DNA from: Mycolicibacter heraklionensis
Lineage (GTDB): Bacteria; Actinomycetota; Actinomycetes; Mycobacteriales; Mycobacteriaceae
Reading direction: 5' to 3'
Assembly: GCA_001673575.1 (NCBI GenBank)
Contig: LZME01000056.1
Span: 1 to 34,819, forward strand
Length of the DNA stretch: 34,819 nt
Of the stretch, positions 1-34,819 are shown piece by piece. The first letter of the stretch is position 1; every line of letters starts with the position of its first letter. The notes under the pieces are model-generated. The model made no database searches. It was not told where the DNA came from and saw only the letters and a list, made by a program, of their open reading frames with translations. The translations under genes were made by a program, and so were the position numbers.

Positions 1-76
1 TCTGGACCAAGACCGCCGACCAAATCCTGGCCAGCATCGGGAACTACTGCACCCGAATTAATGACTCAGGACACTA
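1..76 (+). mobile_element. Right end of an IS630-family insertion sequence
   Basis: A plus-strand frame encoding WTKTADQILASIGNYC and ending RINDSGH then TAG resembles the C terminus of IS630-family transposases. Its stop codon lies in CTAG (74-77), and IS630 is known to insert at the TA of CTAG. The junction with the interrupted portal gene is therefore placed at TA 75-76. The rest of the element is outside the window, so terminal repeats cannot be compared. The family call rests on the recalled C-terminal pattern. Confidence 0.55.
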
Positions 77-77
77 G
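1..77 (+). CDS. IS630-family transposase, C-terminal 24 residues (partial)
   Basis: The frame is open from the window edge (first full codon at 3) to TAG at 75-77. The residues WTKTADQIL followed by an aromatic/Cys segment and a final SGH match the tail of DDE transposases of the IS630 group. The catalytic DDE residues would lie to the left, outside the window, so activity cannot be judged. The stop codon may be supplied by the CTAG target duplicated at the insertion site. Only the family is proposed, from a short fragment. Confidence 0.5.
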   Translation, partial: WTKTADQILASIGNYCTRINDSGH

Positions 78-321
78 CAACAAAGGCGGCCCATGCAGCG
101 GGATCATCAAACCCGGTGATCCTCAACCGCTCGGCAAGGCTCGACACCGCCAACGCCGGAACATTCACCGACATCCGGCACAGCCGATTGTTCAGTGCCT
201 TGCGCGACTCAGGGGATAGAAACGCTAGGGGTTGCCTGCCCTCGGCATACAGCCTCAGGGTGCCGTAGTGGTGTTGCGGCGCGTCGAGTTCGGCCAGCAG
301 ATCATGCAGCAGTTCATTCAT
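58..321 (-). pseudogene. Phage portal protein, N-terminal fragment interrupted by an IS
   Basis: The 87-residue frame starts with an ATGA overlap on the stop of the terminase gene, the usual terminase-to-portal order. Residues of the type YAEGRQPLAFLSPESRKAL, then NNRLCRMSVNVPALAV and LAERLRITGF, match the N terminus of SPP1 gp6-like portal proteins, which are normally over 400 residues. The reading frame ends at TAA 58-60, inside sequence that also encodes the tail of the putative IS630 transposase. The portal has therefore been cut by the insertion. The remainder could lie beyond the IS, outside the window. A full portal would form the dodecameric DNA channel of the capsid; this fragment cannot. 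Confidence 0.65.
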
Positions 322-1775
322 CGGGTGATCACTCGGAATCGTTTCTTTTGCTTGCCCGCAAGCCAGGTGGCGCGGGAGTAGGCCATGACCAGGGCGGCGG
401 CCAGATCAATACGCGGGGCATCCTTGGATCGGCCCGCCTTGCCCAACTTGAGGCCGCCGTCTGCGGTGTCCACCACCGACGCCGCTAGAACGTGCCCACG
501 TAGATCCGCGTCGCCTGAATGCGTCATGCGCCCGTTGACAATTGCGGAATGTAGAGCCGTGGTCATGGCGGTTAGTCGCCGCCCACTCTGCGGTATCTCC
601 ATCACCGGAATGCCCTCGGCGGCAAGCACTTGCAGAGTGCGGGTCCAACGGTGCGGATCGGCAGAGAGTTCTAGGACGTTCCACCGCTGACATGCGTCCC
701 TGATGGCCTGTTCAACGGCCAAAACGTCAATCCGGTGGTCGGGGCTATCCTCAGGCCGAAACAGCCGGTAGGTAGCAACGTGCGGGGTAGCCGAGACAGT
801 CGCCACCACTAGGGCGGTGCAGTCGCGGGAATGGCTGCCATCCAAGCCGATCACCACATCAACGCCATCGGGCACGCCCTCTCCAGTGCCCAGCACATCC
901 CACACATCGGCAGTCACAAACGGGTTCTCGTTATCGGTAACCCACTGCACCAACCGAACCCGCCGAAAATGACTTTCGGTCATCTTCGGCGGCTGTAGAG
1001 CGGCCAGGGCATCCCGAAACAAGAAATCGTCTAGCGCGGGGTTGGACAGCTCCCAACAGTGTTGACAGTCGGTCGGGTGGTCCTCGAAACCGGCGGCGCT
1101 GATCTCGACATACACCTGCGACATGTCGTCGGGATGGGTCCGGGCGTGGTCCCGGAACCCCGCCAGCACGTTGTCCGGTCGCGGTCCGGGCGTGCCGATG
1201 ACCAGAACCGTTGACTCTTTTTGCTTGCCGCTGGCCAGCGCCACAACCTCGTAAGCCTCGGTAGCGACCCGCCCGCCCTCGTCAACGATGCACAACGTGG
1301 GGTTCCGGCCCTCAAGAGCCGCCGGGGTACCTGGCAAGCAGGCCATCTCGGACTCGATGCCAGGAACAACCAGGCGGTCCTTATAGGCGGTTACGCGGCA
1401 TTCCAGCTCGGGGTTGCGGGCGACCATCTTGGCCGCCATGCCGAACACCAGGCCCGCCTGCCGCTCATCAACGGCCACCACGTCAACCGATGCGCCCCGG
1501 CCCGTCATCAGCACCCATACCGCTAACGCCGCTGCCAGGGATGACTTCCCGTTGCCGCGCGGCATGGCGACCGCCGCTAACCGGGGGCGGGGCTGCGGGT
1601 CGAACACTTGCGATACGATGTCCACCTGCCAGTCGCGGGGTTCCATTGCTTCGCCGTCGCCGAAAAGCAAGTAACGACAAGCGAATTCGCGGAACTGCAC
1701 GCTAGGTATCCCGCTTGACGAAAAGTCCAGCGGGTCAGTAACTCTCGGCGGTTTAGGTCCGCGCTTGGCGGCCAT
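318..1775 (-). CDS. Phage terminase large subunit
   Basis: A 485-residue protein from ATG at 1775; an upstream TTG at 1790 is possible, and neither start has a clear ribosome site. It packages DNA into proheads with an ATPase motor and a nuclease. The Walker A motif is MPRGNGKS (about residues 71-78), and the Walker B with catalytic acid is LCIVDE (about 161-166). The C-terminal half has an RNase H-like nuclease start, VVIGLDGSHSRDCTALV, with the conserved Asp. Length is normal for actinophage TerL. The stop overlaps the portal start by ATGA, implying translational coupling. No small terminase is recognised upstream; the 250 bp before it holds only dyads. All visible motifs are intact, unlike the interrupted portal downstream. 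Confidence 0.93.
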   Translation of the reverse strand: MAAKRGPKPPRVTDPLDFSSSGIPSVQFREFACRYLLFGDGEAMEPRDWQVDIVSQVFDPQPRPRLAAVAMPRGNGKSSLAAALAVWVLMTGRGASVDVVAVDERQAGLVFGMAAKMVARNPELECRVTAYKDRLVVPGIESEMACLPGTPAALEGRNPTLCIVDEGGRVATEAYEVVALASGKQKESTVLVIGTPGPRPDNVLAGFRDHARTHPDDMSQVYVEISAAGFEDHPTDCQHCWELSNPALDDFLFRDALAALQPPKMTESHFRRVRLVQWVTDNENPFVTADVWDVLGTGEGVPDGVDVVIGLDGSHSRDCTALVVATVSATPHVATYRLFRPEDSPDHRIDVLAVEQAIRDACQRWNVLELSADPHRWTRTLQVLAAEGIPVMEIPQSGRRLTAMTTALHSAIVNGRMTHSGDADLRGHVLAASVVDTADGGLKLGKAGRSKDAPRIDLAAALVMAYSRATWLAGKQKKRFRVITR

Positions 1776-1811
1776 ACTGGCCAATGGCAAACAATCTAGC
1801 TAACTAGTGCA

Positions 1812-1830
1812 TCTATCCATAGAGGATAGA
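1812..1830. repeat. Inverted repeat upstream of terminase (possible operator)
   Basis: TCTATCC and GGATAGA form perfect 7-bp arms around a 5-base spacer, 37 bp upstream of the terminase ATG. It lies in the only sizeable gap of the packaging operon and next to an ACTAGTGC sequence resembling the ACTAGTAC repeats flanking the excisionase gene. A repressor or activator site is an inference. Confidence 0.35.
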
Positions 1831-1878
1831 CTGTCGTAATTAATTCGGCCGGGCCCCTTCGCCCGCTCCGTATGTTTC

Positions 1879-1897
1879 GATACCCTCGGGGGGTATC
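1879..1897 (-). terminator. Short stem-loop between HNH and terminase genes
   Basis: GATACCC and GGGTATC form 7-bp arms with the loop TCGGG. It sits downstream of the HNH gene stop and upstream of terminase. There is no U-run on the minus strand after it, so it may be an attenuator, a processing site or a protein site rather than a true terminator. Confidence 0.3.
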
Positions 1898-2041
1898 CCC
1901 CTACTGTTTGTGCTGAGTTATGTTGCGCAGCAAAACGTTTCGGACGTCTCGCAAGCGGGCCGTTGGCGGGGTCCCGGCGATGGCGCGATCGGCTCCACCT
2001 GTGCCGTCGGCGTACGATTCCAGCAAACTATCTGGGTAGTG

Positions 2042-2392
2042 CTAGCAAACCCTTGTGCAACGTGGTCCGCGTGCTGGGCCTCGTAGGTTGTTGCACCGCT
2101 TGCAAACCACCGCGATATCGGACAAGCGAATTGGGAGCCCTAATGCGTGGCGCCGCCATGCAGTCGGGGTGTGGTCGGCCTCTAGGTGGTCAGTGCTGCC
2201 GCAGTCGGCGCAGAACGGCTGTAACCGGCGTGCCCGTGCCGAGAGTCGCTGCCACGCGCTGCCATACCCTCGATCTGCCGCACTGGCCTCATTCCAGTTG
2301 GATCGGTCGCGCGGCTGATGGCACTCGGCACACCGGGTGCTGGCTACGGGTTCGCCACAACGCAGACACGGGCGTGGGATACCGGCGGTCAT
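2042..2392 (-). CDS. HNH endonuclease, phage packaging type
   Basis: A 116-residue protein from ATG at 2392; a TTG at 2431 would add 13 residues. The N terminus has two CxxC pairs (CLRCG and CAEC), typical of a zinc ribbon. The HNH core is CADCGSTDHLEADHTPTAW followed by IAVVCKRCNNLRG, giving the His-Asn/Cys metal site and a structural CxxC pair. HNH proteins encoded next to the large terminase are a common phage arrangement and stimulate cleavage of packaging sites. The gene lies between the small-protein operon and terminase, all on one strand. Its role in packaging is inferred from position. Confidence 0.85.
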   Translation of the reverse strand: MTAGIPRPCLRCGEPVASTRCAECHQPRDRSNWNEASAADRGYGSAWQRLSARARRLQPFCADCGSTDHLEADHTPTAWRRHALGLPIRLSDIAVVCKRCNNLRGPARGPRCTRVC

Positions 2393-2459
2393 GGGTTCAT
2401 CTCGGCCAGCGGGCGCACCGGCAAGTCGCAAGCAAGCTGGGCGGTTCGCGGCGGGAGCA

Positions 2460-2696
2460 CTAGCGGCACTCCCGCTGAGCTGCCCTCAATTGGTCAGCGG
2501 CGGCCCCGATGCGCGGCGAGGTGGTAGCGGTCGCAAGTAAGGTCGCTAACCGGTCGGCCAGCTCCGGAGTGAAGGCGATAATGATCCGACCGTGCGCAGG
2601 GTCATCGCACTGAATCGAGATGGCGTCGCCGTCAGTGCGGCGCGGGTGGTAGCTCACCCTGAGGGTGTTGGGATCGGGCTGAATCAGGGTGGTCAT
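2460..2696 (-). CDS. Hypothetical phage protein, 78 aa
   Basis: The start is ATG 2696, chosen because it has a GAGGAA ribosome site 5 bases upstream and overlaps the stop of the preceding small gene as ATGA. A longer frame from 2756 is possible but has no such support. The protein has a beta-rich N-terminal half (LRVSYHP, ISIQCDD, GRIIIAFTP) and a helical C-terminal half rich in Ala, Leu and Arg. No family is recognised. It is third in a coupled trio that feeds into the HNH and terminase genes, so a role in the element's life cycle rather than host metabolism is likely. Confidence 0.65.
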   Translation of the reverse strand: MTTLIQPDPNTLRVSYHPRRTDGDAISIQCDDPAHGRIIIAFTPELADRLATLLATATTSPRIGAAADQLRAAQRECR

Positions 2697-2866
2697 CCAA
2701 GTTCCTCGCGGCGCTCGATGTGGAGTTCCTCGGCCTCGCGCCGGTCGGCGGCGCACTGGGCGCAGGCCGGGTGGCAGGCCAGTGGCGCCACCCGTGTCAG
2801 CTGTGGCGCCTCAATTGGCCGTTGTGCCAGCTGTGCCAGTTGTGCCACGGTTTGAAGCTCGGTCAC
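2693..2866 (-). CDS. Small Cys-containing protein, 57 aa, coupled on both sides
   Basis: The frame runs from GTG 2866 to TGA 2693-2695. Its start overlaps the stop of the upstream gene (GTGA) and its stop overlaps the start of the downstream gene (ATGA), which is strong evidence that it is translated. The protein begins VTELQTVAQLAQLAQR, an amphipathic heptad-like helix. Its middle carries CHPACAQC, a possible zinc knuckle, and its tail is very charged (REAEELHIERREE). No family is recognised. Function is unknown; a zinc-stabilised helical adaptor is one guess. Confidence 0.6.
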   Translation of the reverse strand: MTELQTVAQLAQLAQRPIEAPQLTRVAPLACHPACAQCAADRREAEELHIERREELG

Positions 2867-3138
2867 GCCGGAGTCAGCTTCGCAAGTCGTTCAAGTAGCA
2901 CACGGCGCTGAATCTCGGGGTCGGCGGAGTAAGCGCCCCGATGAACACGGGTAAGCAGTGAGCGGTCAGCTAAATGGCACAGCGTTCGGATGGCTTGGCC
3001 GCGGGTCACCGCCAATCCTTCGGAGACGTCCCGGACGTGAACGACACCGTGGCCGCGCACAAATTCCAGGACGTCATTGGCGAGAGTTCCGGGCCGCCCG
3101 CATCCGGGACAGGGTTCGTCCATTGCAATTCCATTCAT
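2863..3138 (-). CDS. Winged-helix protein with N-terminal CxxC, 91 aa
   Basis: The start ATG 3138 is favoured by a TAATAT -10 box 8 bases upstream (leaderless); ATG 3123 is the alternative. The N terminus has DEPCPGCGRPG, half of a zinc site. The body, ANDVLEFVRGHGVVHVRDV then GQAIRTLCHLADRSLL and RVHRGAYS, reads as a winged-helix DNA-binding fold with a beta wing. It heads the operon leading to HNH and terminase. It could be an operon regulator, or occupy the DNA-recognition role of the missing small terminase; the sequence does not distinguish these. It is coupled to the next gene by a GTGA overlap. Confidence 0.7.
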   Translation of the reverse strand: MNGIAMDEPCPGCGRPGTLANDVLEFVRGHGVVHVRDVSEGLAVTRGQAIRTLCHLADRSLLTRVHRGAYSADPEIQRRVLLERLAKLTPA

Positions 3139-3140
3139 CT

Positions 3141-3159
3141 GGGTAAATATTAATTTCCC
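3141..3159 (-). promoter_or_regulatory. Leaderless -10 box inside an imperfect dyad
   Basis: On the minus strand TAATAT (3152-3147) lies 8 bases before ATG 3138. It is embedded in an imperfect palindrome running from GGGTAAAT to AATTTCCC. Overlap of dyad and -10 suggests a repressible promoter for the packaging operon, perhaps autoregulated by the winged-helix product. Confidence 0.45.
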
Positions 3160-3483
3160 AAATTCAGATTACCATCGAATTTCGGCCTAGGTCCGTCGCG
3201 GCAGAATATTCATGCTACGGTTTAAATAGATGGACAATTGAATAGCCCACGATTAACAGTCGGGGATGAGACATCCGTTAGACGGGGAAAAGCAATCATG
3301 CCCAGTGATGGCCCGAAGTACACGCCTGATTCTCACTGAGCATCCGATTGGTGACACCAGGAACGTAACAAGCCGGAGCCGGAACGTTCGCAAGAGTTTG
3401 GTGCCCAAGTGCCCGCCCCGGCCCACATGGGGGCAGGACTGTTGTTTAGGGGGATTGATCAGGTGCAACGCCTACGGCGGACG
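3160..3483. other. Intergenic stretch without a supported gene
   Basis: This gap separates the two minus-strand operons of the element. It is AT-rich at 3160-3270. A plus-strand frame (3266-3514) is open but has no recognisable fold or ribosome site, and it runs through the terminator of the opposite strand. It is therefore not called as a gene. Regulatory sequence or a small RNA is possible but not shown. Confidence 0.5.
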
Positions 3484-3531
3484 CAAACAAAGAAAAGGAC
3501 GGGGAAGCAGATGAAGGTCTGTTCCCCGTCC
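3484..3531 (-). terminator. Intrinsic terminator of the integrase-side small-gene operon
   Basis: On the minus strand GGACGGGGAACAGA pairs with TCTGCTTCCCCGTCC, with a single bulge and a short loop. The stem is followed at once by TTTTCTTTGTTT. It begins 13 bases past the stop of the 64-residue gene. A hairpin with a U-rich tract of this quality is rare in mycobacterial DNA and supports phage origin. Confidence 0.85.
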
Positions 3532-3543
3532 CCGGCGTTCGGG

Positions 3544-3738
3544 TCAATCCTCGGCGGCCGTTGCGTCGTGTAGGTCGGCGGCGATCAGAGTTGCCGACCC
3601 CCTGGCGAGGTTTTCAGTTTTGAACGGTCCATCAACCTGGATGAATACCGACCATCCGCCGCTATCCCTGAATATTTTTACCGCATCTGGATTTGCTAGG
3701 TGTTGGTGGTGGAGTTTGAAAAATTCTTTCGGGGTCAT
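3544..3738 (-). CDS. Hypothetical phage protein, 64 aa
   Basis: It starts with ATG 3738, overlapping the stop of the gene before it by ATGA, and ends just before a strong terminator. The sequence has a basic helical N terminus (TPKEFFKLHHQHL), a central strand pair (AVKIFRDSG, WSVFIQVDG) and an acidic tail. No family is recognised. Being last in a two-gene coupled operon beside excisionase and integrase suggests an early or maintenance function. That is inference only. Confidence 0.6.
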   Translation of the reverse strand: MTPKEFFKLHHQHLANPDAVKIFRDSGGWSVFIQVDGPFKTENLARGSATLIAADLHDATAAED

Positions 3739-4058
3739 AATGCTATGAAGCCCCCCGCCTCCTGCCCGCCCCGGCCCCTGGCGTTTGGGTTCCGAACATC
3801 TTCTATGAGGGCGCGGGCGATCAGTTTGGCTAGTGCGTCGTCAACGTCGCCCATCTCGACGTCCCGCCATTCGGCGGGACTCGCGTAACCGAGTGCGCGC
3901 CAGCCGTCGCCCGCCATGAACTCATCCAGCATGAGCTGTTGTTGTTCGGCGGCATCTTTAATCTCATTAACAAGGCCGGTGGCCTTTTCGCTGTTATGTT
4001 TCATGCCATCGACGGTACGCCCGGTTTCGCGGTACTTCCACAAATTCACTGACGGCAT
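3735..4058 (-). CDS. Hypothetical phage protein, 107 aa
   Basis: The first start is ATG 4058; an internal ATG at 4004 (MKHNSEK) is an alternative. The middle has a helical region rich in Glu and Gln (EIKDAAEQQQLMLDEFM), followed by WRALGYASPAEWRDVEMG. This last segment has the G-Y-x-S-x-x-E-W pattern seen in small phage and plasmid proteins with ParB-like or DNA-binding helices. No firm family is assigned. It is coupled by ATGA to the next gene and shares its terminator. Confidence 0.6.
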   Translation of the reverse strand: MPSVNLWKYRETGRTVDGMKHNSEKATGLVNEIKDAAEQQQLMLDEFMAGDGWRALGYASPAEWRDVEMGDVDDALAKLIARALIEDVRNPNARGRGGQEAGGFIAL

Positions 4059-4111
4059 AATATGTAGACCGAGAATGTTGTAATATCCACAATTATAGGC
4101 GGGCTAATAAG

Positions 4112-4124
4112 TGTGAACTAGTAC
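4112..4124. repeat. Direct repeat copy 1 flanking the excisionase gene
   Basis: TGTGAACTAGTAC occurs here and again at 4464-4476, one copy on each side of the excisionase-like gene. Both are followed within a few bases by AATTAG. Candidate sites for excisionase, integrase arm binding or a repressor. Confidence 0.45.
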
Positions 4125-4162
4125 GCAATTAGTCGGGCTAGGTATGCAGCAAATGCCGCGCC

Positions 4163-4351
4163 TCACCCGCCCCGGATGGTCGCCAGCTTCTCGGCGTCCG
4201 CCCAACTATCTAGGTCGGCGCGGTCGTAGAACACTCTGCCGCCGAGCCGGTAGGCCCTTGGGCCGGTGCCCGATGTTCGCCACCACCGGAGTGTGTTGGC
4301 TGGAATATTCAGATAGGCCGAAGCCTGTTGGAGTGTCATGCGTTCAGACAC
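4163..4351 (-). CDS. xis: Excisionase-like helix-turn-helix protein
   Basis: A 62-residue protein from GTG 4351; ATG 4339 is in frame, and AGGGG lies about 7 bases before the GTG. The sequence MTLQQASAYLNIPANTLRWW then GTGPRAYRLGGRVFYDRADL is the MerR-like winged HTH of the phage excisionase/AlpA family. The HTH is followed by a short wing and a recognition segment that ends in a helix beginning DSW. It lies just downstream of the integrase gene on the same strand. In tyrosine-integrase elements this protein bends att DNA and directs excision. It may also regulate the flanking repeats. Confidence 0.8.
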   Translation of the reverse strand: MSERMTLQQASAYLNIPANTLRWWRTSGTGPRAYRLGGRVFYDRADLDSWADAEKLATIRGG

Positions 4352-4463
4352 GGATTGCCCCTAGTGATTAAGCGGGGCTGGGCATGGTCTGGGGCGGCCC
4401 AGCTCCGTCAAGCACCGACTGTACCAGCGAATCACCAGAAATGCCCATCAGCAACAACTGAAC

Positions 4464-4476
4464 TGTGAACTAGTAC
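4464..4476. repeat. Direct repeat copy 2 flanking the excisionase gene
   Basis: Second perfect copy of TGTGAACTAGTAC, 8 bases before the end of the integrase gene. A partial third form, ACTAGTGC, occurs near 1803 before terminase. Confidence 0.45.
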
Positions 4477-4483
4477 AACAGAA

Positions 4484-5797
4484 TTAGCGACCCGCTGCTT
4501 TTACGGCGCTGTCCATCGCGGCGGCGAGGTTGTCAAAGTCATCGGGCAGCATATGGCTGTATACATTCATGGTGGTGGTGGCGTTCCGGTGCCCCAACAG
4601 CTTTTGGACGGTGACAATCGAAGCGCCGGACGCCAGCGCCAGCGATCCGGCCGTGTGCCGCAGGGTGTGGGGGGTCGCACCGGTCAGCCCAAGCTTCTCG
4701 ACGGCCTTGTTGAACCGGACTCGAAACCACCCGACCGTCATAGCGCCGCCGTCGGGGCCGGGAAACACATACTCGTCGGGGTCGCGGCCCGCCACCGCTA
4801 GCCGCAGCTCATCAAGACATTCCGTAGTCAAGATGGGCACCGGGCGGCGCTGGTGAGTCTTGGTGTCGCCCTCAACGAGGCCCTGGCCGCGAACGCCAGT
4901 GATTCCCCTTGACACGTTCACGCGGCGGGCGACTAGGTCCACGTCGCGCACCCGCAACGCGGCGGCCTCACCGAACCGCAGGCCCGAGTACGCCAGGAAC
5001 CGCACCATTGCATCAAGCGGGGTCAACGACGGGCGGGTGTCGCTGCGTTGTCGAACCGGCGCGCTGGCGATCTCGGCCGCAAGCCGCCGCACTTGTTCGT
5101 GGGTCAGCGCAAGTTCTTTGCCGGTTGGCTTGCCCGGTAGCTCGATGTCGTCTGCCGGGTTGACCGCTAGATATTTAGCCCGCACGGCGTAGCCGAGCAC
5201 CTGGTGCACCACGTTGTGGGTTTGGATGACGCGCGCGGGGGAGAGTCCCGTCGGCACTACGTTGCCCTCGGCGTCCCGCTTGGGGTGCTTTCGCGCGGCG
5301 GGGTCGGTCGACAGCCATGTGAACCAGGTTTGTAGTCGTTCGTGGGTGATGTCCCTCAACGGTTCGTCACCCCATTTGGGCAAAATCACGACATCGAGCA
5401 GGCCGTCATAGCCCGCCACAGTCTTGGCGGCCCGGTTGGCGGCCCGCTTAGCGGCCAACCATGCCGCGGCCACGGTGGCGAAGGTGACAGCCGAGCGTTT
5501 CGGGTCTGCGTAGGTGCCGGTCATTAGGCCGGTGGTAACTCCAGCTGCGTGGCGTTCCGCGTCTGCTTTGCGTTCGAACGATTTGGATGCCTCGTGCCCG
5601 TCGTTGTCGACCCACCGGGCGAGCCAGCGCCGACCCTGCCCGTGGCGGGCGGTGGCCACCAGCGTGCCGGGCTGCCCATGCTTGGGGTCCGCACACCAGG
5701 AACCGGGGCCGTCGGCGGGGGGCTTTTCGGCCTTGCGGCGGGGTCTGTGCCACCGATCTTCTACGCGAGCGCGACCCCTTGAGCTGCGCTTTTGCAT
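4484..5797 (-). CDS. int: Phage tyrosine integrase
   Basis: A 437-residue site-specific recombinase starting at ATG 5797, six bases after a TAGACT -10 box. The N terminus is basic and probably binds arm sites. Residues about 103-215 form the SAM-like core-binding domain. The catalytic domain has all expected residues: Arg274 in YSGLRFGE, Lys313 in DTKTHQRR, His377 and Arg380 in HTLRHTAG, His403 in LLGHRN and Tyr413 in NVYSHM. Length is normal for actinophage integrases. It would recombine the element's attP with the adjacent tRNA-Leu gene, aided by the excisionase for the reverse reaction. No damage is seen, so the integrase could be functional even though the portal gene is broken. Confidence 0.96.
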   Translation of the reverse strand: MQKRSSRGRARVEDRWHRPRRKAEKPPADGPGSWCADPKHGQPGTLVATARHGQGRRWLARWVDNDGHEASKSFERKADAERHAAGVTTGLMTGTYADPKRSAVTFATVAAAWLAAKRAANRAAKTVAGYDGLLDVVILPKWGDEPLRDITHERLQTWFTWLSTDPAARKHPKRDAEGNVVPTGLSPARVIQTHNVVHQVLGYAVRAKYLAVNPADDIELPGKPTGKELALTHEQVRRLAAEIASAPVRQRSDTRPSLTPLDAMVRFLAYSGLRFGEAAALRVRDVDLVARRVNVSRGITGVRGQGLVEGDTKTHQRRPVPILTTECLDELRLAVAGRDPDEYVFPGPDGGAMTVGWFRVRFNKAVEKLGLTGATPHTLRHTAGSLALASGASIVTVQKLLGHRNATTTMNVYSHMLPDDFDNLAAAMDSAVKAAGR

Positions 5798-5803
5798 AGC
5801 ATT

Positions 5804-5809
5804 AGTCTA
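5804..5809 (-). promoter_or_regulatory. -10 box of the integrase gene
   Basis: TAGACT on the minus strand ends six bases before the integrase ATG, giving a leaderless or nearly leaderless transcript. It lies next to the tandem 11-mers, so integrase binding could repress its own promoter. Confidence 0.5.
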
Positions 5810-5813
5810 GCGC

Positions 5814-5835
5814 TCTGCGGACTGTCTGCGGACTG
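5814..5835. repeat. Tandem 11-bp repeat, candidate integrase arm sites
   Basis: TCTGCGGACTG occurs twice in perfect tandem, between the integrase promoter and the tRNA 3' end. Short direct repeats in this position are typical arm-type binding sites of tyrosine integrases. One more partial match was not found on the tRNA side. Confidence 0.5.
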
Positions 5836-5892
5836 TTCCGGCTTGCAGAGCCGACCGTGTCGGGAGCTGAACCGCTCTGAACTGCCTATTCG

Positions 5893-5930
5893 TGGTGCCC
5901 TCGGTGAGATTCGAACTCACACTGCACGGG
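5893..5930 (-). other. Probable att core within the tRNA 3' half
   Basis: Elements with tyrosine integrases use the anticodon or T-arm part of tRNA genes as crossover cores, and the intact tRNA here directly borders the integrase. The exact core cannot be defined because the other junction is outside the window. Confidence 0.4.
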
Positions 5931-5969
5931 TTTTGAATCCGTTTCCTCTGCCAGTTGGGATACGAGGGC
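5893..5969 (-). tRNA. tRNA-Leu (CAA), 3' end is the probable attachment site
   Basis: Read on the minus strand, the acceptor arms GCCCTCG and CGAGGGC pair perfectly, followed by A and an encoded CCA. The D arm has TCC/GGA around a loop with the invariant GG. The anticodon loop is TTCAAAA (anticodon CAA). The T arm is GTGAG-TTCGAAT-CTCAC. The variable region is only five bases, whereas leucine tRNAs normally have a long variable arm. The top of the anticodon stem has an A-C mismatch. A TAAGGT box at 5993-5998 on the minus strand is a possible promoter. The 3' end faces the integrase gene, so the element probably entered here and regenerated the gene. Confidence 0.9.
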
Positions 5970-6049
5970 CCTGCGCTGATGCGCGGCTTCCTACCTTAGA
6001 CGATGCCCCTCGGGGTTGCCCCAACCGGCAGCCACGACAGAATAGGGGG

Positions 6050-6673
6050 ATGACCGAGCCCACGTCCGACAGCAGCCCACGCCCAGCCCGGCGGGTGCTG
6101 ATCGCCGAGGATGAAGCGCTGATCCGGCTGGATCTCGCCGAGATGCTGCGCGAAGAGGGCTATGAGGTGGTCGGCGAGGCCGGCGACGGGCAGGAAGCCG
6201 TCGAGCTGGCCGAACTGCTGCACCCAGACCTGGTGATCCTCGACGTGAAGATGCCGCGCCGCGACGGCATCGACGCAGCCTCGGAGATCGCCGCCAAGCG
6301 GATCGCGCCGATCGTCATCCTGACCGCGTTCAGCCAACGCGACCTGGTCGAACGCGCCCGCGACGCCGGGGCGATGGCCTACCTGGTCAAGCCGTTCACC
6401 GCCGGTGACCTGGTCCCGGCCATCGAATTGGCGCTGAGCCGGGCCGAGGAGATCACCGCCTTGGAGCGCGAGGTCAGCAACCTGACCGACCAGCTGGAAA
6501 CCCGCAAGCTCGTGGAGCGGGCCAAGGGCGTGCTGCAGACCGTGCACGGCTTCACCGAACCCGAGGCCTTCAAGTGGATTCAGCGCGCGGCCATGGATAA
6601 GCGGACCACCATGCGCCAGGTCGCCGAAGTGGTGCTGGAAAACGTCGAGGCCCCGGTCAACCCACCGGCCTGA
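6050..6673 (+). CDS. pdtaR: PdtaR, ANTAR-domain response regulator
   Basis: A 207-residue protein, close to 205 in M. tuberculosis Rv1626. The start ATG 6050 matches the family N terminus. The receiver domain (about 15-130) has the acidic pair Glu20/Asp21, the phosphoacceptor Asp65 in [10 protein letters not shown], a Thr in LTAF, and Lys114. The C-terminal ANTAR domain (about 136-197) carries [14 protein letters not shown] and the helices that bind paired RNA stem-loops. In M. tuberculosis it is phosphorylated by the cytosolic kinase PdtaS and controls transcripts by antitermination, with nitric oxide and copper as inputs of the system. No kinase gene is nearby, as expected. Its right-hand neighbour differs from that in M. 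tuberculosis. Confidence 0.95.
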
Positions 6674-6721
6674 CCGCCACGCCACCAGCTGCGCTGAGCC
6701 CCGTTGCGCTGGATCAACCAG

Positions 6722-6727
6722 TACGCT
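6722..6727 (+). promoter_or_regulatory. -10 box of pafA (leaderless)
   Basis: TACGCT ends seven bases before the GTG start of pafA, placing the predicted transcript start at or beside the start codon. Confidence 0.55.
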
Positions 6728-6734
6728 CGATGAC

Positions 6735-8093
6735 GTGCAGCGCAGAATCATGGGCATTGAGACTGAGTTCGGTGTCACCTGCACCTTCCACGGCCATCGG
6801 AGGTTGTCGCCCGACGAGGTGGCGCGCTATCTGTTCCGCCGGGTGGTGTCTTGGGGACGTAGCTCGAATGTGTTCCTGCGCAACGGCGCTCGGTTGTATC
6901 TGGATGTCGGCAGTCACCCCGAGTACGCCACCGCCGAGTGCGACAACCTCATTCAGCTGGTCACCCACGACCGCGCGGGTGAACGCGTCCTCGAAGACCT
7001 GCTGATCGACGCCGAGCAGCGGCTGGCCGACGAGGGCATCGGCGGCGACATCTACCTGTTCAAGAACAACACCGATTCGGCCGGCAACTCCTACGGCTGC
7101 CACGAGAACTACCTGATCGTGCGGGCCGGGGAGTTCTCCCGGATCTCCGACGTGCTGCTGCCGTTCCTGGTGACCCGCCAGCTGATCTGCGGCGCCGGCA
7201 AGGTGCTGCAGACCCCCAAAGCCGCCACGTTCTGCCTGTCCCAGCGAGCCGAGCACATCTGGGAAGGCGTCTCGAGCGCCACCACCCGGTCGCGGCCGAT
7301 CATCAACACCCGCGACGAACCGCACGCCGACGCCGAGAAGTACCGGCGCCTGCACGTCATCGTCGGCGACTCCAACATGTCCGAGACCACCACCCTGCTC
7401 AAGGTGGGCAGCGCGGCGCTGGTGCTGGAGATGATCGAGGCCGGGGTGTCCTTCCGGGACTTCTCGCTGGACAACCCGATCCGGGCGATCCGCGAAGTCA
7501 GCCACGACGTCACCGGCCGGCGCCCGGTGCGTCTGGCCGGCGGACGCCAAGCCGGTGCCCTCGACATTCAGCGCGAGTACTACGGGCGGGCCGTCGAGTA
7601 CGTGCAGACCCGGGCCAGCAACCCGCAGCTTGAGCAGGTCATCGATTTGTGGGGCCGCCAGCTCGACGCCGTGGAAACCCAGGACTTCGCCAAGGTGGAC
7701 ACCGAGATCGACTGGGTGATCAAGCGAAAGCTGTTCCAGCGCTACCAGGATCGCTACAACATGGAGCTCTCGGATCCCAAGATCGCCCAACTGGACCTGG
7801 CCTATCACGACATCAAGCGCGGGCGCGGGGTGTTCGATCTGCTGCAGCGCAAGGGATTGGCCACCCGCGTCACCACCGACGAGGACGTCGACGAGGCCGT
7901 CGACACCCCGCCGCAGACCACCCGCGCCAAGCTCCGCGGCGAATTCATCAGTGCCGCACAGGCAGCCGGCCGCGACTTCACCGTCGACTGGGTGCACCTC
8001 AAGCTCAACGACCAGGCCCAGCGCACCGTGCTGTGCAAGGACCCGTTCCGGTCGGTCGACGAGCGGGTCAAGCGCCTGATCGCCAGCATGTAG
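6735..8093 (+). CDS. pafA: Pup--protein ligase PafA
   Basis: A 452-residue protein, the same length as the M. tuberculosis enzyme, starting at GTG 6735 with [15 protein letters not shown]. PafA joins the C-terminal glutamate of Pup to lysines of target proteins, using ATP, and marks them for the mycobacterial proteasome. The glutamine-synthetase-like fold is evident: Glu9 in the first metal-binding strand, catalytic Asp57 in [12 protein letters not shown], and the nucleotide-binding segment [18 protein letters not shown]. The C-terminal small domain ends in [11 protein letters not shown]. It leads the pafA-pafB-pafC group. Neither prcA nor pup precedes it here; pdtaR does. Confidence 0.98.
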
Positions 8094-8173
8094 CGCCCCA
8101 GCACCTGGGAGTTCCCGGGGATGACATGCGCGCCGGCGACCCGCGGCTGAATGACCACGCAACCCGCGAGCCT

Positions 8174-8179
8174 TATCCT
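8174..8179 (+). promoter_or_regulatory. -10 box of pafB (leaderless)
   Basis: TATCCT ends eight bases before the pafB ATG, in the 94-bp gap after pafA. It suggests that pafB/pafC can be transcribed apart from the Pup ligase gene. Confidence 0.5.
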
Positions 8180-8187
8180 GTCTTGTC

Positions 8188-9183
8188 ATGGCGACCGCGA
8201 AAGTCGAGCGACTCCTCAATCTCGTCATCGCGTTGCTGGCCACCCGCAGCTATCTGACCGCCGAGAAGATCCGAGCCACCGTGGTCGGCTACGGCGACAG
8301 CCCCAGCGATGACGCGTTCTCGCGGATGTTCGAGCGCGACAAGAACGAACTGCGTGACCTGGGCATTCCGTTGGAGACCGGCAAGGTGTCCGGGTTCGAC
8401 ACGGTGGACGGCTACCGGATCAATCCCGACACCTACGCCCTGCCGGCCATCGACCTGACCCGCGAAGAAGCCGCCGCGGTCGCCGTCGCGGTTCAGCTGT
8501 GGCAGTCCCCGGAGTTGCGCGCCAACGCCGAGGGCGCGGTCGCCAAACTGCATGCCGCCGGCGTCGAAGTGGACCCGAATCAGGCCGACGTGCTGGTGGC
8601 GCCACCGACAGCGCTGCCGGGCATGCACCGGGCCGAGCCGGCGCTGGGCGCGCTGATGGACGCCGTCCAGGCGGGGCAGGCCGTGCAGTTCGGGCACCGC
8701 CCCTCACCGGTCGAGCCGTATGTCACCCGCACCGTCGAGCCGTGGGGAGTGGTCACCCACGCCGGACGCTGGTATCTGGTGGGCCACGATCGCGACCGCA
8801 ACGCGGTACGCACCTTCCGGATGTCGAGGATCGCGCCGGAGGTGCGGCCGATCGGGCCAACCGACGCCGTCACCCGACCCGACCCCGCCGATCTACGCGC
8901 GATCGTCGCCGACGCCGTCGGTGATGCACCCAGCGGGCTGCAGGCACGTATCTGGGTCGCCGATGGCCGTGCGGTGGCGCTGCGCCGGGCCGGCACGGTC
9001 TTGAGCCGTCAGGCGCTGGCCGGCCGCGACGGCGACGTGATCGGTGTCGACATGGGCACCCATGACCGGTTGGCCCGGGAGGTAGCCGGCTACGGCGCCG
9101 ACGCCATCGTGTTGGACCCGCCGTCGCTGCGCGACGACGTGGTGGCGCGCCTGAGCGCTCGAGTCGGGGAGGTGCCGGTATGA
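8188..9183 (+). CDS. pafB: PafB, WYL-domain DNA-damage transcription regulator
   Basis: A 331-residue protein (332 in M. tuberculosis). The N-terminal winged HTH spans about residues 5-60 (VERLLNLVIALLATRSYLTAEKI). The WYL domain runs from about 145 to 225, with the Trp-Tyr-Leu triad at 195-197 in HAGRWYLVGH and the basic RTFRMSRI strand after it. The C-terminal WCX domain follows. PafB pairs with PafC to activate the LexA-independent DNA-damage response in mycobacteria, probably after binding single-stranded DNA through the WYL domains. The stop overlaps the pafC start by ATGA, as expected for two proteins made in equal amounts. Confidence 0.96.
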   Translation: MATAKVERLLNLVIALLATRSYLTAEKIRATVVGYGDSPSDDAFSRMFERDKNELRDLGIPLETGKVSGFDTVDGYRINPDTYALPAIDLTREEAAAVAVAVQLWQSPELRANAEGAVAKLHAAGVEVDPNQADVLVAPPTALPGMHRAEPALGALMDAVQAGQAVQFGHRPSPVEPYVTRTVEPWGVVTHAGRWYLVGHDRDRNAVRTFRMSRIAPEVRPIGPTDAVTRPDPADLRAIVADAVGDAPSGLQARIWVADGRAVALRRAGTVLSRQALAGRDGDVIGVDMGTHDRLAREVAGYGADAIVLDPPSLRDDVVARLSARVGEVPV

Positions 9184-10130
9184 CCCAGCTGTCGAAACGC
9201 CTGGTCCGGCTGCTGAACATGGTGCCGTATCTGAAGGCTCGCCCCGGGATCAGCAAGGAACAGGCCGCCGCCGAACTCGGCGTGAGCCTCAGCCAGCTGC
9301 AGTCCGATCTGGAGCAGCTGGTGATGTGCGGCCTGCCCGGCTACGGGCCGGGAGAACTGATCGACGTGACGTTCTACGAAGACCGCCTCGACGTGTTCGA
9401 ATCCGCCGGCGTCGACCGGCCGCTGCGGCTGACCTCGCGGGAAGCCACGGCCATGCTGATGGCCTTGCGCACCCTGGTCGATATGCCCGGCATCGTCGAC
9501 CCGCGGGCCGCCCGCAGCGCGATCGCCAAGATCGAGGAGGCCGCCGGGGCAGCGGCGCCAGTGGCGCCCACCTCCGCCACGCACGACGAGTCGGCCGCCG
9601 ACGTGGTCCGCGACGGCGTCCAGCAACACCGCGCGCTGGCGATCGACTACTACGCCGCATCCCGCGACACCGTGTCGCAGCGGATCGTGGACCCGATCCG
9701 GGTGGTGCTGATCGGCACGCACAGCTACCTGGAGGCCTGGTGCCGCGAGTCCGAGGGGGTGCGGCTGTTCCGGTTCGACCGCATCGACGGCGCCCGGCTG
9801 CTCGACGAGCCGTCGGCGCCGCCGGAGCCGGCGCGGCGAGCCGAAACCGACACCTCGCTGTTCGACGCCGACCCGTCACTGCCGGTCGCCATCGTGCGAG
9901 TGGCGCCATCGGCGGCGTGGATGTTCGAGTACTACCCGATGCAGGCCCTCGGCGAGCTGGCCGACGGCTGGCGGGAAGCCCAGCTGACCTACGCCTCCGA
10001 GGAGTGGCTGATCCGGCTGCTGCTCGGCATGGGCGACGAGGTGCAGGTCAGGGCGCCGGAATCGGTAGTTGCCGGGGTGCGTGAGGCCTCGGTGGCCGCG
10101 TTGGCGATATATGAGCAGGTACGCCCTTGA
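9180..10130 (+). CDS. pafC: PafC, partner of PafB
   Basis: A 316-residue protein, the same length as the M. tuberculosis protein. It starts with ATGA on the pafB stop. The winged HTH (LSKRLVRLLNMVPYLKARPG, then KEQAAAELGVSLSQLQSDLE) is followed by a WYL-like domain whose signature is changed to SYLEAW. A C-terminal WCX domain with YASEEWLIRLLLGMGDEV completes it. With PafB it forms the DNA-damage activator that drives most RecA-independent repair genes. The stop shares bases with a TTG start of the next small gene. Confidence 0.96.
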   Translation: MTQLSKRLVRLLNMVPYLKARPGISKEQAAAELGVSLSQLQSDLEQLVMCGLPGYGPGELIDVTFYEDRLDVFESAGVDRPLRLTSREATAMLMALRTLVDMPGIVDPRAARSAIAKIEEAAGAAAPVAPTSATHDESAADVVRDGVQQHRALAIDYYAASRDTVSQRIVDPIRVVLIGTHSYLEAWCRESEGVRLFRFDRIDGARLLDEPSAPPEPARRAETDTSLFDADPSLPVAIVRVAPSAAWMFEYYPMQALGELADGWREAQLTYASEEWLIRLLLGMGDEVQVRAPESVVAGVREASVAALAIYEQVRP

Positions 10131-10357
10131 CGCTGTACAGCGTCGGAGCCCTCATAGCCGACATCGCCTTCCTGGCCCTGATGGCAGGAGTGGTGGTAGG
10201 CATCGTTTTCCTGCTCAAGGCCAAGGCGAAGTCCGCTGGTCAACCACCCATGGCGCCGAACTGGTATCCCGATCCGGATGACCCAGAGCTGCTGCGCTAC
10301 TTCGATGGTCAGAACTGGACGGGGGAAACTCGGCCACGGGACGCGCCGCCGGGTTAA
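10127..10357 (+). CDS. Small membrane protein with a DUF2510 tail
   Basis: A 76-residue frame starting at TTG 10127, overlapping the pafC stop as TTGA, which implies coupled translation. One membrane segment (about 5-30, VGALIADIAFLALMAGVVVGIVF) has a short lysine-rich stop-transfer stretch. A cytoplasmic or exposed DUF2510 motif follows at about 44-71: NWYPDPDDPELLRYFDG then QNWTGETRP. DUF2510 occurs in many actinobacterial membrane proteins of unknown role. No equivalent gene sits between pafC and tatA in M. tuberculosis. The stop codon is formed by the first bases of a tandem extragenic repeat, so the repeat may have defined the C terminus. Confidence 0.75.
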   Translation: MTLYSVGALIADIAFLALMAGVVVGIVFLLKAKAKSAGQPPMAPNWYPDPDDPELLRYFDGQNWTGETRPRDAPPG

Positions 10358-10469
10358 TGCGGCGGTCCCAGCTTCGCCTCTCCTTCGTCGAGCCTCGCTG
10401 AACCGCCGGGTTAATGCGGCGGTCCCAGCTTCGCCTCTCCTTCGTCGAGCCTCGCTGAACCGCCGGGTT
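10356..10469 (+). repeat. Two tandem 57-bp copies of a dispersed extragenic repeat
   Basis: Two identical 57-bp units (10356-10412 and 10413-10469) begin AATGCGGCGGTCCCAGC and end CTGAACCGCCGGGTT. Each has CGGCGGT and ACCGCCG as outer inverted ends and an imperfect inner dyad (TTCGCCTC against GAGCCTCGC). Related single copies lie at 16315-16361 (inverted), 27485-27535 and 33296-33351. A further half-unit (CGCCGCCGGGTT) precedes the first copy inside the gene. REP-like elements of this kind can act in RNA processing, transcription termination or nucleoid-protein binding. Confidence 0.9.
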
Positions 10470-10481
10470 CTTGAGCTGCGG

Positions 10482-10487
10482 TAGCAT
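10482..10487 (+). promoter_or_regulatory. -10 box of tatA
   Basis: TAGCAT lies 26 bases before the tatA GTG. The leader then contains GGAGGT seven or so bases before the start. This leadered promoter just past the repeats would uncouple tatA from the paf genes. Confidence 0.45.
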
Positions 10488-10513
10488 CGTGGCGACGTCT
10501 GGAGGTAACCAAA

Positions 10514-10744
10514 GTGAACGCTTTAGGACCGTCGCACCTGGCGATCCTCGCCGTCGCCGTGATCATTCTCTTCGGCGCCAAGCGATTGCCCGATGCGGCA
10601 CGCTCGCTCGGTAAGTCGCTGCGCATCTTCAAGTCCGAGGTCCGCGAGCTGCAGAACGAGAGCAAGCCGGATTCGACTGCCACCTCGACCACCGTCCAGT
10701 CCGAGCGGGTCGATCCGCCGGCGGCCGGTGGCCAGTCGGCGTAA
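10514..10744 (+). CDS. tatA: Sec-independent protein translocase subunit TatA
   Basis: A 76-residue protein from GTG 10514, with GGAGGT upstream. One N-terminal membrane helix ([20 protein letters not shown]) carries the FGxxRLP hinge. An amphipathic helix ([20 protein letters not shown]) and a polar tail rich in Ser, Thr and Gly follow. TatA assembles the translocation patch for folded proteins carrying twin-arginine signals, together with TatC encoded downstream. The product is a little shorter than in M. tuberculosis (83), the difference being in the tail. Confidence 0.97.
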
Positions 10745-10783
10745 CCCGGTCCCGCCGTCGCGGCGACCGCGCCCCATTCGACT

Positions 10784-11692
10784 GTGCGCACGCTCGGAGT
10801 TCTGCGGCGGCTCGACCCCCGTCAGCGGCGTAGCCGCACCAATCCCGACGGGACGATGTCGCTCGTCGACCACCTGCGGGAGCTACGTACCCGGCTGCTG
10901 ATCTCGATGGCCGCGATCGTGCTCACCACGATCATCGGCTTCATCTGGTACACCCAGCCGCTCTTCGGGCTGGAAAGCCTCGGCGAGTGGCTGCGTCACC
11001 CGTACTGCGAACTGCCGGCCTCCTCGCGCGCGGCGATCGGACCCGACGGACAGTGTCGGCTGCTGGCCACCGCGCCGTTCGACCAATTCATGCTGCGGCT
11101 CAAGGTGGGCTTGGCCGCCGGAATCGTGCTGGCCTGCCCGGTCTGGTTCTACCAACTGTGGGCGTTCATCACCCCGGGGCTCTACCGCAAAGAGCGACGC
11201 TTCGCGGTGGTGTTCGTCGTCTCGGCGGCCGTGCTGTTCGTTACCGGCGCCATCCTGGCCTATTTGGTGCTGGCCAAGGCACTCGGATTTCTGCTGACCG
11301 TCGGCAGCGACGTCCAGGTGACCGCCCTGTCCGGTGATCGCTATTTCGGGTTCTTGCTGAACCTGCTGGTGGTGTTCGGGATCAGCTTCGAGTTCCCGCT
11401 GCTGATCGTGATGCTCAACATGGTCGGCGTGATCAGCTACGCCCGGCTCAAGGAGTGGCGGCGCGGGCTGATCTTCGCGATGTTCGTGTTCGCCGCGTTC
11501 TTCACTCCGGGCTCGGACCCGTTCTCGATGATCGTGCTGGGCAGCACCCTGACCCTGTTGCAGGAGTTCGCCATCCAGATCGCCCGGCTGCACGACAAGC
11601 GCAAGGCCAAGCGGGAAGCGGCCACCGCGCTGGCCGACGACCAAGCCTCGCCGATCGAAGCGCCCACGCCGGTCACTACGCCGCATGAGTAG
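10784..11692 (+). CDS. tatC: Sec-independent protein translocase subunit TatC
   Basis: A 302-residue integral membrane protein from GTG 10784. It starts with a basic cytoplasmic segment ending in [15 protein letters not shown], the TatC signal-peptide-binding N terminus. Six membrane helices follow, with [15 protein letters not shown] on the outside and the conserved [31 protein letters not shown] and [14 protein letters not shown] motifs. The C-terminal tail is long and charged, common in actinobacteria. TatC recognises the twin-arginine signal and recruits TatA. The last eight bases overlap helY. Confidence 0.97.
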
Positions 11693-14528
11693 TCCGCCGC
11701 AGACCCCCGGACAGACCGAGCTGAGTCGTTTCGTCGCGGAACTGCCCTTCGGACTCGACGGCTTTCAGCGTCGGGCCTGCGAGGCCCTGCAGGACGGTCG
11801 GGGAGTGCTGGTGTGTGCTCCCACCGGCGCCGGTAAGACCGTCGTCGGCGAGTTCGCCGTCCACCTGGCCCTGGCCGGCGGCGGAAAGTGCTTCTACACC
11901 ACGCCGATCAAGGCGCTGAGCAACCAGAAGCACACCGATCTGGTGGCTCGCTACGGCAAAGACCGGGTGGGCCTTTTGACCGGCGACCTGTCGATCAACG
12001 CGAATGCCCCGGTGGTGGTGATGACCACCGAGGTGCTGCGCAACATGCTCTATGCGAATTCGTCTGCGCTGCAAGGGCTTTCCCACGTGGTCATGGACGA
12101 GGTGCACTTCCTGGCGGACCGGATGCGCGGAGCGGTGTGGGAAGAGGTCATCTTGCACCTGCCCGAGGAGGTGCGGCTGGTCAGCCTCTCGGCGACGGTC
12201 AGCAACGCCGAGGAATTCGGCGGCTGGATTCAGACGGTGCGCGGCGACACCTCCGTCGTGGTCGACGAACATCGCCCGGTGCCGTTGTGGCAGCACATGA
12301 TGGTCGGCAAACGGCTCTTCGACCTGTTCGAGTCGCGGCCAGATTCCGACGGCCGCGCCGCGGGGGTCCGGCCGCGCGTGGACCCCCAGTTGCTGCGCCA
12401 CATCGCCCATCGCCGCGAAGCCGACCGGCTCACCGACTGGGGCAGCACCCGCCGATCAAGGCACGGAGGCTCGGGCCGCCCCGACCGGCCGACCTACCGG
12501 CCGCCGATGCGCCCGGACGTGATCGCGGTCCTGAACTCCGCGGGCCTTTTGCCGGTGATCACCTTTGTGTTCTCCCGAGCCGGCTGCGACGCCGCGGTCA
12601 AGCAGTGCCTGCGCTCGCCGCTGCGGCTGACCACCGAATCCGAGCGGGCCCGCATCGCCGAGGTGATCGACCACCGCTGCGGTGATCTGGCCGACGACGA
12701 CCTGGACGTACTGGGTTACTACGAATGGCGCGAGGGGCTGCTGCGCGGTCTGGCCGGCCACCACGCCGGGCTGCTTCCGGTGTTTCGCCACACCGTCGAA
12801 GAGCTGTTCGCCGCGGGTTTGGTCAAGGCCGTGTTCGCCACCGAAACCCTGGCGCTCGGGATCAATATGCCGGCCCGCACGGTGGTGCTCGAACGGCTGG
12901 TGAAGTTCAACGGTGAGCAGCACGCCGCGCTGACGCCGGGGGAGTACACCCAACTGACCGGCCGGGCCGGCCGGCGCGGCATCGACGTCGAAGGCCATGC
13001 GGTGGTGCTGTGGCACCCCGGGGAGAGCACCGCCGACCCCGACCAGGTGGCCGGCCTGGCATCCACCCGTACCTTCCCGCTGCGCAGCTCGTTCGCGCCG
13101 TCGTACAACATGACGATCAACCTGGTGCAGCACATGGGGCCAGAGCAGGCCCACCAACTGCTGGAGCAGTCATTCGCCCAGTTCCAGGCCGACCGGTCTG
13201 TCGTCGGCCTGGTACGCAGCGCCGAGCGCGGCGAGCGCACGCTGGACGAGATCGCCGCCGAGTTCGGCGGGCGCGATTCAGCAGTGCTCGACTATGCCCG
13301 GCTGCGGGCGAAGATCTCCGAACGCGAACGCGCCCACGCGCGGGCCTCGCGGTTGCAGCGCCGTCGGGCAGCCAGCGACGCCCTGGCGGCGCTGCGCCGC
13401 GGCGACATCATCAACCTCAGCCACGGTCGTCGCGGGGGACTGGCGGTGGTGCTGCAGGCCGACCGGGATTCCGACGAACCACGGCCCCTGGTGCTCACCG
13501 AGCATCGCTGGGCCGGCCGGATCTCCTCAGCGGACTATTCGGGCGCCGTCCCCCCGATCGGCACCATGAGCCTGCCCAAGCGAGTGGAACACCGCCAGCC
13601 GCGAGTGCGCCGCGACCTGGCCTCGGCACTGCGATCCGCGGCCGCCGGGCTGGTGGTTCCCAGCGGGCGCAAGCGCCGCGGCGACGCGGATGACGCACCG
13701 GTGGATCCGGAGCTGGCGGCCCTGCGCCAGCGGATGCGCGATCATCCCGTTCACGACGCGCCGGATCGCGAAGCCCAGGTGCGTGTCGCCGAGCGCTACC
13801 TGCGCGTGGAAGCCGATAACGCGCAGTTGCGCAGGAAGGTCGAGGCCGCCACCAATTCGCTGGCGCGCACCTTCGACCGGATCGTCGGGCTGCTGACCGA
13901 ACGCGGCTTCATTCGCGCCGGTGACGAGGCAGAGCGCAGCGACGGTACGGAGCCGCGCGAGGACGCGACCGATGCCGGGGATGGCAGCCCCCGAGTCACC
14001 CACGACGGCCGGATGCTCGCCCGGATCTACAGCGAGAGCGACCTTTTGGTGGCCGAGTGCCTGCGTACCGGGGCGTGGCAGGGTCTCAAACCTCCGGAAC
14101 TGGCTGCGGTGGTCTCCGCGGTGCTCTACGAAACCCGCGGCGCCGACGGGCCCGGCGGACCGCCGACCCTGCAGGCACCCACCGAAGCGGTGCACCGCGC
14201 GCTGCACCAGACCCGCAAGCTTTCGGCCGCGTTGCGGGCCGACGAGCGCCGGCACGGCATCAGCCCGACCCGGGAACCCGACGACGGGTTCGTCGCCGCG
14301 GTCTACCGGTGGGCGCGCAGCGGCGATCTGGCGTCGGCACTGGCCGCGTCAGATGCGGCCGGCGGGGGCACACCGCTGTCGGCGGGCGATTTCGTGCGCT
14401 GGTGCCGCCAAGTGCTCGACCTGCTGGATCAGCTGCGGAATGCCGCACCCAGCGCGGAGTTGCGCGCCACAGCAAAACAGGCGATCGACACGGTTTTGCG
14501 CGGGGTCGTTGCCGTTGACGCCGGGTAG
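11685..14528 (+). CDS. helY: HelY, Ski2/MTR4-type DEVH-box RNA helicase
   Basis: A 947-residue superfamily 2 helicase, starting inside the end of tatC. Walker A is APTGAGKT with Lys51; the DEVH box is at about 138-141 ([10 protein letters not shown]); motif III SAT is at about 169-171. Motif VI is [12 protein letters not shown] in the second RecA domain, where [14 protein letters not shown] is also seen. The C-terminal third has the DSHCT-type helical domain. The family unwinds RNA, and in mycobacteria HelY has been studied as an RNA helicase that may act in RNA turnover. It lies in the conserved tatA-tatC-helY cluster. No ribosome site of note is visible because translation is coupled to tatC. 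Confidence 0.94.
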
Positions 14529-14601
14529 GCTGGGCCGGGCGCTACGGTGGAGAGCCGGCGGTGATCAGCACCCGCTACGTGAGAGGACTTGAGGAACAAC
14601 G

Positions 14602-15318
14602 ATGAGCGGACCGCAGGGATACGACCCGACGCAGCCGTGGCAGCCTCAGCAGCCCGGTCAGCCCGAGGACCAGGGCGCCGGACAGGGTCCCGCGACCGGC
14701 GCTGAGCAGCAATGGCAGCCGCCGGCCTACACGCCGCAGCAGTACCCCCAGTACCCGCAGCAGGGCGCCTACCCCTCGGCGCCGCAGCCGTATCCCGGCT
14801 ACCCGCAGCCCGAGCAGTACGGTCAGCCCTCGCCGTACGGCCAGCCGGGCCAGTACGGTCAGCCCTCGCCGTATGGTCAGCCCGGCCAGTACGGCCAGCC
14901 GGGGCAATACGGCCAGCCGGGCCAGTACGGTCAGTACCCGCAGCAGCCGGGCCAGTACCCGGCGCCGGGCACCGCGACCAAGCGCCCGTCCGGGATGGTC
15001 AGCTCGGTGCTAGCCGGGTGCGTGGGCATCGCCGTGCTGGTGTTGCTGGTGCTGGGCTTCTGGAAGCCCGGTTTCTTCGTGACCACCAAGCTCGACATCG
15101 ACAAGGCCCAGGAAGGCGTTCAGCAGATCCTGGCCGACCAGACCAACGGCTACGGCGCCAAGAACGTCAAGGACGTCCGCTGCAACAACGGGCAGAGCCC
15201 GGTGGTCAAGCAGGGCGACACCTTCAACTGCGAGGTCAGCATCGACGGGACCAAGCGTCAGGTGACCGTCACCTTCCAGGACAACTCGGGCACCTACGAG
15301 GTGGGCCGGCCCAAGTAG
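14602..15318 (+). CDS. Proline/glutamine-rich membrane protein with DUF4333
   Basis: A 238-residue protein with GAGGAAC before ATG 14602, homologous in position and type to Rv2091c. Residues 1 to about 125 are rich in Pro, Gln, Tyr and Gly, with repeated YGQPGQ and YGQPSP units. A single membrane helix follows ([20 protein letters not shown]). The outer part is a DUF4333 domain of about 80 residues, with two Cys (in DVRCNN and FNCEVS) likely to form a disulfide and a final strand GTYEVGRPK. Tail-facing domains of this kind are on the periplasmic side. Function is unknown. Confidence 0.85.
14815..14945 (+). repeat. In-frame YGQP tandem repeat within the proline-rich gene
   Basis: Successive units code for [12 protein letters not shown] and QYGQPGQ. 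The DNA repeats (such as TACGGTCAGCCC and TACGGCCAGCCG) are imperfect multiples of three, so length variation would keep the frame. Confidence 0.8.
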
Positions 15319-15342
15319 TCCGCCGCGTTCAACCGGGCTCGC

Positions 15343-16296
15343 CTAATCCGGCAGCGCGTCGAGCGCTCGCTGGAGCCGGGCAATCGAGGACGCGACACCG
15401 AGGCGTTCCGCCAATTCGGCGACCCGCGCCGGGTCAGCGGCTACCCGCGGCAGGGTGTCCGACGGTGTCGACAGCGTGACCGGAGCGTCGGTGGCCACAC
15501 GTACCACCGGACCGGCGGCCTCGATGTAGTCCTGCCCGGCCTGCAGTTTGGCCCGAACCCCTTTGGCCATAGGCGATCCCGGGTCAGCGGCGGCGGCCAG
15601 CACCGCCGCCAGCGAGCCGTACTGGGTCAGTAGGCCGGCCGCCGTCTTCTCACCGATGCCGACCACCCCGGGCAACCCATCGGAGGGGTCACCACGCAGC
15701 AGCGCCATCTCGGCGTAGGCAGCCCCGGCCCGCTCCGGCGGCAGGCTATAGCGCTGCGCAACCTCGGCCGGGCCGAACAGCGTCGCCTTGGCCAGCCCTT
15801 GGCCCAGGTAGAGCACCGACACCGGGACCGGCTGGTCGGCGACCACCTGCAGCAGGTCGCGGTCACCACTGACCACGATCACCGGGTCGCGCTGTTCGGC
15901 GGCCGCCAAGGTCCCCAGCACGTCGTCGGCCTCGAAGTCCGGCGCGCCACCCGTGGTGATGCCGAACGCGTCGAGCAGCTCGGCGATCATCTCCACCTGC
16001 GGGCTCAGCTCGTCGGGCACCTCTTCGATGTCTGAACCATCGGGCACCTCTTCGGCCACCCGGTGGGCCTTGTAGGACGGGATGCGGTCCACCCGCCACT
16101 GCGGCCGCCAGTCCAGATCCAGGCAGACCACCAGCCGTCCCGGACTCTGGCGGGTGATCAGGGTGGCCACCGAGTCGAAGAAACCGCGCACCGCATTCAC
16201 CGGCCGGCCGTCGGGTGCGGTGATCGAGGACGGCACCCCGAAGTAGGAACGGAACCACATACTGGCACCGTCGAGCAGCAACATCGGAGCAGTCAT
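15343..16296 (-). CDS. 5'-3' exonuclease / flap nuclease domain protein
   Basis: A 317-residue homologue of Rv2090, starting at ATG 16296, seven bases after a TAGGCT -10 box. The PIN-like nuclease active site is seen in [38 protein letters not shown] and [12 protein letters not shown]. The helix-three-turn-helix motif [19 protein letters not shown] binds the DNA backbone. The family corresponds to the exonuclease domain of DNA polymerase I, made here as a stand-alone protein. It is likely to remove RNA primers or flaps in DNA replication and repair. It is convergent with the proline-rich gene and divergent from pepE. Confidence 0.94.
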
Positions 16297-16303
16297 GGGT
16301 GCC

Positions 16304-16309
16304 AGCCTA
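16304..16309 (-). promoter_or_regulatory. -10 box of the exonuclease gene (leaderless)
   Basis: TAGGCT on the minus strand ends seven bases before the ATG at 16296. Its -35 region falls inside the adjacent extragenic repeat. Confidence 0.5.
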
Positions 16310-16314
16310 TTGGC

Positions 16315-16361
16315 CGGCGGTTAGCAAGGCTCGACGGAGGAGAGGCGAAGCCGGACCGCCG
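16315..16361 (-). repeat. Dispersed extragenic repeat, inverted copy
   Basis: Read on the minus strand it runs CGGCGGTCCGGCTTCGCCTC to CTTGCTAACCGCCG, the same family as at 10356-10469. It fills the gap between two divergent leaderless promoters. Confidence 0.85.
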
Positions 16362-16376
16362 TTTGGGCCCGCCCGA

Positions 16377-16382
16377 TAGCCT
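16377..16382 (+). promoter_or_regulatory. -10 box of pepE (leaderless)
   Basis: TAGCCT ends seven bases before GTG 16390. This box rules against the ATG at 16384, which would begin inside the predicted leader. Confidence 0.5.
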
Positions 16383-16389
16383 GATGTGC

Positions 16390-17529
16390 GTGACTTCCCG
16401 GTTCGAAAGCAGCGTCTACGCCCACCGATTGGCCGCCGCGGCCGCTGCCGCCGCGAACGCCGGCCTGGCTGGGCTGGTGATCACGCCCGGCTACGACCTG
16501 CGCTACCTGATCGGGTCGCGGGCCCAGACTTTCGAGCGGCTCACCGCGCTGGTGCTGCCGGCCTCGGGTTCGCCCACCATGGTGGTGCCCCGACTGGAGC
16601 TGGCGGCGCTGCGCGAATCCGCGGTGGCCGACCTGGGTGTGGCGGTGCGGGACTGGGTTGACGGCGAGGATCCCTATCGCATGGTGGGCGAGGCGCTGGG
16701 CGGTGCAGCGTCGTCGGCGGTTGCTGTCACCGACTCGATGCCGGCACTGCATCTGTTGCCCCTGGTCGACGTGCTCGGCACCACGCCCGTCTTGGCGACC
16801 GGTGTGCTCCGTGATCTGCGAATGATCAAGGACCCCAGCGAGATCGATGCCCTGCGCAAGGCCGGTGCGGCGATCGATCGGGTGCACGCCCGGGTGCCGG
16901 AGTTCTTGGTGCCGGGCCGCACCGAAGCCGACGTCGCCGCCGACATCGCCGAAGCGATCGTGGCCGAAGGTCATTCGGAGGTGGCCTTCATCATCGTGGG
17001 TTCGGGCCCGCACGGCGCCGACCCGCACCATGAATGCTCCGAGCGGGTGCTGCAGGCCGGTGACATCGTGGTCGTCGACATCGGCGGGCCGGTCGAGCCC
17101 GGATACAATTCCGACTCCACCAGAACCTACAGCCTGGGAGAGCCCAATCCCGAGGTAGCGCAACACTATTCGGTGCTACAGGAGGCGCAGCGCGCCGCGG
17201 TCGCCAGCGTTCGCCCGGGAGTGACGGCGCAGCAGGTCGACGCGGCGGCCCGTGACGTGCTGGCGAAGGCCGGCCTGGCCGAATACTTTGTGCACCGCAC
17301 CGGGCACGGCATCGGCCTGTCGGTGCATGAAGAGCCCTACATCGTTGCCGGCAATGACGAGACGCTCCGGGCCGGGATGGCGTTCTCGGTCGAGCCCGGC
17401 ATCTACTTTCCCGGCAACTGGGGCGCCCGCATCGAGGACATCGTGATCGTCACCGCCGACGGCGTGGAATCACTGAACAGTCGGCCGCATGACCTGGTGG
17501 TGGTGCCGGTGACGGAGTCGGCTGACTAG
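16390..17529 (+). CDS. pepE: PepE, M24-family Xaa-Pro-type dipeptidase
   Basis: A 379-residue protein from GTG 16390, chosen because of the -10 box and because [14 protein letters not shown] lines up with the M. tuberculosis PepE N terminus (375 residues). The N-terminal creatinase-like domain is at about 1-140. The C-terminal pita-bread domain has the metal and substrate residues in [33 protein letters not shown] (two Asp), [17 protein letters not shown] (His and Glu), VEPGIYFPG (Glu) and ARIEDIVIV (Glu). This is the full two-metal set. It cleaves dipeptides ending in proline. The last codon shares CTAG with the next gene on the other strand. Confidence 0.94.
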
Positions 17530-17939
17530 CGGTTGCCGCGGTCGAGCAGGTCGGCGGAACCCAACACGCGTTCCACCTGCACTTCGATCACCACTCGCTG
17601 CGGATTCACCCGCGGGGTGCGGTAGCGCTGGGCGTACCGAAGCTCGGCGTCGCGAACCGCCGCGGGGGCGTCGTTGACGGTGGCGCTGCCTTCCAGCGAG
17701 AGCCAGCGTGCCCCGTCAACCTGGCTCAGCACGGCCACCCCGGCGCGTTCGGCGTTGACCGCCTTCTGCGAACCGCCGGTGGTGATCACCCGGGCGATGT
17801 GGGTTTTGGGATCGAAGGTGAAGCCCACCGCGACCACGTGTGGCGAATTGTCGGCACGCAAGGTGGTCAGCATCGCCAGGTGGCGTTCGGTGAGAAACGC
17901 CAACGCGTCACTGGTCAGTCGAGTCGTCGCGTTCGCCAT
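17526..17939 (-). CDS. F420-dependent biliverdin reductase-like protein (Rv2074 type)
   Basis: A 137-residue protein from ATG 17939 with a split-barrel flavin/deazaflavin fold. The sequence [20 protein letters not shown] then [19 protein letters not shown] and [10 protein letters not shown] is nearly the same as M. tuberculosis Rv2074, an F420-dependent reductase of biliverdin. The tail, [20 protein letters not shown], is conserved. A TAGCGT box lies eight bases before the ATG. The head-to-head gene with the SDR matches the M. tuberculosis order. Substrate in this species is inferred from the homologue. Confidence 0.88.
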
Positions 17940-17961
17940 CACCGCCCACGCTAGCGCAGGC

Positions 17962-17969
17962 GATAATCT
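17962..17969 (+). promoter_or_regulatory. -10 region of the SDR gene
   Basis: GATAATCT offers GATAAT or TAATCT as a -10 box five to seven bases before GTG 17975, so a leaderless transcript is likely. Confidence 0.45.
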
Positions 17970-17974
17970 CAGCC

Positions 17975-18724
17975 GTGAACGACACGGTTGACGGGCCGGT
18001 GGTGATTTTCGGCGGACGCAGTGAGATCGGCCTCGAGTTGGCGCAGCAGCTCGCGCCGGGCGCAACGGTGGTACTGGCGGCGCGCTCCGCCGAGCGGCTT
18101 GACGCCGAAGTCGCCGCGGTGCGCAACGCGGGGGCTGTCGCGGTGCACACCAAGGAGTTCGACGCCGACGACGTGAGCGCCCACGGCCCTTTGGTGGCGG
18201 ACCTGATCGCCGAGCACGGCCCGATCGATATCGCCGTGTTGGCATTCGGCGTGCTGGGGGATCAGGCCCGGGCGGAGTCGGATGCGGCGCACGCGGTGGC
18301 CGTCGTGCACACCGACTACGTCGCCCAGATCAGTTTGCTCACCCACCTAGCCGCGGCTATGCGGACCGCCGGGCGGGGCCGCATGGTGGTGTTCTCCTCG
18401 GTGGCGGGGATGCGGGTCCGACGGGCCAACTACGTCTACGGCTCGGCCAAGGCGGGCCTCGACGGTTTCGCCAGCGGGCTCGCCGACGCACTGCACGGCA
18501 CGGGTGTGCGCCTGCTGCTCGTGCGACCGGGTTTCGTCGTCGGCCGGATGACCACCGGCATGGATCCCGCTCCGCTGGCGAGTACCCCGCGCCAGGTTGC
18601 GCTCGCGGCGGCCCGGGCACTGTGCAAGCGCCGCCGCAGCGTGTGGGTGCCCTGGGCACTGCGTCCACTGTTCGCCATCCTGAGAATTCTCCCGCAATCT
18701 GTGTGGCGCCGGATGCCGTGTTAA
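17975..18724 (+). CDS. Short-chain dehydrogenase/reductase, DprE2-like
   Basis: A 249-residue SDR from GTG 17975. The cofactor loop is the uncommon [11 protein letters not shown] (residues 11-21) rather than TGxxxGIG, a form shared with DprE2-type mycobacterial SDRs. The catalytic residues are Ser141/142 in VFSSVAGM and Tyr155 and Lys159 in YGSAK, with the Asn equivalent less clear. The C-terminal end ([18 protein letters not shown]) is hydrophobic and probably membrane-associated. It is the homologue in position of Rv2073c. Substrate is unknown; lipid or cell-wall sugar chemistry is a fair guess from the loop. Confidence 0.85.
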
Positions 18725-18786
18725 CAACCCGGGAGCCCGGCGCAGGGCCGCGACCGGCCGGTTAGTACGATGTGACGGAACGCGAC

Positions 18787-18805
18787 ATTCCCAGGTTGTG
18801 GGAAT
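18787..18805. promoter_or_regulatory. Perfect dyad upstream of the small HTH gene
   Basis: ATTCCCA and TGGGAAT are perfect 7-bp arms around GGTTG. The centre is about 70 bp upstream of the ATG at 18870. It is a candidate operator, possibly for the HTH protein itself. Confidence 0.45.
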
Positions 18806-18869
18806 AGGCGAAGAATTTCGGTAAAGTTTTCTGACCTCTTCCCGCCTAACAGGACTAGAGTGTAAAACC

Positions 18870-19187
18870 ATGGACGATCGAAAAAAGGACCCGTCGGTCG
18901 TGTTGCCTTACCTGGTCGGTAGGCCGCTTCCGGCAACTGAGGTCTATGAAGCCTTCGGCTACCGGAAGTCTGCCTATTACAAGGCTGCACACGAAGGGCG
19001 TTTGATCACCGCCGACAACCTGATCCGGGTTGCCACTCACTTTGGCTTGAACGCGGTTGATCTGCTGGTCCGCTACGGACTGATCACCCTGGATGCCGTG
19101 ACGGCCTTTGTGGATGCCGAGCAGCCGAAGTCCGAGCTACCCAAGCTCGCCGACTTGCATCCGATCGCAAACCGCCCACCGCTGTAA
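18870..19187 (+). CDS. Small helix-turn-helix DNA-binding protein, 105 aa
   Basis: It starts at ATG 18870, eight bases after TAGAGT. The protein has a compact HTH at about residues 20-70: PATEVYEAFGYRKSAYYKA, then EGRLITADNLIRVATHFGLN. The second helix pair (AVDLLVRYGLITLDAVTAF) resembles a dimerisation segment. The rest is a short Pro-rich tail. No named family was recognised. The HTH looks like the XRE/prophage-regulator type. Its upstream region has a perfect dyad, which fits self-regulation. It is not at the corresponding position in M. tuberculosis, so it may be an addition to the block. Confidence 0.7.
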   Translation: MDDRKKDPSVVLPYLVGRPLPATEVYEAFGYRKSAYYKAAHEGRLITADNLIRVATHFGLNAVDLLVRYGLITLDAVTAFVDAEQPKSELPKLADLHPIANRPPL

Positions 19188-19271
19188 CGGTTGGACTGTT
19201 CGCCGCGGCGCTCGCCCGCACTTTGAGCAGGCGCGCGGGCTGCGGGTCTCGGGGCGGGTAGGTTCGCGGTC

Positions 19272-19661
19272 ATGGCCCCAACTTTCGCCGAGATCGCCAA
19301 GTCCGACTATTTGCTGCTGACCACCTTCACCAAGGATGGCCGGCCCAAGCCGACCCCGGTGTGGGCCGCGGCCGAGGGTGACCGCCTGCTGGTGATCACC
19401 CAGGAGTCGTCCTGGAAGGTCAAGCGAATCCGCAACACCCCGCGGGTGACCTTGGCGGTCTGTGATGTGCGGGGACGGCCCAAGGGCGAGGCCATCGAGG
19501 CCGTCGCGACGGTGTTGGACAAATCCGACAACGCCGCCGTCTATGCGGCAATCGGCAAGCGCTACAAGCTGATCGGGCCCGTGTTCAACTTCTTCAGCAA
19601 GCTGCGGGGCGGCATGCGCACCAACGTCGGGCTCGCGTTGACCCCAGCCGTCCCGGAGTGA
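19272..19661 (+). CDS. PPOX-class F420-dependent enzyme (Rv2061c type)
   Basis: A 129-residue split-barrel protein from ATG 19272, seven bases after TAGGTT. Motifs YLLLTTFTKDGRPKPTPVW, LLVITQESSWKVKRIRNTPR and VTLAVCDVRGRPKGEA match the F420-binding PPOX subgroup. The tail NFFSKLRGGMRTNVGLAL matches Rv2061c. The family reduces or oxidises small molecules with F420H2. The actual substrate is unknown. It appears monocistronic. Confidence 0.85.
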   Translation: MAPTFAEIAKSDYLLLTTFTKDGRPKPTPVWAAAEGDRLLVITQESSWKVKRIRNTPRVTLAVCDVRGRPKGEAIEAVATVLDKSDNAAVYAAIGKRYKLIGPVFNFFSKLRGGMRTNVGLALTPAVPE

Positions 19662-19675
19662 TCGACTGCATCACA

Positions 19676-19705
19676 TATAATGGACTTTGCTCATTGAAAT
19701 GAGCA
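19676..19705 (+). promoter_or_regulatory. TATAAT promoter with overlapping dyad before the ric gene
   Basis: TATAAT at 19676-19681 is a perfect -10 box. Six bases on begins TGCTCATT-GA-AATGAGCA (19688-19705), a perfect 8-bp dyad covering the expected start point. A repressor bound there would block transcription. Rrf2-type NO sensors such as NsrR use AT-rich dyads of this kind, but the actual regulator is not known. Confidence 0.65.
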
Positions 19706-19739
19706 TTGTTGGATCGGAACCCGACCCCTAGGAGCCACC

Positions 19740-20438
19740 ATGGCCACCGTCACTTCCGATCAGATTCTCGGTGACATCGTCACCGCCGACCCGTCGTCCA
19801 CCCGCATCCTGAGCCGGTTCGGGATCGATTTCTGCTGCCACGGTCAGCGCACCCTGGGTGCGGCGTGCGCCGCGGACGGAGTCGACGCCGACGAACTGCT
19901 GGCCGCGCTCAACGCCACGTCACCCGGCCAGCCGGCCGACTGGGCCGACTACGACGACGCCTCGTTGATCGCCCACATCGTCAGCACCCACCACCGGTTC
20001 CTGTGGGATGAGTTCCCGCGATTGGCGGAGTTGGTGGACAAGGTGGCGCGGGTGCACGGCCCTAACCACGGCGAGCTGCTGCGGGTCCGCGAGGTCTTCC
20101 ATCAGCTCCGCGGCGGCATGGAACCGCATTTGCGCACCGAAGAGACGCTGCTGTTCCCGCAGATCAGCCTGCATACCGGGGGATCGGGCCGACCGCTGCC
20201 CGACGAGGTGCGCACCGAACTGGCCGAGAACCAGCAAGAGCATGACAATGCCGGTCATCTGCTGGCCGAACTGCGTGAGCTCACCAACGGCTACACCGTC
20301 CCGGCGGATGCCTGCGCCAGCTACACCGCGATGCTGGCCGGTCTGGCGGACCTGGAGTCCGACATCCACTTGCACGTACACAAGGAGAACAACGTGCTGT
20401 TTCCGCGGGTGCTGGCGGCGGCCGGCGGCCCGGCCTAA
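19740..20438 (+). CDS. ric: Ric/ScdA/YtfE-type di-iron iron-sulfur repair protein
   Basis: A 232-residue protein with CTAGGAG upstream of ATG 19740. The ScdA N-terminal domain (1-70) has the CCHG motif (FGIDFCCHGQRTLG, Cys32-Cys33). The hemerythrin-like domain has His and Glu ligands in AHIVSTHHRFLWDEF, MEPHLRTEETLLFPQI, QQEHDNAGHLL and LHVHKENNVLFPRV. Proteins of this family repair nitrosated iron-sulfur clusters after nitric oxide or peroxide stress. The start region carries a promoter-overlapping dyad, consistent with stress induction. It lies between an F420 enzyme and the dienelactone hydrolase, with a convergent gap of four bases. Confidence 0.9.
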   Translation: MATVTSDQILGDIVTADPSSTRILSRFGIDFCCHGQRTLGAACAADGVDADELLAALNATSPGQPADWADYDDASLIAHIVSTHHRFLWDEFPRLAELVDKVARVHGPNHGELLRVREVFHQLRGGMEPHLRTEETLLFPQISLHTGGSGRPLPDEVRTELAENQQEHDNAGHLLAELRELTNGYTVPADACASYTAMLAGLADLESDIHLHVHKENNVLFPRVLAAAGGPA

Positions 20439-20442
20439 GCGG

Positions 20443-21144
20443 TCACGCCTGGGGGCGCAGGTGCTCGCCGAAGAAGCCGAACACGCGCTCCCAGGCATCG
20501 GCGGTCGCGGCCTCGTTGTAGCCGAAGCCGGCGATGCGGATCAGCGGCTGGCCCGGCAGCTCGTTGGCGAAGCTGTGGCCGACTCCGGGGTACACCTTGA
20601 TGTCGTGCGCAATGTCCTTGTCCTCGACCACCCGACGTAGCCGATCGGCGGCGCCGCGGCCCATCGGGTCGCGGCCTCCGAAGCTGGCCACGATAGGGCA
20701 GGCGCCGTCGAGGGTCTGCTCGAGGTGGCGAGGCAGCGGCACGCCGTAGAACGGGGCGGAGACCCCGAATCCCTTGGGCGCCAGGATTAATGCGAACTGG
20801 CCACCCATGCAGAAGCCGGCGATACCGACCGCGCCCGAGCACTCGGGCATGCCCCGCAGATGATCGCGGGCGGCCAGGATGTCATCGAGTGCACGGCCGC
20901 GCTGGGTCAGCAGCTCCCGCATCACCCGGGTGATGCAGCGCGCCCGCCCTCCTCGGGAGTACAGGTTCGGCGACAGCGCGAGGTAGCCCGCTCCCGCGAT
21001 CCGTTCGGAGATGGCCTGCATGTCCCTGCCATAGCCGATCGCGTCATGGATCACCACCACACCGGGCCATGGCCCGGGCCCAGCCGGCGTGTCCAGCAGC
21101 GCATCGATGGGGCCGGCGGGCGCCTCGATTCGGATCGTTGTCAT
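20443..21144 (-). CDS. Dienelactone hydrolase family protein (Rv2054 type)
   Basis: A 233-residue alpha/beta hydrolase from ATG 21144; the longer frame to 21198 has no support. The catalytic triad is Cys112 in GFCMGGQFAL, Asp159 in FGGRDPMG and His190 in PGVGHSFAN. HDAIGYGRDMQAISERIA is the lid-side segment and LALSPNLYSRGG the substrate loop. Cys as nucleophile is typical of dienelactone hydrolases. The natural substrate in mycobacteria is unknown. It is divergent from the FxsA gene, as in M. tuberculosis (Rv2054/Rv2053c). Confidence 0.9.
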   Translation of the reverse strand: MTTIRIEAPAGPIDALLDTPAGPGPWPGVVVIHDAIGYGRDMQAISERIAGAGYLALSPNLYSRGGRARCITRVMRELLTQRGRALDDILAARDHLRGMPECSGAVGIAGFCMGGQFALILAPKGFGVSAPFYGVPLPRHLEQTLDGACPIVASFGGRDPMGRGAADRLRRVVEDKDIAHDIKVYPGVGHSFANELPGQPLIRIAGFGYNEAATADAWERVFGFFGEHLRPQA

Positions 21145-21219
21145 CGCATCAGTATTGCCCTCCGGGCAGGTCGCTGCGCCGGCCTGGAACCTCATCACCG
21201 GCCCGCACGTTGGGATGGC

Positions 21220-21711
21220 ATGGTGAGCGGTGTGCTGCGGATCTTCGGTCTCTACGCCCTGGTGGAGCTGGCGGCGGTCGCCGGGTTGATCTGGGCGATC
21301 GGCTTCGGCTGGACGACGTTGCTGCTACTGGGCATCTTCCTGGTCGGACTGGTGCTGGCAAGCGGGCAGATCAGGCGCCAGTTCCGCCGGCTGCGTAGGC
21401 AGGCTGACCCGGGTGTTCTCGCCGACAGCGGGCTGGTCACGGCCGGCAGCGTGCTGGTTCTCGTTCCGGGACCGGTGACCTCGCTGGTGGGTCTGCTGTT
21501 GTTGGCGCCCCCGACCCGGGCCGCGGCCCGCCCGCTGCTGGGCGCGCTGGCGGCCACCGCGCTGGGCAGGCATACCCCGCTGGTGGCGGCGGCCACGGTC
21601 GGTCGGCAGTGGTACACCACCCGGCGCCCGCCCGGAAGCCGAGCCGACTACATCGACGCAGAATTCGTCGACGTCACCGACACCGGGCAGCGCGCCTTTC
21701 CGGTCGCCTGA
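21220..21711 (+). CDS. fxsA: FxsA family membrane protein
   Basis: A 163-residue protein from ATG 21220; GTG 21223 is equally possible. FxsA-type features are an N-terminal hydrophobic pair (FGLYALVELAAVAGLIWAI and TTLLLLGIFLVGLVLASGQ), the conserved VLVLVPGPVTSLVGLLLLAPPTR segment split here as VLVPGPVTS and VGLLLLAPP, and a polar C-terminal tail (DYIDAEFVDV). FxsA in E. coli affects phage T7 exclusion by the F plasmid. Its normal role is not clear. The tail is similar to Rv2053c. Confidence 0.88.
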   Translation: MVSGVLRIFGLYALVELAAVAGLIWAIGFGWTTLLLLGIFLVGLVLASGQIRRQFRRLRRQADPGVLADSGLVTAGSVLVLVPGPVTSLVGLLLLAPPTRAAARPLLGALAATALGRHTPLVAAATVGRQWYTTRRPPGSRADYIDAEFVDVTDTGQRAFPVA

Positions 21712-21732
21712 CCGGCAGCCCGCGCCAACCCG

Positions 21733-21738
21733 TACTTT
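21733..21738 (+). promoter_or_regulatory. -10 box of the amidohydrolase gene (leaderless)
   Basis: TACTTT ends seven bases before GTG 21746. Confidence 0.5.
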
Positions 21739-21745
21739 CTACGAC

Positions 21746-23359
21746 GTGACCGTTGTGACCGGCAGGCCTGCCTCTTTGCTGCTCGGCGGGCGAATCCACA
21801 GCCCGAGTCATCCCGATGCCACCGCGATGGCCGTCCGGGACGGCGTAGTGGCCTGGCTGGGCAGCGACGACGTCGGCCGCGAACAGTTCCCGCAGGCCGA
21901 GGTGATCGAACTCGACGGCGCGCTGGTGACGCCGGCATTCGTGGACAGTCACGTCCACGTCACCGAGACCGGGTTGTGCCGCATCGGTCTGGACCTTCGG
22001 CCGGCGACCTCGGCACAGCACTGCCTGCGACTGATCGCCGACTACGCCGCAGCCCACCCCGGTGAGCCGATCCGCGGACACGGCTGGGACGAATCCGGCT
22101 GGCCCGACGGCCATGCCCCCGACACCGCGGCCATCGACGCCGTGGTGGGGAATCGACCTGCCTACCTGTCTCGCGCCGACGTCCACTCCGCATTGGCCTC
22201 CACCGCGTTGCGCAACCTGGTGCCGGAATTGCCGGCCGGAATCGACCCAGCCGCCCCGCTGTCCGGCGATGACCACCACCGGGTCCGTGCCACGGCCGGC
22301 ACCCTGCTCACCGCCGCGCAACGCGCCGAGGCCCGGGTGGCCGCGCTGGATGCCGCCGCCGCGGCCGGGATCGTCGCAGTGCATGAATGTGCCGGCCCGG
22401 ACATCGGCGGTCTCGACGACTGGCGCGAACTGCGGGCCCTGGGCGAAGCCGGCCACGGCGTCGAGGTCGTCGGCTACTGGGGCGAAGCTGTCACCAGCGC
22501 CGCCCGGGCACGCGAATTGATCGCCGAGACCGGCGCGCGGGGGCTCGGCGGCGACCTGTTCGTGGATGGGGCGTTGGGATCGCACACCGCCTGGCTCCAC
22601 CAGGACTACGCCGACGCGCCCGGCTGTACCGGGGTCTGCCACCTGGACCTCGACGCCGTCACCGCCCACCTGTGGGCCTGCACCGAGGCGGAGGTGACCG
22701 CCGGATTCCACGTGATCGGCGACGCCGCGGTCGCCACGGTGGTTGCGGCGCTGGATCGGGTGGTGGAGAAGTTCGGGGTGCCCGCGGTGGCCCGTTGCGG
22801 GCACCGGCTGGAGCACCTGGAGATGGTCAGTGCCGAGCAGGCCGCCAAGCTGGGTTCCTGGGGCGTGATCGCCAGCATGCAGCCGGCTTTCGACGCACTG
22901 TGGGGCGGCGGGGAGGGCATGTACGCCCAGCGTCTGGGCGCCGAGCGAGCCGCCGGGCTGAACCCATTTGCGCTGTTAGCATCCCAAGGCGTGCCCCTCG
23001 CGTTTGGTTCGGACAGCCCGGTGACCGCATTGGATCCGTGGGCTGCGGTGCGTGCCGCCGCGAACCACCGCACGCCGGGCAGTGCGGTTTCGATGCGGGC
23101 GGCTTTCGCCGCGTCGACGCGCGGTGGCTGGCGGGCCGCCGGTATCAACGACGGCCTCACCGGAACCCTGGTGGCCGGCGCACCCGCCTCGTATGCGGTC
23201 TGGGAGACCAGTGCCCTAGCCGTGGAGGCGCCCAGCGACTCCGTTCAGCGGTGGTCGACCGATCCACGCGCACGGGTGCCCGCGTTGCCGGTGCTCGAGT
23301 CCGGCGCCAGCCCGCAATGCCGTCGCACGGTGCACCGTGGTGTGGTCCTGCATGGTTGA
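21746..23359 (+). CDS. Amidohydrolase of the YtcJ-like type (Rv2052c type)
   Basis: A 537-residue TIM-barrel metal-dependent hydrolase from GTG 21746. The first metal-binding motif is HVH in [10 protein letters not shown] (His69, His71). The carboxy side has [27 protein letters not shown] and FGSDSPV, with Asp closing the metal site. The large central insertion and the C-terminal beta sandwich ([15 protein letters not shown]) are typical of YtcJ-like enzymes. The family hydrolyses amide or imide bonds, with unknown physiological substrate. The last eight bases overlap the start of lnt, so the two are one transcription unit. Confidence 0.88.
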
Positions 23360-25136
23360 GCCGACCGAGGAACCGGCGACGGAGATCCCCACCGACCCGG
23401 CCGCTGACGTTCCCACCGAATCTGACGGCGGCGGCGTTCTCATCGACGCCGAGCCGACCGGGCCGAACCGGCTGGAGCGGCTGGGAATCGCCGCGGCGGA
23501 TCGCTGGGCGCAGCTGGCCGCATCGGTGGCTGCGGGCATGCTGTTGCGTTCCAGCTTCGCCCCGCTGAACTGGTGGTGGGCCGCGGTTTTGGCCTTCGCG
23601 CTGCTGAGCTGGGTGCTCGTTCGCCGCGAAACCACCATTGCCGGGGGTTTCGGCTACGGCCTGCTGTACGGCCTGGCGTTCTACGTGCCGCTGCTGCCGT
23701 GGGTGGGCGGGCTGGTCGGCGCGGTGCCCTGGCTGATCCTGGCGCTGATGTGCGCACTGTTTCCTGCCTTGTTCGGGTCGGCGGCGGTGGCAGTGCGATC
23801 CCTGGCCGGCTGGCCGATCTGGTTCGCGCTGCTCTGGGCCGCCCAGGAATGGGCGAAGTCGGTGGTCCCGTTCGGCGGGTTCCCTTGGGGTGCGGTGGGG
23901 TACGGCCAGACCGCGGGACCGTTGCTGCCGCTGGTCGCACTCGGCGGTGTTCCGCTGTTGTCGACCGGGGTGGTGCTGATCGGGTGCGCAGGCACCGCTC
24001 TGACGATCGAGATCGTGCGGTGGCTGCGGAACCCACCGGCACCCGGCTCGACTGACCGCCCGCCGGCGGTGCTGCTGCCCGGACTGTGTATCTGTCTGGT
24101 GATGCTGACCGCCGTGGTGGTGTGGCCGGGGGTGCGCCGTTCCGGCGTGGGCGCCGGCGACGAACCGACGGTCACGGTGGCCGCCGTGCAGGGCAACGTG
24201 CCGCGGCTGGGGCTCGACTTCAACGCCCAGCGTCGGGAGGTGCTGGACTATCACGTTCGCGAAACCCTGCGGCTGGCAGAGGATGTCGCGACCGGGCGCG
24301 CCCCGCAGCCGCTGTTCGTGATCTGGCCGGAGAACGCCTCGGACATCGACCCGGTGACCAATATCGACGCCGCGCAGCAGATCACCGTCGCCGCTCAAGC
24401 GGTCGACGCCCCGATCCTGGTGGGCACGGTGCGTGCCGCGCCCGGCTGGAGCCGGGACAATCCGGTGGCGTCGAATTCGGTGCTGGTGTGGGATCCGCGC
24501 ACCGGGCCGGGGGAGAGCCACGACAAGCGGATCGTGCAACCGTTCGGTGAGTACCTGCCGTGGCGCGGGTTCTTCCGTCACCTGTCCGGCTATGCCGATC
24601 GGGCCGGCTATTTCGTTCCCGGTCACGGCAATGGGGTGGTGCATGTCGCCGGTGTCCCGGTCGGGGTAGCCACCTGCTGGGAGGTGATCTTCGATCGCGC
24701 GCCGCGCCAGTCGGTGCTCGCCGGCGCCCAGCTGCTGGCGGTGCCGACCAACAACGCCACCTTCGACGAGACGATGAGCGACCAGCAGTTGGCGTTTGCC
24801 AAGGTGCGCGCCGTCGAGCACGACCGCTACGTCGTCGTCGCCGGAACCACCGGGATCAGTGCGGTGATCGCCCCCGACGGCCGTGAGCTGGCCCGGACGG
24901 CCTTCTTCGAGCCTGCCTACCTCGATAGCCACATACGGCTCAAGACCACGCTGACCCCGGCGACGCGGTGGGCGCCGGTGCTGCAGTGGGTGTTGCTCGG
25001 AGCGGCCGTTGCGTCCCTGCTGGCCGCCATACGGCAAAATGGAAACTTCACGCGCGGTCGGATTACGCGACGTCATTTCAAGCGGGGCCGCACCGGCGCC
25101 GATGCGGAGAACGGGAGGAACGGCGCCGATGAGTGA
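23352..25136 (+). CDS. lnt: Apolipoprotein N-acyltransferase (Ppm2-like)
   Basis: A 594-residue membrane enzyme from ATG 23352. The N-terminal 50 residues are acidic, followed by about seven membrane segments (from [14 protein letters not shown] to [14 protein letters not shown]). The nitrilase-like domain has the Glu-Lys-Cys triad in [27 protein letters not shown] and [11 protein letters not shown]. It N-acylates the lipid-modified cysteine of lipoproteins. In M. tuberculosis the same domain is fused to Ppm1 in one protein (Rv2051c). Here the two are separate and overlap by eight bases, as in fast-growing mycobacteria, where Ppm2 binds and activates Ppm1. The N-terminal acidic extension is of unknown function. 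Confidence 0.94.
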
Positions 25137-25881
25137 GCGTCCCAGCCTGCACACTCTGGTGGTCATCCCCACCTACAACGAGTTGGAGAACCTGCCGATC
25201 ATCCTGGACCGGCTCCAGCAGGCCCGACCCGACGTGCACGTCCTGGTCGTCGACGACGGCAGCCCGGACGGTACCGGGAAGCTGGCCGACGAGCGGGCGG
25301 CCGCCGACCCCGAGCGCGTTCACGTCATGCACCGGACCTCCAAGGCCGGATTGGGCGCGGCGTACCTGGCCGGTTTCGCCTGGGGGCTGGACCGCAACTA
25401 CGAGGTGATCGTGGAGATGGATGCCGACGGCAGCCACGCGCCCGAGCAGCTCTACCGGTTGCTGGACGCCATTGACGCGGGCGCCGACCTGGCGATCGGC
25501 TCGCGCTACGTCGACGGCGGGACGGTGCGAAACTGGCCGGTGCGCCGGCTGGTGCTGTCCAAGACCGCCAACACCTATGCGCGGCTGCTGCTCGGCGTCG
25601 GGATCCACGACATCACCGCGGGTTATCGGGCCTACCGCCGCGGCGTGCTGGAGAAGATCGGACTGGACGCGGTCGACTCGAAGGGCTACTGCTTCCAGGT
25701 CGACCTCACCTGGCGCGCCGTCAACAACGGGTTCACCATCACCGAGGTGCCGATCACGTTCACCGAACGTGAGCTGGGCGTGTCGAAGATGAGTGGCTCG
25801 AACATCCGCGAAGCGATGGTCAAGGTCGCGCGGTGGGGGATCGGTGGCCGGGTGAACCGGCTGCGGGGCGCCCGAAGCTAA
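25129..25881 (+). CDS. ppm1: Polyprenol-phosphomannose synthase Ppm1
   Basis: A 250-residue GT2-family glycosyltransferase from ATG 25129, after a GGGAGG ribosome site. Motifs [20 protein letters not shown] (Asp pair), [13 protein letters not shown] (DxD) and [10 protein letters not shown] identify it. It transfers mannose from GDP-mannose to polyprenol phosphate, giving the donor for lipoarabinomannan and lipomannan and for protein mannosylation. It has no membrane helices of its own, so it should depend on the Lnt-like partner for membrane contact. The gene ends at a long hairpin. Confidence 0.95.
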
Positions 25882-25883
25882 AA

Positions 25884-25915
25884 CACCGCGGCGTCTCGGG
25901 CGAGACGCCGCGGTG
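25884..25915. terminator. Bidirectional hairpin between ppm1 and rbpA
   Basis: CACCGCGGCGTCTCG and its exact complement form a 15-bp stem with a two-base apex (effectively a GGGC loop). It lies two bases past the ppm1 stop and 18 bases before the convergent rbpA stop. There is no U-tract, which is normal for mycobacterial terminators. Confidence 0.8.
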
Positions 25916-25932
25916 CGAACAAGCCCGCGGTT

Positions 25933-26268
25933 TTAGCCGCGCCGCTTCGTCTTGATCAGCTCCAGGCGCTCCTTGAGCAGCTCCTCGAGCTCTTCGACCG
26001 AGCGGCGCTCCAGCAGCATGTCCCAGTGGGTGCGCGGCGGCTTGACCTTCTTCGGCTCGGGCAGGTCGCCCTCGAGCAGGGTGCCTTCCAAGCCGTTACG
26101 GCACATCCAGGTGCCGGGGATCTCCGCGTCATCGGCGAAGGGCACCTCGAACTCTTCACCGTTGTCGGTGCGGTAGCGCGCCATGCGGCGCGGCGCCAGG
26201 TCGTGGTTGCGGTCGGTCTCGTAGCTCACGGCTCCCAGCCGACTGCCCCGCAGAACACGATCAGCCAT
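25933..26268 (-). CDS. rbpA: RNA polymerase-binding protein RbpA
   Basis: A 111-residue protein, the same length as M. tuberculosis Rv2050, with AAGGAGAG before ATG 26268. The N-terminal tail and core (LGAVSYETDRNHDLAPRRMARY), the beta-rich middle with a single Cys (TWMCRNGLEGTLLEG), the basic linker (EPKKVKPPRTHWDML) and the sigma-interaction helix (ERRSVEELEELLKERLELI) are all present. It stabilises open complexes with SigA and SigB at housekeeping promoters. Its expression is stress-inducible through a SigE-like promoter seen upstream. It is convergent with ppm1. Confidence 0.97.
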   Translation of the reverse strand: MADRVLRGSRLGAVSYETDRNHDLAPRRMARYRTDNGEEFEVPFADDAEIPGTWMCRNGLEGTLLEGDLPEPKKVKPPRTHWDMLLERRSVEELEELLKERLELIKTKRRG

Positions 26269-26315
26269 GACCCACTCTCCTTATGCCTATTGGTGAAATA
26301 TGCCTCGCGAGTCTC

Positions 26316-26341
26316 AACGCGAGCGAACCCTCTGAAGTTCC
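26316..26341 (-). promoter_or_regulatory. SigE-like promoter upstream of rbpA
   Basis: On the minus strand GGAAC (26341-26337) and GTT (26318-26316) are separated by exactly 18 bases, matching the GGAAC-N18/19-GTT pattern of mycobacterial SigE/SigH-type promoters. The predicted leader is about 40 bases and contains the AAGGAG ribosome site. Confidence 0.65.
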
Positions 26342-26407
26342 CGGCGCATATGGCGCGACCTCTCATGATACCGGGAACGTCGCCGTCCTCGGATTAAGGT
26401 GTTCGAC

Positions 26408-26746
26408 GTGCCTCGCAGTCCCCGCCCCCAGCCGTGTCGATGGTGTGGCCGCGACGTGGGTGATGCCGGGATCGGCCGGCGCCGCCAGTACTGCCGGCAG
26501 TCCTGCCGGCAGCGCGCCTACGAGCAGCGTGCCCTGATCAGCAGCGGGAAGACGACCGCGCTGACCCCCGACTCCGTGGTGCTCTCCGCCGACGAGGCGA
26601 CCGCCCTGTCCGATCGGGTCTATCAGGTGCGATGCGCGGCCGAGGACATCGCGACCGCCTTGTCCGAAGACGCTCCCCACGACGAGCTGCGGCAACTGTG
26701 CGACGTCCTGCTGCAGGCCGTCGATTCGGCCGACCGCTGGCGCTGA
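26408..26746 (+). CDS. Zinc-ribbon protein (Rv2049c-type position)
   Basis: A 112-residue protein. GTG 26408 is preferred over GTG 26399 because TAAGGT ends seven bases before it. The N-terminal third has CRWCGRDVG and YCRQSCRQRAYEQR, a four-Cys zinc site. The C-terminal half is alpha-helical and acidic (LSADEATALSDRVYQVRCAAEDIATAL is split here as SADEATALSDRVYQV and EDIATALSED). Conserved actinobacterial proteins of this kind are found beside rbpA, but the function is unknown. Positional match to Rv2049c only. It converges with the lipoprotein gene, with three bases between stops. Confidence 0.7.
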   Translation: MPRSPRPQPCRWCGRDVGDAGIGRRRQYCRQSCRQRAYEQRALISSGKTTALTPDSVVLSADEATALSDRVYQVRCAAEDIATALSEDAPHDELRQLCDVLLQAVDSADRWR

Positions 26747-26749
26747 AGC

Positions 26750-27457
26750 TCAGCTCGCGCAGCTGAACTGCTCGCCGGCGTCGGCTGGGGGCGGCACCGG
26801 GTGCAGACAGCCGAAGGTTCCGATGCCCTCCGGGCGCAGCAGCACCGCCGACCGGTGGGCGTAGTTCACGCAGATCAGCCCGACTCGATCCGCCCGACAA
26901 CGGTAGTCGCCAAACGACAGGGTCGATCCGTCCGGTAGCTGCGCCCCGTCGCCGTGCACAAACCGGCCCGGATCGCCGTGCGCGGAGCCCACCCGCAGCG
27001 TGTTGCCACCGAAGTCGACCCAGCCGCCCTTCCACTCGCCGTAGATGTCGGCGGGCTGCGCTGGCGGGTTCACCAGATCCACCACACAGGCCAGGGCACT
27101 GTCGGACGAACCGGAATCGCTGATGCAGGTGGTGGCGCGGCGGGGTGCGGCCGCCACCGTGAAGGCGACATCATCGATGAGGTCGGTGACCTCGCCGTCG
27201 CGGGTGGCCTTGTGGTAACCGGCGGGGTCGACGGGTTGGCCGGCTTCTATCCACGCGATGACGTCGGCGATCGCCGCACCGGCAGCGGGGGGAGCCGGGG
27301 GCCTCGAGGGCTTCGCCGAGGTTGATGTCACCGATGTCGACGGCGGAGCGGTGCTGGCGGGAGACGAACCAGACGAAGTGGGCGTCGGCTCTTCGACCTT
27401 GGCGCCAGAACATCCCGCGACCAACAGCAGTACGGCGACCAGCCCGGTGAGACGCAT
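26750..27457 (-). CDS. lppI: LppI-like lipoprotein
   Basis: A 235-residue lipoprotein from ATG 27457, six bases after TAGCCT. The signal peptide (MRLTGLVAVLLLVAGC) has a lipobox LVAGC, so Cys16 is expected to be diacylated by Lgt and then N-acylated by the Lnt encoded at 23352. A Ser/Thr/Pro-rich stretch follows (about 20-60), typical of mycobacterial O-mannosylated lipoproteins. The rest has several Cys (TTCIS, LACVV, YRCRA, LICVN, GCLHP) probably in disulfides. Function unknown. Position matches Rv2046. Confidence 0.85.
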   Translation of the reverse strand: MRLTGLVAVLLLVAGCSGAKVEEPTPTSSGSSPASTAPPSTSVTSTSAKPSRPPAPPAAGAAIADVIAWIEAGQPVDPAGYHKATRDGEVTDLIDDVAFTVAAAPRRATTCISDSGSSDSALACVVDLVNPPAQPADIYGEWKGGWVDFGGNTLRVGSAHGDPGRFVHGDGAQLPDGSTLSFGDYRCRADRVGLICVNYAHRSAVLLRPEGIGTFGCLHPVPPPADAGEQFSCAS

Positions 27458-27463
27458 GCCGTT

Positions 27464-27469
27464 AGGCTA
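27464..27469 (-). promoter_or_regulatory. -10 box of the lppI-like gene
   Basis: TAGCCT on the minus strand ends six bases before ATG 27457. Confidence 0.5.
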
Positions 27470-27484
27470 ACCGGCCCTGCTCAA

Positions 27485-27535
27485 GCGGCGGTCCAGCCTC
27501 ACCTCTCCTTCGTCGAGGTTCGCTAACCACCGCCG
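27485..27535 (+). repeat. Dispersed extragenic repeat, diverged copy
   Basis: Begins GCGGCGGTCCAGCCTCACC and ends GCTAACCACCGCCG. It has several changes relative to the tandem copies at 10356-10469 and lies between two divergent promoters. Confidence 0.8.
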
Positions 27536-27542
27536 AAGCCGC

Positions 27543-27548
27543 TACCGT
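27543..27548 (+). promoter_or_regulatory. -10 box of the lipT-like gene (leaderless)
   Basis: TACCGT ends seven bases before ATG 27556. Confidence 0.5.
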
Positions 27549-27555
27549 TCGGCTC

Positions 27556-29061
27556 ATGCATAACCACCCTGTGCAGGCCCGCATCGCCACCGGCGTTGTG
27601 GAGGGTTTCGTCCGCGACGGGGTGCGCAGATGGCGGTCCATTCCTTACGCCCGCCCGCCGATCGGTTCGCTGCGGTTTCGGGCGCCCCAGCCGGCGGAGC
27701 CATGGTCGGGGGTGCGCCATTGCCACGGTTTCACCAATTGCGCGCCGCAGGAACGGTTCTACACCGTCCTGGGTCCCGGCCGGTTCCAGCCGACCAGTGA
27801 GGACTGCCTGACGCTCAACGTGGTGGCCCCGGAGGACACCGACACGGGCCCGCTACCGGTCATGGTGTTCATCCACGGCGGCGGCTACATCATGGGCAGT
27901 TCGGCCACCCCCATCTATGACGGTGCGGCGCTGGCCCGTCGCGGTTGTGTGTACGTGTCGGTCAACTACCGGCTCGGTGCGCTGGGGTGTTTGGATCTGT
28001 CCTCGCTGTCGACCCCCGAGGTCACCCTGGACAGCAACCTCTACCTGCGCGACCTGGTGCTCGCCCTGCGCTGGGTTCAGGAGAACATCGCGACATTCGG
28101 CGGTGACCCCGACAACGTCACCATCTTCGGCGAGAGCGCGGGCGCGCACGCGGTGGCCACCCTGTTGGCGGTTCCCGCGGCACAGGGCTTGTTCGCCCGT
28201 GCGATCGCCGAAAGCCCGGCCGCGGGGCTGGTGCGCAACACCGATATTGCCGCCGCCTTCGCCGAGCGATTCGCCGCGCTGCTCGGGATCCGGCCGTCCG
28301 GCGCCCAGGCACTGCTGCGGGTGACGCCGTCGGAGCTGCTGACCGCCCAAGACCGATTGATCGCCGACGGCAACCGAGACATGCTGGGTGCGTTCCCGAT
28401 CGGGCCGGTCTGCGGCGACGACGTGCTGCCGGTGGACCCGATTGAGGCGATGCGGCAGGGATCAGCGCACCGGGTTCCGCTGATCGTGGGCAGCAACGCC
28501 GATGAGGGGCGGCTGTTCACCCGGTTCCTGAGGATGTTGCCGGTCGACGAGCCGATGGTTGAGGCGGTACTGGCCGGCACCGACGCGGGGGTACGTGACC
28601 GCATCATCGCCGCCTATCCCGACTACCCGAAGCGGGCGGCCTGCATCCGGCTCGGCGGTGATTTCGCCTTCAATGCCGCGGTGTGGCAGATCGCCGATGC
28701 CCATGGGGCGCATGCGCCCACCTACGTCTACCGCTACGACTACGCGCCGCGGATGCTGCGCTGGTCGGGTATGGGTGCCACGCACGCCACCGAGTTGTTC
28801 GCGGTCTTCGATGTGTACCGCACTGGCGGTTTTGGCCGGCTGCTCACTGCCGGCGCGGACCGCCGGACGGCGTTGCAGGTCAGCAAGCAGGTGCAGCGCC
28901 GTTGGGGTGCGTTCAGCCGAGCGGGAGTGCCGGGCGAGGGCTGGCCGGCCTACACCGCCGACGAGCGTGCCGTCATGGTCTTCGACCGCAAGACCCGCTT
29001 GGAATACGACCCGGCCCCCGAGCGACGCAAGGCCTGGCAAGGCTTTTCGCTAGCGCACTGA
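27556..29061 (+). CDS. lipT: LipT-like type B carboxylesterase
   Basis: A 501-residue alpha/beta hydrolase (511 in M. tuberculosis Rv2045c). The oxyanion hole is HGGGY (107-111) and the nucleophile is Ser194 in GESAGAHAV. The acid is the Glu of SNADEGRLF and the base the His of MGATHATELF. The N-terminal EDCLTLNV and FGGDPDNVTIFG are family landmarks. No signal peptide is seen. It hydrolyses short to medium esters, and in mycobacteria is one of several Lip enzymes of uncertain substrate. It is divergent from the LppI-like gene across an extragenic repeat. Confidence 0.93.
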   Translation: MHNHPVQARIATGVVEGFVRDGVRRWRSIPYARPPIGSLRFRAPQPAEPWSGVRHCHGFTNCAPQERFYTVLGPGRFQPTSEDCLTLNVVAPEDTDTGPLPVMVFIHGGGYIMGSSATPIYDGAALARRGCVYVSVNYRLGALGCLDLSSLSTPEVTLDSNLYLRDLVLALRWVQENIATFGGDPDNVTIFGESAGAHAVATLLAVPAAQGLFARAIAESPAAGLVRNTDIAAAFAERFAALLGIRPSGAQALLRVTPSELLTAQDRLIADGNRDMLGAFPIGPVCGDDVLPVDPIEAMRQGSAHRVPLIVGSNADEGRLFTRFLRMLPVDEPMVEAVLAGTDAGVRDRIIAAYPDYPKRAACIRLGGDFAFNAAVWQIADAHGAHAPTYVYRYDYAPRMLRWSGMGATHATELFAVFDVYRTGGFGRLLTAGADRRTALQVSKQVQRRWGAFSRAGVPGEGWPAYTADERAVMVFDRKTRLEYDPAPERRKAWQGFSLAH

Positions 29062-29077
29062 GGTCTCGCGAGGGGAA

Positions 29078-29629
29078 TCAGGCCCGGGTCACCCGAGTGC
29101 CACCGGCCAACTCGTCGTGCTTGCCCTGCTTGGTCGGGCTGCCGCTGATCGTCACGGCGATCACCACGTAGGCCACGAAGGCCAGCAGCGCACCGAGGTA
29201 GGGGACCACGGCCAGCAACGTGAACGAATTGCGGATGGCCGACTGCGAAGCCGTCGGCTTCGAGACCCCGTCGGGCCCGTGCACCGCCAGGCCCAGTAGT
29301 CGCTTGCCCGGGGTGGCGCCCTGGGTCACCTCGAACAGCACGAAGTAGCCGAACGTCAGCGCCCCGGAGAACAGGCCGGTCACCAGGAATGGGTAGTCGT
29401 CGGAGAACAAGAACACCGACAGGAAGAACGACACGATGCCGACCAGGAAGCCGTCGAGCACCCGGGCCCAAAAGCGCCTGCCCAGCCCGCCCGGCTTCTG
29501 TCCCCATCCGGGTTGCGGCCCCCAGCCCTGCGGCGGCGGATAGCCGCCGGGCTGGCCATATCCGGGGCCGTATCCGGGGCCTCCGGGGCCGTAGCCAGGA
29601 CCGTTCGGGCCGAAATCGCCGGTTGTCAT
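29078..29629 (-). CDS. RDD-family membrane protein
   Basis: A 183-residue protein with AGGAG before ATG 29629. Residues 1 to about 45 are a Gly/Pro/Tyr-rich cytoplasmic stretch. The RDD domain then has RRFWARVLDGF (the Arg and Asp-Asp-like positions), three membrane segments (LVGIVSFFLSVFLFS, LFSGALTFGYFVLFEV, VPYLGALLAFVAYVVIAV) and the conserved QGATPGKRLLGLAV loop. RDD proteins occur in many bacteria as putative ion or solute exchangers or accessory subunits. Role here unknown. It converges with lipT. Confidence 0.88.
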   Translation of the reverse strand: MTTGDFGPNGPGYGPGGPGYGPGYGQPGGYPPPQGWGPQPGWGQKPGGLGRRFWARVLDGFLVGIVSFFLSVFLFSDDYPFLVTGLFSGALTFGYFVLFEVTQGATPGKRLLGLAVHGPDGVSKPTASQSAIRNSFTLLAVVPYLGALLAFVAYVVIAVTISGSPTKQGKHDELAGGTRVTRA

Positions 29630-29721
29630 CAGATTCGCTCCTGACCGCGTTGGATGCTCGCCAATGTACCGTGACGAACAGGGACGGAAGCGGTTTCTGC
29701 GGAGGGCGAAACGGCGGACCG

Positions 29722-30660
29722 ATGTACCAGATCGCGGTGGTGCTCATCGTCACATCGCATCTTGCGTTCGTCGGCTATGTCGTGGTCGGCGGCTTTCTCG
29801 CCGTGCGATGGCCACGCACCCTTTGGCTGCACGGGGCGGCGACGATCTGGGCGGCGCTGATCGTGGTCGGTCATCTGGACTGCCCGCTGACCTGGCTGGA
29901 GCGCCGGACGCGCGCCGCAGCCGGAATGGCCCCGCTGCCGTCGGATGGATTCATCGCCCACTATCTGGCCGGTGTGGTTTACCCGCCGGCGTGGACCGCC
30001 GCAGTCGAGGCCGCGGTGCTGGTGACGGTCCTCGGGTCCTGGGCGCTGTGTGGCCGGGAAGCGCTGCGGCGCCGCCGATACTGTGGACGCATGCGGGCGC
30101 TGGTCGTCGTCGACGTGCAGAACGATTTCTGCGAGGGGGGAGCGATCCCGCTGCCTGGCGCCGTGGCTGTCGCACAGCAGATCAGCCGTTACGTGGACAG
30201 CCCGGCCGGCAAGGCCCGCTACGGGCACGTGGTGGCCACTGCGGACTGGCACATCGACCCCGGAGCGCACTTCTCCGACCATCCGGACTATCGGGATTCT
30301 TGGCCGCCGCACTGCGTCGCGGGAAGTCCCGGGGCGCAACTTCATCCGGCACTGAGCACCGACCGGATCGAAGCGGTCTTCAAAAAGGGCGCCTACAGCG
30401 CAGGATACAGCGGTTTCGAGGGTGTCGATGACGAGGACACTTCGCTGGGCGACTGGCTGAACCAACATGGGGTGCGCAACGTCGACGTGGTCGGTGTCGC
30501 CATCGAACACTGCGTGTGCGCCACCGCCAAAGATGCTGTCCGCAAAGGCTTTTCCGTTACCGTGCTAGCGTCCCTGACCGCGGGCGTGTCCACCGAGTCG
30601 ACAGACACGGCGCTGGCGGCGATGCGCAGCGCCGGTGTCACTGTGAAGGAGACCATCTGA
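29722..30660 (+). CDS. DUF2784 membrane domain in frame with PncA (possible fusion)
   Basis: The frame from ATG 29722 continues without a stop through pncA to 30660. Residues 1-123 encode a DUF2784 protein: MYQIAVVLIVTSHLAFVGY, HGAATIWAALIVVGHLDCPLT, FIAHYLAGVVYPPAWT and a last helix ending SWALCGREALRRRRY. DUF2784 proteins are normally free-standing with about 110 residues and three to four membrane helices. In M. tuberculosis the corresponding Rv2044c ends before pncA. Here the 123-residue part runs straight into the PncA methionine (30091). Translation of a 312-residue membrane-tethered nicotinamidase is therefore possible, alongside separate PncA from its own promoter. A GGAGGG site lies about 16 bases before the ATG, a wide spacing. 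Confidence 0.7.
   Translation: MYQIAVVLIVTSHLAFVGYVVVGGFLAVRWPRTLWLHGAATIWAALIVVGHLDCPLTWLERRTRAAAGMAPLPSDGFIAHYLAGVVYPPAWTAAVEAAVLVTVLGSWALCGREALRRRRYCGRMRALVVVDVQNDFCEGGAIPLPGAVAVAQQISRYVDSPAGKARYGHVVATADWHIDPGAHFSDHPDYRDSWPPHCVAGSPGAQLHPALSTDRIEAVFKKGAYSAGYSGFEGVDDEDTSLGDWLNQHGVRNVDVVGVAIEHCVCATAKDAVRKGFSVTVLASLTAGVSTESTDTALAAMRSAGVTVKETI
30079..30084 (+). promoter_or_regulatory. -10 box of pncA (leaderless)
   Basis: TACTGT sits at -12 to -7 from the pncA ATG, with T at -12 and A at -11. These are the two positions whose mutation in M. tuberculosis lowers pncA expression. Confidence 0.65.
30091..30660 (+). CDS. pncA: Nicotinamidase/pyrazinamidase PncA
   Basis: A 189-residue isochorismatase-fold enzyme (186 in M. 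tuberculosis). The catalytic triad is Asp8 (VVVDVQND), Lys99 (FKKGAYSAGY) and Cys141 (IEHCVCA). The metal site is Asp52, His54, His60 and His74 in ADWHIDPGAHF and WPPHCVAG. It hydrolyses nicotinamide to nicotinate, feeding NAD salvage, and in M. tuberculosis activates pyrazinamide. The Asp that precedes the catalytic His-Cys pair in M. tuberculosis is Glu here (IEHC). Stop and next start overlap as ATGA. All catalytic residues are intact, so the enzyme should be active. Confidence 0.96.
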   Translation: MRALVVVDVQNDFCEGGAIPLPGAVAVAQQISRYVDSPAGKARYGHVVATADWHIDPGAHFSDHPDYRDSWPPHCVAGSPGAQLHPALSTDRIEAVFKKGAYSAGYSGFEGVDDEDTSLGDWLNQHGVRNVDVVGVAIEHCVCATAKDAVRKGFSVTVLASLTAGVSTESTDTALAAMRSAGVTVKETI

Positions 30661-31460
30661 TGACGGACGCCAACGCCGCCGAGCTGCTGGCCGCGGTCGA
30701 GCAGTCACCGGCCGCGGCCGCTGCACACGATAGGGCCGGTTGGGCAGGGTTGTTCAGCGCCGACGGTCGGGTGGAGGATCCGGTGGGGTCGCGCCCGCAC
30801 ATCGGCCCCGAGCAGATCGGACGGTTCTACGACACGTTCATCGGTCCGCGTGACATCACCTTCCACCGCGATCTGGACATTGTGCGCGGGACGACGGTCG
30901 TCCGGGATCTGCAGCTCGAGGTCGCGATGGGACCGTCGGTCACCATGCACATCCCGGCGATCCTGCGCTATGACCTGCGAGGGTCGGCCAGTGGCTGGGA
31001 GCTGCAGCGGTTACGTGCCTACTGGGAGCTTCCGGCCATGGTGGGCCAATTCCTCGGCAACGGTGTCGCCTCGCTGCCCGCCGGGATCGGGTTGTCACAA
31101 GCACTGCTACGCAATCAGGGACTGGCCGGCGCCGCCGGATTCGTCACCGGGTTCCGCCGACCGAGCAGCAGGGGCAAGAAGCCGGTGCAAGCCTTCCTGG
31201 AGGCGCTCGCCACGGGCAGCACAGCCACCGCCCGAGCTTTGCTATCACCCAGTGCCACAGTCACTTACGGCGATGACACCGCCGTGGATCTCGCCGACCT
31301 CGGAGCGCAGCTGGACGGCGCGCGCCTGACCAAGATGTTGGCTGCGGGCAGCACCATCGCCGTGTCGACCACCTCTGCGCAGCGACGCGCCGTGCTCTTC
31401 TTCGACGTGGCCGGCCGTGGGGCGCCGATCACGACAATCCGGTATTTCCCAGGAGCCTGA
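30660..31460 (+). CDS. SnoaL/NTF2-like protein (Rv2042c type)
   Basis: A 266-residue protein (265 in M. tuberculosis Rv2042c) from ATG 30660, overlapping the pncA stop. It contains two NTF2-like segments: one at about 5-125 (WAGLFSADGRVEDPVGSRPH, then IGPEQIGRFYDTFIGPRDI) and a second at about 180-266 (FLEALATGSTATARALLSP, ATVTYGDDTAVDLADLGAQL). The region between them is hydrophobic (MVGQFLGNGVASLPAGIGLS). NTF2-like folds bind small ligands and often act as isomerases or dehydratases. The pncA-Rv2042c linkage is conserved, but the function is unknown. Confidence 0.85.
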   Translation: MTDANAAELLAAVEQSPAAAAAHDRAGWAGLFSADGRVEDPVGSRPHIGPEQIGRFYDTFIGPRDITFHRDLDIVRGTTVVRDLQLEVAMGPSVTMHIPAILRYDLRGSASGWELQRLRAYWELPAMVGQFLGNGVASLPAGIGLSQALLRNQGLAGAAGFVTGFRRPSSRGKKPVQAFLEALATGSTATARALLSPSATVTYGDDTAVDLADLGAQLDGARLTKMLAAGSTIAVSTTSAQRRAVLFFDVAGRGAPITTIRYFPGA

Positions 31461-31479
31461 TTAGGCGCCACAGCGGCGA

Positions 31480-31485
31480 TAAACT
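31480..31485 (+). promoter_or_regulatory. -10 box of the HTH-TOBE gene (leaderless)
   Basis: TAAACT ends seven bases before GTG 31493. Confidence 0.5.
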
Positions 31486-31492
31486 CACCTAC

Positions 31493-31936
31493 GTGCCGAG
31501 CTTTCGAATTGCCGAAGTCGCCGAGCTCCTCGGGGTCAGCGATGACACCGTCCGCCGGTGGATCGACTCCGGTCGCCTGTCGCTGACCGCGGGCAGTGGC
31601 CCTCGCATGGTCGACGGCGCCGAGCTGGCACGGTTCGCCCAGGAGCGCGCTGCCGTCGAACCGGTGTCACGTAATCCGGTGGTGGGCCAGTCGGCACGCA
31701 ACCGGATGGTCGGGCTGGTCACCAAGGTCACCCGCGACACGGTGATGGCGCAGGTCGAGGTTCAGGCCGGCCCGTTCCGGTTGGTCTCACTGGTCAGCAG
31801 GGAGGCCGCCGACGAACTGCAGCTGCAGCCCGGAAGCCTGGTGGTGGCCTCGGTCAAGGCCACCAACGTCGTCGTCGAACTGCCACGACGGGCCGGTGCG
31901 GCCAGCCACACCGACCCGGCCGCAGAATTCGGTTAG
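31493..31936 (+). CDS. HTH-TOBE protein, ModE-like molybdate-responsive type
   Basis: A 147-residue protein from GTG 31493. The N-terminal MerR-like HTH (FRIAEVAELLGVSDDTVRRW, then IDSGRLSLTAGSGPRMVDGA) is followed by a TOBE (Mop) domain at about 68-135: NRMVGLVTKVTRDTVMAQVE, then AADELQLQPGSLVVASVKAT. TOBE domains bind molybdate or tungstate. One-domain-each proteins of this type are likely molybdate-responsive repressors, or molybdenum-cofactor regulators. No mod genes are next to it in this window. Its stop is one base from the convergent DoxX-like gene. Confidence 0.85.
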   Translation: MPSFRIAEVAELLGVSDDTVRRWIDSGRLSLTAGSGPRMVDGAELARFAQERAAVEPVSRNPVVGQSARNRMVGLVTKVTRDTVMAQVEVQAGPFRLVSLVSREAADELQLQPGSLVVASVKATNVVVELPRRAGAASHTDPAAEFG

Positions 31937-31937
31937 G

Positions 31938-32291
31938 TCAGGCCAGCAGGATCGCCAGCGACGCCGCCGACAACAGCAGATAGGCGGCCGGGAATCCGAT
32001 GTTGGAAAACACCCCGGCTCGCACGTGGGTCACAACCGCCCCGATGAAGTACGCGACCAGGCCGGCCGCGGCGGCGATGCCGAGCTCCGGGACCCCTGCC
32101 AGGCCGACGAGCAGGCCGGCGCCGCCGGCAAGTTTCAGCCCGCCCAACAGCAGCAACCAGGACCGCGGCACTCCCACCCGCGCGGAATTTGCCAGGACGA
32201 ACTGTGCGGGAATGAAATCGGGTACGGCGATGGCGACGGTGGCGACCGCGGTCACCACGATGGTCACCAGATAAATCGTCTGTACGCTCAT
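31938..32291 (-). CDS. DoxX-like membrane protein
   Basis: A 117-residue protein from ATG 32291 (AGGAAG upstream); the longer frame to 32435 reaches into the sigma factor gene and is not supported. Four membrane segments are visible: IYLVTIVVTAVATVAIAVPD, SWLLLLGGLKLAGGAGLLVGL, LGIAAAAGLVAYFIGAVVTH and PAAYLLLSAASLAILLA. The GGxKLAGGxGLL motif is typical of DoxX-like proteins (DUF4267/DoxX_2). These are linked to redox or thiol stress in mycobacteria. It is divergent from an ECF sigma factor, so may be a target of it. Confidence 0.8.
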   Translation of the reverse strand: MSVQTIYLVTIVVTAVATVAIAVPDFIPAQFVLANSARVGVPRSWLLLLGGLKLAGGAGLLVGLAGVPELGIAAAAGLVAYFIGAVVTHVRAGVFSNIGFPAAYLLLSAASLAILLA

Positions 32292-32363
32292 GGTGTTGCT
32301 CTTCCTGTCGTCGGTGGATGTGGCTCTATCCCTGTGACGACTCCCGAACGGGAAAGGTGACCC

Positions 32364-33251
32364 ATGGGCAGCACCGACGTTTTGGCCCAACGGTTCGAAG
32401 ACAACCGTCGACATCTGCATTCGGTGGCGTTTCATCTGCTCGGCTCAACGGCTGACGCCGACGACGCCGTCCAATCCGCGTGGTTGAAGGCCAGCAGCGC
32501 CGATTTCGCCGCGGTGGACAATCTGCCCGGCTGGCTCACCACCATCACCGCACGCACCGCCATAGACCAGTTGCGGGCACGCTCGCGTCGCGTCGAGCAA
32601 TCACTGTCGGATGCACCCGAGTTGGACAGCTCCCCAGAGCTGGCCGCACCGGCCGCCGACGAACAGGTGCTGCGCTCCGAGGCGGTCAGCCGGGCCCTGC
32701 TGGTGGTGCTGGACCGGTTATCTCCGGCGCAGCGCGTCGCCTTCGTGCTGCACGACGTGTTCGATGTGCCGTTCGAGCAGATCGGCGAGGTAATGCACCG
32801 CTCGCCGGACGCTGCCAAGAAGTTGGCCAGCCGTGCCCGGGCCCGCCTGCAGGCCGCGCCCGCCGAGCAGCCGCGTCGCCGCGCCGAGCATCTCGAGATC
32901 GTCAGCGCGTTCCTGGCCGCTTCGCGCGGCGGCGACATCCCCACCCTGCTGGAGTTGTTGGCGCCCGACGTGGTGCGCCGCGTCGACCCCGTGTTGATAC
33001 CAGCCGGCGTGCCCACCGAGATGTGCGGCGCCGACGATGTCGCCACCGAGACCCGGCACTTCACCCGGCGGGCACGAGCCGGTGCCGTATTGCTCATCGA
33101 CGGCGCACCAGGAATCGCTATCGCGCCCGCAGGGCGCCTGCTGGCGCTGTTGCGCATCGGAATCGGCGACGACGGGCGCATCCACACCATTGATATCGCG
33201 GGTGATCCCGAGCGGTTGCGCGGCGCGACACTGCAACTCCCGGGGGCCTGA
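32364..33251 (+). CDS. ECF sigma factor with SnoaL-like C-terminal domain (SigJ/ECF41-like)
   Basis: A 295-residue protein from ATG 32364. Sigma region 2 (about 8-75) has HSVAFHLLGSTADADDAVQS and NLPGWLTTITARTAIDQLRA; region 4 (about 113-165) has RLSPAQRVAFVLHDVFDV and IGEVMHRSPDAAKKLASRA. The C-terminal 120 residues form an NTF2/SnoaL-like domain (LEIVSAFLAASRGGDIPTLL and LLAPDVVRR), which replaces an anti-sigma factor in ECF41-type proteins. The usual DGGGK segment of ECF41 is not seen; RRVDPVLIPAG stands in that place. M. tuberculosis SigJ is 312 residues. It is divergent from the DoxX-like gene, 72 bases apart. Confidence 0.88.
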   Translation: MGSTDVLAQRFEDNRRHLHSVAFHLLGSTADADDAVQSAWLKASSADFAAVDNLPGWLTTITARTAIDQLRARSRRVEQSLSDAPELDSSPELAAPAADEQVLRSEAVSRALLVVLDRLSPAQRVAFVLHDVFDVPFEQIGEVMHRSPDAAKKLASRARARLQAAPAEQPRRRAEHLEIVSAFLAASRGGDIPTLLELLAPDVVRRVDPVLIPAGVPTEMCGADDVATETRHFTRRARAGAVLLIDGAPGIAIAPAGRLLALLRIGIGDDGRIHTIDIAGDPERLRGATLQLPGA

Positions 33252-33295
33252 TCAGCTGCAAGAACACGTGACAGCCGCCCCTGGCTGGTCAGTTC

Positions 33296-33351
33296 ATGCG
33301 GCGGTCCCAGCTTCGCCTCTCCTCCGTCGAGCCTCGCTGAACCGCCGGGTT
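33296..33351 (+). repeat. Dispersed extragenic repeat copy
   Basis: Starts ATGCGGCGGTCCCAGCTTC and ends CTGAACCGCCGGGTT, differing from the tandem copies at 10356-10469 by a T-to-C change in the loop. It lies between the sigma factor and ABC ATPase genes. Confidence 0.88.
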
Positions 33352-33394
33352 CTGCTTTGATGGGTCACGCGAACCGATGTGTGAGGGGGCGTCC

Positions 33395-34156
33395 ATGCCA
33401 GACGAAACGACGGCCGCGGAGCAGACCGCGGCGGCGGGGGAGAGTACGGCGGCTGCGCCGTCACCGCCCGCGGTGACGGCCCGCGGCATCACCATGTCCG
33501 GGCCGTGGGGACGTGTCTTCGGACCGCTCGATCTGGACATCCCGGCCGGCGGTACCACCGTGCTGGTCGGTCCTCCGGGGTCGGGTCGCACCGCCCTGAT
33601 GATGAACCTGGCCGGCCGGATGAAGCCGTCGGCTGGCACGCTCACCGTGCTCGGGCGCAACAAGGCCCGCGACATCTTCGATGTCGCTGCCCTGGCAGGG
33701 ATCGAACAACTCGACGCGATCTTCGAGTCGGTGACGGTCGCAGACCTGATCACCGAACAGCTCCGCTGGGATGCACCCTGGTATCAGTTGGTCCGCCGTG
33801 CCGGCGACGCGGAACGCGACGCGATCTGCGGCCCGGTCTTCGGCGACCTGCCGGTACCCCAACTGCACGACTACGTCGAGCATCTCGACGAAATGACCGG
33901 GCTGTTGTTGCGCATCGCGCTGGCCAACACCGCACGACCACCACTGCTGGTGGTCGGCAGCATCGATGAGATCAAGAACAGCCGCGATCGCGCCATCCTG
34001 CTTACCCGCCTGGTCGCGTTGGGGGAGAAGCAGACCGTGATCACCTCATCAGCCAATCCGATTCCCGACGGGTTCGGGCTGGCCGGGCAGATCACCGTCG
34101 ACCGTCTGGAGCGCGCCGAGCTCGTTCCCGGCCGACACGAGAAGGGGAATCGCTGA
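33395..34156 (+). CDS. Degenerate ABC-type ATPase paired with YhgE
   Basis: A 253-residue protein from ATG 33395, with GAGGGGG 5 bases upstream; an in-frame ATG at 33377 has no such support. The first 30 residues are Ala/Glu-rich and low-complexity. The ATPase fold is seen in LDLDIPAGGTTVLVGPP, GSGRTALMMNLAGRMKPSAG and LTVLGRN. The Walker A lysine is replaced by Arg65 (GPPGSGRT). No LSGGQ signature is seen; the place is taken by EMTGLLLRIALANTARPP. Walker B is degenerate (LLVVGSIDE), yet a glutamate is kept. It probably binds nucleotide weakly or regulates the membrane partner, with which it forms an operon (two bases between genes). It could also be a pseudo-enzyme. Confidence 0.8.
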   Translation: MPDETTAAEQTAAAGESTAAAPSPPAVTARGITMSGPWGRVFGPLDLDIPAGGTTVLVGPPGSGRTALMMNLAGRMKPSAGTLTVLGRNKARDIFDVAALAGIEQLDAIFESVTVADLITEQLRWDAPWYQLVRRAGDAERDAICGPVFGDLPVPQLHDYVEHLDEMTGLLLRIALANTARPPLLVVGSIDEIKNSRDRAILLTRLVALGEKQTVITSSANPIPDGFGLAGQITVDRLERAELVPGRHEKGNR

Positions 34157-34158
34157 CC

Positions 34159-34819
34159 ATGCTCGCCGGAATGTCGCTGGGAACCGACCTCAAACGCTAT
34201 TCGCGTGGCACCATGCCGCGTCTGGCCCTGATCACCATCATCGTGCTGCCGCTGCTGTATGGCGCGATGTACCTGTGGGCGTTCTGGAATCCGTTCGCCG
34301 CCATCGACAAGATCCCGGTCGCCCTGGTCAATGAGGACACCGGAGCCGTGGTCTCCGGGGAACAGTTGCATGCCGGTGACGAGGTCACCCGCGCGCTGGT
34401 CGACTCTAAGCAGCTCGATCTGCATCAGGTGTCGGAAAGCGAAGCCGTCAAGGGTGTTTCCGACGGAACCTATTACTTCTCGATCACCCTTCCTTCCGAC
34501 TTCAGCACGGCGGTGGTCTCCCCGGCGGGCCCGCATCCGCAAAAGGCGCAGATCCAGTTCCGGTTCAACGACGCCAACAACTACCTCGCCTCGGTCATGG
34601 GGCAGAACGCCGCCCGCGAGGTGCTCAACGAAGTGAGCTCCAAGGTCGGCCAACAGGTGATCGGCACCGCACTGACCCAGGTGACCGACGAGGTCAAGAA
34701 GGCGGCGGAGGGAGCCGGCCAGCTCTCGGACGGCTCAAAAACGTTGGCCGACAACATGGGCACGGCCCGGGATGGCTCGGCGGCGCTTGCCGACGGAATC
34801 CGTCAGTTGAACCATGGTG
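34159..34819 (+). CDS. YhgE/Pip-family membrane protein (N-terminal part)
   Basis: Open from ATG 34159 to the window end (220 residues). The N terminus has a basic segment and a membrane helix (LALITIIVLPLLYGAMYLW) followed by WNPFAAIDKIPVALVNEDTG, the conserved start of the YhgE/Pip extracellular domain. Residues about 160-220 form a helix-rich, coiled-coil-like stretch (QVTDEVKKAAEGAGQLSDGS and AALADGIRQL). The family is ABC-2-like with large extracytoplasmic domains and includes the phage infection protein Pip and type VII secretion-linked YueB/EsaA. It should continue with several C-terminal membrane helices outside the window. It is the partner of the degenerate ATPase. Confidence 0.88.
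   Translation, partial: MLAGMSLGTDLKRYSRGTMPRLALITIIVLPLLYGAMYLWAFWNPFAAIDKIPVALVNEDTGAVVSGEQLHAGDEVTRALVDSKQLDLHQVSESEAVKGVSDGTYYFSITLPSDFSTAVVSPAGPHPQKAQIQFRFNDANNYLASVMGQNAAREVLNEVSSKVGQQVIGTALTQVTDEVKKAAEGAGQLSDGSKTLADNMGTARDGSAALADGIRQLNHG

Follow-up and report, generated by a model that had tools for sequence, protein, structure and literature searches.

The analysed window, a stretch of 34,819 nt from Mycolicibacter heraklionensis (contig LZME01000056.1, here C56), harbours at positions 78-5937 the integrase-to-portal half of an element integrated in tRNA-Leu(CAA). The element is very probably a capsid-forming phage satellite, which would assemble small heads of its own, load them with its DNA and rely on a helper phage for tails and lysis. 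The related elements described below are likewise likely to be capsid-forming satellites and not prophages with a lost middle.

Organization of the element

Bases 1-77 of the window are the end of an insertion sequence (IS) at a contig break, therefore only half of the element is contained in the window. The same assembly holds the second half on contig C89, which carries, in this order, the end of the portal gene, genes for a MuF-like protein, scaffold, capsid and head-tail adaptor, two cargo genes and a second 45-bp tRNA copy that closes the element. Since there are two att copies, and since both flanks meet at an empty site in a close relative (G022), with a single intact tRNA in the 0.45 kb between them, we infer that C56 and C89 are two halves of one element; given this link, the integrase of the window and the capsid of C89 belong together. 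No TerL match was obtained in G022. Outside the insertion sequences both halves amount to 9.67 kb. The flank missing from the window measures 3.85 kb up to the second tRNA copy and holds head genes and cargo instead of a region of tens of kilobases with tail, lysis and replication functions, in line with the compact packaging element proposed in an earlier note on this DNA.

The portal gene is open in relatives L034, L035 and L040 and interrupted in this copy. Positions 64-366 of the window align to residues 1-101 of the L034 portal query (69%), the C-terminal piece (residues 412-446) corresponds to C89:70-168, and ~310 portal codons are absent from the assembly. A single insertion of one IS was rejected as the cause, because both portal pieces adjoin the same end of the IS630-type element; the second IS end is a different 77-mer and has only the terminal repeat in common with the first. 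The 327-aa frame in the IS copy on contig C64 is presumably an IS630-family transposase. Because insertion sequences split its portal gene, this copy is probably dead as a satellite unless the portal is supplied in trans.

Table 1. Features of the element in the window and on contig C89.
Feature	Position	Strand	Evidence and remarks
End of multi-copy IS630-type insertion sequence inside portal gene, contig break	1..77	.	same 77-mer at other contig ends
Portal gene, N-terminal part	58..321	-	phrog_104 2.1e-10; 87-codon frame, last few codons inside IS
TerL	318..1790	-	phrog_9 3e-68, PF03354 1.9e-10, PF20441 5.8e-7; likely start 1775, picked by gene caller
HNH-TerL spacer with conserved blocks (e.g. 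1798-1807)	1791..2041	.	candidate cos site
HNH endonuclease	2042..2431	-	phrog_144 1.2e-13
Small ORF, 78-98 aa	2460..2756	-	family scans, element comparison; relatives in L041 and L046
Small ORF, 57 aa	2693..2866	-	gene caller; outside family-library scans
91-aa winged-helix protein	2863..3138	-	HTH_DeoR 9.8e-4 (below its cut-off); phrog_31115 replication initiation, weak, 0.0036
Small ORF, 64 aa	3544..3738	-	ORF call and family scan
Small ORF, 104-107 aa	3735..4058	-	family scans; no relative among compared elements
Excisionase / AlpA-like HTH_17 protein	4163..4351	-	PF12728 2e-11, phrog_66 6.1e-9
Tyrosine integrase	4484..5797	-	PF00589 6.2e-24; 71% to L034 integrase
att repeat, 45-bp tRNA-Leu 3' end	5893..5937	.	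second copy C89:3884-3928
tRNA-Leu(CAA), integration site	5893..5969	-	tRNA call
MuF-like ORF	C89		identity via fold of L034 homologue
Scaffold	C89		phrog_233 2.5e-7
Capsid	C89		PF05065 8.5e-34
Head-tail adaptor Ad1	C89		phrog_137 1.6e-4

Genes from integrase to portal

Family matches bear out the gene order read in the earlier note, which on the minus strand runs integrase, excisionase-like HTH_17 protein, small ORFs, HNH, TerL and start of the portal. The integrase-to-TerL span is indeed 2.7 kb. The earlier note saw no recognisable replication, repressor or small-terminase gene in this order. Among the scanned ORFs (the 57-aa ORF at 2693-2866 lay outside the scan) none was recognised as a DNA helicase, primase, repressor or small terminase, and the 91-aa winged-helix ORF has a weak phrog_31115 match (E = 0.0036); the small-terminase result derives from family matches, by which divergent small terminases are easily missed. 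In another genome, the related L034 integrase occupies this same tRNA gene. The 91-aa winged-helix protein shares 48% identity with a protein of L046 and may be a minimal replication initiator or regulator. A search for iteron-like origin repeats at 3130-3560 and 4050-4170 returned only a few short, chance-like repeats. As to the candidate packaging (cos) site between HNH and TerL, a ten-base block of this spacer was found in 4 of 29 TerL-upstream regions, namely in this copy and in its closest relatives L035, L059 and L040.

Head genes, cargo and the question of tails

The head genes of C89 lend support to the likeness, drawn in the earlier note, to cf-PICI-type satellites with their own packaging and capsid genes. 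The modelled fold of the L034 MuF homologue gave 15 BFVD matches at E≤0.001, nine of which are named minor capsid, MuF-like or capsid maturation protein, and no match to PDB at the same threshold. No family match to a separate maturation protease was obtained among the scanned ORFs of this copy; proteins named capsid maturation protease are among the MuF-like fold matches. No Hc1 head closure protein was recognised in this copy, while one was found in L034 and L054. A separate small terminase, a maturation protease and Hc1 are genes expected from the published cf-PICI description or from close relatives, and that they were not recognised weighs against the satellite reading.

Tail families were absent from the scanned ORFs of either half (the 57-aa ORF being outside the scan and the portal middle missing from the assembly), no lysis or helicase/primase genes were recognised in the two halves together, and the tape-measure families PF10145 and phrog_2337 had no match anywhere in the element's own assembly. 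The tail, lysis and replication modules of an intact temperate prophage were consequently not recognised between the integrase and the far att copy. Borrowing of helper tails is likely because the element's own head and packaging genes are present and no tail gene is recognised. A helper-free alternative, i.e. an autonomous minimal virus or transfer agent that delivers its DNA tail-less or via unrecognised tail proteins among the small ORFs, could draw on several small ORFs without any match and on the Streptomyces satellite MiniFlayer, described with short fibres and not a helper-like tail (PMC10690885). However, Ad1 of this element and Hc1 of L034 and L054 are siphovirus-type neck proteins, no lysis gene was recognised, nor any helicase/primase in this copy, and such an agent appears very improbable.

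The cargo ORFs between adaptor and att encode HEPN-like and Excalibur-domain proteins. An R-N-x-W-A-H motif is invariant in all eight cargo-protein sequences, and we take the protein to be HEPN-like from this motif and general knowledge, since searching PDB with its modelled fold (pLDDT 80.5) produced no hit at E≤0.001. PADLOC found nothing in the element's own cargo. The position of these ORFs, together with a complete portal not being encodable from the assembled sequence of this copy, would be compatible with a domesticated element kept for its cargo and not for transfer. Yet the cargo varies between relatives, whereas head and packaging genes stay and most of them are selected, which leaves domestication the least credible of the readings weighed here.

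Related elements

Forty-eight related TerL loci were fetched, chosen as best matches and from well-assembled genomes, not at random. Thirty-three are delimited and carry the same head module (23 from Mycobacterium, 10 from four other genera), and all 33 encode integrase, HNH, TerL, portal, scaffold, capsid and adaptor. The core gene order is identical in 31; one neighbouring pair is swapped in L057 and in L126, as it appears when frames are sorted by stop-to-stop start. The length is 10,050-11,320 bp in 30 of the 33 (median 10,594), and the three longer elements, a point against the satellite reading, measure 12.9-13.7 kb. In L057 two repeat pairs are possible, one of 19 bp at tRNA-Tyr, 10,741 apart, which was used, and one of 25 bp, 10,514 apart. 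Repeats were sought only within ~20 kb around TerL, therefore a longer prophage would show as not delimited. Eleven of the 48 loci are not delimited, eight showing this head gene order in full or in part and three being of another class; these eleven stand outside the size count, as do L068, L069, L073 and L074 (delimited, another class) and L122 and L135 (delimited, without this TerL).

The repeated 8-16 kb unit with the same gene order, which the earlier note had set as a test for a satellite, was thus found, at ~10.6 kb and in many genomes. The note named as counter-evidence a full early region in all relatives: early genes do lie between integrase and HNH in relatives, and 11 of the 33 elements match one of four helicase/primase-like clusters. 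Relative L040 encodes a 207-aa initiator-like protein (phrog_270 1.5e-6). Cluster 52, considered as primase, is a tape-measure protein, and cluster 50, considered as small terminase (TerS), a minor-tail or connector protein. A supposed attP junction in the metagenome contig L035 (integrase after adaptor) was also discarded, the frame past the att repeat being integrase-like and not the element's own integrase.

The other option offered, a prophage with a lost middle, fared less well. It would require that a full temperate phage at tRNA-Leu lost its tail, lysis and replication genes and that the head genes were left by chance. The broken state of this copy, with its IS-split portal, agrees with such decay, as does L053, a locus not delimited in which only genes up to the portal were recognised, and a 2014 survey read such elements in this manner (PMC3986857). 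Nevertheless, the same gene set and near-equal length recur across the 33 delimited elements; these come from five genera, 30 lie at tRNA genes and none exceeds 13.8 kb. Most core genes are under purifying selection. Moreover, TerL is less than 60% identical to all 1,047 matching phage records (24.7-30.0% in the 20 best-ranked), compared with a median of 50% among 36 elements. We therefore consider a defective prophage improbable.

Selection on core genes and proposed exchange of capsid genes

As judged from pN/pS values, TerL and portal (0.13-0.18), integrase (0.27) and scaffold (with MuF, 0.27-0.33) are under purifying selection. Capsid and adaptor of this copy gave 0.81-0.84 and 0.48-0.61 against L034/L040, which are too distant for a useful selection test. 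The adaptor was at one point thought to have moved together with the capsid; this was dropped because its nearest relative (62%) belongs to L046, an element with the other type of capsid. On balance, we slightly favour a scheme for Mycobacteriaceae satellites in which a small self-made head holds the genome length close to 10.6 kb, one branch that has no helicase/primase of its own depends on the helper both for replication and for tails, and lineages exchange capsid genes while scaffold, portal and terminase are kept.

Helper use, induction and packaging may be pictured from gene content as follows. Upon helper infection or induction, excisionase and integrase would release a circle, to be copied by the winged-helix initiator and the host or helper replisome. 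TerL with HNH would cut near the HNH-TerL spacer and TerL would fill a small head with a capacity of roughly 10-11 kb, which the adaptor (and Hc1 in relatives) would couple to the helper's siphovirus tail.

If many small mycobacterial elements are satellites with their own heads, a medically important genus harbours a means of gene transfer that has received little study and that helper phages could set in motion. From the near-constant element length follows a simple testable prediction on how much DNA the head can hold. The capsid exchange poses a further question, namely how a single type of scaffold can serve capsids that are only ~25% identical.

Comparison with known systems

Among the traits of cf-PICIs, with which an own replication module is also counted, the element possesses its own major capsid, portal (interrupted), head-tail connector, TerL and HNH, and no tail genes were recognised. 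According to second-hand descriptions (PMC10690885, PMC11389934), cf-PICIs similarly carry their own capsid, portal, connectors, TerL and HNH and depend on the helper for tails. The element differs from them in that a scaffold and a MuF-like protein are found in place of a recognised separate small terminase or maturation protease, and in that no helicase/primase was recognised; its mobilisation is a prediction from gene content. To our knowledge, the gene content of phiRv1 and phiRv2 of M. tuberculosis includes neither TerL nor portal. These two elements are comparable in size (9.3 and 10.8 kb; PMC3986857) and have been called PICI-like (PMC10654092).

By description, the Streptomyces satellites MulchRoom and MiniFlayer also resemble the element in having their own capsid and packaging genes, HNH and no recognised primase, but they have direct terminal repeats and a low GC content, and the phages that they accompany are virulent (PMC10690885).

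Close counterparts are known from mycobacteria, and the new satellite type that the earlier note had considered is not supported, since such elements were described by Fan et al. in 2014 as "prophage-like elements" (PMC3986857) and by Abad et al. in 2023 as candidate PICIs of mycobacteria (PMC10654092). The 2014 genome survey lists twice as many small prophage-like elements (22) as full-length prophages (11), and there the small elements were taken for decayed prophages (PMC3986857). Judged by listed genes only, phiBN44_1 (11.1 kb) and phiMCAN_1 (11.2 kb) share integrase, HNH, terminase, portal and capsid with the element, but are listed with a DNA primase, which was recognised neither in this copy nor in its nearest relatives; phiMmar03 is a 10.7 kb prophage-like element at tRNA-Leu (PMC3986857). 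The candidate PICIs, proposed as satellites, likewise combine an integrase with a major capsid gene, have tyrosine integrases and integrate at tRNA genes, some carrying helicase, terminase and scaffold (PMC10654092); section 9 of that article mentions neither a length common to them nor a gene order that they share, and the copy described here is, in addition, IS-split. To these accounts the present analysis adds the anatomy of this copy, the near-constant element length, a branch in which no helicase/primase is recognised and the exchange of a capsid gene between lineages.

Structure and insertion site of the element

The gene order integrase, excisionase, small genes, HNH endonuclease, TerL, portal and the 2.7-kb spacing between integrase and terminase, as described in an earlier note on the window, were both confirmed by gene calls and family matches. 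Bases 1-77 of the window, where the contig breaks, belong to one end of an insertion sequence (IS) present in multiple copies, and lie outside the element. Judging by its look, the frame of this IS (327 aa, read on contig C64 of the same assembly) is presumably an IS630-type transposase; several contig ends of the assembly are breaks at the same IS.

When the portal protein of a related element, L034 (contig NZ_LZTB01000058.1), was used as a query, two matches were obtained in the assembly, one in the window (residues 1-101) and one at the start of contig C89 (residues 412-446). The two pieces together comprise 9,667 bp, IS ends excluded and one att copy counted.

Features of the element and tape-measure proteins of another element class
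Feature	Location	Strand	Remarks
tRNA-Leu(CAA)	window 5893-5969	minus	starting point from which the element genes run
Tyrosine integrase	window 4484-5797	minus	
HTH_17 excisionase-like protein	window 4163-4351	minus	
Five small ORFs	window, between excisionase-like gene and HNH	minus	
HNH endonuclease	window 2042-2431	minus	
TerL	window 318-1790	minus	
Portal gene	window 58-321	minus	start only
Element half	C89 1-3928		begins with IS end, then end of portal
MuF-like ORF	C89 167-757		196 aa
Scaffold	C89 754-1161		
Capsid	C89 1276-2151		
Head-tail adaptor Ad1	C89 2154-2459		
Cargo ORF	C89 2477-3301 (L078:2477-3301)	opposite to other genes	274 aa
Excalibur-domain ORF	C89 3410-3613		
att copy	C89 3884-3928		45 bp of tRNA-Leu, identical to window 5893-5937
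Tape measure, other class	L073		phrog_2337, 5.7e-204
Tape measure, other class	L135:10817-14002		phrog_2337, 4.4e-190
Tape measure, other class	L068		phrog_2337, 2.8e-61
Tape measure, other class	L070, L071, L072, L074		tblastn

In the close relative G022, which is 92% identical over the flank and has no TerL match, the flanks of the window and of C89 lie 0.45 kb apart with a single intact tRNA copy in between. The element is thus an insertion at tRNA-Leu, the empty site being clear but not base-exact, because ∼450-525 bp beside the tRNA on the C89 side failed to align. In L035, a close relative, a second integrase-like frame (L035:6720-7105) follows the att repeat at tRNA-Leu, which suggests that insertions are stacked at this tRNA.

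The IS end is the same in the two portal pieces (identical at 76 of 76 shared bases, with C89 beginning one base later), the opposite end being a different 77-mer with the terminal repeat alone in common. Between the pieces there must be two or more IS copies facing opposite ways, or else a rearrangement, and the disruption, as read from these ends, is more than one simple insertion. Counted against L034, ∼310 portal codons are missing from the assembly, perhaps through deletion or because a short contig holding them was left out; open portal frames occur in relatives.

The 196-aa ORF of C89 found no match in a sequence-family search. For its homologue in L034, which is 68% identical, the predicted fold (pLDDT 85.7) gave hits to 15 viral models at E≤0.001; nine of these bear names of minor capsid, MuF-like or capsid maturation proteins. 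In the cargo ORF an R-N-x-W-A-H motif, which we take to resemble that of HEPN nucleases, is invariant in all eight homologues; PADLOC gave no match, nor did a PDB fold search at E≤0.001.

Distribution, size and gene content of related elements

At E≤0.001, TerL has matches in 85 of the 297 genus genomes and in 68 of 351 genomes (19 of 31 genera) drawn from the family; other TerL lineages are among the weak matches. From the best matches and well-assembled genomes, a non-random choice, 48 TerL loci (36 from within the genus, 12 from elsewhere in the family) were fetched with ∼20 kb each, L059 being the same element as L034. Exact repeats flanking TerL on both sides delimited 27 and 10 of these, respectively; four of the 27 belong to another class and were set aside, leaving 33 elements (23 from Mycobacterium, 10 from four other genera), in 30 of which the repeat lies within a tRNA gene.

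Profile searches detected integrase, HNH, TerL, portal, scaffold, capsid and Ad1 in all 33, excisionase in 28 and a MuF-type gene in 15. Gene order, taken from stop-to-stop frames sorted by start, is identical in 31, one adjacent pair being apparently swapped in L057 and L126. Thirty elements measure 10,050-11,320 bp (median of 10,594 bp), and the three larger ones 12,855, 13,246 and 13,741 bp; L043, one of these, has a transposase gene. Eight of the 11 undelimited loci show the same gene order in full or in part (two at contig ends), and three are of the other class. No longer prophage with these head genes was seen within the ∼20 kb fetched per locus, a span too short to delimit one.

Among 50,697 phage records TerL had 1,047 matches, every one below 60% identity (24.7-30.0% for the 20 best-ranked), the median among 36 elements being 50%. 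Between the present copy, L034 and L040, pN/pS was 0.13-0.17 for TerL, 0.27-0.31 for MuF and 0.30-0.33 for scaffold; it was 0.27 for integrase (present copy and L034) and 0.18 and 0.17 for portal and capsid (L034 and L040), with synonymous sites near saturation in most pairs. The values for the capsid (0.81-0.84) and Ad1 (0.48-0.61) of the present copy against L034/L040 come from sequences too distant to mean much. The elements are probably not in decay.

Capsid exchange

The TerL of the present copy is 83% identical to those of L059 and L040, whereas the capsid is only 24-25% identical; against L050 the capsid reaches 76% and TerL 51%. Over 630 non-independent pairs, the correlation between TerL identity and capsid identity is weak (Spearman 0.14). 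Scaffold and MuF stay near L034/L040 (65-73%). Ad1 shares 46-47% with these and is nearest (62%) to that of L046, a bearer of the other capsid type. On these identities the capsid gene has been exchanged between lineages, with limits that the affinity of Ad1 blurs. Since the metagenome contig L035 resembles the present copy in TerL (86%) and in capsid (94%), the exchange is not recent to this strain.

Replication, packaging and helper

Eleven of the 33 elements match one of four clusters of helicase/primase-like proteins (scanned examples measure 420-747 aa), the others possibly holding replication genes outside these clusters; L049 has an additional AAA_25 protein. The present copy, L034/L059, L040, L041 and L046 are without a match to any of these clusters. 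In L040 a 207-aa protein has hits to replication-initiator families (phrog_270, 1.5e-6), L046 encodes a 306-aa protein without assignment, and the present copy has only a weak initiator-type match in a 91-aa winged-helix ORF, so replication would probably depend on proteins of the host or a helper.

Several blocks of the 250-bp HNH-TerL spacer are kept in the present copy, L035, L059 and L040, including a ten-base block (window 1798-1807) found in none of 25 other TerL-upstream regions searched. The spacer might conceivably hold a cos site, and a promoter would account for the conserved blocks equally well. No resident helper was recognised, the assembly lacking matches to the tape-measure families PF10145 and phrog_2337, which miss some tails (7 and 2 of 14 control genomes matched, respectively).

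Other elements and cargo

The other class, likewise mycobacterial and tRNA-integrated, encodes a tape-measure protein alongside TerL, portal, protease and capsid, and those members that were delimited measure 17.0-18.8 kb. In L069 (16.7 kb) the head module is similar and a primase is present; a tape-measure protein was looked for there and not found. L135, a 10.6-kb element at tRNA-Leu, has capsid and tape measure without a TerL of the family studied here. Some cf-PICIs with putative tmp genes are already on record (PMC12987554).

Two further pieces of the assembly bear a capsid gene. On C77, an element of 9.0 kb (L122:1860-10869) lies at tRNA-Gly, has 43-bp repeats and encodes integrase and an AAA_25 protein besides the capsid; C131 (L121), a 10.4-kb contig, encodes an S78 protease and a DUF3631 protein besides its capsid. 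Related elements carry other cargo: L041 has a trypsin-like protein (L041:12225-12965; PF13365 2.2e-12, LmuA model 4.9e-7), and L043 has a defence protein of PD-T7-4-like type (L043:14636-15313; 5.3e-12).

Comparison with known elements

A literature search at the level of titles and abstract openings, which is weak evidence of absence, gave no title devoted to fixed length, a helicase/primase-less branch or capsid exchange in mycobacterial satellites. Mycobacterial elements of ∼11 kb that encode integrase, primase, HNH, terminase, portal and capsid are listed as 'prophage-like' by Fan et al. 2014 (PMC3986857), elements with integrase and capsid are candidate PICIs in Abad et al. 2023 (PMC10654092), and cf-PICIs are described elsewhere (PMC10690885, PMC11389934). 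The element's kind is already in print, and the present copy is a further, broken example of it.
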